Shown here: piece by piece, positions 1 to 64,000 of the stretch
How the letters are laid out: each line of letters starts with the position of its first letter
Numbering within the stretch: the stretch's first letter is position 1
Source: Herminiimonas arsenicoxydans
GTDB taxonomy: Bacteria > Pseudomonadota > Gammaproteobacteria > Burkholderiales > Burkholderiaceae_D
Direction of reading: 5' to 3'
NCBI GenBank assembly: GCA_000026125.1
Contig: CU207211.1
Location: 992,001-1,056,000 of the forward strand
DNA: 64,000 nt
Translations under genes and position numbers: made by a program
The notes under the pieces: model-generated
Told to the model about the DNA's origin: nothing
The model's database searches: none
The model's input: the letters and a program-made list of their open reading frames with translations, nothing else

Positions 1-993
1 TGGGCGACGTGGTCGATTTATCGCGAACGTGAATCGAAAACCTACAAGCTGCCTATTGATAAAGTTGGTTTGGTCTTGCTGGTGCTGTGGGTTGGTTCCT
101 TGCAATTGATGCTGGACAAGGGCAAGGAACTGGACTGGTTCCATTCAGGCGAAATCATTATTCTTGCATCGGTGGCGGCAGTGGCCTTCATCTATTTCAT
201 TATTTGGGAAATCGGCGAAGAGCATCCGGTGGTGGATTTATCCTTGTTCCAAGGCCGTAATTTCAGCGGTGGCGTGATTGCTATTTCAGTTGCCTACGGT
301 TTGTTCTTCGGCAGTCTGGTGATTCTGCCCTTGTGGCTACAGACGCAGATAGGCTACACCGCGACGGAGGCCGGCAAGGTGATGGCGCCAGTTGGTATTT
401 TTGCGATTATCCTGTCGCCTATCGTCGGCAAACTGTTGCCGAAAATCGATGCGCGCTGGGTGGCGACGACGGCCTTCCTGATTTTCTCGCTGGTGTTCTT
501 CATGCGTGCAGAGTTTACGCAGGATGTGGACATGATGACGCTGATGATTCCTACCGTGATTCAGGGTGCGGCGATGGCGATGTTCTTCATTCCGTTGACC
601 TCCATCATCCTGTCCGGTCAATCACCAGACAAGATACCGGCAGCAGCAGGTTTGTCCAACTTCGTGCGTATCATGTTCGGCGGTATCGGTACTTCCGTGA
701 TGTCTACGATGTGGGATAACCGTACCATCCTGCATCATGCGCAATTGGCTGAATACACAGGCGCACATAATTCTGCTTTTACACAAGCGGTGAATACGTT
801 GATGGCGCGCGGGATGTCGGAGCAGGCGGCATGGGCGGTGATAGACCGGCAGATGACTGTGCAAGCGAGTACCTTGGCGGCAACCGATTTGTTCTGGATG
901 TCCGGCATCATGTTCCTGTGCCTGATCGGTTTTATCTGGATTACCAAACGCAGCAAAGCCAGCGGTGGTGCAGATGCAGCCGGCGCGCATTGA
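1..993 (+). CDS. MFS drug exporter, DHA2 (EmrB/QacA) family, C-terminal part
   Basis: The frame is open from the first base, so this is the C-terminal 330 residues of a longer protein whose start lies outside the window. It is rich in membrane segments: hydrophobic stretches alternate with short charged loops, and the last segment is followed by a basic tail. The fragment length and loop pattern fit the second half of a 14-helix DHA2 proton-driven exporter such as EmrB, which works with an EmrA membrane-fusion protein and an outer-membrane channel. The loop with RNFSGG followed by helix residues is typical of this family. Substrate cannot be read from the sequence. The next gene starts less than 80 bases downstream but is functionally unrelated. 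Confidence 0.85.
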   Translation, partial: WATWSIYRERESKTYKLPIDKVGLVLLVLWVGSLQLMLDKGKELDWFHSGEIIILASVAAVAFIYFIIWEIGEEHPVVDLSLFQGRNFSGGVIAISVAYGLFFGSLVILPLWLQTQIGYTATEAGKVMAPVGIFAIILSPIVGKLLPKIDARWVATTAFLIFSLVFFMRAEFTQDVDMMTLMIPTVIQGAAMAMFFIPLTSIILSGQSPDKIPAAAGLSNFVRIMFGGIGTSVMSTMWDNRTILHHAQLAEYTGAHNSAFTQAVNTLMARGMSEQAAWAVIDRQMTVQASTLAATDLFWMSGIMFLCLIGFIWITKRSKASGGADAAGAH

Positions 994-1070
994 GACAGTA
1001 GGCATGAATTATTCAATACCTTGTTTCGTGCATCGTCTATCATGCCGGAATTGATTTTTTGGCACGCCGT

Positions 1071-2249
1071 ATGACTTTTCCATCAACCTTGCATCTGTTT
1101 TGCCGTGTCGTCGATAATTACGGCGATATCGGTATTTGCTGGCGTCTTGCGCGGCAATTGCAGCAGGAACATGGCGTTATCGTCACCTTGTGGGTAGACG
1201 ATTTGGCCAGCTTCCAGCGGATTTGCCCCGAGGTTGCGCTGGATACGGAAATCCAGCAAGTCGCCGGTGTGACGGTACGCCACTGGCGGAATCAGGATGG
1301 CGTGTTTTCAGCAGGTGATGTTGCCGATATCGTCATTGAGTTTTTTGCCTGCGATATTCCACCCGGCTACATAGTTGCCATGGCAGAGTGCAATCCGCGT
1401 CCAGTATGGCTCAATCTCGAAGGGCTGACAGCGGAGGAATGGGTGGAGGGTTGCCATACCTTGCCGTCGCCGCATCCGCGCCTGCCGCTGACCAAACATT
1501 TTTTCTTTCCCGGTTTCACCAGTAAAACGGGTGGCCTGTTGCATGAATCTGCGCTGGAAGAAGAGCGCCGGAAATTTCAATCGGATACTGCGGCCATAAG
1601 AGTTTTTTTTGCGCAGTTCGGTCTGACGCCGGCAGAAATGGCATCGTTAAAGGTTTCCCTGTTTTGTTATCCGCACGCGCCGGTTAAAGCGTTGTTCGAT
1701 GCATGGCAAAACGGTGCGTCGACCATCACTTGCCTGGTGCCGGAAGGCGTGGCAGTCGAGGCGGTGCAATCCTTCCTGGGAATGGATGCACAAGCGGGAG
1801 CAGTACAAACGCGCGGCGCGCTCACTGTACGCATCCTGCCTTTTGTTGCGCAATCCGACTACGACAGATTGTTATGGGCCTGTGATATCAATTTCGTGCG
1901 CGGCGAGGATTCATGGGTGCGTGCGCAGTGGGCAGGCAAGCCGTTTATCTGGCATATCTATCCGCAGGACGAAAACCTGCATCACAAGAAATTACGCGCC
2001 TTCCTGCAACGTTATGCACTCGACATAGCAAGTTTGATGGCCTTTTCTCTGCACTGGAATGACGCCGGGCCTGCGCTTGCGGAAGAGCAGGCCGACTGGC
2101 CTGCGCTTTGGCAGCGACTTCAGGCCGACCGGGTCTGCATTGAGCGCCGGTCTGCCGATTGGCGGCGGCAGATGCTGGAAAATGGTGATCTGGCTGGCAA
2201 TTTGCTGAAATTTGCGGAAGGGCTGCACTCAGCGGCGGCAAAAAATTAG
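1071..2249 (+). CDS. earP: EF-P arginine rhamnosyltransferase EarP
   Basis: EarP is a cytosolic GT-B glycosyltransferase that moves rhamnose from dTDP-rhamnose to Arg32 of elongation factor P. The N-terminus has the family signature FCRVVDNYGDIG (residues 10-21), which includes the two aspartates (D15, D19) known to matter in characterised EarP proteins. The C-terminal donor-binding motif RGEDSW sits around residue 279. At 392 residues the length is normal. I prefer the ATG at 1071; an in-frame TTG at 1059 would add only four residues. The gene directly precedes efp, the usual arrangement for this enzyme and its substrate. Confidence 0.93.
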   Translation: MTFPSTLHLFCRVVDNYGDIGICWRLARQLQQEHGVIVTLWVDDLASFQRICPEVALDTEIQQVAGVTVRHWRNQDGVFSAGDVADIVIEFFACDIPPGYIVAMAECNPRPVWLNLEGLTAEEWVEGCHTLPSPHPRLPLTKHFFFPGFTSKTGGLLHESALEEERRKFQSDTAAIRVFFAQFGLTPAEMASLKVSLFCYPHAPVKALFDAWQNGASTITCLVPEGVAVEAVQSFLGMDAQAGAVQTRGALTVRILPFVAQSDYDRLLWACDINFVRGEDSWVRAQWAGKPFIWHIYPQDENLHHKKLRAFLQRYALDIASLMAFSLHWNDAGPALAEEQADWPALWQRLQADRVCIERRSADWRRQMLENGDLAGNLLKFAEGLHSAAAKN

Positions 2250-2250
2250 G

Positions 2251-2256
2251 TATAAT
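2251..2256 (+). promoter_or_regulatory. -10 box of a probable efp promoter
   Basis: A perfect TATAAT lies just after the earP stop codon, about 107 bases before the efp start. No good -35 box is visible at 16-18 bases upstream, so the call rests on the -10 element and position. It would let efp be transcribed separately from earP. Confidence 0.4.
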
Positions 2257-2362
2257 TAGCGGTTAATTTGTAACGTTTTTTTTTCGATCAAACGTGAGCT
2301 TACGGCGTTTTTGCCTGCAGGCGACAGATGATTTTTATGCAACCTACTTTTTTATACTTACT

Positions 2363-2938
2363 ATGAAACCTGCAAAAGAAATTCGCGTTGGCAATATCAT
2401 TATGGTCGACAGCAAACCTATGATCGTGTTGCGCTCCGATGTCAATGGTTCGAGCCGCACCGGCTTCACCTACAAATGGAAGATGAAAAATCTTCTGACG
2501 AACACTCCGATGGAAAACGTGTTCCGTGGCGACGACAAGTTCGACGTTATCGTTCTGGACAAGAAACCGGTTACCTACTCTTACTTTGCCGATCCATTGT
2601 TTGTATTCATGGATGAAGAATACAACCAGTATGAAATCGAAGAAGAAAACTTGGGTGATGCGCTGCATTACCTGAAAGAGGGCATGGAATGCGAAGCGGT
2701 GTTCTATGATGGCAAGGCGATCTCGGTTGAATTGCCTATCACCATCGCACGTCAGGTCGTCTACTCCGAGCCTGCAGTCAAGGGCAACACTTCCGGCAAC
2801 GTCCTGAAGGAAGCCATTATTGAAAATGCGGTCGAAGCACATCGTCACACCGTTCAAGTGCCGTTGTTTGTCAGCACCGACGACGTGATTGAAATCGACA
2901 GCCGTACCAATGAATACAAGCGCGTGGTTCGTAACTGA
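2363..2938 (+). CDS. efp: Elongation factor P
   Basis: EF-P binds between the ribosomal P and E sites and rescues ribosomes stalled on proline runs. The 191-residue protein has the KOW-like N-terminal domain followed by two OB folds, and ends in the conserved IDSRTNEYKRVV segment. The loop that reaches the peptidyl-transferase centre carries arginine at position 32 (GSSRTGF), not lysine, so this is the rhamnosylated type served by the EarP encoded immediately upstream. The ATG at 2363 gives the usual family N-terminus MKPAKEIRVGN; the frame is open further upstream but nothing there resembles EF-P. Confidence 0.97.
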   Translation: MKPAKEIRVGNIIMVDSKPMIVLRSDVNGSSRTGFTYKWKMKNLLTNTPMENVFRGDDKFDVIVLDKKPVTYSYFADPLFVFMDEEYNQYEIEEENLGDALHYLKEGMECEAVFYDGKAISVELPITIARQVVYSEPAVKGNTSGNVLKEAIIENAVEAHRHTVQVPLFVSTDDVIEIDSRTNEYKRVVRN

Positions 2939-2960
2939 TAAACGATCAAGCCGTATATAA

Positions 2961-2998
2961 AAAAAGCGCTGCAGGTATTCCTGCAGCGCTTTTTTTTG
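2961..2998 (+). terminator. Rho-independent terminator after efp, probably bidirectional
   Basis: An 11-bp perfect stem (AGCGCTGCAGG with its complement, arms 2965-2975 and 2980-2990) encloses the loop TATT. A run of A precedes it and a run of T follows, so it can end both efp and the convergent peptidase gene. Confidence 0.9.
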
Positions 2999-3015
2999 TC
3001 CTGCCGTTTGTGCAG

Positions 3016-4023
3016 TTAGCGTGCGTCCCGGATATGGGCGATGCGTTCCGTGGTCGACGGATGGCTGGACAGATAAGGCGACGGCTCTTGCTCCTGCGTT
3101 TGCATTTTTTCAAAGCCGCGGGCGAGCTGCGACAGGCTGATGCCGTTTGCCTTCATCATGGCAATCGCATAGTCGTCGGCTTCCCGTTCGGCGTCGCGAG
3201 AATATTTCATATCCAGCATCAGGGTCGGAATGTTGGCAATGATTGCCGAGACGTCGCCAAAGATCACCGTTGCCACGGCGCCGATGGCCGAGCTTTGCAC
3301 GATGCGTCGCATCAGATGGCGTTCATGCAGATGGCCGAGTTCATGCGCCAGCACGCCCATGATCTGCTCATCGTTATCCAGCAACTTCACCAGTTCATCG
3401 GTCAGGATGATTTGTCCCGAAGGCAGCGCAAATGCATTCGGGCCGATATTGCTTTTACGGAAAACAAGCTGGTAATTCGGCGCGCCTTCGCGGGGAGGCA
3501 GCAGCTGTTTGAAATGCGCGGCAATTTCGGTTTGTCTGGCGAGCGGCAACTGGCTGGGCGCCAGGATGCGTTTATCGAGAAATTCCAGCATGCCGCTACT
3601 GATGGAGCGTTCCACTTTTTCAGGCAGGGCCTTGGCAATGGCCTCTGCCGCCAGCGGCAAGCCGTATGAATATCCCAGTGCAAGAACCAGCACGGTGGCA
3701 GCAAACGCGAGCAGGGCGCCACGCCAGCTTTGCTGCGCGCGTACGACGATGGAGTCCTGATGGCCGGTAGCGGCGAGCAGGGTATCGAATGCACGCGTGT
3801 CGTGGATTTCCAGATAGGCATCGTCCGGAAAGGTAACCTTGCGGCTGGTATTGCGCACGCGTTCCGATACGCGCAATTCGGCGATAGCACAACTGCGCTC
3901 GGCATCGCCGGAGATCACGGCCATCCCGCCCTCTACCGATAGCGTCACGCGATACGCGCGCGAAGTCTTGCCATCGAAGTAGAGGGCGGGAATCTGCATG
4001 GAAGCTGAAATGGCTATAGGCAT
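3016..4023 (-). CDS. M48 family zinc metallopeptidase, membrane anchored
   Basis: The zinc-binding motif HELGH lies at residues 227-231, inside LAHELGHLHERH, and the third ligand is the glutamate of SRDAEREADD near residue 281. Both are diagnostic of M48 peptidases (HtpX / BepA / Oma1 type). A single hydrophobic segment at about residues 103-121 should anchor the protein in the inner membrane. The catalytic domain follows it and an N-terminal domain of about 100 residues precedes it, a layout seen in Oma1-like bacterial proteins often called 'M48 family metallopeptidase'. The gene overlaps the preceding DUF898 gene by one base (TAATG), so the two form an operon and are probably translationally coupled. 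Substrates are unknown; a role in envelope protein quality control is inferred from the family. Confidence 0.88.
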   Translation of the reverse strand: MPIAISASMQIPALYFDGKTSRAYRVTLSVEGGMAVISGDAERSCAIAELRVSERVRNTSRKVTFPDDAYLEIHDTRAFDTLLAATGHQDSIVVRAQQSWRGALLAFAATVLVLALGYSYGLPLAAEAIAKALPEKVERSISSGMLEFLDKRILAPSQLPLARQTEIAAHFKQLLPPREGAPNYQLVFRKSNIGPNAFALPSGQIILTDELVKLLDNDEQIMGVLAHELGHLHERHLMRRIVQSSAIGAVATVIFGDVSAIIANIPTLMLDMKYSRDAEREADDYAIAMMKANGISLSQLARGFEKMQTQEQEPSPYLSSHPSTTERIAHIRDAR

Positions 4024-5108
4024 TACAGCGATAGATCGAAGTCGAGCAGATCGGCGACACCTTCACCCGTGGCTGAGACCTGTGCCTGGGTTGCTGCGAT
4101 GAAGTGATCCAGGCTGCCATCCGGCGTCAGCGACATCGATTGCACCCGGTAGCGCATCGCGCGTATCTGCGCAAACGGCAGGAACAATCCCAGCGTGCAG
4201 ATGATCGCGATGATATTGGTCACTGCAATGAATGCCATCGTGCCCCATTTCATGTTGCTGTGAAATTGATGCTGATCGAGCCGTGTGTTGTTCCAGATCA
4301 GGTTTTGGATCAGTGTCGCAAAAATCGGGAAGATCAGAAACATCCAGACATACAGCGCAAGTATAAAAACCGTTATCGCCAGCATGCCGGCGCTGCCGGA
4401 TTCGATATGGCTCATGCCACCTGCAGCAATCATGCTGAACAAGGTGCCGCCCAGTGCCAGGGAAATCGCAATGCAGCCGGCCAGCCAGATGATGAAAACC
4501 AGCAGATACGCCTTGTAGAAACTGCCGACCGTTCCGGTAAATGAAAAATGGCTGGCGCCGAAACGGCTCTCTTCATGCTGAAATTTCTTCATCCGCTGGT
4601 GGGCAAAAGGCAGCAGCAGTGACAGGGTAAGAGCGGCCAGAATCGGGAAGGCAAGATACACCGTGTAAACACGGCTCAGCGTTCCGGCAAAGCCGAAGCG
4701 GATGCCGCGATAACTTGAGTTGTACAGTTTGAACTGGAGGCTTTTCCATATCAGCCAGGGTGCAAGCAGCGCCATTGCAATGATTATCAGCAAACCTGTC
4801 AATCCCGACATTTCAAATGCCAGGTTGTAAATCACAATCATAATGACGGCGACTATGCGTCCTTTCAGAATCGCAACAGGATTGCCATGGTATTCAAAGC
4901 TGGAGCCGGCAACACTGGTGCTGTTATAAAAATACTTGCTGCGGCGTACTTTGGCCCATGCAGAATAAATACCCAGGGTCACGATCGAGAGCAACAGGTT
5001 AACGATCCAGATGCGGAAATATTCACTGCCGCTACCGCTGAATGAAAAGCGCAGAGGAGTCTGCATTTGTAGATGATATTCGCCTGCTATGTGAGAAGCA
5101 TCCGCCAT
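4023..5108 (-). CDS. DUF898 (YjgN) family inner-membrane protein
   Basis: The protein has 361 residues and several strongly hydrophobic segments. Features of the DUF898/YjgN family are visible: the start LRFSFSGSGSEYFRIWIVN, the segment TLGIYSAWAKVRRSKYFY, and a repeat of this logic in the second half (ICTLGLFLPFAQIRAMRYR). The two halves look like an internal duplication. The biochemical function of the family is unknown. It is followed without a gap by the M48 peptidase, a pairing that suggests the two act together at the inner membrane. Confidence 0.85.
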   Translation of the reverse strand: MADASHIAGEYHLQMQTPLRFSFSGSGSEYFRIWIVNLLLSIVTLGIYSAWAKVRRSKYFYNSTSVAGSSFEYHGNPVAILKGRIVAVIMIVIYNLAFEMSGLTGLLIIIAMALLAPWLIWKSLQFKLYNSSYRGIRFGFAGTLSRVYTVYLAFPILAALTLSLLLPFAHQRMKKFQHEESRFGASHFSFTGTVGSFYKAYLLVFIIWLAGCIAISLALGGTLFSMIAAGGMSHIESGSAGMLAITVFILALYVWMFLIFPIFATLIQNLIWNNTRLDQHQFHSNMKWGTMAFIAVTNIIAIICTLGLFLPFAQIRAMRYRVQSMSLTPDGSLDHFIAATQAQVSATGEGVADLLDFDLSL

Positions 5109-5615
5109 TTATTTCTCCCTGGGATTTTATTTTTATATGAACAGCGGATGCATGGTTGCCTGCCGGATATGGATTGTCAAGCTGACTGTCATTGTCCATG
5201 GCATCTCGGAAAACGTCGATGAAAATTTTCATGCTTTGCTTCTTCCTGGCCGCAGGAAAAATCGCATGCAAATTTTTGATCGCATTATATTTTCAATTGC
5301 AGGCGATGTAATTGGCATGCCCGAATGCATGCGTAATTTTGCCTGTGTGCATCTGATTAAAATTTAATCAGATTGATTTTGTAAAAGTTGTAACAGAACC
5401 GAACTTTCATCGCAGTGTACGTACCAATTGCAGATGTATCAGGCAGCGAGCATTACTTGTCTGCAAGTTGCATTTTCGAAGTGCACATCGGCTTAGGCTA
5501 CACGATCGCGCCTCATCGTTTACGCGCGATGCGCAGCTGATGCTGTGAGCGTATTTGCTCAATGCATTTACTCAAATTTATTACGTCATCTCGACAATTA
5601 TTTTCAGGAGATTTC
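5109..5615. other. 507-bp divergent intergenic region with a 23-bp palindrome
   Basis: This gap separates the DUF898-peptidase operon (-) from the bactofilin gene (+). It must hold the promoters of both. I see no convincing gene. The notable element is a perfect 11-bp inverted repeat with a one-base centre at 5351-5373. Confidence 0.6.
5351..5373. promoter_or_regulatory. Perfect 23-bp palindrome, candidate operator
   Basis: The arm ATCTGATTAAA is followed by one A and then its exact reverse complement. There is no T run, so it does not look like a terminator. Its length and symmetry fit a binding site for a dimeric regulator of the flanking divergent genes. Confidence 0.45.
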
Positions 5616-6167
5616 ATGCTTCGTTCCGACACGCTTTTTGGCAAGCGAGAATCCAATACGCCAAGTCCTTCGTTGAGCACAAACAGCTCTCCAGCGCTGT
5701 CATCAACGACGGGTCAAGGTTTTAACAAGCCAGTGTCTTCTTCTGCCGGTGGCTTCAACAGCCCGGCTTCCGCTCATGCTTCCAACCCCAGCGTGAATGA
5801 AGTCGGCAGCAAACTGATCGTCGGGCCCAACATCAAACTCAAGGGAGTGGAAATCACCGATTGCGATACATTGGTGGTGGAAGGCTTCGTTGAAGCAACG
5901 ATGGATTCGCGCGTCATTCAAATCGCGAAGGAAGGTTCGTTCAAAGGCTCAGCCGGCATCGATATCGCTGAAATTCACGGCACCTTCGATGGCGAGTTGA
6001 CGGTGCGTCAGAAGCTGGTGATTTATGCAACCGGCAAAGTGTCCGGCAAGATTCGTTACGGCAATGTCGTGATCGAAGAAGGCGGCCAGTTAATGGGCGA
6101 TGTGCAAGTGGTGGGCGCGAATACGTCCATGCCGCCCAAGGGATTGACGGTAGCAAAAGCAGTTTAA
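5616..6167 (+). CDS. Bactofilin (polymer-forming cytoskeletal protein)
   Basis: Bactofilins polymerise without nucleotide into filaments that position cell-wall enzymes or polar complexes. The 183-residue protein has a disordered Ser/Pro/Ala/Gly-rich N-terminus of about 65 residues. It then has the bactofilin beta-helix core of short repeats, starting at VGSKLIVGPNIKLKGVEI, with VEGFVEATMDSRVIQI, GTFDGELTVRQKLVIY and GKVSGKIRYGNVVIEEGG. I chose the ATG at 5616 because a CAGGAG ribosome-binding site ends five bases before it; an upstream in-frame ATG at 5562 has no such site. The gene stands alone. Confidence 0.9.
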   Translation: MLRSDTLFGKRESNTPSPSLSTNSSPALSSTTGQGFNKPVSSSAGGFNSPASAHASNPSVNEVGSKLIVGPNIKLKGVEITDCDTLVVEGFVEATMDSRVIQIAKEGSFKGSAGIDIAEIHGTFDGELTVRQKLVIYATGKVSGKIRYGNVVIEEGGQLMGDVQVVGANTSMPPKGLTVAKAV

Positions 6168-6370
6168 GTCTCGATACACTGCGTTCCCAACCTGTTGTCG
6201 GCGCCTGTTCATGGCGGTGACAACAGGTTTTTGTCGTTTCCGATTATTCCTTGAATTTTCTCTTGCGCAATGCCGGATAGCTGGTGCATTGTGTCCAGGT
6301 GTAGAAGCCGTGCGACAATGCATGGACCTAGCTTGTGCCCTGGCATCTTTTTTCCATTCCAATCATGATC

Positions 6371-7237
6371 ATGTATCCGCAATACATACTTAATCTGTCA
6401 TGTCTGGATCAGCGCGGCATAGTGCAACGTGTATCGGCTTATTTAGCCGGGCACGGTTGCAATATTCTTGATTCCGCCCAGTTTGGCGACGCGCAGTCCA
6501 AACTCTTTTTCATGCGAGTGCATTTTGCTGTCGAAGAAGAAACCCTGACCGACGAAGTATTGCGCAGCACTTTTGCCACGCTGGCCGATACGATGCAGAT
6601 GGACTGGCAACTGCATGACGCGCACAAAAAACCGCGCATGCTGCTGATGGTGTCCAGTATCGGGCATTGCCTCAACGATCTGCTGTTCCGCTACAAAAGC
6701 GGTTTGCTGCCTGTCGACATTCCGGCGATCATCTCCAACCATACCGATTTTTATCAGCTGGCCGCAAGTTACAACATTCCTTTTCACCATCTGCCGCTGG
6801 CTACCGGCGCGCCGGAAAGCGCAAAGCGGATGCAGGAACAGCGCATCCTGGAAATTGTCAAAGCCGCCGACATCGATCTGATCGTGCTGGCGCGTTACAT
6901 GCAGATTCTGTCGCCGGAAATGTGCGCCGCGCTGGAAGGCCGTGCGATCAATATCCATCATTCCTTCCTTCCCAGTTTCAAGGGTGCCAAGCCGTACTAT
7001 CAGGCGCATGACCGTGGCGTGAAGCTGATAGGCGCGACGGCGCATTTTGTTACAGGCCATCTGGACGAAGGCCCGATCATCGAGCAGGATGTTGCGCGTG
7101 TTGATCATGCGATGGATCCTGCTACGTTGACTGCGATTGGACGCGATGTCGAATGTGTGGTGCTGGCGCGTGCGGTGAAGTATTTTGTTGAACATCGAAT
7201 TTTGCTGAATGGGCATAAGACGGTGGTGTTCAAGTAG
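6371..7237 (+). CDS. purU: Formyltetrahydrofolate deformylase
   Basis: PurU hydrolyses 10-formyltetrahydrofolate to formate and tetrahydrofolate, balancing one-carbon pools and feeding purine synthesis. An N-terminal ACT domain (about residues 4-80, ILNLSCLDQRGIVQRVSAYL) is followed by the formyltransferase-like hydrolase domain. The catalytic region NIHHSFLPSFKGAKPY, with the downstream GATAHFVTGHLDEGPIIEQD split by a short gap, is intact. From the ATG at 6371 the protein has 288 residues, normal for the family; the ATG at 6365 adds two residues and is equally possible. Confidence 0.95.
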   Translation: MYPQYILNLSCLDQRGIVQRVSAYLAGHGCNILDSAQFGDAQSKLFFMRVHFAVEEETLTDEVLRSTFATLADTMQMDWQLHDAHKKPRMLLMVSSIGHCLNDLLFRYKSGLLPVDIPAIISNHTDFYQLAASYNIPFHHLPLATGAPESAKRMQEQRILEIVKAADIDLIVLARYMQILSPEMCAALEGRAINIHHSFLPSFKGAKPYYQAHDRGVKLIGATAHFVTGHLDEGPIIEQDVARVDHAMDPATLTAIGRDVECVVLARAVKYFVEHRILLNGHKTVVFK

Positions 7238-7322
7238 GTTGTTTGTGTTTGCCGTTTGTAAGAAGTGCCACTCGGTGTTTGTTGAGTGGATTTTTTTATT
7301 TTGGGTTGAGTTGTTGTGGAGG

Positions 7323-7560
7323 GACTCAGTTGCCGGGAGTGGCCCGGCGGCCACCTTCTTTCTTTGCTTCGCCAAAGAAAGAAGGCAAAGAAAGGCGACC
7401 GCACAGCCGCTGGCCCTACGGGCTCCCCAGTGCTGCGCCGCCAAAAATGGGAAGTGAACGAAACTTGCCTGCGGCTCAAACAACGTTCACTTCTTGATCC
7501 ATTTTCGGCAGAGCATCACTGGCATCGTCACAGCGGGACGGCACGCTTCCTCGCCTGCGG
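7323..7560 (+). repeat. Intergenic repeat element, copy 1 (plus orientation)
   Basis: The first 90 bases (7323-7412) match the inverted complement of 7890-7979. The match starts with GACTCAGTTGCCGGG and ends with the 19-base block GGCGACCGCACAGCCGCTG. Inside is a perfect 13-bp hairpin (7354-7366 with 7373-7385) closed by the loop CTTCGC. Shorter blocks (AAAATGGGA, CATTTTC, GCGTCACAGCGG) continue the similarity to about 7540, so the outer end is approximate. Confidence 0.7.
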
Positions 7561-7689
7561 CATCGGGCGCTTGATGCACGGGCGCTGAATAATCAGCCAA
7601 TGTTTTTTTGCTCTTAAAAAGAGTGCGCTCCATTACTCTCATCAGCATATTGGGTTCGGCAATGCTGTAGGTGAGCCGGGCCTGCTCCT

Positions 7690-7979
7690 TCCGCTGTGAC
7701 GCTGCCGTTTGTGCCGTGCAGAAAATGGAAAGAGAAATGGGCGTTGTCTGAGGTGAGGCAGGGGTTTCGCGGAGCACTGCTCCGTGCCTGCTGAACGGTA
7801 GCCGCTTGCAAGCGGCGGGGCGCCCTGCAAGGGAAGCGAGTTCCGCCCGTTTCCCATTTTTTGCACGGCATAAACGGGAACCCGAAGGGCAGCGGCTGTG
7901 CGGTCGCCTTCTTTTGCTTACTTTTCTTGGCGAAGCAAGAAAAGTGAGTAGCCGCCGGGCTACCCCCGGCAACTGAGTC
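7690..7979 (-). repeat. Intergenic repeat element, copy 2 (minus orientation)
   Basis: This is the second, inverted copy. Its outer 90 bases (7890-7979) match copy 1, and its hairpin (7920-7929 with 7936-7945) has the same CTTCGC loop on the minus strand. The stem sequence differs from that of copy 1 while remaining paired. The inner part is longer than in copy 1, about 200 bases against 150, and carries an extra GC-rich palindromic patch near 7800-7820. Confidence 0.7.
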
Positions 7980-8033
7980 TCATCGAAGAAAAAACATTCC
8001 AACATCACAGACCAGATATTCATTTCATAAAAG

Positions 8034-8061
8034 CAAAAAAAAAGACGCGCCAAACGCGTCT
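8034..8061 (-). terminator. Rho-independent terminator of the esterase gene
   Basis: On the minus strand the stem AGACGCG, a five-base loop and CGCGTCT are followed by about ten T. It lies 25 bases after the stop codon of the esterase. Confidence 0.85.
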
Positions 8062-8085
8062 TTCATCATCGCTCAAAGAAAAATA

Positions 8086-8748
8086 TCAAGCCAATACACG
8101 TTTCAGGAAATTGCTGAGATCAATGATCTCTTCCATGCACACCGAGTGCGGCATATCGTATTCATGCCATTCAACTTCGTAGCCGTGCTTTTGCAGCAAG
8201 GCCAGCGTTTGCTGCGCGCGCGTGATTGGAATCACCTGATCGTCGCGGCCGTGGCAGTAGAAAATAGGCGTGTGCTGATTGGCGGCGCTGCGTTCCGCTT
8301 CAAATGAATCTTCCAGCGGCAGGTAACCGGACAAACACAGCAGACCGCCGAGTTTTTCCGGGTGACGCAGCGCGGTCTGGAATGTCATTGCGCAACCTTG
8401 CGAGAAACCGGCGATCAGGATTTTATCGGCGGCGATGCCGCGTTCCTTTTCACGGTCTATCAATGCATTGATGTCGACTTGCGAATCGCGTACGCTTTTT
8501 TCGTCGTCGTCGCGGCCGAACTCAGTCGCCGAGATGTCGTACCAGGCCGGCATCATGCGGCCGCCATTGATGGTGACTTCCAGCATGGGTGCATGCGGGA
8601 ATACGAAGCGGATGCCAGGGCAGCCTGTCAGGTCCAGTTCCTTGACGATAGGAACGAAGTCATTGCCGTCGGCACCCAGGCCATGCATCCAGATGATGGA
8701 AACGGTGGGGTTAGGGGTGGTGGCGAGTTCGACGGTTTTCAGAGTCAT
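8086..8748 (-). CDS. Carboxylesterase / phospholipase of the alpha/beta-hydrolase_2 family
   Basis: The 220-residue protein is a compact alpha/beta hydrolase like Pseudomonas esterase EstB/carboxylesterase II and eukaryotic acyl-protein thioesterases. The oxyanion region WMHGLGADGND is near residues 20-30. The nucleophile is Ser116 in GFSQG, the acid is Asp170 in GRDDQVIP and the base is His201 in MPHSVC. No signal peptide is present, so it is cytosolic. It probably hydrolyses short-chain esters; the physiological substrate is unknown. Confidence 0.9.
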   Translation of the reverse strand: MTLKTVELATTPNPTVSIIWMHGLGADGNDFVPIVKELDLTGCPGIRFVFPHAPMLEVTINGGRMMPAWYDISATEFGRDDDEKSVRDSQVDINALIDREKERGIAADKILIAGFSQGCAMTFQTALRHPEKLGGLLCLSGYLPLEDSFEAERSAANQHTPIFYCHGRDDQVIPITRAQQTLALLQKHGYEVEWHEYDMPHSVCMEEIIDLSNFLKRVLA

Positions 8749-8804
8749 GATGAGAGATGAAATTACGGAAAGAAAAAAGTTGATTTAAAAATGAGTGGAG
8801 CGTC

Positions 8805-9425
8805 TTATTTTTCTGCAGGCGGACGGATTGCATGTTTCGGGCGCCATGCCTTGCAGACGGCTTCATTGGTTTCAACGTAGGGGCCGCCCATCAGGTCTAT
8901 GCAGTAAGGAACCGCAGCAAAAATGCCGCCGACGAGCTGCTTGCCGTCTGCATCTTTCAAGCCTTCCAGCGTTTCCTTGATGGATTTCGGCTGGCCGGGC
9001 AGGTTCATGATCAATGCAGCGTGACCTTCCGTTTCGCGGATTACGGTGACCTGGCGCGACAGAATCGCGGTCGGTACGAAGTGCAGACTGATCTGACGCA
9101 TCTGTTCGCCGAAGCCGGGCATTTCCTTGGTGCCGACAGCGATGGTGGCTTCGGGCGTTACGTCGCGCCGGGCCGGGCCGGTGCCGCCGGTGGTGATGAC
9201 CAGATCGCAGTGCTCGACGTCGACCAGTTCGATCAGCGCTTTTTCAATGGCAGCCTGTTCATCCGGGATCAGGCGCGTTTCCATCGTCCATGCACTGCTG
9301 AGCGCGGCACTGAACCAGGCCTGCAAGGCAGGAATGCCCTGGTCTTCATATACGCCGCTGGAGGCGCGGTCGGAAATCGACACCAGGCCGATTTTCAATT
9401 CGTCAGGATTACTCTTCTTCGACAT
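8805..9425 (-). CDS. mogA: Molybdopterin adenylyltransferase MogA
   Basis: MogA activates molybdopterin by adenylation before molybdenum insertion. The protein has the MoaB/Mog fold, starting at IGLVSISDRASSGVYEDQG, and the nucleotide-binding motif TTGGTGPARRDVTPEA. From the ATG at 9425 it has 206 residues, typical of MogA-type proteins. The start lies inside the end of darP, giving a 17-base overlap that suggests coupled expression. The molybdoenzyme sulfite dehydrogenase at 45-47 kb is one likely user of the cofactor. Confidence 0.92.
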   Translation of the reverse strand: MSKKSNPDELKIGLVSISDRASSGVYEDQGIPALQAWFSAALSSAWTMETRLIPDEQAAIEKALIELVDVEHCDLVITTGGTGPARRDVTPEATIAVGTKEMPGFGEQMRQISLHFVPTAILSRQVTVIRETEGHAALIMNLPGQPKSIKETLEGLKDADGKQLVGGIFAAVPYCIDLMGGPYVETNEAVCKAWRPKHAIRPPAEK

Positions 9426-9993
9426 CGTCTTCCTCATTGTCGTCTTGTGCAGCCGGAGCCTGCAGGGATTTCAAAATCTGGAAAATTTCGCGATACGCTT
9501 TTGGCGGTTTGCTTTCGGCTTGTTCCTTGCGCGCATTGCGTATCAGCGTGCGCAGTTGTTGTGCATCCAGTTGCGGATTCTCTTCCAGCAAAACGGTCAG
9601 GGCCTTATCGTCGGCCAGCAGTTTGTCGCGCTTGCGTTCGATCGCATGCAGCGCTGCGGTTTCGGACTTGGATGCGCCTTTCCAGCTGTCGAGCATTTTC
9701 TGGATGGCAGCGATTTCGTGTTCTTCCAGCGTACGCATTTTTTTGCCCACGTATTGCGTCTGGCGGCGGCGGCCTTCGTGATCCTTGATCAACTGGCATT
9801 CGAGGATGGCTTCGCGCACATCTTCCGGCATAGGCACGCGCTTGACGCGATCGCGCGGTTCGGCAATCAGTTCCTCTCCAAGCTTTTGCAGAGCGGTCAT
9901 CTGGCGTTTGAGCTCGGATTTGGACGGGCGCTCGTATTCCTGCTCGAATTCGGTGGACTTGAAGCCGCAGGAGCCTCGGTTGGGATTTGGCAT
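9409..9993 (-). CDS. darP: Ribosome-associated protein DarP (YjgA, DUF615)
   Basis: DarP acts late in 50S subunit assembly. The 194-residue protein matches DUF615: a basic start, then PSKSELKRQMTALQKLGEEL, the motif EGRRRQTQYVGKKMR, a helical second half, and an acidic tail (NEEDDVEEE). In many proteobacteria this gene is divergent from and next to pmbA. Here the same pair is present but separated by about 3 kb that includes a group II intron. Confidence 0.93.
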   Translation of the reverse strand: MPNPNRGSCGFKSTEFEQEYERPSKSELKRQMTALQKLGEELIAEPRDRVKRVPMPEDVREAILECQLIKDHEGRRRQTQYVGKKMRTLEEHEIAAIQKMLDSWKGASKSETAALHAIERKRDKLLADDKALTVLLEENPQLDAQQLRTLIRNARKEQAESKPPKAYREIFQILKSLQAPAAQDDNEEDDVEEE

Positions 9994-10539
9994 GATGGGA
10001 ATTGATAAGGCGCGTAGCCATTCTGTAAACGACTGCTATCATAACTGTTTTAGTGCGACACGTTGTCGCTCATTCGCCGCTTCTGCGGCAATTCCTCGAA
10101 GTAGTTACATACCGCAAATATGCGCTAAGTCCTTGAAATTTCAGAGGATGTTAGCGTGGGCTACATAGCTTCGTCCAACGAAATATGTGGTTTTCAACTC
10201 AAATACGTCATCCAAAAAAATAGTCAATATAGGCTCTTGTTCTCAGCTTTTTGCTGCGTTGAAGGTATCTCCATGTCTATTTCTGCTCAAAAGGCGGATG
10301 AATGTTGCTAATTTCTGACGAAATTCGAAAATATTTTTATATTCGTCAAACTGCCCCTCTACCGAGAGGCAATTTTTTTTAGCAAACCAGTCATGGTACT
10401 GAACTGAAAAATATGGGTGTAATGAAACCGAAAGAGCGCAAAGCTCTGAGATGTCTTGTCGTACCCGAAGTGTCAGGGCTGCGACCGGATGCACGACCAT
10501 TCGTAACCTACTCAAGCATGCGTCATCGGTAACGGTGGG
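9994..10539. other. 5' flank of the group II intron: AT-richer intergenic DNA
   Basis: The first 80 bases should hold the darP promoter. They contain two small hairpins (GCGACA/TGTCGC and GCCGC/GCGGC) without T runs. The rest is visibly richer in A and T than the neighbours and holds one short minus-strand frame, listed separately. I recognise no known family, insertion-sequence ends or RNA here. If the intron is spliced, this region and the 26 bases before pmbA form the native darP-pmbA spacer. Confidence 0.5.
10243..10515 (-). CDS. Doubtful small ORF, no recognisable family
   Basis: The frame encodes 90 residues from a TTG codon and stays open upstream into the intron boundary. The product has no recognisable motif, no signal peptide and no membrane segment. 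No clear ribosome-binding site precedes the TTG. It may be a chance frame in AT-rich DNA or the remnant of a gene cut by the intron. Confidence 0.2.
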   Translation of the reverse strand: MSRLRMVVHPVAALTLRVRQDISELCALSVSLHPYFSVQYHDWFAKKNCLSVEGQFDEYKNIFEFRQKLATFIRLLSRNRHGDTFNAAKS

Positions 10540-11153
10540 GTGTGAAGCCTTGAAGACAATGTACCCCCAGCTTCACAGGGCGGCTATCTCATGCGAATGA
10601 GTGGTTGGAGACTGCTAGCAGCAAAGCGGTTGAGGGGCTAGGTTAATGCTGCATGGGCAATGTAATGTGAACTGTCGTTTGAACCCTCGTAATTATGGAT
10701 AGGCCTAAGCTGCTGCTGGCCTTCACCAAAATGGTATGTGGTTGGTTATTTCCGTTGAAACTGGAAATACGTCGTCACGATAACCACCGGGGGAAAGACA
10801 GGTCCTAAACAGCTAGTCGCGACGTTGTCTTAGTCGCGTCGATATCTCAGGGAACGTGGTAAGCCCAACTCTCCGCCTAATCCAATACATCGGATCGGGC
10901 AGGCAACCCGCAAGGGAAGCTGTCGGAGGAGTGGGTATGGGATTGTAGAAAAAGCGAACGCCGGGCTGTAATGGTTCGGATAGGGATTCAGAATTTGTCC
11001 CGACGCGAAAGCGTGCAGACTTCTACATGGTGCAATAGTCGTCAAACGACTACATAGGCAAAGTAGTTTCATTTTCAACGCCCCGAAGGGATGCAGTTTT
11101 CCCCTTCGGGGGGGAAGTGCGTCCTCGGCGGGCATTACTACCGAGGTACAGCA

Positions 11154-12857
11154 ATGAAAGTAATCGATAGCAATCAGATCGATTCTGCGTCCTCGCACGT
11201 TCCAACAGACTGGGCCGCCATTAATTGGCATCTGGTTCAAAAGAACGTGAGAGTCATGCAGATTCGTCTAGCGAAGGCAACACAGGAAGGCAATTGGCGC
11301 AGGGTGAAATCCTTGCAACGATGGCTAACCCATTCGTTCAGTGCGAAAGCACTAGCAGTTAAACGAGTGACTGAAAATCAAGGCAAACGAACGGCAGGTG
11401 TGGATCAGGTTTTATGGGATTCTCCACCGCAGAAATACGCTGCGATTGCACAGTTGAAAAAGCAAAGGTATCGACCTCTGCCATTACGGAGAGTCCACAT
11501 TCCAAAATCAAATGGGAAGATGCGCCCTCTGGGCATACCGACCATGCGAGACCGGGCCATGCAAGCTTTGCATTTGCTTGCACTGGATCCGGTTCTGGAA
11601 ACAGTGAGTGATCCGAACTCTTACGGGTTCCGTAAAAATCGCTGTACTGCCGATGCAATGTCTCAAATATTCGTAAAAATGTCCCAGAAGGTTTCGGCTG
11701 AATGGGTATTAGACGCGGACATCGAGGGATTTTTCGACAACATCAACCACGACTGGATGATCGACAACATCTGTATGGACAAGTCGATACTAATGAAATG
11801 GTTGAAAGCCGGGGTAGTCGACCGGAAGCAATTGCTGGCTACCACAGCAGGGACACCGCAGGGAGGCATCATTTCCCCTGCATTGGCAAACTGGACGCTG
11901 AATGGATTGGAGACGGAACTAATAGCGCATCTCGGTGCAAAGTTGGGGAAATCAAAAATCAAGGGACTGAAAGTAGGTGTGATTCGATACGCGGACGATT
12001 TCGTTGTAACGGGAGCTTCGCAAGAGTTCCTTGAAGCCGAAGTCCGGCCATGGATAGAAGCGTTCCTCGCACAACGAGGATTGCGACTATCAGCAGCCAA
12101 AACCAAGATCGTGCACATCGACGAAGGTTTCGACTTCCTCGGGTGGAATTTCCGTAAGTACTCGGGAAAACTGCTCATTAAGCCGAGTAAGAAAAACGTG
12201 AAAACGTTTTATGAAAAGCTGAGGAACGTCGTCAGTGACAATCTCGGAGCAAAGCAGGTCAATCTGATTGGCCTGTTGAATCCGATGCTACGGGGCTGGT
12301 CGCAATATCACAGTCCCGTGGTTGCCAAGGAAACGTTCTCGCGCATTGACCACCTGCTGTTCTGGAGGTTGATGCGGTGGGCCAAGCGTAGGCATCCGAA
12401 GAAAAACGCAGATTGGATTCGCCAGAGGTATTGGCGGTCAATAGGTGAGCGGAACTGGGTGTTTGCAGCGGATACACTGACGAAAGACGGTGATAAAGGT
12501 GTGATGCAAATGTACTCTTTACCGGGTACGCCGATAGTGCGACACAAGAAAATCAAAGGGGCTTACAACCCCTATGACCCTGAAGATGAAATGTATGGTG
12601 AAACTCTCCGTCAGGAACGCATGTTGAAGAACATGAGTTACAGGATGGAATGGGCTAAACTATATGCCGATCAAAGGGGACGATGTGCGCATTGCGGGCA
12701 CGAGATGGATATGGACACTGGCTGGCATGACCACCACATTGAATATCGTGTGGAGGGTGGCTCAGATGCTCTTGGAAATCGCGTACTCTTGCACCCTAAT
12801 TGCCATACCCAAGTTCATACGCTTGGTTTGAAAGTTGTTAAGCCGGTTCCTGAATAG
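11154..12857 (+). CDS. Group II intron-encoded reverse transcriptase/maturase with HNH endonuclease
   Basis: The 567-residue protein helps intron RNA fold and copies it into DNA at new sites. The reverse transcriptase domain spans about residues 60-310, with PKSNGKMRPLGIPTMRDR, the loop TPQGGIISP and the catalytic motif YADD in RYADDFVVTG. The maturase (X) domain follows (LLNPMLRGWSQYHSPV). A C-terminal HNH endonuclease has paired cysteines (CAHCG), the HDHHIEYRVEGGSD core and HPNCH. I use the ATG at 11154, preceded by GAGG; an upstream in-frame ATG at 11091 lies in structured intron RNA. No frameshift is seen. Confidence 0.95.
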   Translation: MKVIDSNQIDSASSHVPTDWAAINWHLVQKNVRVMQIRLAKATQEGNWRRVKSLQRWLTHSFSAKALAVKRVTENQGKRTAGVDQVLWDSPPQKYAAIAQLKKQRYRPLPLRRVHIPKSNGKMRPLGIPTMRDRAMQALHLLALDPVLETVSDPNSYGFRKNRCTADAMSQIFVKMSQKVSAEWVLDADIEGFFDNINHDWMIDNICMDKSILMKWLKAGVVDRKQLLATTAGTPQGGIISPALANWTLNGLETELIAHLGAKLGKSKIKGLKVGVIRYADDFVVTGASQEFLEAEVRPWIEAFLAQRGLRLSAAKTKIVHIDEGFDFLGWNFRKYSGKLLIKPSKKNVKTFYEKLRNVVSDNLGAKQVNLIGLLNPMLRGWSQYHSPVVAKETFSRIDHLLFWRLMRWAKRRHPKKNADWIRQRYWRSIGERNWVFAADTLTKDGDKGVMQMYSLPGTPIVRHKKIKGAYNPYDPEDEMYGETLRQERMLKNMSYRMEWAKLYADQRGRCAHCGHEMDMDTGWHDHHIEYRVEGGSDALGNRVLLHPNCHTQVHTLGLKVVKPVPE

Positions 12858-12874
12858 GAACTTTTATTAAGCTT

Positions 12875-12908
12875 GAGCCGTGTGCGGTGAAAGTCGCACG
12901 CACGGTTC
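12875..12908 (+). ncRNA. Group II intron domain V
   Basis: The 34-base hairpin begins GAGCCG and ends CGGTTC. It has the catalytic AGC at 12876-12878 and a GAAA terminal loop, all standard for this ribozyme core. Confidence 0.88.
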
Positions 12909-12976
12909 TTAGGGGGGAGGGGTTCTGGTAACAGACCCTTCCTACCCTACTACGTATTTCCGAAGAAAACGACCCC

Positions 12977-14341
12977 ATGAGCGATTCAGTGTTTATACAT
13001 AGTCAAGATCAGTTAAAGCAACTTGCACAGGATGTGTTGCGTTACGCAAAAGAAAAAGGCGCATCCAATGCAGCTGTGGAGATCAGCGAAGGCAGCGGTT
13101 TGTCGGTTTCAGTACGCAAGGGCGGCGTGGAAACGATAGAACAAAACAAAGACAAGGGCATGGGCGTCACGGTTTATCTGGGCGAAGAACGCCATATCCG
13201 TCGCGGTAATGCGAGTACCTCGGATTTTTCGCAAAAAGCCTTGAAGGATACGGTCGAGGCGGCGTACAACATTGCAAGATTCACGGCAGAAGACGATTGT
13301 GCCGGTTTGCCGGATGAAGACATGCTGGAACGCAATCCGCGTGATTTGCAACTGTGTTATCCATGGCTGATTTCGACGGAAGAAGCGGTCGAGCTGGCCA
13401 AGCGCGGCGAAGCGGCTGCCTTCGCAGTCGACAAACGCATTACCAATAGTGAAGGCGCCAGTGTCTACGCTCAGCAATCACATTTCGTGTCTGCCAATTC
13501 GCGCGGCTTTATCGGTGGTTATCCCTACTCGCGTCATACCATTTCGGTGGCGCCGATTGCCGGCAAAGGCAGCAATATGCAACGCGACGACTGGTATTCA
13601 TCGATGCGGGATCCAGCCAGACTGGCAGCACCGGAAACCATCGGGCGTTATGCCGCGCAACGTGCACTGGCACGCTTGAACGCACGCAAGCTCGATACGC
13701 GCAAATGCCCGGTTCTGTTTGAAGCGCCGCTGGCGGCTGGCCTGCTCGGCGCATTCGTGCAGGCCGTATCTGGTGGCGCGCTGTATCGCAAATCCACCTT
13801 CCTGCTCGATTCGCTCGGCAAATCTGCATTCGCATCGCATGTGCAAATTACGGAAGATCCGCACGTCATCGGCGCGGTAGGTTCCTCGCCGTTCGATGAG
13901 GAAGGCGTAAAAACCAGCCGCCGCGAGGTGGTGAAGGACGGCGTGGTGCAGGGATATTTTCTATCGACTTATTCCGCACGTAAACTCGGCATGCAAACCA
14001 CCGGTAATGCAGGCGGTTCGCATAACCTGACGATGACATCTTCGCTGACGCAGCCGACAGATGATTTCAAGGCCATGCTGAAAAAACTCGACACCGGTTT
14101 GCTGGTGACCGAGCTGATGGGACAGGGCGTGAATTACGTGACCGGCGATTACTCGCGTGGCGCCTCCGGTTTCTGGGTGGAAAAGGGTGTAATCCAGTAT
14201 CCGGTGGAGGAAATCACGATTGCCGGCAACATGAAAGATATTTTCATGCAGGTAGTCGCAATCGGCGCCGATACGCTGATGCGCGGAACGAAAAATACGG
14301 GTTCGATATTGATTGAAAATATGGTGGTTGCTGGTGGTTAA
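12977..14341 (+). CDS. pmbA: TldE/PmbA, subunit of the TldD/TldE metalloprotease
   Basis: PmbA (TldE) forms a heterodimeric zinc protease with TldD that degrades unfolded peptides and matures some modified peptides such as microcins. The 454-residue protein has the family start with a coiled helix (LKQLAQDVLRYAKEKGAS), the segment FEAPLAAGLLGAFVQAVSGG, and the C-terminal hallmark GNAGGSHNLT followed by GQGVNYVTGDYSRGASGFWVE, here quoted in parts. TldE lacks the HExxxH metal motif of TldD, and none is seen here. The gene starts only 26 bases after the intron, so its promoter should lie beyond the intron or inside it. No tldD is in the window. Confidence 0.93.
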   Translation: MSDSVFIHSQDQLKQLAQDVLRYAKEKGASNAAVEISEGSGLSVSVRKGGVETIEQNKDKGMGVTVYLGEERHIRRGNASTSDFSQKALKDTVEAAYNIARFTAEDDCAGLPDEDMLERNPRDLQLCYPWLISTEEAVELAKRGEAAAFAVDKRITNSEGASVYAQQSHFVSANSRGFIGGYPYSRHTISVAPIAGKGSNMQRDDWYSSMRDPARLAAPETIGRYAAQRALARLNARKLDTRKCPVLFEAPLAAGLLGAFVQAVSGGALYRKSTFLLDSLGKSAFASHVQITEDPHVIGAVGSSPFDEEGVKTSRREVVKDGVVQGYFLSTYSARKLGMQTTGNAGGSHNLTMTSSLTQPTDDFKAMLKKLDTGLLVTELMGQGVNYVTGDYSRGASGFWVEKGVIQYPVEEITIAGNMKDIFMQVVAIGADTLMRGTKNTGSILIENMVVAGG

Positions 14342-14517
14342 TGCGACGTTTTCGTAGTATGGTTATGACAGTTGTTTAGAGTGTAAAGCTGCAAAAAAAT
14401 TTCTACCTCGTGCTGCTTACATAACACTTACAACCTAATTTTTATTATGCATTTTCACCATCTTTAAAGATGGAAATGTTTAATAGAAGTCTTGTCGTTA
14501 ACCAATCAGGAGACAAA
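14342..14517. promoter_or_regulatory. Upstream region of the TRAP binding protein with a 16-bp palindrome
   Basis: This gap holds the perfect palindrome CCATCTTTAAAGATGG at 14458-14473, ending 44 bases before the ATG. There is no T run after it. It is a candidate operator for the uptake gene. Confidence 0.4.
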
Positions 14518-15597
14518 ATGGAACGTCGTTCATTTCTCAAGAAAGCAGCAGTAGGCGCGTCGGTAGGTGCCGTTGCCGTGCCTTCTTTTGCGCAAGCCAA
14601 CCCAACAATCAATTGGCGTTTGGCGTCCAGCTTCCCTAAATCGCTTGATACGATTTACGGCGCGTCGGACGTGTTCACCAAACGTGTTTCTCAACTGACC
14701 GACGGTAAATTCAATATCCGTCCTTTCGCCGGCGGTGAAATTGTTCCTGCGTTGCAGGTGATGGATGCTGTGCAGGCGGGTACGGTTGAAATGGGTCATA
14801 GTGCTTCTTACTATTACTTCGGTAAGGATCCTACATTCGCATTCGATGCAGTCGTGCCTTTCGGCCTGACCTCGCGTCAGCAAACCGCATGGTTCGATCA
14901 AGGCGGCGGTCGTGAATTGACACGTGCTTTCTTCAAGGATTACGGCATTGTCAACTTCATGGGCGGCAATACCGGTACCCAGATGGGTGGCTGGTTCCGT
15001 AAGGAGATCAAGGAAGTAAAAGATCTGAATGGTTTGAAAATGCGTATCGGCGGTTTCGCCGGCCGCGTCATGCAAAAACTCGGCGTCGTGCCGCAACAGA
15101 TCGCTGGCGGTGATATTTATCCTGCGCTGGAAAAAGGCACGATCGATGCAGCGGAATGGATCGGACCTTACGATGACGAGAAACTCGGCTTCAACAAGGT
15201 TGCACCGTTCTACTACACCCCAGGTTGGTGGGAACCAAGTCTGCAACTGTCGTTCTACATCGGCATCAAGGAATGGGAAAAACTGCCCAAGCAGTATCAG
15301 GCAGCCGTTGAAGCCGCATCGTATGAAGCACACGTCGTCATGCAAGCAGAATACGATGCACGCAACCCGGCCGCATTGGCACGCTTGCTGAAAAACGGCG
15401 TCAAGCTGCGTCAGTTCTCCAAGCCGATCATGGAAGCCTGCTACAAGGCTGCCGTGGAAACGATGGATGAAGAAGCCGGCAAAAATGCCAAGTTCAAGAA
15501 GATCTACGAACCATGGAAACGTTTCCGTCAGGATCAGAACCAATGGGCTTCGGTTGCTGAGGCACCGATCCAGAACTTCATGATCGGTCGCAAATAA
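14518..15597 (+). CDS. dctP: TRAP transporter substrate-binding protein, TakP-like (2-oxoacid type)
   Basis: This periplasmic protein captures the substrate and delivers it to the DctQM membrane complex. A twin-arginine signal (RRSFLKKAAVGAS) with a cleavage site near AFAQA-type residues at about 27 directs export. The mature part follows the TakP pattern I know from Rhodobacter: WRLASSFPKSLDTIYG, SYYYFGKDPTFAF, the arginine motif LKMRIGGFAGRVM, GDIYPALEKGTIDAAEW and FYYTPGWWEP. TakP binds pyruvate and other 2-oxo acids with a metal ion, so a monocarboxylate 2-oxoacid is the likely substrate; this is inference. The start at 14518 follows AGGAG, and the upstream in-frame ATG at 14470 would spoil the signal peptide. 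It converges on dctM-dctQ. Confidence 0.9.
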   Translation: MERRSFLKKAAVGASVGAVAVPSFAQANPTINWRLASSFPKSLDTIYGASDVFTKRVSQLTDGKFNIRPFAGGEIVPALQVMDAVQAGTVEMGHSASYYYFGKDPTFAFDAVVPFGLTSRQQTAWFDQGGGRELTRAFFKDYGIVNFMGGNTGTQMGGWFRKEIKEVKDLNGLKMRIGGFAGRVMQKLGVVPQQIAGGDIYPALEKGTIDAAEWIGPYDDEKLGFNKVAPFYYTPGWWEPSLQLSFYIGIKEWEKLPKQYQAAVEAASYEAHVVMQAEYDARNPAALARLLKNGVKLRQFSKPIMEACYKAAVETMDEEAGKNAKFKKIYEPWKRFRQDQNQWASVAEAPIQNFMIGRK

Positions 15598-15614
15598 GCA
15601 GTTCTTGCTCTATC

Positions 15615-15646
15615 AAAACCGCAGGCTTATCCCTGCGGTTTTTTTT
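15615..15646 (+). terminator. Rho-independent terminator after dctP
   Basis: The 10-bp stem AAACCGCAGG/CCTGCGGTTT (15616-15625 and 15632-15641) with a six-base loop is followed by a T run. Confidence 0.92.
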
Positions 15647-15710
15647 CGTCTGCAAATAAGCCGGTCGCAGAAGGGACGAGCGGGGAAAAATTGCTCCTTG
15701 CATCAGCCAT

Positions 15711-15742
15711 AAAAAAATCCCGCAGAGCGAATCATGCGGGAT
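15711..15742 (-). terminator. Rho-independent terminator after dctM
   Basis: On the minus strand, ATCCCGCA (15742-15735) and its complement TGCGGGAT (15724-15717) form a stem followed by seven T. The convergent genes thus each have their own terminator, about 70 bases apart. Confidence 0.88.
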
Positions 15743-15762
15743 TGTCAGGAGCAGAAAACAGT

Positions 15763-17457
15763 TTACTTCTTGTCTGGTTCCGAGAAGTTCAGTGCCGGGG
15801 CTTCTTCGTTTGCTGATTCAGGCTTGCTGTCGCCACCCGAGAAATCCAGATCCATCCCGCTGCGCGCGCCATATTCCTGGCCGCCGCCCATGTCGATCTG
15901 GAGTTCGATCTTCTCGTGCATATCGGTTTTCTTGTCGACCGAGATCAGTTGCGGGAAGGCGATGATCAATGTGACCATGATCACTTGAATCACGACAAAC
16001 GGTACGGAGCCCCAGTAAATATCTGAAGTTTTCACCTCTTTGGGCGCTACCGATCTCAGATAGAACAAGGCGAAGCCGAACGGTGGATGCATGAACGAGG
16101 TTTGCATGTTCACGCTCAACAGTACGCCGAACCAGATCAGGTCGATTCCCAGTTTTTCCGCGACCGGGCCGACCAGCGGCACCAGAATGAATGCGAGTTC
16201 GAAGAAGTCGAGGAAGAAGGCGAGACCGAAGAACAGGATGTTGACCACGATCAGGAAGCCGGCGGTGCCGCCCGGCAAAGAGGTCAGCAGGTGTTCTACC
16301 CACAGATCGCCATTGACGCCACGGAAGATCAGGCCGAATACGCTGGAGCCGATCAGAATGAACATGACGAAGCAGGACAGACGCGAAGTCGAGTTCATTG
16401 CCTGCTTCAGCAAAGCCCAGGTCAAGCGACGATTCATCAGTGCCAGTACCAGTGCGCCAAACGCGCCCATGCCGCCGCCTTCGGTCGGCGTGGCAATGCC
16501 GACGAAAATCGTGCCCAGCACCAGGAAAATCAGGGCCAGAGGTGGTACCAGTACGAACACTACTTGCTCTGCGATTCTCGACAGCAGGCCCAGTTTCATT
16601 TTGCGATTGACGTATGCAACCAGAAAAGCGCCGGCAATACTCAGTGTTGCAGCGTAAATAATGCCTTCATCGGCATGCAGTTTCGGATTGCTGGCCAGCA
16701 GCATTTCTTCAATCACGAAGCAGACAATACCGGTTCCAACGATCAATACGAACAAGGAAAGGACGCCGCTTTTTCCATCTGGTTGTCGCAGATTGCGAGC
16801 TTCCTCTGGCAGGGCAGGCACCCATTTTGGCTTGACTATCGAGATGATCAGCACGTAACCCGCGTACATCGCTGTTAGCATCAAGCCGGGGCCGAAAGCA
16901 GCCTGGTACATATCGCCGACTGAACGACCCAGCTGATCGGCCATCACAATCAAGACCAGCGATGGCGGAATGATTTGCGCCAGCGTGCCTGATGCAGCAA
17001 TCACACCAGTGGCAATCTTTTTATCGTAGCCGTAGCGCAGCATGACAGGCAGGGAAATCAAGCCCATCGAGATGACGGAAGCAGCGACCACGCCCGTGGT
17101 CGCTGCCAGCAAGGCACCAACAAAAATAACAGCATAGGCAACGCCGCCGCGCAAAGGCCCGAACAGCTGTCCGATGGTATCGAGCAAATCCTCCGCCATG
17201 CCTGAACGTTCCAGTATCAGTCCCATGAAGGTAAAAAATGGAATCGCCAGCAGCGTGTCGTTTGACATGATGCCGAAAATACGATTCGGCAACGCTTGTA
17301 ATAATTCTGGTTTCAGCAAACCGAGTTCGATGCCGACCAGGCCGAAGAACAAGCCGTTGGCAGCGAGGGAAAACGCAACCGGGAAGCCGGATAGCAAAAA
17401 TACGACCAGCGCGCCGAACATGATCGGCGCCATGTTCGCAATGAAAAATTCAGTCAT
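15763..17457 (-). CDS. dctM: TRAP transporter large permease subunit
   Basis: DctM is the transport channel of the sodium-driven TRAP system. The protein has the typical many-helix organisation, with the family segments IPFFTFMGLILERSGMAEDL and IIPPSLVLIVMADQLGRSVG, GIATPTEGGGMGAFGAL and MHPPFGFALFYLRSVAP. At 564 residues it is longer than the common 430-residue DctM. The length fits the larger variants used with TakP-type binding proteins. It ends in a hydrophilic tail of about 60 residues (after LISVDKK) rich in Asp, Glu, Gly and Ser. The gene is 15 bases downstream of dctQ and in the same operon. Confidence 0.92.
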   Translation of the reverse strand: MTEFFIANMAPIMFGALVVFLLSGFPVAFSLAANGLFFGLVGIELGLLKPELLQALPNRIFGIMSNDTLLAIPFFTFMGLILERSGMAEDLLDTIGQLFGPLRGGVAYAVIFVGALLAATTGVVAASVISMGLISLPVMLRYGYDKKIATGVIAASGTLAQIIPPSLVLIVMADQLGRSVGDMYQAAFGPGLMLTAMYAGYVLIISIVKPKWVPALPEEARNLRQPDGKSGVLSLFVLIVGTGIVCFVIEEMLLASNPKLHADEGIIYAATLSIAGAFLVAYVNRKMKLGLLSRIAEQVVFVLVPPLALIFLVLGTIFVGIATPTEGGGMGAFGALVLALMNRRLTWALLKQAMNSTSRLSCFVMFILIGSSVFGLIFRGVNGDLWVEHLLTSLPGGTAGFLIVVNILFFGLAFFLDFFELAFILVPLVGPVAEKLGIDLIWFGVLLSVNMQTSFMHPPFGFALFYLRSVAPKEVKTSDIYWGSVPFVVIQVIMVTLIIAFPQLISVDKKTDMHEKIELQIDMGGGQEYGARSGMDLDFSGGDSKPESANEEAPALNFSEPDKK

Positions 17458-17472
17458 GAGTGTTCCTGGCGA

Positions 17473-18057
17473 TCAGTTAATTTGATTGGCAGCTTTGATC
17501 GCCGCAATTTCTTCTTCCGGAGTGGCGGCTTGCTTCTCGAATGCGCTGGCAGGAACCAGGCCTTTCAGATAGCCGATACGCTTGATGATTTCCGATATGC
17601 CTTGCAGGGCCAACAGGACAAAGCCTACCGGAATCAATAATTTGACCGGCCATACGATCAAGCCACCGGCATTGCTGGACACTTCTTGATTCTGGATGGA
17701 GATCCAGGCATAGGGTGCGCCGTAATATAAAATCAGCAAGGTGGCAGGCATCAGGAAGACGATGAAACCGATCAGGTCGATCCAGACTTGCGTACGCTTG
17801 GAAAAATGGCTGACGATGACATCAATGCGCACGTGTTCGTTACGGCGCAGCGTGTAGGAAGTTGCGAGCAAAAAGATGGCGGCAAACAAATACCATTGAA
17901 TTTCCAGCCAGCCATTCGAGCTCATATTGAAAACATAGCGGACTACAGCATTGCCGGTACAGATAAGGACGGCAAGCAGCAAAGCCCAGCTAATGCCGTG
18001 GCCAATTTTTTCATTGAGGCTATCAATGAATCGCGATAGCGATAGTAAAAAAGACAT
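17473..18057 (-). CDS. dctQ: TRAP transporter small membrane subunit
   Basis: DctQ is the small four-helix partner of DctM and stabilises the complex. The 194-residue protein has four hydrophobic segments, with the signature WLEIQWYLFAAIFLLATSYTL split around residue 50-70 followed by RRNEHVRIDVI. The C-terminus is hydrophilic. It is first in the dctQM operon, whose promoter must lie in the gap before argH. Confidence 0.92.
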   Translation of the reverse strand: MSFLLSLSRFIDSLNEKIGHGISWALLLAVLICTGNAVVRYVFNMSSNGWLEIQWYLFAAIFLLATSYTLRRNEHVRIDVIVSHFSKRTQVWIDLIGFIVFLMPATLLILYYGAPYAWISIQNQEVSSNAGGLIVWPVKLLIPVGFVLLALQGISEIIKRIGYLKGLVPASAFEKQAATPEEEIAAIKAANQIN

Positions 18058-18371
18058 TATCTTTTTGTCTCCAGATTGAAATTGAATAAAACATAAGCTA
18101 GGGCTTTTCTCTTTTGTTCCCGTACGGCAGCTTTTGCTTGTTATGCTCTTGGAATATACACATCTACCCCATCATCATAAACGAGAAGATACAGCCTGTA
18201 GCTGACACCAACATTACATAAGTTAAATGATCTTTGGCGATTGCGTGATCCCTGTCGATAATATGTGTTTTTTTAATCTATTGCCGGGTGAGCGGCAGAT
18301 GAAAAGCGGACAAAAAAATCTCTGGATTTTTCAGGGTCCAGAGATTGAGTGAAGCATCTATAACAGTTGCA
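18058..18371. other. Intergenic region upstream of dctQ
   Basis: The gap of about 310 bases is AT-rich. It should hold the dctQM promoter and includes the argH terminator at its right end. I see no gene. Confidence 0.5.
18312..18346 (-). terminator. Rho-independent terminator after argH
   Basis: On the minus strand the 10-bp stem AATCTCTGGA/TCCAGAGATT is followed by a run of T. Confidence 0.9.
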
Positions 18372-19766
18372 TTAAGCTAGCTTGGCGCGATGCCGGGCGA
18401 TGGCTGCACGTACCTGTTGTGGCGCTGTTCCGCCAACATGATTGCGTGCTGCAACGGAACCTTCCAGCGTCAGCACTGCGAAAATATCGGCTTCTATCAG
18501 TTTGGAAAATGCCTGCATTTCTTCCAGAGTCAGATCGCTCAGGTCTATGCCGCGATCGACGCAGGCACGTACTGCATGTGCTACGGCCTCATGCGCATCG
18601 CGGAAGGGCAGCCCTTTTTTCACCAGATAGTCGGCCAGATCGGTAGCGGTTGCATAACCCTGCAAGGCAGCAGCGCGCATTGCATCGGGTTTGACGGTGA
18701 TGCCGGTCGCCATATCGGCGAAGATGCGCAGCGTATCGACGACGGTGTCGACGGTATCGAACAGCGGTTCCTTGTCTTCCTGATTGTCCTTGTTGTAGGC
18801 CAGTGGCTGACCTTTCATCAAGGTCAGCAAGGCGATCAGGTGGCCATTGACGCGCCCGGTCTTGCCGCGTGCCAGTTCCGGCACGTCAGGATTTTTCTTT
18901 TGCGGCATGATAGACGAGCCGGTGCAGAAACGATCGGCGATATCGATGAAGCCAATGCGCGGGCTCATCCAGATCACCAGTTCTTCCGACATGCGCGAGA
19001 CGTGCGTCATGATCAGTGCGGCCGCGGCGCAGAATTCGATTGCAAAGTCGCGGTCTGAAACGGCATCCAGCGAATTGTGGCAGACGTCATCAAAACCCAG
19101 CGTTTTTGCCACGCGTTCGCGGTCGATAGGGAAGGTGGTCCCCGCCAGTGCCGCCGCACCCAGCGGCAGGCGATTGACGCGTTTGCGGCAATCCTGCATG
19201 CGCTCGGCATCGCGGCTGAACATTTCGACGTAAGCCAGCATGTGATGGCCGAAAGTGATCGGCTGCGCCACCTGCATGTGCGTGAAGCCGGGCAGTATGG
19301 TATCGGCATGCTGTTCTGCCAGATCCAGCAGTGCCAGACGCAAGTCGCGCAGCAGGCCGACGATATTGTCGATTTCGCTGCGGACGTACAGACGGATATC
19401 GGTGGCTACCTGATCGTTGCGCGAACGGCCGGTGTGCAGGCGCTTGCCGGCATCACCCACCAGCTCGGTCAGGCGTTTTTCTATGTTCAGGTGGACGTCT
19501 TCCAGATCCAGCAGCCATTCGAATTTGCCGGCCGTGATTTCTTCCAGTATCTGTGCCATGCCGCGTCGGATTTCAGCGTGGTCTTCCTGACTGATGATAT
19601 TCTGATGCGCCAGCATCTCCGCATGGGCGAGCGAACCCTGGATATCGACCTGCGCCAGACGTTTGTCGAAAAATACCGAGGCGGTGTAGCGCTTGACGAG
19701 ATCAGAGACGGGTTCGTTGAAGCGGGCCGACCAGGCCTCGCCTTTTTTGGAGAGTTGTGCTGTCAT
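18372..19766 (-). CDS. argH: Argininosuccinate lyase
   Basis: ArgH splits argininosuccinate into arginine and fumarate, the last step of arginine synthesis. The 464-residue protein is of normal length and carries the fumarase/aspartase superfamily signature [12 protein letters not shown], whose serine is the catalytic residue. It also has [18 protein letters not shown] and TIGFTHMQ-like text ([18 protein letters not shown], quoted in part). The gene is divergent from the AlgZ-type kinase gene, as it is in pseudomonads. Confidence 0.97.
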
Positions 19767-19845
19767 AATTGGTTCCTGAAGAATACGCGATTATAGATCA
19801 ACCCAAGCTCGCCATCCCACACCCAGCCGTGATAAATCCTTAACC

Positions 19846-20892
19846 ATGCAGCCATTGTCAGATTCCGCGCCGGCAAAGCCCCTCGAGATCGTGATTCCCG
19901 ATTGTTGCAATATCGGCATCATGGTCAAGTCGCTGCTGATCGTCAACGGCGTCGTGCTGACGGTGATGTTGATTAATGCGACCAGTTTGTATGCCGGTTT
20001 GCTGGCCTTTGTCGAAGCGTCGATGCTGGTTGAGCTGGCCTGTTTGCTGTCCTTGCTCGGCTTGTGCGGCTTGCGTCGCCTGATCAGAACCATTCCGCCA
20101 TGGGGGCAGCGTCTGGCCTGTGCCTTGCTGCCGGCGGCGATTACCGGCTTGATCATTCATTATCTGCTTAACGATGCGAACGGCATGATCAGCCTGAGCA
20201 GGCTATCGGCGTCTGAAGGTATAGTCTGCGCAGCGCTGTTCGGCATCGGTTTGCAGCATTATTTCGAACTACGTACGCGCGCCTTTTCGCCTGCGCTGGC
20301 CGAGGCGCGGCTGCAGGCATTGCAGGCCCGCATACGTCCGCATTTTCTGTTCAACAGCCTGAATGCGGTGTTGTCGCTGATACGCACGGAACCGCGCCGC
20401 GCAGAAAGTACACTGGAAGATATGGCGGATCTGTTCCGTATCCTGATGCGAGATGCGCGCGAGATTACGACGCTGGGCAATGAAATCAGAATAGGCATGC
20501 AGTATCTTTCCATAGAAAAAATCAGACTGGGAGAGCGCTTGCAGGTCACATGGGATATGGAAAATATTTCCGGCGACAGTTTGCAGCGGGCGACGGTGCC
20601 GGCATTGCTGCTGCAACCGTTGCTGGAAAATGCCGTGCATTACGGAGTTGAACCATCGACTGATACTGCATTGATCAGCATTGCCATCAGTCGCGTACGC
20701 GACCGCATCGAGGTCGTGATGAGCAATCCATTTCATGCCGATGCAGTGTCGACGGGCAATCACATGGCGCTGGATAATATCCGTGAACGCCTGACGCTTT
20801 TATACGATATGGAGGCGCAATTGACGACGCAGGTGACGGAAGGACAATTCAAATTGCATCTTCATTTTCCCTATCGCAAGGCTGGCGCATGA
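19846..20892 (+). CDS. algZ: LytS/AlgZ-type sensor histidine kinase
   Basis: This inner-membrane kinase is the partner of the LytTR regulator encoded next. Residues 25-150 are hydrophobic with about four membrane segments. The His_kinase domain follows, with the phosphoacceptor motif RPHFLFNSLNAVLSLIR and the N box LLQPLLENAVHYG. A HATPase region ends in NIRERLTLLY. In Pseudomonas, AlgZ (FimS) with AlgR controls twitching motility and alginate; here the signal and regulon are unknown. It overlaps algR by ATGA, so the two are coupled. Confidence 0.88.
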   Translation: MQPLSDSAPAKPLEIVIPDCCNIGIMVKSLLIVNGVVLTVMLINATSLYAGLLAFVEASMLVELACLLSLLGLCGLRRLIRTIPPWGQRLACALLPAAITGLIIHYLLNDANGMISLSRLSASEGIVCAALFGIGLQHYFELRTRAFSPALAEARLQALQARIRPHFLFNSLNAVLSLIRTEPRRAESTLEDMADLFRILMRDAREITTLGNEIRIGMQYLSIEKIRLGERLQVTWDMENISGDSLQRATVPALLLQPLLENAVHYGVEPSTDTALISIAISRVRDRIEVVMSNPFHADAVSTGNHMALDNIRERLTLLYDMEAQLTTQVTEGQFKLHLHFPYRKAGA

Positions 20893-21695
20893 TGCCGCGC
20901 ATCTTCATCGTCGATGATGAAGCGCCGGCGCGTGCGCGGCTGACGACACTGCTGTCGGACATCGCAGCCGAATGCCCGCATGAACTGGTAGGCGAAGCGT
21001 CGCAGGCGCAACAGGCGCTGGACCGGATTGCCGAAACGGCGCCGGACATCGTGCTGCTGGATGTGCAAATGCCCGGCATGACGGGCATCGAGATGGCAGC
21101 GCATCTGGCACGAAATCAAACGCCGGTGCCGGCGATTATTTTCGTCACCGCCTATGATGAATATGCATTGCAGGCTTTCGAAGTGCATGCGCTCGACTAC
21201 CTGCTCAAGCCGGTGCGCGCGGCACGTCTGGCGGAAGCGATCAGGCGCGTGCATGCCTTGAAGCAGGGTGCTGGAGCGCAGGAAAAACTGATGGCGGATG
21301 CGACTGCTCCGCTGCAAGCCATGCGCAGGAATTTCTCGGTACAGGAACGCGGACGCCTGTTGCTGGTGCCGGTGAGCGAGGTGTTGTATCTGAAGGCGGA
21401 AGCGAAATACGTGACCTTGCGCACGCGCGAGCGCGAGTATCTGCTGGAGGGCGCATTGTCTGCGCTGGAACAGGAATTTTCCATGCAATTCATACGCGTG
21501 CATCGCAATGCGCTGGTCGCGCGTCATGCGATTGCCGGCGTGGAGCGGGGACAACTGTTGGTAGATATGGAAAACGACGGCCATAACGATGGCGACCGTG
21601 CGCAGGAGTCATGGCAAGTGATTTTGCACGGCATCAGCGATCGTCTGCCGATTTCACGACGCCAGTGGCCGGCCGTCAAGGCACTGGTGCGGTAG
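20889..21695 (+). CDS. algR: LytTR-family response regulator AlgR
   Basis: The receiver domain (residues 1-120) has the acidic pair in FIVDDEAPARARL, the phosphoacceptor aspartate in VLLDVQMPGMTG (about residue 57) and the lysine in LDYLLKPV. The DNA-binding LytTR domain follows from about residue 140 (SVQERGRLLLVPVSEVLYL, then FIRVHRNALVAR). At 268 residues it is slightly longer than Pseudomonas AlgR, with a hydrophilic insert rich in Asp and Asn (MENDGHNDGDRAQ) before the end. It probably activates genes from extended LytTR sites after phosphorylation by AlgZ. Confidence 0.9.
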   Translation: MMPRIFIVDDEAPARARLTTLLSDIAAECPHELVGEASQAQQALDRIAETAPDIVLLDVQMPGMTGIEMAAHLARNQTPVPAIIFVTAYDEYALQAFEVHALDYLLKPVRAARLAEAIRRVHALKQGAGAQEKLMADATAPLQAMRRNFSVQERGRLLLVPVSEVLYLKAEAKYVTLRTREREYLLEGALSALEQEFSMQFIRVHRNALVARHAIAGVERGQLLVDMENDGHNDGDRAQESWQVILHGISDRLPISRRQWPAVKALVR

Positions 21696-21722
21696 CGGCA
21701 TTCGCTGGCGTTCAGGCGATAA

Positions 21723-21750
21723 AAAAAGGAAGCGCATGCGCTTCCTTTTT
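21723..21750. terminator. Bidirectional terminator between algR and ppc
   Basis: The sequence is a perfect 28-bp palindrome: AAAAAGGAAGCGCA followed by its exact complement. GC-rich stem plus A and T flanks allow termination in both directions. Confidence 0.88.
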
Positions 21751-21768
21751 CGTTGCTGCAAAGCTTGC

Positions 21769-24603
21769 TCAGCCGGTATTGCGCAAGCCGGCTGCAATGC
21801 CGTTGATCGACAGATGGATGCCGCGGCGGACACGATCATCCGCATCGCCGCCATTCATGGTGGCGCGATGGCGCTTGATCAACTCAACCTGCAAGTGATT
21901 GAGCGGATCGAGATACGCAAAGCGGTTCTTGATGGAGCGTGCCAGCAGTGGGTTGTTGGCCAGGCGTTCCTTCTTGCCGGTGATCAGTGTCAGCGATGCC
22001 GAGGTACGTTCGTGTTCATTGACGATGCGCTTGAAGATGCTGTTGCGCAGTTTCTTGTCGCTGACCAGTTCCGCATAACGCGAAGCGACTGCCAGATCGG
22101 TTTTCGACAGGACCATATCCATATTCGACAGCAGCGTGGCAAAGAACGGCCATTCCTTCAGCATCGCGCGCAGCGTAGCCACGCGCTTGGCCTTGTTGTC
22201 GCCCTGTGTCAGCCATAGCTCGATGGCGCTGCCGAAGCCGTACCAGCCCGGCAGCAGCAAACGGCACTGCCCCCAGGAAAAACCCCATGGAATGGCACGC
22301 AGATCCTCGATGCGACGGGTCGCCTTGCGCGAAGCCGGACGTGAACCGATATTGAGTTCGGCGATTTCTGCAATCGGTGTAGCCGCGAAAAAGTAATCGG
22401 TGAAACCGGGAGTTTCATACACCAGATTGCGATACGCCTTGTATGCCAGTTCCGATAACTCGCCCATGACGCTTTCAAACTCGGCCAGTTTTTTCGCGTG
22501 CCGGGTTTCGGACGGCGCCGGTATCAGGCTGGCTTCCAGTGTCGCGGCAACCAGCAGCGCCAGATTGCGGCGGCCGATTTCCGGATTGGAGAATTTCGAT
22601 GCGATGATTTCGCCCTGTTCAGTCAGACGAATCTGGCCGTTTACGGTGCCCGGCGGTTGCGCCAGAATCGCTTCGTAGCTTGGACCGCCGCCGCGACCGA
22701 CTGTGCCGCCACGACCGTGGAACAGGCGCAGCTTGACGCCGGCATTGTTGAAGACTTCAACCAGCTGCGTTTCTGCCTTGTACAGTTCCCAGTTCGAGGT
22801 GAGGAAGCCGCCGTCCTTGTTGGAATCCGAATAGCCGAGCATGACTTCCTGCAGGTGGCCTTGTTTGGCGATCAGTTTTCTGACCTGCGGAATCGCCATT
22901 ACCTGTTCCATGATGGTGGCGGCCAGACGCAGGTCGGGTATCGTCTCGAACAATGGAATCACCATCAGTTCGAGTTGGCCGACCGAGTCCTTGTCTGTAT
23001 CCAGGCGCAACAGGCCGGTCTCGCGTTGCAGCAGCAGCACTTCCAGCATGTCGGATACGGTTTCCGTGTGCGAGATGATGTAGTTGCGAATCGCGCGTGC
23101 GCCGTAACGTTTGCGGATATCGCTGGCGGCGCGCAGGATGGACAGTTCGGAATTGGTTTCCTCCGAATAATCGACATACGGCGAATACAGCAGGCGCGGG
23201 TGGTCCAGTTCGGCCAGCAGCAAGGCTACTTTCTTTTCTTCCGGCAGTGCAGCGTAGGCAGATTCGACTTGTGCGCACTTGAACAGTTCGCTCAATACGC
23301 GTTCATGCACGTCCGAACTTTGACGCATATCCAGCGTCGCCAGATGGAAACCGAAAATTTCCGCCGCCCGCAGCAGGGATGCCAGGCGCGGTTTGATCAG
23401 GGCGGCGCCGTGGCGTGCCTTCAGCGAATCAGCCAGTGCCTGCAGATCGCTCGAGAATTCGGCAGCGTTTTCATAGGCCGGTGCAGAACCGATTTCCTTG
23501 CGCAGCACGGTTGCGCCTTGCGCGCGTGCAGTGGCTGCGAGGCGGGCATACATGCCGATCAGTGCACGACGATATTGTTCGTCGGTGCGATGTTCGGAGG
23601 TGTCCGGCGACTTGTCGGCAAGCGCCTGCACTTCCGGACTGACGCCGGCGAGGAAGGTCGAAATCGACAGCTCGGCTCCCAGTGCGTGCACTTCTTCCAG
23701 ATAGAACTCGAGGATGGTGGTCGATTGACGCGCCAGTGCGAGTTGCATCGTGTCGCCATTGACATTCGGATTGCCGTCACGATCGCCGCCTATCCAGCTG
23801 CCCATCTGTATATACAAAGGCTGTTCGCGGCTGGCGCTGCTGGCGCGCTGCGGGAAACGCTCGGCGATTTCCGATTCGATATCCTCGTACAGCGCCGGCA
23901 ATTCGCGCAGGAAGGTCATGCGGTAATACGACAGCGCATTGTTGATTTCGTCTTCAACCGTCAATTTCGTGTAACGCAGCAGACGGGTCTGCCACAGGGT
24001 CGTGACGCGCGAATGGATGCGTTCGGTATTTTCTGCACGTTCCTTGGCGGTCATGGGCAGATCGCGCGCGGCCAGCAGACTGGCGATATCGTGCTCGGCA
24101 TCGAGGATGCTCTTGCGCTGCACTTCGGTCGGGTGTGCGGTCAGCACCGGCGAAATCAATGCATCCTTGAAAAACTTGCGCACGGTGGCTCCGGAGACGC
24201 CGGCATCGTGCAGTTTTTCCAGTGCACAGGCGACGCTGCCGTCTTGCGGCTGCGAGCCGGCCAGCAAATGGGCGCGGCGGCGGCGGTTGTGATGCTGGTC
24301 TTCGGCGATATTGGCCAGATGTGAAAAATAGGAGAAGGCACGCACCACGGAAATGGTTTGTTCACGCGTGAGTTTCTTCAGCAGCTTGTTGAGTTCGGCG
24401 CCGGCCTGCACATCGGATTCGCGGCGAAAGCGAACGGCGGTCTGGCGTATGGTTTCCACTATTTCGAATACGGCGTCGCCTTGCTGATCGCGCAGGACGT
24501 CGCCGAGCAAACGGCCCAGCAAACGGATATCTTCCTTGAGTGGCGCATCTTTATCAGCGGAAGAAGTAAGCGTACGCGTTGGAGTTTTCAGTTGTTTTGC
24601 CAT
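21769..24603 (-). CDS. ppc: Phosphoenolpyruvate carboxylase
   Basis: PEPC adds bicarbonate to phosphoenolpyruvate to make oxaloacetate, refilling the TCA cycle. The 944-residue protein has the catalytic histidine region VLTAHPTEVQRKS, the lysine/arginine motif LGYSDSNKDGGFLTSNWELY in parts, and FHGRGGTVGRGGGP. The C-terminus RNTG is the conserved end. I use ATG 24603 (MAKQLKTPTRT); an in-frame TTG at 24618 adds five residues. The gene sits between algR and hemC and is transcribed against both. Confidence 0.97.
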   Translation of the reverse strand: MAKQLKTPTRTLTSSADKDAPLKEDIRLLGRLLGDVLRDQQGDAVFEIVETIRQTAVRFRRESDVQAGAELNKLLKKLTREQTISVVRAFSYFSHLANIAEDQHHNRRRRAHLLAGSQPQDGSVACALEKLHDAGVSGATVRKFFKDALISPVLTAHPTEVQRKSILDAEHDIASLLAARDLPMTAKERAENTERIHSRVTTLWQTRLLRYTKLTVEDEINNALSYYRMTFLRELPALYEDIESEIAERFPQRASSASREQPLYIQMGSWIGGDRDGNPNVNGDTMQLALARQSTTILEFYLEEVHALGAELSISTFLAGVSPEVQALADKSPDTSEHRTDEQYRRALIGMYARLAATARAQGATVLRKEIGSAPAYENAAEFSSDLQALADSLKARHGAALIKPRLASLLRAAEIFGFHLATLDMRQSSDVHERVLSELFKCAQVESAYAALPEEKKVALLLAELDHPRLLYSPYVDYSEETNSELSILRAASDIRKRYGARAIRNYIISHTETVSDMLEVLLLQRETGLLRLDTDKDSVGQLELMVIPLFETIPDLRLAATIMEQVMAIPQVRKLIAKQGHLQEVMLGYSDSNKDGGFLTSNWELYKAETQLVEVFNNAGVKLRLFHGRGGTVGRGGGPSYEAILAQPPGTVNGQIRLTEQGEIIASKFSNPEIGRRNLALLVAATLEASLIPAPSETRHAKKLAEFESVMGELSELAYKAYRNLVYETPGFTDYFFAATPIAEIAELNIGSRPASRKATRRIEDLRAIPWGFSWGQCRLLLPGWYGFGSAIELWLTQGDNKAKRVATLRAMLKEWPFFATLLSNMDMVLSKTDLAVASRYAELVSDKKLRNSIFKRIVNEHERTSASLTLITGKKERLANNPLLARSIKNRFAYLDPLNHLQVELIKRHRATMNGGDADDRVRRGIHLSINGIAAGLRNTG

Positions 24604-24773
24604 AGTTGAATGATGCAATCAGCTTGTTGAGGATGATAAGGATGGAGTGGGTCGGCTGTCGGGCGAAGGCGCATGCTAAAATTTCACCAATGTCTTAACC
24701 TACAATCTGCAATGTCATCGGTTCTGCTGCGCCAGCAAAAACCGCCGAACTTGCAGAAAATCGAAAGAAGCCG

Positions 24774-25727
24774 TTGAAATTTCCACCCCCGAAAAAATTG
24801 GTCATTGCCTCGCGTGAAAGTCGTCTGGCCATGTGGCAAGCCGAGCATGTACGCGAAAAACTGGCCTTATTATATCCGCAGTGTGCGATCGAGATTCTCG
24901 GCATGACCACGCGCGGCGATCAAATTCTCGATCGCACCCTGTCCAAGGTCGGTGGCAAAGGCCTGTTTGTCAAAGAACTGGAAGTGGCGATTGCTGAGCG
25001 GCGCGCTGATCTGGCCGTACATTCGCTGAAGGATGTACCGATGAGCCTGCCGGAAGGTTTTGCGCTGGCGGCCGTGCTGGAACGGGAAGATCCGCGCGAT
25101 GCCTTCGTTTCCAACGACTATGCATCGCTGGACGATTTGCCGGATGGCGCCATCGTCGGTACCAGCAGCCTGCGGCGTCAGGCCTTGATTGCCGCACGCT
25201 ATCCGAAACTGGTGATCCGTCCATTGCGCGGCAATCTGGATACCCGTCTGGGCAAGCTGGACAAGGGCGAATATGCCGCCATCATTTTGGCTGCTGCCGG
25301 ACTGAAACGGCTGGGTATGCCGCAACGCATACGCGCCGTACTCGATCCGGAGCAAAGTTTGCCGGCCCCCGGACAGGGTGCAATGGGCATAGAGATTCAT
25401 GCCGATAGAGCCGATTTGCAGGAATGGCTGGCGCCGCTCAACCATGAGGCGACGGCGCAGGCAGTCACTGCGGAACGCACGGTATCCAGAAATTTCGGCG
25501 GCAGTTGCCAGATTCCGTTGGCGGCATTTGCCACGATAGAGAACGGCACCATGCGCTTGCGCGCCATGATCGCCACCCCGGATGGCAAGCGGGTGGCACG
25601 TGCCGACCTGAACGGAGCGGCGCATGCGCCGGAAGCGCTGGGCGGGCAGATTGCCGAGCTGTTGCACCAGCAGGAAGCCAATGCCATTCTGGAGTCCTGC
25701 AAGACGGAAGACGCCGGGAATGCCTGA
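24774..25727 (+). CDS. hemC: Porphobilinogen deaminase (hydroxymethylbilane synthase)
   Basis: HemC joins four porphobilinogen units into hydroxymethylbilane. The 317-residue protein has the start [19 protein letters not shown], the catalytic aspartate in HSLKDVPM (D88), and Cys245 in [13 protein letters not shown], to which the dipyrromethane cofactor attaches. The start is a TTG at 24774 preceded by a purine-rich GAAAGAAG; no in-frame ATG lies close upstream. It overlaps hemD by eight bases. Confidence 0.96.
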
Positions 25728-26502
25728 TTCCGTGTTGGGCGAGGTCGTCATCACGCGGCCGCTGGCGCAAGCCGAAGGGCTGGCGCGACGCGTGACTGCG
25801 CTGGGTCGCAAGGCGACCGTGTTTCCCCTGCTCGATATTTTGCCGCTGGCCGATCAGGCATCCCTGCAGCAAGCGCTGCGCGATCTCAGCGGCTATGCGC
25901 TGATTGCCTTCGTTAGCCCCAACGCAATCGATGCTGCGCTGGCTGCGCGTGCCGATTGGCCGCGCGATATTCCGATGGCAGTGGTCGGCGAAGGTAGCCG
26001 GCTGGCATTGGCCAGGCACGGTTTGACGGCGGAAAACAGCACCATCATCAGTCCGACCGATCTGGATCGCACCGATTCCGAAACCTTGCTGGCGGAACTG
26101 GATTTGCCCGCCTTGCGCAACAAGCAGATTTTGATCGTGCGCGGCGAAACCGGGCGGCCGCTGTTAAGCGAAGCCTTGCGGGCAGCCGGTGCGCAGGTGA
26201 CCTTGCTGGCCGCTTACCGCAGAGTGGCGCCGGTATTCGATGCAACACGCCGCCGCGAACTGAAACGTTTATTGCATGGTCAGAACGATTGGATCGTAAC
26301 CAGTTCGGAAGCCTTGCGCTTTTTGATGCAGATGGTTGCGCAACTCGATGAAGCAGAGGGCGTCGCTAAAATGCAACAGCAAAGAATCATCGTATCGCAT
26401 ATACGCATAGGCGAAACCGCGCAGTTGCTGGGTTTCAGTAATATTACCGTTACTAGATCAGGCGACGACGGACTGTTAGCCGCGTTACAATCTCGCACAT
26501 GA
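25720..26502 (+). CDS. hemD: Uroporphyrinogen-III synthase
   Basis: HemD closes hydroxymethylbilane into uroporphyrinogen III. The 260-residue protein has the weakly conserved two-domain HemD fold; recognisable parts are [21 protein letters not shown] at the start (partly quoted), [50 protein letters not shown] in parts, AYRR and the C-terminal [13 protein letters not shown]. Identification also rests on the position overlapping hemC. The ATG at 25720 lies within the end of hemC. It overlaps hemX by four bases (ATGA). Confidence 0.92.
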
Positions 26503-27656
26503 ACGACATGCCGACATCTCCAGAATCCACGCCGCCAGCAACTCCTGCTGCGGCATCCGCCCCTGAAATCAAAGCGGACAATACTTCCATGCACAAGGAA
26601 AATGCTCCAGCCGGCAAGCGTCAGCCGCTGATTTATATTGCGCTGATCGTGCTGGCCGTACTGCTGGCAGCACAATGGTGGACCTCGCATCGCGAGCTTT
26701 CCAGCGTGCGCAGTGAAGTCGCGCGGCGCATGCAAAGCGGCGACGCCATCAATAGTGAAACCAAGGTCATCGTGAAATCGGCGCAGGAAACCATCACCGA
26801 ATTGCAGGCCAAGGTGAATGTGCTGGAAAGCAAGCAGATAGAAGCGCAAAGCCAGCAACTCGCGCTGGAGCAGCTATATCAGGATTTATTCAAGAAACGC
26901 GAAGACTGGGCGCTGGCGGAAATCGAACAGGTCCTGTCCACCGCCAGCCAGCAACTGCAACTGGCCGGCAATGTACAAGGCGCCTTGATTGCGCTGCAAA
27001 ATGCCGATGTGCGTCTGTCGCGTTCCGATACGCCGCAATTCGTCACTGTGCGACGCGCCATCGGGCATGACATTCAGCGTCTGAAAGCCTTGCCCAGCCT
27101 GGATCTGACCGGTATCGCGCTGCGCCTGGATAGCGTGATCGGGCAGATCGACACCATGCCGCTGCTGGCGGACGAGCAACCGGCCTTGCCGGCAAGCGAG
27201 CCGAAAAACCGTCGCCCCCCAAGCAAGGTAAAAGCAGCGAAAGCAACGACTGCTGAAGAGCAGGCGGCGAACGATTGGTGGCCGGTGGCAAAAGCACAAT
27301 GGGAAAGCTGGACCAATGAAATGTGGAGCGAAATCCAGCAACTGATACGCGTGCGCAGTGTGGAAACATCGGATGCCTTGCTGCTGTCGCCGACACAGGC
27401 GTATTACGCACGTGAAAATCTGAAGCTGCGCCTGCTGAATGCGCGTCTGGCCCTGTTGTCACGCAATGAAGCGGCCTTCCGCAGCGACATGATTGCGTCG
27501 CAGGACAGCATCGCCAAGTATTTCGATACGCGCGCCAAGCAGACGCAAACTGCGCAGGCAATGTTGAAGCAGGTACAGTCGAGCAATCTGGCAATCGAGA
27601 TGCCTACTTTGGCTGAAAGCCTGAATGCAGTCCGTAACTACAAAGCGAAACCTTGA
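26499..27656 (+). CDS. hemX: HemX-like membrane protein
   Basis: The 385-residue protein has a disordered Pro/Ala/Ser N-terminus, one membrane segment at about residues 48-63 (LIYIALIVLAVLLAAQWW), then a long alpha-helical coiled-coil part. This layout is the proteobacterial HemX family, sometimes mislabelled as uroporphyrinogen-III methyltransferase. No methyltransferase motifs are visible. Its exact role is unclear; location in the hem operon suggests help in organising haem enzymes at the membrane. It also contains a Lys/Ala/Pro-rich linker near residue 240 (RRPPSKVKAAKATTAEE). Confidence 0.87.
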   Translation: MNDMPTSPESTPPATPAAASAPEIKADNTSMHKENAPAGKRQPLIYIALIVLAVLLAAQWWTSHRELSSVRSEVARRMQSGDAINSETKVIVKSAQETITELQAKVNVLESKQIEAQSQQLALEQLYQDLFKKREDWALAEIEQVLSTASQQLQLAGNVQGALIALQNADVRLSRSDTPQFVTVRRAIGHDIQRLKALPSLDLTGIALRLDSVIGQIDTMPLLADEQPALPASEPKNRRPPSKVKAAKATTAEEQAANDWWPVAKAQWESWTNEMWSEIQQLIRVRSVETSDALLLSPTQAYYARENLKLRLLNARLALLSRNEAAFRSDMIASQDSIAKYFDTRAKQTQTAQAMLKQVQSSNLAIEMPTLAESLNAVRNYKAKP

Positions 27657-27731
27657 TTCTTTTTGAATTGATTATCCCGAACCCGGTTTCAGGATTCGCT
27701 TTTTAAACCATGATTGCCACCCGTTTTTAAT

Positions 27732-28928
27732 ATGCGCATATTTCTCTGGCTTATCGCCTTGTTCGCCACTGCCATCGGATTGGCGGTTGTGGCGCGTTTC
27801 AATCCCGGCAATGTGGTGTTTTTCTATCCGCCGTACCGGATCGATCTGTCGCTGAATTTTTTCCTGCTGCTTGCCGTCCTGCTGTTCTTCCTCATCTATC
27901 TGGTATTGAAGACACTGCGCGTGGCGCAAGGAATGCCGGGCCGCGTGGCCGCTTACCGTCGCGAGAAACGGGAACGCAAAGGTAATCAGGCCTTGCGTGA
28001 ATCTCTGAAGGCTTATTTTGAAGGTCGTTTCGGCCATGCAGAAAAAGCCGCGATGCGTGCGACCGAATCGCCGGAAAACGCCGGCCTGGCCGCACTGATC
28101 GCGGCGCGTGCCGCGCATCGCATGCAGCAGACTGAGCGACGCGATACCTGGCTGGCGACAGTGGAAGAAGATCAGACGCTGAAAACCGCACGTCTGATGA
28201 CGGCCATCGAACTGCTGGTGGATGAGCGTCAGCCCGAACTCGCACTGGATGTCGTCAAGGAGTTGAATGCCAACGGCACGCGCCATATACATGCGCTGCG
28301 CATGGCGCTCAAGGCAAACCAGCGCGCGGGGAACTGGCCGGAAGTATTGCGTCTGGTGCGCACGCTGGACAAGAACAACGCGCTGCATCCCGCCCTGTCG
28401 AGCCGCTTGCGCGAACTGGCTTATCAGGATTTGCTGAAAAATCCGTCCAACGATGAAGAGGCGATACGCAATGTCTGGCTGAGCATTCCGGCGGAAGATC
28501 GCATCAAGCCGTTTGTTGCCGCCCATGCCGCAGAAGCATTTACCAAGCGCGGCTTGCAGGATGAGGCGCGCGCAATCGTTGAAAAAGCGCTGGCAGCGGA
28601 ATGGGACGACAGATTGTTGCGTGCCTATCGTGCGGCTGCCGGAGCCGAAGGGACGCCGGCCTTGCTGGGACAGATTGAACGCTGCGAAGAATGGGTGAAA
28701 AAGCATCCGGCAGATCCCGAACTTGCCTTGACGCTGGGTACCTTGTGTCTGCGACAAAATCTGTGGGGCAAGGCGCAGCGTCAATTGGAACAGGCATTGT
28801 CGGATGCGAGCGGAGCACGCATGCTGCAGGAAGTCCATTTGAAACTGGCGCAATTGCATGAAGCGCTGAACCATACGGAAGAAGCGGCTGCGCATTATCG
28901 GCTATGTGCGGTTGCGACGACTTTGTAA
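27732..28928 (+). CDS. hemY: HemY-like TPR membrane protein
   Basis: The 398-residue protein belongs to the proteobacterial HemY family, not to the protoporphyrinogen oxidase also called HemY. Two membrane helices lie in the first 60 residues (IFLWLIALFATAIGLAVV and FFLLLAVLLFFLIYLVLK). After a basic stretch (YRREKRERK) it has helical repeats that read as TPRs to the C-terminus. A role in coordinating late haem steps is inferred from the family and location. ATG 27732 gives the expected hydrophobic start. Confidence 0.88.
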   Translation: MRIFLWLIALFATAIGLAVVARFNPGNVVFFYPPYRIDLSLNFFLLLAVLLFFLIYLVLKTLRVAQGMPGRVAAYRREKRERKGNQALRESLKAYFEGRFGHAEKAAMRATESPENAGLAALIAARAAHRMQQTERRDTWLATVEEDQTLKTARLMTAIELLVDERQPELALDVVKELNANGTRHIHALRMALKANQRAGNWPEVLRLVRTLDKNNALHPALSSRLRELAYQDLLKNPSNDEEAIRNVWLSIPAEDRIKPFVAAHAAEAFTKRGLQDEARAIVEKALAAEWDDRLLRAYRAAAGAEGTPALLGQIERCEEWVKKHPADPELALTLGTLCLRQNLWGKAQRQLEQALSDASGARMLQEVHLKLAQLHEALNHTEEAAAHYRLCAVATTL

Positions 28929-29031
28929 ACGATAGAAATTCTGCTGTACCGCTGCCGGTTTGCTTGCTGTCCGGCAGCTTGCCATCTGTTTTCTTCAGCA
29001 GCGCCAGCCAGGGCAAGTTGATGAAAACCGC

Positions 29032-29037
29032 TATAAT
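29032..29037 (+). promoter_or_regulatory. -10 box of a probable ppa promoter
   Basis: A perfect TATAAT lies 40 bases before the ppa start, in the 148-base gap after hemY. No clear -35 is seen. Confidence 0.45.
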
Positions 29038-29076
29038 TCCGGGTTGCACTACACCCCCCACTTTTGAGAAAACACC

Positions 29077-29616
29077 ATGAGTCTGAATCACGTCCCAGCC
29101 GGCACTGATCTGCCGAACGACTTCAACGTCATTATCGAAATCCCAATGAATGCCGATCCGGTCAAGTATGAAGTTGACAAGGAATCCGGCGCGATTTTTG
29201 TCGATCGCTTCATGAGTACCGCGATGCACTATCCATGTAACTACGGTTACGTTCCGCAAACACTGTCGGATGATGGCGACCCGGTTGACGTGCTGGTGAT
29301 TACGCCTTTCCCGCTGTATCCGGGCGTGGTCGTGCGTTGCCGCGCGATCGGGATGCTGAAGATGACGGATGAAGCCGGCGGCGATGCAAAGTTGCTGGCG
29401 GTGCCTATCGACAAGATTCTGCCTATCTACAGCCACTGGCAAAAACCTGAAGACATCAATGATTTGCGTCTGCAGCAGATTCAGCATTTCTTTGAACACT
29501 ATAAGGATCTGGAAAAAGGCAAGTGGGTCAAGATTGAAGGCTGGGTCGGCCCGGATGAAGCCAAGGAAGAAATCATGTCCGGTGTGGCAGCCTACAAGAA
29601 AAGCATCGCCAAATAA
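29077..29616 (+). CDS. ppa: Inorganic pyrophosphatase (family I)
   Basis: Ppa hydrolyses pyrophosphate to two phosphates in the cytosol and pulls biosynthetic reactions forward. The 179-residue protein has the full set of metal-binding acidic residues, including [10 protein letters not shown], and the start [21 protein letters not shown] further active-site segment is [16 protein letters not shown]. The length is typical for bacterial hexameric enzymes. Confidence 0.97.
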
Positions 29617-29643
29617 AATTCGGCGTCATGCAGCTTGTGAATT

Positions 29644-29672
29644 AAAAAAGCGCACCGAGGTGCGCTTTTTTA
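29644..29672. terminator. Bidirectional terminator between ppa and the kinase gene
   Basis: AAAAAAGCGCAC, loop CGAG, then GTGCGCTTTTTT form a 12-bp stem with A and T flanks. Confidence 0.9.
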
Positions 29673-29702
29673 TTGTTCGCTGGTCTGCTCAAGCTTGCGA
29701 AG

Positions 29703-30740
29703 CTAGCGTAACCAAAGCGTATAGGCGGCGATCGCGGCAGCGATCACAACGCCGCATATCGGCCAGAATACGCGCGACGAATGAAAATCGGGAGCATTGG
29801 CCGGTTGTTCTGCATCGACGATCGATTTCGACAAGCGCTCATGATCGCGGCGCGTGCGTCTCAGGTGACGCTTGATGTCGAGCGCCATTTCTTCTGCGGT
29901 CTGATACCGCTTGTCAGCTTTTTTGCTCATTGCCTTGGCGACGATTTTTGATAATGCCAGCGGTACGCCGGCTTCTATCATGTGCGGTTCCGGCGCTGCC
30001 TTGAAGGCGATCTGATGCAGCAGCTTGTCGGTATCTTCCTCCTGGAAAGGTTTGCGGAAGGTCAGCATTTCAAACATCACCGCACCCAGCGAATAAATAT
30101 CGGTGCGCGCATCGGCGCTCAGTCCGAGCGCCTGTTCCGGCGACATGTAATTCGGCGTGCCGATAATATTGTCCTGGAACAGCGTATGCGGCTCATTGCC
30201 TTTTTGCGGCTGGTCCGAAATTCTGTTGGGTGTGCGGGCGATGCCGAAATCCACGATCTTGGGCTGATGATCGGCCACCAGGAAAATATTCGCCGGCTTG
30301 ATGTCCCTGTGTACAACGCCATGCTTGTGCGCGTGGCCCAGCGCATCGGCAATTTTCCACGCGATCGATGCCACATTCTCCGGCGTAAAGCGATGGCCGG
30401 CATTCAGCAGCTTGCTCAACTCGCGACCCTGCAGGTACTCCATCGCGATATAGGTGGAATCGCCTTCGCTGGCAGCCTCATAGATGGTGACGATATTCGA
30501 GTGGGCGAGGCGTCCCGCAGCGCGTGCCTCATTGATGAATTGCTGTTCGTGCTGTTTTTTTTCCACTGGCGACAGGCGGCTGCGGAACGTTTTGATGGCG
30601 ATATCGCGATCGATGATGGGATCGTGTGCCAGATAAACCACGCCTATAGAACCGCGCCCCAGTTCATGGCTTACGGAAAAACGTCCGATACGGACAGGTT
30701 TTGTCTGTGGGACGGGGGGGAGGGTGGCAATAAATGTCAT
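29703..30740 (-). CDS. Membrane-anchored serine/threonine protein kinase
   Basis: This is a Hanks-type kinase of 345 residues. The glycine loop is LGRGSIGVVYLAHD, the ATP lysine lies in IAIKTF, the catalytic loop is VVHRDIKPANIF, the metal-binding motif is VDFGIA, and the activation segment ends in MSPEQALG. All catalytic residues are present. A single hydrophobic helix at the very C-terminus (about residues 323-343) anchors it, with the kinase domain in the cytosol and almost nothing outside, so it is not a PASTA-type receptor kinase. No phosphatase or substrate gene is next to it. Confidence 0.92.
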   Translation of the reverse strand: MTFIATLPPVPQTKPVRIGRFSVSHELGRGSIGVVYLAHDPIIDRDIAIKTFRSRLSPVEKKQHEQQFINEARAAGRLAHSNIVTIYEAASEGDSTYIAMEYLQGRELSKLLNAGHRFTPENVASIAWKIADALGHAHKHGVVHRDIKPANIFLVADHQPKIVDFGIARTPNRISDQPQKGNEPHTLFQDNIIGTPNYMSPEQALGLSADARTDIYSLGAVMFEMLTFRKPFQEEDTDKLLHQIAFKAAPEPHMIEAGVPLALSKIVAKAMSKKADKRYQTAEEMALDIKRHLRRTRRDHERLSKSIVDAEQPANAPDFHSSRVFWPICGVVIAAAIAAYTLWLR

Positions 30741-30814
30741 TGTGAGTTCAGCATGCCTTGATGTTTGAAATATAACAAGTGTCGGATATCAAAAATCCGT
30801 CAGGCGCCCATTTT

Positions 30815-32005
30815 TTACAACTTGAATGGATTGCGCTCATTCAACTCATCCATATAGGTGTCGATACCGCCGCTTTCGCGCTGCAAAAATTCCTCGATGG
30901 CATGGGCAAATGCCGCATGCGCCAGCCAGTGCGCGGACCAGGTTTTTTGTGGCAGAAAACCGCGCGCCATTTTATGTTCGCCTTGCGCCCCGCCTTCAAA
31001 GCAGGCCATATTGTTGACGATACAGAATTCCAGCGGCTGGTAATACGCCGTTTCAAAATGCAGGCAGTCGATATGTTTTACTGCGCCCCAGTAACGGCCG
31101 TAGACGGTATGTTCATCGTGTATCAACAGGGATGAAGCAATCGGTATGCCATCCTGTTCGGCGACGATCAGTAAAATATTTTGCGGCATCGTCCTGCCTA
31201 TACGCTGGAAAAAATCCAGGTTCAGATAAGGCGTGGAATGATGAGCTGCATACGTATGGTCGTAGCAGCGCTTGAAAAAAATCCAGTCGGCATCGCTTGC
31301 CTCGTGTCCGGACACATGGCGGAAGGTAACGCCGGCTTGTTGCACCTTGCGTCGTTCGGCACGAATGTTTTTGCGTTTTTTCCGTTCCAGCGTGTGCAGG
31401 AATTCATCAAAATTCCGGTAGTCTGCATTGAGCCAATGAAATTGCACGCCGGTGCGCAACATGAAGCCCGCATTGCGCAGAATGTCAGCCTGTGCAGACG
31501 GTGGATACAGGATATGGGTGGAAGAAAAATTATTGCCTTGCTGCACCGCCAGCAAGGCTGCCAGCAATGCTGTCATGGCTTCCGCATCGCGCGTCAGCAG
31601 ACGGCTGCCGGTCACCGGCGTGAATGGAATGGCCGACAGCAGCTTGGGATAATATTCAAGGCCGTTGCGCTCGTAGGCGTCGGCCCAGGCCCAGTCGAAT
31701 ACGTATTCGCCGTAGGAATGGCTTTTAACATACAGGGGTAGCGCGGCAACGAGTTCTTGTGCCGGTTCTTCGCCGCGCCAGATTGTCAGGAACTGCGGTT
31801 GCCAGCCGGACTTGGCCGAGGCGCAAGCGCTTTCATGCAGGGCATCCAGAAAGGCGAACGATAAAAACGGATTGGCATCCGGCTGCAGTTGAACCAGCGC
31901 ATCCCATGCAGGCTGGCCGATTTTCGACAGAGAAGAAACGATACGCGTGCGATAATTGCCGAATGCGTTGGCAGATTCGTTCATGAGCGATTCAGCTTTA
32001 TCCAT
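30815..32005 (-). CDS. GNAT-fold protein of the DUF482 / FemAB-like family
   Basis: The 396-residue protein matches the family annotated as 'GNAT family N-acetyltransferase' (DUF482, peptidogalycan biosynthesis/recognition). Visible family features are NPFLSFAFLDALHES near residue 47, the segment DWAWADAYERNGLEYYPKLL in parts, the RKKRKNIRAERRKV basic patch, the DWIFFKRCYDHTY stretch and the C-terminal helix with AIEEFLQRESGGIDTYMDEL. The acceptor substrate is not known. An in-frame ATG 18 bases later (MNESANAF) is an alternative start. Confidence 0.8.
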   Translation of the reverse strand: MDKAESLMNESANAFGNYRTRIVSSLSKIGQPAWDALVQLQPDANPFLSFAFLDALHESACASAKSGWQPQFLTIWRGEEPAQELVAALPLYVKSHSYGEYVFDWAWADAYERNGLEYYPKLLSAIPFTPVTGSRLLTRDAEAMTALLAALLAVQQGNNFSSTHILYPPSAQADILRNAGFMLRTGVQFHWLNADYRNFDEFLHTLERKKRKNIRAERRKVQQAGVTFRHVSGHEASDADWIFFKRCYDHTYAAHHSTPYLNLDFFQRIGRTMPQNILLIVAEQDGIPIASSLLIHDEHTVYGRYWGAVKHIDCLHFETAYYQPLEFCIVNNMACFEGGAQGEHKMARGFLPQKTWSAHWLAHAAFAHAIEEFLQRESGGIDTYMDELNERNPFKL

Positions 32006-32078
32006 GCATTTTTAAACGTCACGTTTTTCATTTTCCTGTATTTTTCGCATTCTCTATTTTTCTGATAAAACTCACGTC

Positions 32079-33692
32079 ATGACAGTCAAAGTCGCCATTG
32101 CGCAAATCAACAGTACGGTGGGTGATCTTGCCGGCAACCGCGCGAAGATCGCTGAATTTTCCCGCCGCGCCGCCGAACAGGGGGCGGATATCGTATTGAC
32201 GCCGGAATTGTCGCTGGTCGGTTATCCGCCTGAAGACTTGTTGCTGCGTCAGTCATTCTACGCAAAATCAGCGCAGGCGTTGGATGCGCTGGCAGCCGAT
32301 CTGGCGGAGCTGAAAAATCTGCACGTGGTGGTAGGACATCCGTTTGAAAAAGACGGGCAGCGCTTCAATGCCGCTTCGGTACTTCTCAACGGAAAAATCA
32401 GCGCCACCTATTGCAAGCATGACTTGCCAAACGCAACGGTGTTCGACGAGAAACGCTATTTTTCCTCCTGCGATCAGGCCGTGGTGTTTGACGTCAAAGG
32501 CGTGCGCTTCGGTATCAATATCTGTGAAGACACCTGGTTCCCGCAGGCGCCGGCGCGGGCGGCAGCCGCCGGCGCGCAAGTGCTGCTGGTGCCCAACGGC
32601 TCGCCCTATCACATGAACAAACAGCATGTGCGCATCGATGTGATGCATGCGAATGTGACGACGCACGGCATGAGTCTGGTGTATGCGAATCTGGTCGGCG
32701 CTCAGGATGAACTGATTTTCGACGGTAACTCCTTTGTGCTGGATCAGGCCGGCGAGACGCGTGCGCAATTGCAGCATTGTGTCGAGGATTTGCAAATCGT
32801 TGAATTCAGGGGCGGCCAGCCGCTGGACGGTACCATCGTCGAAGAGCCGTCGGTCGAGGCGCAAGTCTACAAGGCGCTGGTGCTGGGCGTGCGCGATTAC
32901 ATAGGCAAGAACGGTTTTCCCGGTGCCTTGATCGGCATGTCCGGCGGCGTCGATTCTGCGCTGACACTGGCCGTTGCAGTCGACGCCCTGGGTGCGGACA
33001 AGGTGCGCACCATCATGATGCCGTCGCCTTACACCGCAGAAATTTCCTTGCTGGATTCGCGGGATATGGTTCAGCGTGTCGGCGTGCGTTACGACGAGAT
33101 CGGCATCAATGATTGCTTCGAGGCCTTCAACCGTACGCTGGCTAATGAGTTCAAGGGACTGCCGGAGGATGCGACGGAAGAAAATATCCAGGCGCGCATA
33201 CGCGGCACCATCCTGATGGCGCTGTCGAACAAGCATGGTGCCATCGTGCTGACCACCGGCAACAAGAGCGAGATGGCGGTCGGCTATTGCACCCTGTACG
33301 GCGATATGGCCGGCGGTTTTGCAGTACTCAAGGATATTGCGAAGACGCTGGTGTACCGGCTGTGTGCCTACCGCAATTCCGTTTCAGACGTGATCCCGGA
33401 ACGCATATTGACGCGTGCGCCGTCGGCCGAGTTGCGGCCCGGTCAGACCGATCAGGATTCGCTGCCGCCGTATGACATCCTCGACGCGATCATGCAGATG
33501 TATATGGAAGAAAATCAAAGCGGGGCCGATATCATCGCCGCCGGTTATCGCGCGGAAGATGTGGCGCGCATTACGCACCTGATCAAGATCAATGAATACA
33601 AGCGACGCCAGTCGCCAGTCGGCATACGCGTGACGCATCGCGCTTTTGGCCGCGACTGGCGTTATCCGATCACGTCAAAATTCCGCGAATAA
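32079..33692 (+). CDS. nadE: Glutamine-dependent NAD+ synthetase
   Basis: NadE makes NAD+ from deamido-NAD, ATP and glutamine. The 537-residue protein has an N-terminal nitrilase-type glutaminase domain with the triad Glu (LTPELSLVGYPPED), Lys (YCKHDLPN) and Cys (NICEDTWF). The C-terminal synthetase has the PP-loop GMSGGVDSALTLAVAVDALG in parts and TTGNKSEMAVGYCTLYGDM. It is the two-domain, ammonia-channelling form. glnB follows 83 bases downstream, a pairing common in Burkholderiales. Confidence 0.97.
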   Translation: MTVKVAIAQINSTVGDLAGNRAKIAEFSRRAAEQGADIVLTPELSLVGYPPEDLLLRQSFYAKSAQALDALAADLAELKNLHVVVGHPFEKDGQRFNAASVLLNGKISATYCKHDLPNATVFDEKRYFSSCDQAVVFDVKGVRFGINICEDTWFPQAPARAAAAGAQVLLVPNGSPYHMNKQHVRIDVMHANVTTHGMSLVYANLVGAQDELIFDGNSFVLDQAGETRAQLQHCVEDLQIVEFRGGQPLDGTIVEEPSVEAQVYKALVLGVRDYIGKNGFPGALIGMSGGVDSALTLAVAVDALGADKVRTIMMPSPYTAEISLLDSRDMVQRVGVRYDEIGINDCFEAFNRTLANEFKGLPEDATEENIQARIRGTILMALSNKHGAIVLTTGNKSEMAVGYCTLYGDMAGGFAVLKDIAKTLVYRLCAYRNSVSDVIPERILTRAPSAELRPGQTDQDSLPPYDILDAIMQMYMEENQSGADIIAAGYRAEDVARITHLIKINEYKRRQSPVGIRVTHRAFGRDWRYPITSKFRE

Positions 33693-33703
33693 TGGCAAAA
33701 TGA

Positions 33704-34114
<411 letters not shown>

Positions 34115-34165
34115 GGTGCTGTAAAAGCAGACTGGCAGTAAAAGATCGAGTGCGGGAAATGAATG

Positions 34166-34187
34166 CTGCGGAATGCCGCAGTTTTTA
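34166..34187 (+). terminator. Rho-independent terminator after glnB
   Basis: CTGCGG, loop AATG, CCGCAG is followed by five T. It lies about 50 bases after the stop codon. Confidence 0.8.
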
Positions 34188-34245
34188 TTCTCTTGTACGA
34201 GGCGCCGAACAGTAGCAATGATTGCGTGGCGCAATGCAGGCCAGT

Positions 34246-34887
34246 CTAGCTGGCCCTGAGCAATACAACCAGCGCACCTGCGCCCCCATCGGCAGCCTTG
34301 GCTTGGCAAAAGGCGATCACTTCGTCTTTTTGCGCCAGCCAGTTGCGCACCTTGTGTTTCAGCACCGGCTCCTTGTTGATGGAGCCCAGTCCCTTGCCAT
34401 GAATGACGCGCACGCAACGCAGACCGCGTTTGATCGCAGTGCGTAAATACTCGCTCAATGCTTCCCGTGCTTCGTCGGTACGCATGCCGTGCAGATCGAG
34501 TTGGCTTTGTATCAGCCAATGGCCGCGCCGCAATTTGCGCACGACATCCGAACCTATGCCCTTGCGCGCATAACTGAGCGCTTCGTCGGTATCGAGCAGG
34601 GTGTCTATGGTGAATTCGTCCGACAGCGATTCGCGAAGTGCGGCCTGTTCATCCGCCAGGTGCTGGCGTGCGATCGGCAGCGGGCGGGGCGGCATCACAG
34701 TTATTTTGTCGGGCGGTGTGAGCGGTGCAACTTCGCCTATGCTGCGACGGAACAGATCGGCTTCGAGTTGCGCGGTTTTTTCTGCCTGCATGCGTTGCGC
34801 TTCGGCAGCCTGGCGCGCTTCTTCCCGCGTTTTCAAATCCTTCTGCAGCGATTTGAGCCCGGCAAAATCCTTGAGTGAAGCAGGCAT
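34246..34887 (-). CDS. Smr domain protein
   Basis: The 213-residue protein has a charged, helical N-terminal half with a probable coiled coil (residues 10-45, many Glu/Lys/Gln/Ala). The C-terminal Smr domain has LDLHGMRTDEA and VIHGKGLGS, the two motifs of the nicking-endonuclease fold. Members of the SmrA/YdaL type cleave RNA or nick DNA, and SmrB rescues collided ribosomes. Which applies here cannot be read. I prefer the ATG at 34887, since a GAGG lies before it; a longer form adds nine residues. It is 95 bases downstream of trxB in the same direction. Confidence 0.88.
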   Translation of the reverse strand: MPASLKDFAGLKSLQKDLKTREEARQAAEAQRMQAEKTAQLEADLFRRSIGEVAPLTPPDKITVMPPRPLPIARQHLADEQAALRESLSDEFTIDTLLDTDEALSYARKGIGSDVVRKLRRGHWLIQSQLDLHGMRTDEAREALSEYLRTAIKRGLRCVRVIHGKGLGSINKEPVLKHKVRNWLAQKDEVIAFCQAKAADGGAGALVVLLRAS

Positions 34888-34982
34888 GTGAGTAATCCTC
34901 AGGCGATGTGACAAGCTTGTGTCGCGCGAACACGGGCGTGATTGTCCATGTTCGCGCGGCCGGGTTTAAGGGCTGACAGCGC

Positions 34983-35942
<960 letters not shown>

Positions 35943-36223
35943 CTAATCGTAAAAGTGTGAGTGGAAACGCGATCAGGGCTGGTAAAACCTGCGTTCAGTC
36001 GCTTACATATGTTGCTGCGGCATCAAATTTCAAGCTGTTCTTGAATTATTCGGTATAACCGGGGAAAACTGGTTAAGATTATAGACGAACCAGCCACACC
36101 GGCAGGAGCGATGGCCGGAAAGCACACAACGTCAGTTTTCCGCATGCCAACCGTTTGCTGCGTGCGCAACGGCGCTTCGCGTGTTCAAGCATGTTCAATA
36201 TTAGTGTCACTGCATCCGGATTT

Positions 36224-38557
36224 ATGACGAAACCAAGCCCAGCCTATACGCGCAAGACCAACTCTACAAAAGACCAGCCTTTGCCTGGCAGACTCGTGCG
36301 GCTGTTGTCCGAAGCCCGCTGGTTTGTTCTGGCAGCCGTTACCTTGTACCTGATTCTGATTTTCCTTACCTACTCGCCGATCGATCCTGGCTGGTCGCAT
36401 GCGAGTGTCGTTCCAAAACTGCATAACCTTGGCGGTCGGGCAGGCGCCTGGCTGGCTGATCTGCTGCTGTTCATATTCGGTTTCTCGGCGTGGTGGCTGT
36501 GCGTGTTTTTCCTGCGTCTGGTATGGATAGGCTATCGCCGTTTGTCGCAACGTTTTTTACTGAAAAAAGAACCGGAACCCGAACATCATCAAGAAGGTTT
36601 GGTTCGCGGCATCGGATTTTTTCTGCTGATGATAGGCAGCGTCGGACTGGAATATTTGCGCATGTATACGCTGAAGGCGCAGCTGCCGCGCACGCCCGGT
36701 GGCGTGCTGGGTGAATTGCTCGGCAATGCAGCACAGAATGCCTTCGGTTTCATGGGGGCGACGCTGCTGCTGCTGTTGCTGTTTGGCCTGGGTTTCAGCC
36801 TCTTTTTCCATGTGTCGTGGCTGGGTGTAGCCGAGCGCATCGGCGAAACGATAGAGCTGGTATTGCAGGCGGTGCGCAATCTGCACGGTGCGCGCGAGGA
36901 CCGCAAGCTGGGCCATGTCGCTGCAGTCAAGCGCGAAGAAGTTGTGGTCAATGAACGGGCAAAAATTGTCGATGCGCCGCCTATCCGCATCGAACCGCAA
37001 ATCGTTGCGGTGCCAAAATCCGATCGGGTGGAAAAAGAACGCCAGGTTTCCCTGTTCAACGATTTGCCGGATACCAATCTGCCGCCTTTGTCCCTGCTGG
37101 ATGAAGCGCCGCAAGCGCAGGAAACCGTCAGTATCGAAACACTGGAGTTCACCAGCCGCCTGATCGAGAAAAAACTATCCGACTTCGGTGTGATGGCCAA
37201 GGTGGTCGCTGCCTATCCAGGCCCGGTCGTCACGCGTTATGAAATCGATCCGGCAACGGGTGTCAAGGGTAGCCAGATTGTCGGCCTGGCGCGCGATCTG
37301 GCGCGTTCGCTGTCGCTGACTTCCATTCGCGTGGTGGAAACCATACCCGGCAAAAATTACATGGCGCTGGAACTGCCGAATCCGAAACGCCAGATCGTGC
37401 GCCTGACCGAGATCATCAGCTCCAAGGTATATAACGACAGCGTATCCAGCCTCACAGTTGCACTCGGCAAGGACATTGCCGGCAATCCGGTGGTTGCCGA
37501 TCTGGCGAAGATGCCGCATCTGCTGGTGGCGGGTACGACGGGCTCGGGTAAATCGGTCGGCATCAATGCGACGATTTTGTCACTGCTGTATAAGTCCGAT
37601 CCGAATCAGGTACGCCTGATCCTGATCGATCCGAAGATGCTGGAACTGTCGATTTACGAAGGCATTCCGCATCTGCTGGCGCCGGTCGTCACCGACATGC
37701 GTCAGGCCGGTCACGCGCTCAACTGGGGCGTCAACGAGATGGAACGGCGCTACAAGCTGATGAGCAAACTCGGTGTTCGCAACCTTGCCGGTTACAACAC
37801 GAAGATCGCCGAAGCGGAAAAGAATGAGCAGAAAATTCCGAATCCGTTCAGCCTGACGCCGGATGCGCCTGAGCCGCTGGAAAAATTGCCGACCATCGTC
37901 ATCATCATCGACGAGCTGGCTGATCTGATGATGGTCGTCGGTAAAAAAGTGGAAGAACTGATCGCCCGTATCGCGCAAAAAGCGCGCGCCGCCGGCATCC
38001 ACTTGATTCTGGCGACGCAGCGCCCATCTGTAGACGTGATCACCGGTTTGATCAAGGCGAATATTCCGACGCGTATTGCGTTCCAGGTCAGCAGCAAGAT
38101 CGACTCGCGCACGATTCTGGATCAGATGGGAGCAGAAGCGCTGCTGGGTATGGGCGATATGCTGTACATGCCGCCAGGCACCGGCTTGCCGGTGCGCGTA
38201 CATGGCGCCTTTGTTTCCGATGAAGAAGTGCATCGTGTGGTCGATCATCTGAAGTCGCAAGGTGAACCAAACTACATCGAAGGCATCCTAGAAGGAGGCG
38301 TAGTCGAAGACGGCGACCTGACTCTGGGTGCAGAAGGCGGCGCTGGCGGCGAGGCGGATGCCTTGTACGATCAGGCGGTCGCCATTGTGCTGAAGAATCG
38401 TCGCGCTTCGATTTCGCTGGTGCAACGCCACTTGCGCATAGGCTATAACCGTGCAGCCCGCCTGCTGGAACAGATGGAGCAGAGCGGACTGGTCTCAACC
38501 ATGCAATCCAACGGCAACCGGGAGATTCTGGTGCCTGCCGGGAATGCAACTGAATAG
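36224..38557 (+). CDS. ftsK: DNA translocase FtsK
   Basis: FtsK is a septal DNA pump that aligns chromosome ends and activates XerCD at dif. The N-terminal domain has four membrane helices within about residues 25-200. A rather short linker follows. The motor has Walker [11 protein letters not shown] and Walker [13 protein letters not shown]. The C-terminal gamma winged helix (about 715-775, [20 protein letters not shown] in parts) should read KOPS sites. At 777 residues it is a compact FtsK. I chose ATG 36224 because it starts a basic N-terminus; in-frame starts at 36191 and 36155 are possible. Confidence 0.95.
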
Positions 38558-38566
38558 AAAGACCAC

Positions 38567-39244
38567 ATGACGAAAAATATGAAACAGAAATCGCTGACTG
38601 CCAAAACAATCGACTTGCGTATCGCCCTGTTTGCGACGGTGCTGGTTGCGGGGGCCTTGTTGCTGACTGCACAGGCGCATGCCGCGGCGCTCGATCAGTT
38701 CAAGTCCTTTGTCTCCTCGACGCAATCGGCGCGCGGCGAATTCACGCAGCAGCTGGTCAAGGTCGATAGTGGTACCACCAAGGTATCCAACAAATCGACC
38801 GGTACTTTTACGTTTGCGCGCCCGGGAAAATTCATCTGGACGTATCAGAAACCGTACGAGCAATTGCTGCAGGCCGATGGCGAAAAACTCTATATCTACG
38901 ATAAAGATTTGAACCAGGTGACGATCAAGAAACTGGGCGATGCGCTCGGCTCTTCGCCAGCGGCCATCCTGTTCGGCAGCAACGATCTGGAAAAAAACTT
39001 TACGCTGAAAGAAGCCGGTACCAAGAATGGTCTGGAATGGCTGGAAGCGACACCAAAAGCCAAAGACACGACCTTCGATCACATCGGCATCGGCTTGCGC
39101 AATGGTGCGCCGGAAGCGATGGAGTTGCGTGATTCATTCGGTCAGGTATCGCTGCTGTCGTTTACCAAGTTCGAGAAAAATCCGCCCCTGCCGGCCAATC
39201 AGTTCAAGTTTGCCGTGCCGAAAGGTGCGGACGTTTTTCAGTAA
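38567..39244 (+). CDS. lolA: Outer-membrane lipoprotein carrier protein LolA
   Basis: LolA ferries lipoproteins across the periplasm from LolCDE to LolB. The product has 225 residues: a signal peptide of about 42 residues with a long n-region and cleavage near AHAAA. The mature part reads as Lol[21 protein letters not shown] in parts, [21 protein letters not shown] in parts, [15 protein letters not shown] and ENNPPL-like [11 protein letters not shown]. It begins nine bases after ftsK, so the genes are co-transcribed; a terminator follows. Confidence 0.93.
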
Positions 39245-39315
39245 TACCTTGTGTGCTCGCAGCGCAATGAGTTGCATGCGGACTGAGCAACACAGATATG
39301 ACCAATGCGACAGTG

Positions 39316-39359
39316 CGACGCCAGTCTGATTTTTCAACTGGCGTCGATTTTTATTTTCA
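39316..39359 (+). terminator. Rho-independent terminator after ftsK-lolA
   Basis: The 10-bp stem CGACGCCAGT/ACTGGCGTCG (39316-39325, 39337-39346) is followed by ATTTTTATTTT. It lies just before rarA. Confidence 0.85.
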
Positions 39360-39383
39360 GATCAGGCAAAAAACTATTCATCC

Positions 39384-40676
39384 ATGAGCTTCATCCCCCT
39401 CGCAGAACGACTGCGTCCGCATACTCTTGATGAGGTAATCGGACAGCAGCACATACTCGGTGCCGGCAAGCCACTGCGGGTGGCATTTGAGTCGGGCGAG
39501 CCGCATTCGATGATTCTGTGGGGCCCGCCGGGCGTGGGCAAGACGACGCTGGCGCGGTTGATGGCGGATAGTTTCAATGCCGATTTCATTGCCTTGTCCG
39601 CCGTGCTTTCCGGCGTCAAGGATATTCGCGATGCGGTCGAACGGGCGCAGCTGTCGCGTGGCGCGATGGACAGACGCACGATCCTGTTTGTCGACGAAGT
39701 ACATCGTTTCAACAAGAGTCAGCAGGATGCATTTTTGCCGCATGTGGAAAGCGGCTTGTTTACCTTCATCGGTGCCACGACGGAAAACCCGTCGTTTGAA
39801 GTCAACGGCGCCTTGCTGTCGCGGGCCGCAGTGTATGTACTGAAGTCGCTGGATGAAAACGATCTGGCGGCAATGCTGGATAGAGCCTGTGCGAATGAAC
39901 TGGGCGATATCAGCTTCACGCCGGACGCCAAGGCGACGCTGATTGCCAGCGCCGATGGCGACGGCCGCAAGCTGCTGAACAATCTGGAAATCGTGGCGCG
40001 CGCCGCGCAGGCGAATCAGCGTACGGAAGTGGATGCCGAGCTATTGAAAACCTGCCTGGGCGACGCCTTGCGGCGTTTCGATAAAGGCGGCGATTCCTTC
40101 TACGATCAGATTTCCGCACTGCATAAATCGGTGCGCGGCTCCAATCCGGATGCCGCACTCTACTGGCTGACAAGAATGCTGGACGGTGGCGCCGATCCCA
40201 AGTATTTATCGCGCCGCATCGTGCGCATGGCGTGGGAAGACATCGGGCTGGCCGATCCGCGCGCGATGCAGATTGCCAATGATGCAGCGTTGACCTTTGA
40301 GCGCCTGGGTAGTCCGGAAGGTGAATTGGCACTAGGACAGGCAGTGATTTATCTGGCGGTTGCGGCGAAGAGCAATGCCGGCTACAAGGCCTATAACCAG
40401 GCACGGGCTTTTGTGAAGCAGGACAAGAGTCGCGAAGTGCCGGTGCACTTGCGCAATGCACCTACCAAGCTGATGAAGGAACTTGGTTACGGCAAGCTGT
40501 ATCGCTACGCGCATGACGAGCCGGATGCGTATGCTGCCGATGAAACCTATTTGCCGGACGGTATGGCAGAGCCGCACTGGTATCAGCCGGTGCCACGCGG
40601 GCTGGAAGGAAAAATAGCCGATAAGCTGGCTTATCTGCGCTCGCTCGACGAAGCTGCAAAGAAACGCAAAAAGTAG
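39384..40676 (+). CDS. rarA: Replication-associated recombination protein RarA (MgsA)
   Basis: RarA is a clamp-loader-like AAA+ ATPase that works at stalled forks with SSB. The 430-residue protein has LAERLRPHTLDEVIGQQHIL in parts, Walker A GPPGVGKTT, Walker B LFVDEVHRFNKSQQD and sensor motif GATTENPSFEVN. The C-terminal tetramerisation region has SNPDAALYWLTRML-type text and the ending with ELGYGKLYRYAHDEPDAYA in parts. Length is normal. The order lolA-rarA-serS is common in proteobacteria. Confidence 0.95.
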   Translation: MSFIPLAERLRPHTLDEVIGQQHILGAGKPLRVAFESGEPHSMILWGPPGVGKTTLARLMADSFNADFIALSAVLSGVKDIRDAVERAQLSRGAMDRRTILFVDEVHRFNKSQQDAFLPHVESGLFTFIGATTENPSFEVNGALLSRAAVYVLKSLDENDLAAMLDRACANELGDISFTPDAKATLIASADGDGRKLLNNLEIVARAAQANQRTEVDAELLKTCLGDALRRFDKGGDSFYDQISALHKSVRGSNPDAALYWLTRMLDGGADPKYLSRRIVRMAWEDIGLADPRAMQIANDAALTFERLGSPEGELALGQAVIYLAVAAKSNAGYKAYNQARAFVKQDKSREVPVHLRNAPTKLMKELGYGKLYRYAHDEPDAYAADETYLPDGMAEPHWYQPVPRGLEGKIADKLAYLRSLDEAAKKRKK

Positions 40677-40707
40677 GCGTTGCTATTCCGGGCGCCGCTT
40701 ATCGCGC

Positions 40708-40926
40708 TTATTTTTGCTGATCCTGTTTGCGCGAACGCTGGAGATTGATTTGCTTCAGGAAGGCGTAGGCGGCACCGATGGCGATGCCGGCTGCAATGCC
40801 ATACAGTATGCTGCCGCCATACAGGTAAAACTTGCTGCCGCTCCAGATCGCAAAGCCAAGCACGCCGAACAAACCAGCCAGTAGCAGGTAAAGGGGAATC
40901 GGCGCGGGTGTTGTTTTTTCTTCCAT
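40708..40926 (-). CDS. Small two-helix membrane protein, unknown function
   Basis: The 72-residue product has two hydrophobic helices (PLYLLLAGLFGVLGFAIW and GGSILYGIAAGIAIGAAYAF) and a basic C-terminal tail (QRSRKQDQQK). I recognise no family. It lies between rarA and serS on the opposite strand. An ATG at 40953 would add nine residues; a much longer frame exists but its N-terminal part looks antisense to serS. Real translation is plausible because of the clean membrane topology and an end that avoids the neighbours. Confidence 0.5.
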   Translation of the reverse strand: MEEKTTPAPIPLYLLLAGLFGVLGFAIWSGSKFYLYGGSILYGIAAGIAIGAAYAFLKQINLQRSRKQDQQK

Positions 40927-41076
40927 GATTTTCAGCTTGAACTCTTTAAACATGAAATGGTAACGCAGACCGCAACAGAAGTCTGGACGCGGAATGAACG
41001 CGACGACGGCTTCCTGGCGCTGAATTTTCCGGGCCGTGTCTGAATCGCGGCCCGCCTTGGTACAATCTCGACTTGA

Positions 41077-42393
<1,317 letters not shown>

Positions 42394-42413
42394 CAATATC
42401 GATTACGTATCGA

Positions 42414-44396
42414 TCATGCAGCGGGTGCGAACGTCATATCATTGCCACCCGTTTCAACACTGCACACTCCCTGTCGACGGTCTATGAACAGACTGTTGCC
42501 GGGGATTTTTTTTGCCTGTTGTTTTGCCTCGGCTGTCGCGGTGGCGATTTTGTGATGTGAAAGATACTGCCCCGGCTCTACCTTGACCAATCCCAGCGAT
42601 ATGCTCACGAGCGTATGGAACACTTTTTCTCCGCGCCTGTCCTCGCTCACATAACCGCCTCTTAGCCGGTCTTCTTCGCTATAGAAATCCGGCGCGGCGC
42701 TGGCGAATGCATCCAGAATGGCGCGGCAACGCTGTTCCCAGTCTTCGCTCTGGAACAGGATGATGAAATCGTCGCCGCCTATATGGCCGACAAAATCCCG
42801 TTGCGGATCACAATGGCCACTTAATATTTTTCCGGTTACGCGCAGGATGTCGTCACCCTTGCGATAGCCGTACACATCGTTGTACGGTTTGAAATGATCG
42901 AGATCGACATAGCAGGCGCAAAAGCGGGTGCCGTTTTCCAGCAGCCTGTCGATATGTTCGTCTATAGGCACATTGCCGGGCAACAGCGTGAGCGGGTTGG
43001 CGTAACGTGCTGCACTGATCTGCATTTGCGTAATTTCGCGCATCAAATCGTGCGCATTGCCCATACCCATATACTGGCCGGCATCCGTGATGATGAAGCC
43101 GTTGAACAGATGATGGCGATCGGCATCGACGATGATCTGGCTCAATGCATGCAGCGCCGTATTCTTGTCGGTGATGAGCGGATTGCTGTCCATGAACAGC
43201 GTGCAGGATTTTTTCCCGTGCAATTCGCGCAGATAAGGACGCGCAAAGCGATCGATCAGATTGGCGCGCGTGATCAGGCCGACAGGCAGCCCGTTCGAGA
43301 CGACCGGAATCACTTCCAGCGTCGGGTCGCTGTTGAACATTTCATAGATGCGATTGTTGTGCACTTCCGGCGATACGGACTGCACGCTGCGCAGCAGTTT
43401 CAGTGCTGTCAGTATCTTGTGGCCACGTCCGGCTTCGTGCGGATAAACGGCGACACCGTTGTGCCGCAACAGATTGCGCAGATCGGCTGACAATGCGGTT
43501 GCCGGGTGTGCATGCGGACGGGCGATTTTGTAGCCTTGTCCATAGGAGACGCCCAGATCGCGGATCATCAGTAGTTCGGCATCGGTTTCTATGCCTTCTG
43601 CAATCACGATGGTGCCGGATTTTTCGGCAATTTCCTGAATCGAACGGACGAATTGCAGCTTGATCGGATCGTGGTTGATTCCCTGCACAAAATGCATATC
43701 GATCTTCACGTATTCCGGACGCAGTTCCGACCACAGGCGCAGGCTGGAAAATCCTTCGCCCAGATCGTCAATCGCAATACGGAATCCCATTGCACGGTAA
43801 TGCGTGACCGCTTCACGCAACAACTCGTAATCGTAGGTCGGATGGCTCTCGGTCAATTCGATGATGACGCGTTCCGGGTTGATGCCGACTTCATGGATGT
43901 AACCCAGGGTTTCGCCATGCCTGACGTCCGGTTGCACCAGGCATTCCGGACTGACATTCAAAAACAGCCGGCCGGGCAATTGCAGTTCGGCGAATTTCTC
44001 CAGCGTGATGCGACGGCACAAATGCTCGACCTCCACGCTGAGATTGCAGGAGCGCGCCACCTTGAACAGGTTCAGCGGCGAATGCAGGGGGCTGTCGGAG
44101 GGGCCGCGTATCAAACCTTCATAGCCTATGATTTCACCGCTTTGCATGCGGATGATGGGCTGGAACAGTGGCGTCAATTGCCGATGCAGAATGATTTCAC
44201 GCAGTCGCTGGGCCAGATAATCATCGGCATCGGAAGGGTTTTCATTCATCGCAACGTCGTTGGCAGCGGCTGACAAGTGAGCCTCCTTGGTTCTGAAGCG
44301 TAAAGGGTGAACGAGCGGAATTGCGGATCCATCAAATGCCTTTTCGGTAAGCGTGTTTTTTCTTGATTTGTTTGGCTGTATGGGAGAAAAGGGCAT
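42414..44396 (-). CDS. EAL-CBS-GGDEF cyclic-di-GMP protein
   Basis: The protein has three parts. The N-terminal EAL phosphodiesterase domain has the expected catalytic residues: EGLIR, the Asn in LFLNVSPE, ELTES, AIDDLGEGFSS, the Lys in YVKIDM, IAEGIET and YGQGYKIARP. A pair of CBS domains follows (about residues 330-450), likely to bind a nucleotide. The C-terminal GGDEF domain reads GGDDF in place of GG(D/E)EF, and I see no RxxD inhibitory site before it. It is therefore likely a phosphodiesterase with a weak or sensory cyclase domain. No membrane segment is visible. The start is uncertain: ATG 44396 (660 residues) or GTG 44447. Confidence 0.9.
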   Translation of the reverse strand: MPFSPIQPNKSRKNTLTEKAFDGSAIPLVHPLRFRTKEAHLSAAANDVAMNENPSDADDYLAQRLREIILHRQLTPLFQPIIRMQSGEIIGYEGLIRGPSDSPLHSPLNLFKVARSCNLSVEVEHLCRRITLEKFAELQLPGRLFLNVSPECLVQPDVRHGETLGYIHEVGINPERVIIELTESHPTYDYELLREAVTHYRAMGFRIAIDDLGEGFSSLRLWSELRPEYVKIDMHFVQGINHDPIKLQFVRSIQEIAEKSGTIVIAEGIETDAELLMIRDLGVSYGQGYKIARPHAHPATALSADLRNLLRHNGVAVYPHEAGRGHKILTALKLLRSVQSVSPEVHNNRIYEMFNSDPTLEVIPVVSNGLPVGLITRANLIDRFARPYLRELHGKKSCTLFMDSNPLITDKNTALHALSQIIVDADRHHLFNGFIITDAGQYMGMGNAHDLMREITQMQISAARYANPLTLLPGNVPIDEHIDRLLENGTRFCACYVDLDHFKPYNDVYGYRKGDDILRVTGKILSGHCDPQRDFVGHIGGDDFIILFQSEDWEQRCRAILDAFASAAPDFYSEEDRLRGGYVSEDRRGEKVFHTLVSISLGLVKVEPGQYLSHHKIATATAEAKQQAKKIPGNSLFIDRRQGVCSVETGGNDMTFAPAA

Positions 44397-44606
44397 CAAA
44401 GTGACTCTTTGCGTAATGACGGGCAGGCGGAACGAATTGATCTCCACGAAATGTTACTGATGATTTATGACAGGATGATGATAGGAAATGTTAATGCGCT
44501 GGCAATACCTCGATTGACGTATTGCATGCTTCCTGAATATGGGCAGAAGGGTTGGCCCCTGATATGCCGGCGGAGAAAGTAAATGATTCAGTGCTAACGA
44601 TGGGGT

Positions 44607-44634
44607 TTTACATTGCGTAAGACTCTGGTATAAT
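44607..44634 (+). promoter_or_regulatory. Sigma-70 promoter of tRNA-Ser
   Basis: TTTACA (44607-44612), a 16-base spacer and a perfect TATAAT (44629-44634) lie 42 bases before the tRNA. Confidence 0.7.
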
Positions 44635-44676
44635 TTTTCCCTTCGATGCATTCAATTGCAGCGATAGACCAAATAA

Positions 44677-44766
44677 GGAGAGGTGGCAGAGTGGTCGAAT
44701 GTACCTGACTCGAAATCAGGCGTACGTGCGAACGTACCGAGGGTTCGAATCCCTCTCTCTCCTCCA
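44677..44766 (+). tRNA. tRNA-Ser (anticodon CGA)
   Basis: The 90-base gene folds as a class II tRNA. The acceptor arms are GGAGAGG and TCTCTCC; the anticodon stem CCTGA/TCAGG encloses CTCGAAA, giving anticodon CGA, which reads UCG. A long variable arm (CGTACGTGCGAACGTACCG) is typical of tRNA-Ser. The T arm is GAGGG-TTCGAAT-CCCTC. CCA is encoded. The discriminator base reads as T, while G is usual for serine tRNAs. Confidence 0.95.
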
Positions 44767-44774
44767 GAATTAAT

Positions 44775-44805
44775 AAAAAAGCCCGCGCAAGCGGGCTTTT
44801 TTATT
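44775..44805. terminator. Bidirectional terminator after tRNA-Ser
   Basis: AAAAAAGCCCGC, loop GCAA, GCGGGCTTTTTT form a 12-bp stem. It ends the tRNA transcript and also the convergent cytochrome gene. Confidence 0.93.
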
Positions 44806-44811
44806 GTCAGC

Positions 44812-45378
44812 TTATTTAGCTGCCCGGAATTTGTCCGGTCTAGGGTCGGGAATGAAGCCATCCCGATTCGGCATTTTCACTTTCGCCAGCGAGGCGGCAT
44901 CCAGCGTTGCATCTTGCGGGATGATTTTGGCTTCGGCAAGAATGTAGGCCGATAGCGCATAGACCTCATCATTGCTCAGGCTGCCGGGTTGCAGCAAGGG
45001 CATCGCGCGTTTGATGTAATCGAACAGGGTCGTGGCGTAAGGCCAATAGCTTTCAACGGTTTTCACCGGCTTTTTAGTCGGATCATTATTGACCAGGGTG
45101 CCGCGTCCGCCGATCAGCCTGTCACCCATCCCGCCTTCGAGTTTCTGACCGTGGCAGGCAAGACATTGATTTTCATACAAAATTTTACCTGCGCTGACCG
45201 TGCCTTTGCCGGGCGGCAGGCCGCGCCCGTCCGGTAATGGAGAGGTGAATTGGCCGAGTTCCGCTGCGCTGGGAGTGCTGCCAAAACCGTAGCTGGTTTT
45301 CGGATGATCGGCGGCGTGCACGCTGAGGCTTGCTATCGCCAGTACGGCCATGCTCAAGAGTTTAGCTTTGGTGGACAT
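44812..45378 (-). CDS. Monohaem cytochrome c, partner of sulfite dehydrogenase
   Basis: The 188-residue protein has a Sec signal peptide (LLSMAVLAIASLSVHA, about residues 7-22) and one haem site CLACH at residues 72-76. The rest, including RLIGGRGTL, YWPYATTLFDYIKRAMPL and DEVYALSAYILAEA, is like class I cytochromes found next to soxC. It should accept electrons from the periplasmic sulfite dehydrogenase encoded just upstream. It is much shorter than a dihaem SoxD, so it is functionally closer to SorB or a SoxD core. I chose ATG 45378, which gives a clean signal peptide; it overlaps the end of soxC by 17 bases. Confidence 0.85.
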   Translation of the reverse strand: MSTKAKLLSMAVLAIASLSVHAADHPKTSYGFGSTPSAAELGQFTSPLPDGRGLPPGKGTVSAGKILYENQCLACHGQKLEGGMGDRLIGGRGTLVNNDPTKKPVKTVESYWPYATTLFDYIKRAMPLLQPGSLSNDEVYALSAYILAEAKIIPQDATLDAASLAKVKMPNRDGFIPDPRPDKFRAAK

Positions 45379-46765
45379 TGGAGACCTTTCCGTCATTGGC
45401 GATTTTCCAGCTTTGGATGGCATTGAGATGGTAGATGGATCCCAGAGGGCCGTTCAATCCGCGCAAGTTGACTAGTTGCTTTAGCGTAGGCTGCATGTAA
45501 CCGGTTTCATCGATGCAGCGACTTTGAATCACGGTTTCGCGCCCGTTCCATTTCCACGGGAAGCGGAAACGCGTATGGCAAATCGACATGATCGGTCCTT
45601 GCAGTTGCGCTTCCTTCCAGGTTTTTCCGCCGTCGGTTGATACCTCAACGCGCTTGACGCGTCCGCGTCCCGACCACGCCAGTCCGGTAATTTCATAAAA
45701 TCCGGCGCCATCCAGTTGCATTTCTCCCGATGGAGAAGTGATGACTGATTTGGCATCCATTTCAAACGAAAATTGCACTGCCTTGCCGTTGGGTCGCAGG
45801 TCGGTGTATTTCGACGTTTCTTCACGTGTCATGAAGGGCTTGTCGGAAATTTCGAGACGACGCAGCCATTTGATGTGCATATTGCCTTCATAGCCGGGCA
45901 CCATCAGACGGATCGGATAGCCTTGTTCCGGACGTATGGCTTCGCCATTTTGTCCGTATGCAAGAAAACAGTCCTTCATCGCTTTTTCGAGCGGGATGCT
46001 TCTGGTCATGACAGCGGCATCACCACCTTCAGCCAACAGCCATTTGGCGCCGGAACGTACATCGACTTCGCCCAGAATGGTGGAAAGCGGCACGCCCGTC
46101 CATTCGGAAGTAGAGGTGAGGCCATGCGTGCCCTGTACGGTTTTCAGAGTGGGTTTGGACCATTCCGTCAAACCATTGCCGGAGCATTCGATAAAGTGCA
46201 CGCGTGAAATCGAGGGAAATCGCTTGAGGTCGGCCATCGAATATTTCTTCGGCTGCTTGACCATGCCATGCACGTACAGTGAATGCTTGCTCGGGTCTAT
46301 GGTCGGTGTGCCGCCGTGGCTGCGTTCAAAATGCAGACCGGAAGGCGTGATGATGCCCATGCCTTTTTCGAGCGGGGTCATGGTCCAGGAAGAGAAGGTG
46401 GTCGGGTTCGGATACAGCGTGCGCACTTCGGTTTCGAATTGCGAGCGCGTCCCGTATCCGCCATCATCGCCAACCGGCGTGCCTTGTACTTTCGTTGCAT
46501 CTGCTGGCACTTCTCTGGCAACGGCGCCGGCAGGTGCTGCCGCTCGCGCCTGCCGGATGGCGCCAGCACCTACGACAGCCATTGCGCCCATCAGGAAATG
46601 CCGGCGCTGCAAGGTCGGGTCTGGCGTGGCAGACGGTGGAATATAGTAAGGGGAGTGTGGATCGGCACGCTTGGCTTGCAAGGCAGCTTCTTCTGCCGCA
46701 AGCAAGTACTCCGTGGAGGATCGCGTGCGTTCGGGCAAGGTCGAGTCAGGCAGCATCTTGTTCAT
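45362..46765 (-). CDS. soxC: Sulfite dehydrogenase molybdenum subunit, SoxC type
   Basis: The enzyme oxidises sulfite, or protein-bound sulfane sulfur in complete Sox systems, in the periplasm using molybdopterin. The 467-residue protein has a long N-terminal region of about 53 residues before a twin-arginine signal (QRRHFLMGAMAVVGAG). The molybdenum ligand is Cys194 in FIECSGNGLTEW. Substrate and cofactor residues are seen in RVHFIECSGNG, GEAIRPEQGYPIRLMVPG in parts, and the C-terminal dimer domain (ITGLAWSGRGRVKRVEVSTDG in parts). Its cytochrome partner is encoded next. No other sox gene is in the window. Confidence 0.92.
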   Translation of the reverse strand: MNKMLPDSTLPERTRSSTEYLLAAEEAALQAKRADPHSPYYIPPSATPDPTLQRRHFLMGAMAVVGAGAIRQARAAAPAGAVAREVPADATKVQGTPVGDDGGYGTRSQFETEVRTLYPNPTTFSSWTMTPLEKGMGIITPSGLHFERSHGGTPTIDPSKHSLYVHGMVKQPKKYSMADLKRFPSISRVHFIECSGNGLTEWSKPTLKTVQGTHGLTSTSEWTGVPLSTILGEVDVRSGAKWLLAEGGDAAVMTRSIPLEKAMKDCFLAYGQNGEAIRPEQGYPIRLMVPGYEGNMHIKWLRRLEISDKPFMTREETSKYTDLRPNGKAVQFSFEMDAKSVITSPSGEMQLDGAGFYEITGLAWSGRGRVKRVEVSTDGGKTWKEAQLQGPIMSICHTRFRFPWKWNGRETVIQSRCIDETGYMQPTLKQLVNLRGLNGPLGSIYHLNAIQSWKIANDGKVSNVHQS

Positions 46766-47152
46766 CGGATCTCCTTTATCGTTCTACGTTTTCGGGCTAT
46801 CGGCAAAAACCAAACATCTCCTCATCAATGATTTGCCAAATTATCGTACACCTGAATATTGTGAAGTCAAGCCTCGAATGGAGGCCGCTGATTTCTGTTA
46901 GCGTGTGTGAGAGGCAGGCGTAATACGATTGAAAATGGAGTTTCATTGTTTGCTTCATGTCTGAGTACGACATTGATCATGCAGCCGTTCGCAATGGCAG
47001 CGATACCGGTTGGCTAGTCCATGTGACAGTCTGTGTATTTGAGTCAAGGAGGTTTTTTGCAAATCGCCCGGCAAGATGGCTTACACTATTTGTACGGTAT
47101 TTGTTTGAGCGACTGTTCGATTATCAGGTTTGCTATCTCACATGGAGAGTCT
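46766..47152. other. Divergent region upstream of soxC with a possible gene remnant
   Basis: The first part should hold the soxC promoter. A frame starting at the ATG at 46957 resembles the N-terminus of the small protein encoded at 48296, but then loses similarity, so it may be a broken copy. No other feature is seen. Confidence 0.4.
46957..47040 (+). pseudogene. Possible remnant of a small-protein gene of the 47-49 kb cluster
   Basis: The first 28 residues read YDIDHAAVRNGSDTGWLVHV, which lines up with YEVEYSAVPATDGKAWVAHV of the intact small protein at 48296-48547. Shared positions include the Tyr, AV, the D, W and VHV/AHV. After residue 28 the frame becomes Arg/Phe-rich and unlike the family. 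There is no good ribosome-binding site. The match is by eye and short. Confidence 0.3.
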
Positions 47153-47404
47153 ATGAAATCGCATTACGAAACTTATAAAGGGTGGAGCGTGTCAGTGCAG
47201 GTGTCGGCGCATTTGTCGCGTGTAGATATCGACCGCAAGGCTGCCGATTACATCCCGCGCGTCGTGATCACCGAGTACAAGGGAAACGCATTCAAGGACA
47301 GGGAAATTGCGGATGGCCATTCGTATCCGACACCGGAAAAATGCATTGAACATGGCATCATTACAGCGCGTGCATACATAGATCGCGGAGTGTCGCTAAT
47401 GTGA
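47153..47404 (+). CDS. Small protein of unknown function (83 residues)
   Basis: A GGAGAG ribosome-binding site lies just before the ATG, so translation is likely. The product is soluble, with no signal peptide or membrane helix. It reads as two or three beta strands (GWSVSVQVSAHL, PRVVITEYKG) followed by a C-terminal helix (TPEKCIEHGIITARAYIDRG). I do not recognise a family with confidence; small domains of this layout exist in Burkholderiales under DUF numbers. Two other genes nearby (48296 and 48679) have a similar size and layout. Confidence 0.7.
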   Translation: MKSHYETYKGWSVSVQVSAHLSRVDIDRKAADYIPRVVITEYKGNAFKDREIADGHSYPTPEKCIEHGIITARAYIDRGVSLM

Positions 47405-47473
47405 TTGAACCTCCATGCTAGGAAGATTGTTCTGCGTGCCCGAAAACAGGCGGATATTCATAAAGGAACTGTC

Positions 47474-48088
47474 ATGAGCAAAATGAGTGGTGAGCAAGCA
47501 TCCCAGCTAGCCATAGACCTGATTGAAGAGCAACTGCAAATATTGCCGGTTGCAATCGCCATGATATGGCAGCCGATTGATGCCTGTGGTGTGGAGGCGA
47601 ATCTGGTCGCCAGTGTGCTGCGCAGAAAAAACAAATTGCCCAAGACAGGTTCCGGAGGGAATATTGCCGCCTCTTATGCAGAGGTCAATCCGGCGCTGGA
47701 TTTCCGTGCTTCGCATCAGGCCTTGCACGCAGATCCGTTGCAGAAGACACGTTATTTGCGCGTCGTGATAGGCAATGCATTGCTGGCAGTCGGTGCGTTT
47801 TTTAAAGAGCATGACATGGCAGCAATGCGTACCCCGGAGGTGCAATTTCTGGGACATGTCTACACAGCCATCCTCAATAAAAATACCTTTGATATCGCTC
47901 CCGGCTATCTTCCCGTTGCCACGTTTGACGGCCTGGTCATTGATGGCAAATTAAACGGTTCACTGTTATTCGGCGATGGCGTGACAGAAGGCTTTATGGA
48001 GTTCGGCGACGCGCTTGCGCTGCTGCACTGGTTTTCGCGCTTTCTGCGCGGAGAGAAAAAATTCGTTTCCGGCGGCGATGCCGGTTGA
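47474..48088 (+). CDS. Protein of unknown function (204 residues)
   Basis: The ATG at 47474 follows an AAAGGA site, 69 bases after the previous small gene. The product has no signal peptide, no clear membrane segment and no motif that I recognise. It starts with a helix (EQASQLAIDLIEEQLQIL), has a Gly/Ser/Asn patch (PKTGSGGNIAASYAEVNP) and ends in a helical segment (LALLHWFSRFLRG). An in-frame codon at 47405 would add 23 residues but has no better start signal. It is embedded among the small-protein genes. Confidence 0.65.
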   Translation: MSKMSGEQASQLAIDLIEEQLQILPVAIAMIWQPIDACGVEANLVASVLRRKNKLPKTGSGGNIAASYAEVNPALDFRASHQALHADPLQKTRYLRVVIGNALLAVGAFFKEHDMAAMRTPEVQFLGHVYTAILNKNTFDIAPGYLPVATFDGLVIDGKLNGSLLFGDGVTEGFMEFGDALALLHWFSRFLRGEKKFVSGGDAG

Positions 48089-48295
48089 AGTCTGCTGCAG
48101 GTATTGGATGGCGCGTGGGCGAAATTCTTGCTGCATGCAGAGAATTTTCCCTATCGCTATGCTTGTTTTTGCGCGTACTTATTTTTGCGTTGAATAAAAA
48201 TTTTCTTCTTCACGCACCTTTGCGCATGCAGGTCGTTGCTGCGAGTCTTTTATCCGGGCATGTTAGGATGAACTCGACTGTGAGGGAAGTGAGTC

Positions 48296-48547
48296 ATGCC
48301 ATCTGAAACAATGGGATTGTACGAAGTCGAATATTCTGCCGTGCCGGCTACGGATGGCAAGGCTTGGGTCGCACATGTTGCGATCTACGGTCATTCGAAC
48401 AACCCCATGCACAGGAACTGCGTGTTCCCCGATCAGCGCGTCTCGCTGGAGTCTGTTTTTCCGACCAGTGCGGAAGCCGAAGCGGAGGCGCGCAGAGTGG
48501 CGGCCGAGATGCTCAAATCCGGCACCAGTCATTCCCGTACGCAATAG
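48296..48547 (+). CDS. Small protein of unknown function (83 residues)
   Basis: A GAGGGAAG site precedes the ATG. The product is soluble and reads as strands (LYEVEYSAVPATDGKAWVAH in parts, then NCVFPDQRVSLESV) followed by an Ala/Glu-rich helix (TSAEAEAEARRVAAEML). The layout is like the small proteins at 47153 and 48679. There is a gap of about 200 bases before it with nothing recognisable. Function is unknown. Confidence 0.65.
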   Translation: MPSETMGLYEVEYSAVPATDGKAWVAHVAIYGHSNNPMHRNCVFPDQRVSLESVFPTSAEAEAEARRVAAEMLKSGTSHSRTQ

Positions 48548-48678
48548 GCCGGTATCTCTCCCAAGCTGAACCTTTTGCCTTCTGCGCTATCTCTTGTATG
48601 TCCGGTCCGATTTGTCGCAGAGGACGATAGGAACAAGTCGCTGTCACATACCGGGCATCGACAATCTAAGGAGACGGC

Positions 48679-48912
48679 ATGAGTAGAATACCTGCTGCGG
48701 TTTATCATGGTTATGAAATTTTCACGATGGTCGTGCCTGTTGATGGCGGGCTATGGTCTGCCACCAGCGAGATAGAAATCAATGGCGCCAATGGCATCGA
48801 TATATCGCAGGGATTCGGCGGGCCTTGTCAGGGGCATACCAGAGAAGAAGCGCAAGCCATGGTCATCGCCGATACGAAACACAAAATAGACGATTTGCTG
48901 GCCGAGCCATGA
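48679..48912 (+). CDS. Small protein of unknown function (77 residues)
   Basis: An AAGGAGA site ends about six bases before the ATG, a strong start signal. The product begins VYHGYEIFTMVVPVDGGLWS and ends in a helix (TREEAQAMVIADTKHKIDDL), the same strand-strand-helix layout as its two neighbours; the opening Y-x-G-[YW] also matches the protein at 47153 (YKGWSV). No signal peptide or membrane helix is present. Function is unknown. Confidence 0.68.
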   Translation: MSRIPAAVYHGYEIFTMVVPVDGGLWSATSEIEINGANGIDISQGFGGPCQGHTREEAQAMVIADTKHKIDDLLAEP

Positions 48913-49073
48913 GGCCGGAAGACTGCAGGGCAAGCTGAGGCGGCGCGCTATCGTTCAACGCAAGGAATGCGGACATTGCCCCATGCGCGTGGCGCATAAG
49001 TACATGCGTACTTTGAGCGGACAATTCCTGTCGGGTGGTTTATAGTCTCAAGCTCTATCGCTCTTGCCTGATT

Positions 49074-50432
49074 ATGACTGATCCACATACCGTTACCACC
49101 CTTGCTGAGCCGTTGATCCAGATCGGCATGTCGCTGCCGGAAATAAAATGGCCGTATCTGGTCAGTCTGACGCGCCTGAGCCTGGCGCTGGCGCTGGGCT
49201 TGCTGATCGGTCTGGAGCGCGAGCGGCGCGGCAAGGAAGCCGGCTTGCGGACATTTTCCCTGATCGCGCTGCTCGGCGCGATGGGCGGAACGCTGGGCGA
49301 TAACTACGCCTATCTGATTCTTTTTCTGACCGGCATCCTGACCGTCTTCCTGAATGTCCAGCGCCTGCGTACCAATGACAGCAGCGAACTGACCACATCG
49401 GCGGCGATGTTGATCACTTGCGTGGCGGGTATTTTATGCGGCAAAGGCCATACGGCCACACCGGCATCCATCATTGTGATTGTTACTGCACTGCTGGCCT
49501 GGAAAGACAGGCTGACCGGTTTCAGTCTCGGGCTGACCGAAAACGAAATGCGCTCCGCGCTGTTGCTGGCAATTCTTGCGATCGTCATTTATCCGGCCTT
49601 GCCGACCGGCTCCATCGGCCCGTGGAATCTGATCGAGCCGCGTGGCGCCTGGGTGACGGTGATACTGATCGCCGGTATTGGCTTCGTCAACTATGTGCTG
49701 TGGAAGATGTATGGCACGCGCGGCATTGTGATGGCCGGTTTTCTCGGTGGCCTGGTCAACAGCAGTGTGACGGTCAGCGAACTGGCATCGCGTGCGAAGG
49801 ACAATCAGCGCGATACGGTCAGTGCCGCCTATCGCGGGATTTTGCTGGCGACAGCGGCGATGATTATTCGTAATGGTGCACTGCTGTTGATACTCGCGCC
49901 AAGTGCAGCGCTGACCGCCACGATCCCGTTTGCACTGATGCTGCTGATTAATGCAGGCTGGTTTTTCTTCGATGCCAATGCACGGCAGAAAGCGACAGGA
50001 GATAGCTCTCAACCGGTCGATCTGCCATTGCCGTTTGCGCTTGGTGCTGCATTGAAATACGGTCTTTTATTTCTGATTTTGCATATCGCCGGTGTGATTG
50101 CCCAGCAAAGCATGGGTGAAGGGGGCTTCTACGCAGTGAGCCTGATAGGCGGTGTGGTATCCAGCGCCAGTGCAGTGGCGGCTGCCGCCAGCCTGCTCAC
50201 CGGTGGTTCGATACCGGCCCACGTTGCGTCAACCGGAGCAGTGATTGCATCACTGGCGAGTGTATTGATCAACCTGCCGCTGGTACTGCGTGCGCATAAT
50301 CGGGCGCTGACATTCAGACTGACGATCGCGATGATGTCGATTTCGGTGGTGGGAATAATGGGAGCCTTTCTTGCCAAACCACTGCTTTCATTTGTAATGG
50401 CAGAATTCCCGGTGTTGTTGCAGTTCAATTAA
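49074..50432 (+). CDS. MgtC/SapB and DUF4010 membrane protein
   Basis: The 452-residue inner-membrane protein joins an N-terminal MgtC/SapB-like domain to a C-terminal DUF4010 domain. The former shows in LTRLSLALALGLLIGLERER and GLRTFSLIALLGAMGG. About twelve hydrophobic helices are seen. The family role is not known; MgtC relatives affect magnesium homeostasis and F-type ATPase, but the DUF4010 type need not share this. I chose ATG 49074 (MTDPHTV), as a longer start at 49035 adds a weak N-terminus. Confidence 0.87.
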   Translation: MTDPHTVTTLAEPLIQIGMSLPEIKWPYLVSLTRLSLALALGLLIGLERERRGKEAGLRTFSLIALLGAMGGTLGDNYAYLILFLTGILTVFLNVQRLRTNDSSELTTSAAMLITCVAGILCGKGHTATPASIIVIVTALLAWKDRLTGFSLGLTENEMRSALLLAILAIVIYPALPTGSIGPWNLIEPRGAWVTVILIAGIGFVNYVLWKMYGTRGIVMAGFLGGLVNSSVTVSELASRAKDNQRDTVSAAYRGILLATAAMIIRNGALLLILAPSAALTATIPFALMLLINAGWFFFDANARQKATGDSSQPVDLPLPFALGAALKYGLLFLILHIAGVIAQQSMGEGGFYAVSLIGGVVSSASAVAAAASLLTGGSIPAHVASTGAVIASLASVLINLPLVLRAHNRALTFRLTIAMMSISVVGIMGAFLAKPLLSFVMAEFPVLLQFN

Positions 50433-50785
50433 ACGCATACAGTTGCGTGGTGAGTAGTAATACATCGTTATATGTGTTTGCAGCTATATAAATAATAAAT
50501 CGGTCGTTTGGAGTTTTATTGTTGAGCATTATAATTTTTATGTCTCCTCCAACTGATCAAATATTGGATTCAGCCCGCTGCCGCAAGGAAGCGGGCTTTT
50601 TTTTTTGCTCGGCTTGGCAGCGCTTGTTGCAATGAGGTAAAAGTGCCGGATAGTGAAAATGGCTGGGATGGAGGGTTGCTACTTTGTCAGTGTGATCTCA
50701 CAAGCGAATGGGAATAGCGCTGATTTTTTTTGCATCATGATGCTGCCATGATCAAAGCTCGGAATCTTGATTAGGGGGAAAACCC
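50433..50785. other. Intergenic region before the Crp/Fnr gene
   Basis: The gap of about 350 bases is AT-rich at its left end and holds the terminator at 50572-50606. Its right part should hold the promoter of the regulator gene. No gene is seen. Confidence 0.5.
50572..50606 (+). terminator. Rho-independent terminator
   Basis: AGCCCGCT and AGCGGGCT (50572-50579, 50590-50597) form an 8-bp stem followed by about ten T. It lies 140 bases after the DUF4010 gene. Confidence 0.85.
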
Positions 50786-51643
50786 ATGGCACATGTCACA
50801 AATGTTCGCATCCGGTCTGCTGGTCATCATGTCATTGCTTCCAACGCCATTGCAGCGTTGCAGGCAAAAGACAAAAAAGTTGCGCACGAAGTGCTTGGCT
50901 CCCGCTCTATCGCCCCTAAGGCGCTGGCGGGATTGCATGGACATAGCCCTAAACACAATAGTTTGCTCGCAGGCTTGCCTGCAGCAGATTATGAGCGCTT
51001 GTTGCCGCATCTCGAATTCGTTGAAATGCCTTTCGGCACCACGATTTGCGAGGCTGGCGAACAGATGCAATACGCGTATTTTCTCACTGGCAGCATTGTT
51101 TCGCTGCTATATGAAACAGCGGACGGCGCATCGTCGGAAACCGCGGTGATAGGTTACGAAGGCATGGTAGGCGTAGATATCGTGATGGGTGGCGGTGCAT
51201 CGCTTAATCGCGCATTCATCAAAAGCGCCGGTTACGCATTTCGCATCAAGGCTGCGGTGCTGAAGGAAGAGTTTGCACGCGGCGGAGCCTTGCAAAGCCT
51301 GCTGTTGCGTTTTACCCAGGCCTTGTTCACGCAAATGGCGCACACGGTCGCATGTAATCGTCATCACACTATCGGCCAGCAATTGTGTCGCTGGTTGTTG
51401 TTGAGTCTGGATCGTCTGCCATCTAACAAAATCAGCATGACGCAGGACTTGATCGCCAATATGCTGGGTGTGCGGCGAGAAAGCGTCACGGAAGCGGCAA
51501 GAAAATTGCAGGACGAAGGCTTGATTCACTACAGTCGCGGACAAATCACGGTGGTGGATCGTAGTGGTCTCGAAGCGCAGATTTTTGAGTGTTACACCCG
51601 CTTGTCGAAGGAATACGAAGGCTTGCTGGTTGCGCATCGCTGA
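50786..51643 (+). CDS. Crp/Fnr-family transcription regulator
   Basis: The 285-residue protein has a cyclic-nucleotide-binding fold (about residues 60-180, LLPHLEFVEMPFGTTICEAG in parts) and a C-terminal winged helix (about 205-265) with the recognition region SMTQDLIANMLGVRRESVTE. It lacks the cysteine set of FNR. The N-terminal 50 residues are extra compared with Crp, and hydrophilic. Many relatives with this effector domain in betaproteobacteria have no known ligand. A purine-rich GGGGGAAAA precedes the ATG. The gene stands alone. Confidence 0.88.
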   Translation: MAHVTNVRIRSAGHHVIASNAIAALQAKDKKVAHEVLGSRSIAPKALAGLHGHSPKHNSLLAGLPAADYERLLPHLEFVEMPFGTTICEAGEQMQYAYFLTGSIVSLLYETADGASSETAVIGYEGMVGVDIVMGGGASLNRAFIKSAGYAFRIKAAVLKEEFARGGALQSLLLRFTQALFTQMAHTVACNRHHTIGQQLCRWLLLSLDRLPSNKISMTQDLIANMLGVRRESVTEAARKLQDEGLIHYSRGQITVVDRSGLEAQIFECYTRLSKEYEGLLVAHR

Positions 51644-51667
51644 TCCGTCTTCGCCGTCTTGAAAATG

Positions 51668-51700
51668 AAAAAGCCGCTGATCATTTCAGCGGCTTTTTTT
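51668..51700. terminator. Bidirectional terminator between the Crp/Fnr gene and leuA
   Basis: AAAAAGCCGCTGA with a short TCAT loop and TCAGCGGCTTTTTTT form a strong hairpin with T runs on both strands. Confidence 0.9.
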
Positions 51701-51721
51701 TTCATGTGGCGCGAGAGATTA

Positions 51722-53383
51722 CTAGGCGGCTAAGGCAATGTCGCGATTGACTGCGCTCAATACGGCGCGCAGCGAAGCGGTCACGATGTTGCCGTCTATA
51801 CCGACGCCAAAGCGGGTGCTTCCATTATTCACGCGCAGTTCGACATAGCTGGCGGCATTGGCATTGGCGCCGGCACCGATTGCATGTTCGTGAAAGTCCA
51901 TCAGCCTGATATCCATGCCCAATGCATTGATGAAGGCGTCGATAGGCCCGTTGCCTGCACCCTGCAATGTGACCGGTTTGCCGTCCTTCTCCAGTTCGAC
52001 CCGGATGCGTACTTCGGCGTTGCCCTGTGATTCATCAATATGGTGGCTGCGATATTGATAAGGCGTCACGGCATTCAAATACTCATTGTTGAAAATCGTG
52101 TGGATATCGTTGGCCGCCACTTCGCCGCCGGTCTCGTCGGTGATGCGCTGCACGGCACGGCTGAATTCGATTTGCAGGCGGCGCGGCAATACCAGGCCGT
52201 ATTCCTGTTCCAGCAAATAAGTCATGCCGCCTTTGCCCGACTGGCTGTTGACGCGAATGACCGCATCGTAGCTGCGCCCCAGATCGGCCGGATCGACGGG
52301 CATGTACGGCACTTCCCAGATCGCGTCAGGCTGCTGCTGGGCAAAACCCTTCTTGATGGCATCCTGATGCGAACCGGAGAATGCGGTGTAGACCAGATCG
52401 CCGACATACGGATGGCGCGGATGTACAGGAATCTGGTTGCATTCCTCCACGCATTGACGGACTGCATCGATATCCGAAAAATCAAGTCCGGGGCTGATGC
52501 CTTGTGAGTAAAGATTCAGGGCCAGTGTGACCAGATCGACGTTGCCGGTGCGTTCGCCATTGCCGAACAGGCAGCCTTCGACACGATCGGCGCCTGCCAT
52601 CACAGCCAGTTCCGCCGCCGCTACCGCGCAGCCCCTGTCGTTGTGCGGATGCACGCTGATCAGGATGGAGTCGCGGCGTGCGAGATTGCGATGCATCCAT
52701 TCGACCTGATCGGCATACACATTGGGTGTGCTGGCTTCCACCGTGCCGGGCAGATTGAAGATCATCTTGCGTTCCGGTGTCGGTTGCCAGGTGGCAGAAA
52801 CCGCATCGCATATTTCCTTGGAAAATTCGAGCTCGGTCATGCTGAATGCTTCCGGCGAATACTGGAATACCCATTCCGTTTCCGGATGCGCATCGGTCAG
52901 TTCGCGTACCAGTTTGGCACCGGCCACAGCCAAGGCCTTCACCTCGTCGCGCGACATATTGAAGACGATGCGACGGAACGCAGGGGCAGTGGCGTTATAC
53001 AGATGAATGATGGCGCGGCGAGCACCGACTACCGATTCGACGGTGCGGCGGATCAGGTCTTCGCGTGCCGGCGTCAGCACTTCGATCGTCACGTCGTCAG
53101 GAATGCGCTTTTCTTCTATCAGGCGTCGGACGAAATCAAAATCGGTTTGCGATGCGGAGGGGAAGGCGACTTCGATTTCCTTCAAGCCTATCTTCACCAG
53201 CATGTCGAAAAAACGCAGTTTCTTGTCGTGGTTCATCGGCTCGATCAGCGACTGATTGCCGTCGCGCAGATCGGTGCTCATCCAGATCGGTGCCTTGCTG
53301 ATGACTTGATTCGGCCAATTGCGGTCGGTGAGACGCACGGGTGGGAAGGCGCGGTATTTCTGTTCCGGGTTGGACAACATCAT
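51722..53383 (-). CDS. leuA: 2-isopropylmalate synthase
   Basis: LeuA condenses acetyl-CoA with 2-oxoisovalerate, the first step of leucine synthesis. The 553-residue protein is of the longer LeuA2 type. The HMGL-like catalytic domain has [36 protein letters not shown] in parts and [13 protein letters not shown]. The C-terminal regulatory domain ([13 protein letters not shown] [16 protein letters not shown]) should bind leucine for feedback inhibition. I chose ATG 53383 (or the adjacent 53380), since an AAGGA lies just upstream. The frame extends to 53449 but nothing there resembles LeuA. The upstream DNA holds two leucine-rich peptide frames and a promoter. Confidence 0.95.
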
Positions 53384-53455
53384 GATGGTTTTTCCTTGCT
53401 TGCTGAATAGGGGAGATTCGGTGTGGCGGAAGGCTACCTGACTTGCCACGCAACG

Positions 53456-53560
53456 CTAGGCCAGATAACCGATCGGTAGCAGTAGCAGAGCGCGAGCATG
53501 GGCGATCGCGGCGGACAATACGCCGGCGTTCAATGTTGCAGGAATGGCCTTGATATGCAT
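53456..53560 (-). CDS. Putative leuA leader peptide 2 (34 residues, Leu-rich end)
   Basis: The frame starts with ATG at 53560 and ends with TAG at 53456-53458, 72 bases before leuA. The last part reads ARALLLLPIGYLA, with four consecutive Leu codons (CTG CTA CTG CTA) near the stop. Such runs just before a stop are the hallmark of leucine attenuator peptides. A weak AAGG lies before the ATG. It overlaps no other gene. Confidence 0.6.
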   Translation of the reverse strand: MHIKAIPATLNAGVLSAAIAHARALLLLPIGYLA

Positions 53561-53633
53561 TTTCTGGGTGAAACCTTGGTTTGGATAGTGCGCCGGTAGA
53601 CAGGGAGCCGGCAGGAACAGCAGTGCGCGACGA

Positions 53634-53720
53634 TCAGTTTAGTCGTAGCGATAGCAGTAGCGCTGCTAGCAGGGAGCCGGCAGCGTACGAAATGCGGGAA
53701 TGAAATGGCGTAGCAGTCAT
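53634..53720 (-). CDS. Putative leuA leader peptide 1 (28 residues, Leu-rich end)
   Basis: ATG at 53720 and TGA at 53634-53636 enclose a peptide whose end reads GSLLAALLLSLRLN. Seven of its last twelve codons are Leu, and five of those seven are CTA, which is rare in this GC-rich DNA. The ATG falls about seven bases after the predicted -10 box, so the peptide may be translated from a leaderless or near-leaderless transcript. Confidence 0.6.
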   Translation of the reverse strand: MTATPFHSRISYAAGSLLAALLLSLRLN

Positions 53721-53726
53721 GCAGCT

Positions 53727-53756
53727 ACTTTAGGCGATGGCGGCGACGCTTGTCAA
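53727..53756 (-). promoter_or_regulatory. Probable sigma-70 promoter of the leuA leader
   Basis: On the minus strand a perfect TTGACA (53756-53751) and TAAAGT (53732-53727, four of six matches) are separated by 18 bases. Transcription would start close to 53720, the ATG of leader peptide 1. Confidence 0.6.
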
Positions 53757-54041
53757 GTTTCGGCCATATGGATATCGGGCTTGTTCAGGCCTCAGCGTAT
53801 CAATATACAAACATTTGTTCTCTCATCGTCCTTGATTCATGCGCCAGCGGTGTTGATTTTTTGGCATATCCGGCCGCGTTATTGGGTGCATATCGGGCTC
53901 CGCATGCAAATGGCAGCGCCAAAAATGCCGCCAAGGGCGGAGCCTGTGCAATATATCCGCTCCAAGTGGGCAATTCTTGCCTAATCCCGGGCTGAAGGGC
54001 GCGCAAATCCTTTAAAATAGCGACCTACTTCTGGATTACTC
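53757..54041. other. Divergent region between leuA and ribBA
   Basis: This holds the ribBA promoter. I looked for the conserved FMN riboswitch core upstream of ribBA and do not see it. A TTTAAAATAG about 30 bases before the ATG may be a -10 box. No gene is seen. Confidence 0.45.
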
Positions 54042-55154
54042 ATGTCTATTTCAACTACTCAAGAAATCGTTGCAGAATTGCGTGCCGGCCGTATGGTCAT
54101 ACTGGTCGATGAAGAGGATCGTGAAAACGAAGGCGATCTGGTACTGGCGGCCGAGTTCGTGACGCCGGAAGCCATCAATTTCATGGCCAAATTCGGTCGC
54201 GGCCTGGTCTGCCTGACGCTGACGGAAGAGCATTGCGATCAGCTTGCGCTGTCGATGATGACGTCGCGTAACGGTACCTCGTACGGTACCAATTTCACTG
54301 TGTCGATAGAAGCGGCAGAGGGCGTGACGACCGGCATTTCTGCCGCCGACCGCGCCAAGACCATACAAGTTGCGGTGGCCAGGAACGCCAAGCCATCCGA
54401 CATCGTGCAGCCTGGTCACATCTTCCCGTTGAAGGCGCAAAAGGGCGGCGTCCTGATGCGCGCCGGTCATACCGAAGCCGGCTGTGATTTTGCAGAACTG
54501 GCCGGTTTGGTGCCGGCCGCCGTGATCTGCGAAATCATGAAGGATGACGGCACCATGGCGCGTCTGCCGGATTTGATCGAATTTGCAAAAGAACATGATT
54601 TGAAGATAGGCACCATTGCCGACCTGATTCACTATCGCAGCCAGCACGAAAGCATTGTCGATCGCGTGGACGAGCGCACGATGGAAACGGTGTACGGCAC
54701 CTTCCACGCCGTGTTGTATCGCGACAAGCCTAGTGGTGGCGCACATCTGGCGCTGGTGCATGGCGATATTGCGCCGGATCAGGAAACGCTGGTGCGTGTG
54801 CATCAACCGGTTTCCATACTCGATTTGCTGGACACGCGCGCCACGACGCATTCATGGAACATGGCGTCGGCGATTGCAGCCATCAGGCAGGTCGAGCGCG
54901 GTGTGATGGTGCTGCTCAATTGCGAAGAGTCGGCCGAAGAATTGTTTTCGCAGTTTGCGGCGCTGACGCATCCGGATACGCGTCCGCAGCAGCGCGCGGC
55001 GCGCATGGATTTGCGTAACTACGGTATCGGCGCCCAAATTCTGAAAGACCTGTCGGTCGGCAAAATGAAACTGCTCGCCAATCCGCGCAAAATGCCGTCG
55101 ATGACGGGTTTCAATCTGGAAGTAACCGGATATCGGGCGACGCCGGAAAGCTGA
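54042..55154 (+). CDS. ribB: 3,4-dihydroxy-2-butanone 4-phosphate synthase with degenerate GTP cyclohydrolase II domain
   Basis: The N-terminal domain (about residues 1-200) makes dihydroxybutanone phosphate from ribulose 5-phosphate. It has the acidic motif [17 protein letters not shown] and the histidine region [10 protein letters not shown]. The C-terminal part (about 205-365) is like GTP cyclohydrolase II ([35 protein letters not shown]), but the cysteine cluster that binds zinc is missing: the stretch after [15 protein letters not shown] has no Cys. It should therefore supply only the butanone branch of riboflavin synthesis, and is often annotated ribBA. It leads the ribB-ribH-nusB group. 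Confidence 0.92.
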
Positions 55155-55251
55155 GCGTTCGTTCAAATTTTTCGCCTTGAGCAATCAGCTGGCAGATACT
55201 GCTTTTAAATAAAATCAATGTAGAGCGCGCTTGGCGCATAAGGGAAATACC

Positions 55252-55752
55252 ATGACAGTTGGAACCTATGAAATGAATCTGGCAGGCGAAGGTTTGCGCA
55301 TCGGCATCGTGCAGGCGCGTTTCAACCAGGATGTCTGCCACGGCCTGCTATCGGCCTGTCTGGCCGAGTTGAAGCATCTGGGTGTGGTCGATGAGGATAT
55401 CCTGCACGTGACGGTTCCGGGCGCACTGGAAATTCCGCTGGCCTTGCGCAAGATGGCGGAAACCCTGCAATTCGATGCACTGATCGCGATCGGCGCAGTG
55501 ATCCGCGGCGAGACTTATCATTTTGAACTGGTATCGAATGAATCCGGCGCCGGCATTACGCGTGTCGGGCTCGACTTCGGTCTGCCGATTGCCAATGCCG
55601 TATTGACCACCGACACCGATGAACAGGCTGAAGTGCGGATGGAGGAGAAGGGGACCGATGCGGCACGCGTCGCGGTTGAGATGGCGAATCTGACGATCGC
55701 GCTGGAAGATCTGGCCGATGCCGGTGATGACGCAGACGACGAAGACGATTAA
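55252..55752 (+). CDS. ribH: Lumazine synthase (RibH)
   Basis: RibH joins dihydroxybutanone phosphate with the pyrimidine intermediate to form lumazine. The 166-residue protein has [13 protein letters not shown], the phosphate/anion region [13 protein letters not shown], and [19 protein letters not shown] in parts with the catalytic histidine. A very acidic tail (DADDEDD) ends it. AAGGGA precedes the ATG at 55252. It follows ribB by about 100 bases. Confidence 0.96.
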
Positions 55753-55762
55753 GCACAGGTAT

Positions 55763-55791
55763 CGCCGGCCTGATTGCGGCCGGTGTTTTTT
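55763..55791 (+). terminator. Rho-independent terminator between ribH and nusB
   Basis: CGCCGGCC/GGCCGGTG (8-bp stem with one wobble) and a seven-base loop are followed by six T. It may only partly block transcription into nusB. Confidence 0.75.
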
Positions 55792-55848
55792 AACTTGTTT
55801 TTTTAATTTTTATGCGCGCTTTGAAAAGAAGTACGCTGTTTGTGAGCC

Positions 55849-56319
55849 ATGACCCAAAAAACCGACCACGCCAATCCGAGCAAAAACCGTACGCCGCGTC
55901 ATCGCGCGCGCGAATTTGCCTTGCAGGGCCTGTATCAATGGCTGTTGAATAATGAAGATGTGCGCACGATAGAAAACCATATCCGTCAGGCCCATGGTTT
56001 CGACAAGGCCGATGCCGAGCATTTCGATGCGCTGCTGTACGGCACCGTCAAGCAGGTCGGCGAGTTGCGAGCCGGCCTGGCGCCGCTGATCGACAGAGAA
56101 ATTTCTGCACTGTCGCCGGTGGAACATGCTGCTTTGCTGATCGGCGCTTTCGAGCTGAAAAACCATATCGAGATTCCGTACAAGGTCGTCATCAACGAAG
56201 CAGTCGAATTGACCAAATCGTTTGGCGGCATAGACGGTCACAAGTACGTCAATGGTGTGCTGGACAAGTTTGCCGCAGGCGTGCGCGAACCGGAAATCAG
56301 CGCCGGTCGCAAGGGCTGA
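55849..56319 (+). CDS. nusB: Transcription antitermination protein NusB
   Basis: NusB, with NusE (S10), binds boxA on rRNA transcripts. The 156-residue protein has the basic start [20 protein letters not shown], and [20 protein letters not shown] in parts and the ending [20 protein letters not shown]. The all-helical fold is intact. It follows ribH, the usual order. Confidence 0.96.
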
Positions 56320-56448
56320 GTTACTCTTTTTCCGCATCTTTCCTGTTGAGGAAATGAGCAGCAATTATTACATCGCCGCCACCTTGTTCCGCTTGCATCA
56401 GGCTTCGCCTGATACGGATCAGGTGGCGGTTTTCAATGGGGGATTCCC

Positions 56449-57630
56449 TTGTCTTCGCATCTGACTCAACTCGCCTCCCGTCTGGATAACATCGCGCCTT
56501 TTCATGTCATGGAGCTGGCCAAGATGGCAGCCGAGCTGGAACGCCAAGGGCGTCACATCATACACATGGGCATAGGCGAGCCGGATTTTACCGCTGCGCC
56601 ATCGGTGCTGGCCGCCGCTGCGCAAGCGATGGCCGACGGCAGGATGCAATACACGTCGGCTACCGGTTTGCCGGAGCTGCGTGCTGCGATCGCCGCGCAT
56701 TATCGTGACATGTATGGCGTTGACGTTGCTCCTTCACGCATCATCATAACGGCCGGTGCCTCGGGCGCATTATTGCTGGCTTGCGCTGCGCTGGTGGAGA
56801 AGGGCGCGGAAGTGCTGATGTCCGATCCATCGTACCCGTGCAACCGGCATTTCGTCGCCGCTTTCGATGGCAGCGCGAAGATGATAGCCAGCGGGCCCGA
56901 GCACAGGTTTCAGCTATCGGCTGACATGGTGCAGCAAAACTGGGGCGAGCAAACGCGGGGCGTGCTGCTGGCTTCACCATCGAATCCGACCGGCACCTCG
57001 ATAGACGAGGACGAATTGCGCAAAATTGTCGAGGTCGTGCGGGGTAAGCAGGGTTTCACCATCGTCGACGAGATTTATCACGGCTTGCGTTATGACGCGG
57101 CACCGTTTTCCGCACTGTCGCTGGGCGACGATGTGATCGTGATTAACAGTTTTTCCAAATATTTCAATATGACAGGCTGGCGTCTTGGCTGGCTGGTGGT
57201 GCCGGAGACTCTGGTGCCGCCTATCGAAAAACTGGCGCAAAACCTCTTCATTTGCGCTTCCAGTCTGGCACAGCACGCTGGACTGGCCTGTTTTGCACCG
57301 GCAGCAATGACGGTGTACGAAGCACGCAAGGCGGAATTCAAGCGCCGTCGCGACTATATAGTGCCGGCACTGGAAGAGCTGGGATTTAAAGTGCCGGTAA
57401 TGCCAGACGGCGCATTTTATGTCTATGCCGATTGCAGCGCCTTGTCGGATGATGCGGACGAGTTGACGATTGCGATGCTGAATGAAGCGGGTGTGGTCAT
57501 GGTGCCAGGGCTGGATTTCGGGCCCTCTACCGCGCATCGCTATGTGCGCATCTCGTATGCAACTTCGATGGAGAATTTGCAGGAAGCGATCGCGCGGCTG
57601 CGAATTTTTTTGAGCGGGCGTACACAGTAG
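56449..57630 (+). CDS. Pyridoxal-phosphate aminotransferase, class I/II
   Basis: The 393-residue protein is a fold-type I aminotransferase. The start has ARLDN-like SRLDNIAPFHVMEL. It has MGIGEPDFTAAP, the cofactor-contact motif SPSNPTGTSIDE, the aspartate in VDEIYHGL and the PLP lysine in NSFSKYFNMTGWRLGW. The family includes aspartate/tyrosine-type and other amino-acid transaminases; I cannot assign the substrate. The start is a TTG at 56449 after GGGGGA. It is not part of the nusB unit by any visible overlap. Confidence 0.88.
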   Translation: MSSHLTQLASRLDNIAPFHVMELAKMAAELERQGRHIIHMGIGEPDFTAAPSVLAAAAQAMADGRMQYTSATGLPELRAAIAAHYRDMYGVDVAPSRIIITAGASGALLLACAALVEKGAEVLMSDPSYPCNRHFVAAFDGSAKMIASGPEHRFQLSADMVQQNWGEQTRGVLLASPSNPTGTSIDEDELRKIVEVVRGKQGFTIVDEIYHGLRYDAAPFSALSLGDDVIVINSFSKYFNMTGWRLGWLVVPETLVPPIEKLAQNLFICASSLAQHAGLACFAPAAMTVYEARKAEFKRRRDYIVPALEELGFKVPVMPDGAFYVYADCSALSDDADELTIAMLNEAGVVMVPGLDFGPSTAHRYVRISYATSMENLQEAIARLRIFLSGRTQ

Positions 57631-57681
57631 TGTGCATTGCTGCTGGCGCGTACAGGACGGGTTGGTTCTGGGAAGGTGAAT

Positions 57682-57709
57682 AAAAAAGGAGCCGAGGGCT
57701 CCTTTTTTA
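57682..57709. terminator. Bidirectional terminator
   Basis: AAAAAAGGAGCC, loop GAG, GGCTCCTTTTTT form a 12-bp stem between the aminotransferase and the convergent transglycosylase. Confidence 0.9.
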
Positions 57710-57722
57710 TTCTGCTGACTTA

Positions 57723-58661
57723 TTACAGTGCAGTGTATTGTTCGCCGTTCGAGTTCTTGTCGCGTGTTCTATCTTCCAGTGCGGTCTTTTCCGATACGGG
57801 ATTGGGAATCGGCTGAATGCGTGGCTGGGTGCGGCTTGCCATAGTGGCGAATGCCGATACGCGCTTGCCGCTTGCGACTGCTTTCAAGCGATCATACTCG
57901 CCGAGCACCTTCGCGCCGTAACCGGCATCGCTGCTCATTGCTGCCGCGCCTACGTAACGCTTCAGGCCGCCTTCAACCGAACCGTCTCTGGCGACGTATT
58001 CTTTCAGTATCAATGAGCCGACCTTGATATTGGCGACGGGATTCAGTGCCGCCTTGGTGCCGCCCATGTCGGCAAATTTGTCGTGATGTACTTTCGACAT
58101 GACTTGCATCAGGCCTTGTGCACCAACCGGGCTTTCGGCAAACGGATTGAAGCGCGATTCGATTGCCATCACCGCCAGGATCAGCAAGGGGTCAAAATTG
58201 ATTTCCTTGCCGGTCAGGTAGGCGGCCGAAACCAGCATATTGGTGGCATCGTTGGCAACGCGGTAGCGCTTGGAGATCCATTGCGTCACACGTTGTTGCT
58301 GCAGATCGGTGCCCATCATGGCATTGTTGCCGGTTGTGGCGGTTTTCAATGCGGCTTCCGGCTCTGCTGCATCTGCTGCCGCTTCTTCCATCAGATTGGC
58401 CATTTCAGGCATCTCTTGCGGAACAGTCGAGGCAACGGCTTCGCTGAAGGGCGACAAAGCCTGGATGCGGTCAGCGATCTCCGGCTTGAAGAACATCAGG
58501 GCTAGGGTGGCAATGGCTGTCAAGCCTAGCGCCATCATTGCCTGGCGCGCTGTCGCGACCAGACGGTTGGTGGAGTCGCGCATGGAGATCGACGTTGCGA
58601 TCGCCTGTCGAGCAGATTGGTTGGCGACCTGACGCATCGCCGTGGTAATTCGATTTAACAT
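57723..58661 (-). CDS. Membrane-anchored lytic transglycosylase (SLT domain)
   Basis: The 312-residue protein cuts the glycan strands of peptidoglycan. It has an N-terminal basic region and one membrane segment (ALGLTAIATLALMFF, about residues 46-60), a linker rich in Ala, Glu and Met, and the SLT domain from about residue 130. The catalytic glutamate lies in AIESRFNPFAESPVGAQGLM, and the domain continues VGAAAMSSDAGYGAKVLGEY in parts. The C-terminus is disordered and polar. ATG 58661 has AGGAG before it; a longer frame has none. Confidence 0.88.
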   Translation of the reverse strand: MLNRITTAMRQVANQSARQAIATSISMRDSTNRLVATARQAMMALGLTAIATLALMFFKPEIADRIQALSPFSEAVASTVPQEMPEMANLMEEAAADAAEPEAALKTATTGNNAMMGTDLQQQRVTQWISKRYRVANDATNMLVSAAYLTGKEINFDPLLILAVMAIESRFNPFAESPVGAQGLMQVMSKVHHDKFADMGGTKAALNPVANIKVGSLILKEYVARDGSVEGGLKRYVGAAAMSSDAGYGAKVLGEYDRLKAVASGKRVSAFATMASRTQPRIQPIPNPVSEKTALEDRTRDKNSNGEQYTAL

Positions 58662-59145
58662 ACAAACTCCTGGATTGACGCGGCAAATAAAAGGCTCCAC
58701 TACACAAGAAGCTAATCCATGTAGAGCCCTGCACATGCCGTGAATCAGAGAAATCGCTTGCTGCCGCGTATCGCGTACGGCAAACGTCGGAGTTGATTAC
58801 TTATAGGGCGCGCATCGTATGCAGCAAGCCCTTGGCAAACAACTTTGTCGGGGGAGAAGGCAAGACGCCTTGGCAAACACTCCTTAAAATGTCATGTGGG
58901 ACCCCGGATCCCGTGAAAAGAAGAGTGTTTCTTTTATGCCCGGTTTGGTGTTCAAATACGGGCCTGCTCTTCAAGTTGCGCGAATTGTAGGAGCCCGTTT
59001 ATATCAAGTCAATACTATAAAAATGAATTTCTATTACTTTTAAATCTCATTATTTTTTATTGATTTAGATAAAACTCAATGAAATCAACTACTTGACTGT
59101 TTTGTTTAAATAATCGAGTCCACTGCACAAAGCGGCGAAAAACAT
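58662..59145. other. Divergent gap before ubiD, AT-rich at its right end
   Basis: The left half should hold the transglycosylase promoter. The last 150 bases are very AT-rich and should hold the ubiD promoter. I see no gene or known RNA. Confidence 0.45.
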
Positions 59146-60630
59146 ATGAAATATTCTGATCTGCGTGACTTCATTTCCCAACTGCAACAAATGGGTGAAC
59201 TTAAGCGTATAAACATGCCGGTTTCGCCGTATTTAGAGATGACGGAGATCTGCGACCGCACTTTGCGTGCTGAAGGTCCGGCACTTTTATTCGAGAATCC
59301 GACTGGTCACACGATTCCTGTGCTCGGTAATTTGTTCGGTACGCCGCAGCGCGTTGCGCTGGGTATGGGTGCGACGGACGTCAGTGAATTGCGCAAGATT
59401 GGTCATGTATTGGCGATGCTGAAGGAGCCGGAGCCGCCCAAGGGATTCAAGGACATGCTGGGTCTGGGCTCCTTGGTGAAGTCGCTGTGGGATATGACGC
59501 CCAAGGAGCGTCGCGACGCGCCTTGTCATGACATCGTGTGGGAAGGCAATGACGTGGATCTGGCGCGCCTGCCGATTCAGCATTGCTGGCCGGGCGATAT
59601 CGCACCTCTTATTACATGGGGCCTGGTGATTACCAAGGGGCCGCACAAGAAGCGGCAGAATCTGGGTATATATAGACAGCAGGTGATAGGCCGCAACAAG
59701 GTCATCATGCGCTGGCTGGCGCAACGCGGCGGCGCGCTGGATTTTCGCGAGCACAGTATTGCCAACCGCGGCCAGCCGTATCCGATTGCGGTTGCGCTTG
59801 GCGCCGATCCCGCGACTATATTGGGAGCAGTGACGCCGGTGCCGGACAGTCTGTCTGAATATCAGTTCGCCGGCTTGCTGCGTGGTAGCCGTACCGAACT
59901 GGTCAAGGCGATCGGCAGCGAATTGCGGGTGCCGGCTTCGGCCGAGATCGTGCTGGAAGGGCACATCTATCCGGATGAATCGCATCCGTCCGGTTACGAG
60001 CATGCGCTCGAAGGGCCGTATGGCGACCACACCGGCTATTACAACGAGCAGGATACTTTCCCGGTTTTCACGATAGACCGCATCACGATGCGGCGCGATC
60101 CCATTTATCACTCTACGTATACAGGCAAACCACCTGATGAGCCGGCGATCCTGGGGGTGGCCTTGAATGAAGTATTCATCCCGCTGCTGCAAAAGCAGTT
60201 TTCGGAAATCCTGGATTTTTATCTGCCGCCGGAAGGGTGCAGTTATCGCATGGCGGTCGTGCAGATGAAGAAAGCTTACCCGGGGCATGCCAAGCGGGTG
60301 ATGTTCGGCGTCTGGAGTTTTTTGCGGCAATTCATGTATACCAAGTTCATCATCGTGGTGGATGAGGATGTGAATATCCGCGACTGGAAAGAAGTGATCT
60401 GGGCGATTACCACGCGTGTCGATCCGACCCGCGACACGACGCTGGTCGACAACACGCCTATCGATTACCTGGATTTTGCGTCGCCAGTCAGCGGTCTGGG
60501 CAGCAAAATGGGCATAGACGCGACCAATAAATGGCCGGGTGAAACCGATCGCGAATGGGGTACGACCATCACCATGACGCCGGAAGTAAAAAAACGCGTC
60601 GATCAGATCTGGCAGGAACTGGGAATTTGA
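59146..60630 (+). CDS. ubiD: 4-hydroxy-3-polyprenylbenzoate decarboxylase
   Basis: UbiD decarboxylates a ubiquinone precursor using prenylated FMN made by UbiX. The 494-residue protein has a family start ([18 protein letters not shown]), the conserved segments [20 protein letters not shown] in parts, [13 protein letters not shown], and [13 protein letters not shown] containing the catalytic Glu/Arg region. The cofactor is made elsewhere; ubiX is not in the window. Related non-ubiquinone UbiD decarboxylases exist, but the length and context fit UbiD. Confidence 0.93.
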
Positions 60631-60788
60631 ATGCCGGGCTGGCGCAGCAATGTATTTGTTCTGCCGGCAAAAGCTTGTATTGAAAATCGCGCTCCGTCCG
60701 GCTGCCGCTTCGTCGGACGAGAACATTTCCGGGCGGGTTTGCAGAGGAGAAGGCAGGCAATTTTGCAGCGCGTTTCCTTCTTTGCTGT

Positions 60789-60794
60789 TAGAAT
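60789..60794 (+). promoter_or_regulatory. -10 box of ffs
   Basis: TAGAAT lies seven bases before the predicted 5' end of the 4.5S RNA. The -35 box is not clear. Confidence 0.45.
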
Positions 60795-60801
60795 TCATCT
60801 C

Positions 60802-60897
60802 GGCGGGCCCCTGCGCATTGTGGCATGGCCAACCTGGTCAGGTCGGGAACGAAGCAGCCACAGCCATTTCCTGCAAGTGCCGTAGACAAGGCTCGCC
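60802..60897 (+). ncRNA. ffs: 4.5S RNA of the signal recognition particle
   Basis: The gene encodes a hairpin RNA of about 96 bases that binds Ffh. The conserved core GGTCAGGTCGGGAACGAAGC, followed by AGCC, is the SRP domain IV signature (asymmetric loop and GGAA-type tetraloop). The ends GGCGGGCC and GGCTCGCC pair over eight bases, which sets the boundaries. It stands alone after ubiD. Confidence 0.92.
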
Positions 60898-61262
60898 TCT
60901 TTACTGTCTGTATTCTTCTATATAGACGACTTTTTCCCCATACGCTTTCCTCTGAAATCTGCCGGCTTAAAATAAGCGGCAGAACTTTGTTCGCAGCCCC
61001 TTGTTCATCTGCCGAGCTGCTTATTGCCCATCGCTGGTCGTCCGCCCGGACACAAGTTGAACAGCCGCTAAACTGCCAGGCGGGTGTGTCGTGATTTCTA
61101 TTGCGCTGCGGTGATGAGTGAGATATCGCATGTTAAGCTAGCAATCAGTTTGGCTAGCGAATTGAGGCATGGTGATACGAGCGATTGCGCAATGTCTTTT
61201 TGATAGCTTGCAGTTTTCCCCCTGCGGACCACCGCACAACCGTTCACGAATCAGCATTCGAC
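60898..61262. other. Gap between ffs and the efflux operon
   Basis: About 365 bases include the promoter of the RND operon. I see no gene, no regulator and no clear terminator for ffs. Confidence 0.4.
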
Positions 61263-62411
61263 ATGCAACAGAAAAGAAAATATCTATTGATAGGCGCGGG
61301 TATCGTTGTACTTGGCCTCATTGCTTATTTCGGGTTGCGCGACACAAGCGAGCGCAACAAAAAACCCGATAACATCCAGATCGTCAAAACCGCCTTGGCC
61401 GAGCAGAAAACCATTTCGATCAAGGCGTTTGCGAATGGTTATGTAACGGCGATCAACACGGTCGACGTGCGGCCCAAGGTGCAGAACATTGTGCGCACCA
61501 TTCATGTCAGGGAAGGACAGTTTGTCAAAGCCGGGCAGCTCTTGTTTACGCTGGATGAACGCAGCGATCAATCGAATGTGGCGAAAGCGCAGGCCGAACT
61601 GGCTGCCGGACAATCGGATCTGGCCGATGCGGAACTGGCGCTCAAGCGTAATGAGGATTTGCTGAGCAGGAATTTTGTCTCGCAGGCAGTCGTCGATACG
61701 GCGCGCAACAAGGTCGCCGCTCTGCGCAATACGAGCAAGGCAAATCGGGCGATTGCGGAATCGAGCAACATTACGCTCAGCGATAATCGTATTGCAGCCA
61801 GCATTTCCGGTCGCATCGGAATCATCAGCGTGCATCCCGGCAGCCTGGCGCAACCGTCGGGCGATCCGATGGTGACCATCTCGCAACTGGACCCGATTGC
61901 GGTCAGCTTTACCTTGCCGGAGCGTGAGCTGGCAAATATCACTGCTACTTATCCGCAAGGGAATGCGCCCGTGACTGCCCGGCTTCCGGGGCAGCCAGAG
62001 ATGACGGGCAAGCTGATTTTTATCGATAATGCAGCAGATACGCAAAGCGGCACCATACGGATGAAGGCGCAATTTGATAACGCCGCACAAAAATTATGGC
62101 CCGGCAGTTTTGTGAATGTGAGTCTGGTGTCGCGCAATGTGTCGCATGCAGTACTGGTGCCGGCGCAGGCTGTCGTGACCGGGCCGATCGATAAATTCAT
62201 TTATGTGGTGCAGCCGGATGCCACGGTCAAGGAACAAAAAGTCGATGTCGTCGCCATTGAAGAAGGGCAAGCTGCCGTCATCGGTCTGGATGCAGGTGCA
62301 CGCGTCGTGGTGGAGGGGACGCAGAATCTGCGGCCGGGCAGCAAAATCAGCGAGGCCAGGGATAAATCGGCCGCTCCCGTGAAGAGCTCGCCCGGTGCAT
62401 CTACCTACTAG
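61263..62411 (+). CDS. RND efflux membrane-fusion protein
   Basis: The periplasmic adaptor links the inner-membrane RND pump to an outer-membrane channel. The 382-residue protein has an N-terminal membrane anchor (YLLIGAGIVVLGLIAYFG), then the barrel-sandwich hybrid with VDVRPKVQNIVRTIHVREGQ, a coiled-coil hairpin (about residues 105-170), and beta-barrel segments. It lacks the lipobox of AcrA. The start at 61263 gives a normal N-terminus. The RND pump gene begins 95 bases downstream. Confidence 0.9.
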   Translation: MQQKRKYLLIGAGIVVLGLIAYFGLRDTSERNKKPDNIQIVKTALAEQKTISIKAFANGYVTAINTVDVRPKVQNIVRTIHVREGQFVKAGQLLFTLDERSDQSNVAKAQAELAAGQSDLADAELALKRNEDLLSRNFVSQAVVDTARNKVAALRNTSKANRAIAESSNITLSDNRIAASISGRIGIISVHPGSLAQPSGDPMVTISQLDPIAVSFTLPERELANITATYPQGNAPVTARLPGQPEMTGKLIFIDNAADTQSGTIRMKAQFDNAAQKLWPGSFVNVSLVSRNVSHAVLVPAQAVVTGPIDKFIYVVQPDATVKEQKVDVVAIEEGQAAVIGLDAGARVVVEGTQNLRPGSKISEARDKSAAPVKSSPGASTY

Positions 62412-62506
62412 CAGGTCCATTCGCAAGACCATTTCATTGTCGCGCGACGGTGCCTTGTCGTATGCCAAATTGATCAACGCAGTGTTCTCTCCAGACTGAT
62501 TACCCA

Positions 62507-64000
62507 GTGAATATTTCCGAACTTTGCATACGCCGGCCGGTGATGACCGTGCTGCTGTCGATCGCGGTGGTGGTGGTCGGTTTCTTCTGCTATTTCAAGT
62601 TGCCGATTGCCGCCTTGCCGAGTTACGACACGCCGGTGATCAACGTGACTGCCTCGCTGCCCGGTGCCAGTCCGGAAGTGATGGCATCGTCGGTGGCAAC
62701 GCCGCTGGAAAAACAGTTTTCCACCATTGCCGGCGTCGCCACTATCAGTTCCAGCAGTACGCTGGGCAATACCTCCATCGTGCTGGAGTTTGACCAGAAT
62801 CGTGATATCGATGCTGCCGCAGTAGACGTGCAGGCGGCGCTGCTGCGTGCACAGCGCAGCTTGCCGGAAGAGATGAACGATTTGCCTGCATATCGCAAGG
62901 TCAATCCGGCCGATGCAGCGATCCTGCTGCTGGCGCTGACATCGCCGTCGCTCTCCTTGTCCGAATTGAATGACTATGCAGAAAATCTGATTTCGCCATC
63001 CTTGTCGACCATAGACGGCGTGGCGCAGGTGCAGGTTTACGGCCAGCGGCGTTACGCGGTACGGATCAAGGTCAAGCCAAGCGAACTTGCTGCGCGCAAC
63101 ATGACACTGGATGAAATTGCCGCTTCTATCCGTGCCGCGAATGCCAACTCGCCGGTCGGTGTACTGGACGGCCCGCGCCAGACGCTGACGCTGCAGGCCA
63201 ACAGGCAATTGCAGAATGCCGAAGCGTTCGGCAATCTGGTGATCAGCAGCAGCAAGGGCCAGACCACGCGCCTGAAGGATGTGGCGACGGTGGAAGACAG
63301 CGTTGAATCGACCAAAAGTGGCAGTTGGGTAAACGGCAAGCCATCCATCGTGCTGGCCGTGCAGCGTCAGCCGAATGCCAATACGGTGGCAGTGGTGGAT
63401 GCGGTCAAGCACACCTTGCCGCTGTTTCAATCGCAGATGCCGGCCTCGATAGATTTGCAGGTTTTGAACGATCGTTCAGTATCGATACGCGAGGCCATAC
63501 ACGACGTCAAACTCACGCTGCTGCTGACGATTTTGCTGGTGGTGCTGGTGATCTTCCTGTTCCTGAAGCGTCTGACGGCGACGGCGATTCCGGTGTTGTC
63601 GCTGCCGATTTCGCTGATCGGTTGTTGTGCACTGATGTACTGGATGGGTTTCAGTCTGGACAATGTGTCCTTGCTGGGCATTACCATTGCGGTCGGGCTG
63701 GTGGTCGATGATGCGATTGTGATGCTGGAAAATATCGTGCGGCATATCGAAGACGGTATGGAGCCTTTGGCGGCTGCGCTGAAGGGGTCGCGCGAAGTGA
63801 GTTTCACGATCATCTCGATTTCGATTTCCCTGGTGGCGGTATTCATTCCCATCTTTTTCATGCCGGGCGTGATTGGTTTGCTGCTGCATGAATTTGCCGC
63901 AGTGGTGTCGCTGGCGGTTCTGGTGTCTGCTGTCATGTCGCTGACGCTGGTGCCCATGCTGTGCAGCCGCTTTTTGAAGCATGAAAAGGCAGGGCATGAA
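62507..64000 (+). CDS. RND efflux transporter, N-terminal part (AcrB/MdtC type)
   Basis: The frame starts with GTG at 62507 and is still open at the end, giving the first 498 residues of a protein of roughly 1000. It begins MNISELCIRRPVMTVLLSIA, typical of the HAE-1 RND family, and has FEQNRDIDAAAVDVQAAL-like text (FDQNRDIDAAAVDVQAALL) in the porter domain. The proton-relay aspartates are D401 and D402 in GLVVDDAIVMLENI. The start is more like MdtB/MdtC than AcrB. Substrates cannot be read. Confidence 0.93.
   Translation, partial: MNISELCIRRPVMTVLLSIAVVVVGFFCYFKLPIAALPSYDTPVINVTASLPGASPEVMASSVATPLEKQFSTIAGVATISSSSTLGNTSIVLEFDQNRDIDAAAVDVQAALLRAQRSLPEEMNDLPAYRKVNPADAAILLLALTSPSLSLSELNDYAENLISPSLSTIDGVAQVQVYGQRRYAVRIKVKPSELAARNMTLDEIAASIRAANANSPVGVLDGPRQTLTLQANRQLQNAEAFGNLVISSSKGQTTRLKDVATVEDSVESTKSGSWVNGKPSIVLAVQRQPNANTVAVVDAVKHTLPLFQSQMPASIDLQVLNDRSVSIREAIHDVKLTLLLTILLVVLVIFLFLKRLTATAIPVLSLPISLIGCCALMYWMGFSLDNVSLLGITIAVGLVVDDAIVMLENIVRHIEDGMEPLAAALKGSREVSFTIISISISLVAVFIPIFFMPGVIGLLLHEFAAVVSLAVLVSAVMSLTLVPMLCSRFLKHEKAGHE

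Follow-up and report, generated by a model that had tools for sequence, protein, structure and literature searches.

A putative leucine-responsive leader with two translated frames and a conserved RNA fold upstream of leuA in Herminiimonas arsenicoxydans

In the leu attenuator of enterobacteria, Leu codons are placed in a leader peptide that precedes the leucine genes. The tna leader of Escherichia coli is a Rho-dependent attenuator with a leader frame and a C-rich leader but no terminator, and trpL of Sinorhizobium meliloti encodes an attenuator peptide that is leaderless. In Actinobacteria, leuA is preceded by the LEU element which, in the excerpts of its description consulted here, combines a frame containing a Leu run with a pseudoknot and with a base stem that pairs the Leu run to the Shine–Dalgarno (SD) site of leuA (Seliverstov et al. 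2005, PMC1262725). The same excerpts state that the effects of Leu-codon changes in the leuA leader of Streptomyces coelicolor do not fit classical attenuation, and they cite tna-type Rho-dependent attenuators as an analogy for the LEU element (PMC1262725).

The window analysed here, a stretch of 64,000 nucleotides of the H. arsenicoxydans genome, carries a leuA encoding a 2-isopropylmalate synthase of the long (PRK03739 / leuA_yeast) type, the product of which matches NF002991 with 904.7 bits (cut-off 455) and TIGR00970 with 809 bits (cut-off 697.4). A second relative of this enzyme family (G000:C1:1260899-1262374) lies outside the window and scores under the long-type cut-off. An earlier sequence-only reading had pointed to two short minus-strand frames before leuA, and both are present: 53720..53634 (MTATPFHSRISYAAGSLLAALLLSLRLN) and 53560..53456 (MHIKAIPATLNAGVLSAAIAHARALLLLPIGYLA), here called uORF1 and uORF2. 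Its count of 14 Leu codons, seven of them CTA, was also correct, with five of the seven CTA codons in uORF1 and two in uORF2. Two features had escaped it, namely a promoter predicted to place +1 on the first ATG, and the incorporation of uORF2 into a covarying RNA with helices in pseudoknot order, the conserved part of which reaches 53423, past the end of uORF2. In the direction of transcription the features are as follows:

53727..53756, minus strand: promoter TTGACA-18-TAAAGT (-35 at 53756-53751, -10 at 53732-53727)
53634..53720, minus strand: uORF1, predicted leaderless, 28 codons, 7 Leu (5 CTA)
53561..53633, minus strand: spacer between uORF1 and uORF2, C-rich, without consistent structure
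53456..53560, minus strand: uORF2, 34 codons, 7 Leu (2 CTA)
53477..53479, minus strand: final CTA codon of uORF2, two codons (6 nt) 5' of helix a
53460..53470, minus strand: helix a, 5' arm GGTTATCTGGC, within uORF2
53456..53458, minus strand: uORF2 stop TAG, separating helix a from helix b
53445..53449, minus strand: helix b, 5' arm GTGGC
53432..53442, minus strand: helix a', 3' arm GTCAGGTAGCC
53423..53427, minus strand: helix b', 3' arm GCCAC
51722..53383, minus strand: leuA, 2-isopropylmalate synthase, long type

This arrangement differs from the enterobacterial leu leader in having no intrinsic terminator, two frames and a predicted leaderless start. With tna it shares a leader frame, the lack of a terminator and, judged by overall C excess, perhaps a C-rich leader, but it differs in possessing a conserved RNA fold. 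uORF1 resembles trpL as a frame at the (predicted) 5' end of the mRNA, although trpL concerns another amino acid and is a single frame. The likeness to the LEU element, as far as the consulted excerpts of PMC1262725 describe it, extends to the position before leuA, a frame with a Leu run, pseudoknot-ordered helices in or after the frame and the lack of a terminator. The base stem between the Leu run and the leuA SD site sets the two apart, since such pairing was not found in the tandem Burkholderiales leaders and is suggestive in a group with uORF1 only (family f37); moreover, those excerpts mention no tandem second frame, whereas the window leader has two (PMC1262725). The LEU element and the window leader thus look alike in logic, and it is the SD stem that speaks against common membership. 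If the parallel is true, the LEU element, unexplained since 2005 according to the same excerpts (PMC1262725), would become testable in a laboratory Gram-negative. The earlier statement that no example had been described in this group holds in part: no description of the leader in Burkholderiales was found in a search of the open-access literature, with subscription papers mostly outside it, and the actinobacterial element qualifies the claim.

Promoters set +1 at a canonical distance from the -10 element. Because the sigma-70-like promoter TTGACA-18-TAAAGT stops six bases 5' of the first ATG, the canonical +1 coincides with the A of the uORF1 start codon (53720), and a leaderless start is predicted for uORF1 from this promoter spacing. 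A promoter scan found one site against 0.6 expected in shuffles; the combined pattern TTGACA-N17/18-TANANT-N5/7-ATG has a single occurrence in the 3.42 Mb genome (3,424,307 bases). Among 275 leuA upstream regions, 191 contain a Leu-rich frame with a promoter 5-9 nt 5' of its ATG, the gap being 6 nt in 147 and 7 nt in 30 (177 together), although the finder demands at least three Leu in the final 14 residues and a few calls may be chance. These 191 regions yield 142 distinct peptides, with a Leu share of 27.7% that is inflated by the Leu requirement of the finder. The finder does not inflate the share of CTA, which amounts to 51% of the Leu codons in the uORF1 peptides compared with 2.3% of the 1542 Leu codons in window ORFs of at least 300 aa (ATG-started ORFs called mechanically, a few of which may be spurious), in agreement with the rarity that had been ascribed to this codon. 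Over related pairs, which are not independent of one another, N/S of uORF1 is 0.72 of neutral, and its Leu codons were unchanged in 1754 instances, replaced by another Leu codon in 159 and by another residue in 148. No covarying hairpin around the end of uORF1 was consistent across seven genus-level alignments.

A 14-base block, CTGCCGGCTCCCTG, does occur twice in the window leader, in uORF1 (53683-53670) and in the spacer (53614-53601), and an exact repeat of this length appeared in none of 300 mononucleotide shuffles. The proposal drawn from it, that the leader arose by duplication, finds no support in the comparisons: the repeat is not conserved, and the two peptides differ in their ends and in their company, as uORF2 belongs to a structured RNA and uORF1 does not. 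Because the longest exact leader repeat in six near relatives reaches only 7-10 nt, the repeat is local to the window genome.

A DNA-level comparison with 60 relatives found the stretch from approximately 53491 to 53419 conserved in 25 of them, a count that includes the own genome. The alignments show uORF2 entering a GGTTGCCTGGC-type sequence (a), which is followed by GTGGC (b), GTCAGGCAGCC (a') and GCCAC (b'); the order a-b-a'-b' of these two helices is that of a pseudoknot. Alignment A1, for which 14 loci failed automatic placing, was brought from 91 distinct elements to 51 and, with eight left out for long loops or misplacement, to 43 sequences. In these, a:a' and b:b' are paired in 98.0% of cells, and 9 of the 16 base pairs have varied on either side; slid-partner controls gave pairing of at most 58.2%, a control that flatters the structure as it was derived from the same sequences. 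RNAalifold recovered helix a:a' unprompted. Helix b:b', which occurs in variants such as GTGGC/GCCAC, GCGAC/GTCGC and CTGGC/GCCAG, is Watson-Crick in 28 of 34 hits of model R1 as against 7.9 (sd 2.2, maximum 13) with shuffled downstream sequence; the model encodes only the a:a' pairing yet contains the b and b' bases, so that this test is not fully independent, and with G-U pairs allowed (34 of 34 versus 27.2 in the control) it does not discriminate. The window element on its own folds unremarkably, with a z of -1.25 and 29 of 200 shuffles equally good. An 11-bp helix a, with mostly 3-6 nt between a' and b', would be tight for a complete pseudoknot. The stretch from a' to b' is far longer than usual in L330, L335 and L149, and in the first two it apparently holds a small hairpin of its own. 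Upstream of the helix, N/S of uORF2 is 0.33 of neutral over related pairs, which again are not independent.

Of 141 distinct sequences, 129 carry a Leu codon two codons 5' of helix a. The remaining 12 read TCT at this position and have a shrunken, re-made uORF2 of the type seen in Herbaspirillum, where the frame ATGCCGCCTCTGGCTCTATGA stops directly 5' of the helix. At L029, L063, L070, L072, L074, L075 and other loci of the Herbaspirillum type, uORF2 apparently consists of six codons, MPPLAL, and abuts helix a. In a more divergent set that partly overlaps the first, Leu stands two codons before helix a in all 32 sequences (CTA in 22, CTG in nine, CTT in one). Among 131 sequences, the uORF2 stop follows the CCG at a distance of 18 or 24 nt in 112 and of 9 nt in five; within the window's family it falls in or just after helix a. 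As given in the part of PMC4833913 consulted, a bacterial ribosome covers approximately 12 nt 3' of the codon on which it is working; with such a footprint, a ribosome waiting at the Leu codon would reach the edge of helix a, and one at the stop would cover it. The fixed two-codon distance from Leu to helix amounts to a testable geometric rule.

We propose that this region is probably a leucine-responsive leader of the leuA mRNA, gated by ribosomes and equipped with two translated sensors. The proposal is based on sequence, that is on the conserved frames, Leu codons, spacing, helices and promoter spacing; from these we infer both stalling and the direction of control. That the leader senses Leu-tRNA is very likely, and gating of the RNA fold by ribosome position is reasonably likely. 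uORF1 would start with what is predicted to be the first nucleotide of the mRNA and end in a Leu run made up mostly of the rare CTA. When charged tRNA-Leu is scarce, a ribosome would pause once its A site holds the last Leu codon, with its front edge at helix a, and the a:a'/b:b' RNA could form. With ample leucine, the ribosome would pass through helix a to the stop and hold this helix open. The state of the a:a'/b:b' RNA would in turn set the expression of leuA.

Several other explanations can be set against this scheme. Transcription attenuation by an intrinsic terminator in the style of the enterobacterial leu operon would suit a Leu-codon leader that precedes a leucine gene, but is barely credible here: terminator-like sites occur at 0.145 per leader in 138 leaders compared with 0.133 in Markov-shuffled sequence, none lies in the window leader (minus strand 53720 to 53383), where the sequence-only reading had likewise seen no terminator hairpin, and no Rfam Leu leader matches. 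A search of Rfam 15 left the whole leader without a match, all window hits up to E 5 lying outside it, and in 17 loci no known RNA family reached its gathering threshold. Translational attenuation, as proposed for the LEU element, would have the Leu run or nearby leader sequence pair with the leuA SD site until a stalled ribosome frees it. The consensus fold of six uORF1-only f37 leaders does pair the Leu run with the SD site, in duplexes of -11.9 to -19.7 kcal/mol. These are L171, L176, L177, L181, L282 and L283, and their pairing is not significant against permutation. We nevertheless consider this explanation unlikely, as in 117 tandem leaders the pairing of the Leu runs with the leuA start of the same locus did not exceed that with leuA starts from other loci (z +1.76 for uORF1 and -1.43 for uORF2), and 26 leaders scored as uORF1-only, a few of which carry the element, gave a z of -0.62. 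Pairing of a' or of the uORF1 flank with the leuA start did not go beyond permutation either (n=117; z +0.81 for a', all values between -1.43 and +1.76), and in a model without pseudoknots the accessibility of the SD site was the same whether the ribosome stood on the Leu codon (0.502) or on the stop (0.487), over 131 sequences.

The RNA might alternatively bind a metabolite or a protein, with the frames incidental or secondary. Its structure is strongly conserved, and a helicase has been suggested to act together with the LEU element in the excerpts consulted (PMC1262725); however, uORF2 is under coding constraint and, in the sequence sets analysed, the Leu codon before helix a varies only among Leu codons, save in the 12 sequences with a re-made uORF2, which makes this reading improbable. 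Yet another function of uORF2 would be to supply ribosomes to leuA through frameshift fusion or coupled reinitiation. In families f20 and f21, uORF2 continues across the helices. In four of the five sequences (L329, L330, L334 and L335) its stop and the start codon of leuA overlap; in L332 uORF2 is in frame with leuA. The overlap suggests coupling in these leaders and would misfit a simple rule by which stalling equals expression. As a general account, such a supply of ribosomes is very improbable: among 142 sequences uORF2 occurs in all three frames with respect to leuA (54/48/40), no more than 40 of the 142 have a leuA frame without stops as far upstream as the element, and in the window's family the distance between element and leuA is large and varies. 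Frameshift fusion in particular was rejected on the mixed frames and the mostly closed leuA frame.

Because neither a terminator nor a sequestered SD site is conserved, Rho is the first guess for the output step of the ribosome-gated leader, and a tentative one reached by elimination: Rho-dependent termination would act in the C-rich leader and be blocked in the stalled state. The C excess of the leader (C-G 0.134) is reached by 0.16% of 1274 window pieces; its best C-rich stretch of 78 nt is ordinary, being matched by 14.6% of window pieces, and among 53 named relatives only 25 have a C-rich peak in the leader that is higher than any in leuA as a whole. The most specific version of the proposal, which we regard as possible and rather doubtful, is of a Burkholderiales class that couples a leaderless first sensor to a second one with a pseudoknot docking at the entry of the ribosome precisely when the A site holds the last Leu codon, that uses neither terminator nor hidden SD site and that came with the long leuA, either through descent or through convergence with the LEU element. 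If the ribosome-gated leader is right, leuA in many Betaproteobacteria would be run, without a terminator, by an RNA fold that is read through the position of one ribosome.

Strict finders applied to 130 leuA upstream regions of the window's family (130 of 144 matches; those omitted were partial, were second copies or, in some cases, were divergent) scored both parts in 104, uORF1 only in 13, the element only in one and neither in 12, and six of the 13 scored as uORF1-only (L006, L013, L070, L088, L119 and L138) show the element in alignments. The named relatives of the window genome are Oxalobacteraceae; the 80 named loci are the best 80 of 454 and overlap the family set. In other families of the order (65 of 79 matches used), the finder reported a uORF1-like frame in 20 of 65 regions, two of them of a fused type. 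The upstream-region comparison recommended in the earlier reading shows frames and Leu codons to be kept in the window's family and partly beyond it, and a chance origin of the leader features is ruled out by conservation. In f4 one frame carries the element. A single long frame also accompanies the element in Cupriavidus campinensis and in C. metallidurans, strain CH34 of the latter being of the element-only type. L126, L127 and L129 have the predicted leaderless uORF1 only, the uORF2 element being apparently missing. Natural variants with uORF1 only, with the element only or with a shrunken uORF2 offer ready-made dissections of the leader.

Run over 399 genomes of the order, model R1 gave 32 matches in 31 of them, with a single match in the own genome, and 31 of the 32 lie before leuA. 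A LeuA signature is found downstream in 29 of 30 loci, one more match stands before a second leuA and L180 was placed by coordinates alone. At L327 (1501-1573) the element precedes a gene other than leuA, OsmC-like by eye, and appears to be an orphan whose leuA was lost or has moved. Two actinobacterial records have the frames MLRGLLLSCRGGGL and MQFGLLLLSCRDESSD before leuA; R1 matches no leader in these two records, and the MQFGLLLLSCRDESSD frame, by eye, enters the arm of a perfect 11-nt hairpin. Upstream of the leader, at 54139-54242 on the minus strand and antisense within ribBA, there is a sub-threshold match to the Vibrio RNA AS9 (39.8 bits, gathering threshold 50), which is probably due to chance or coding similarity.
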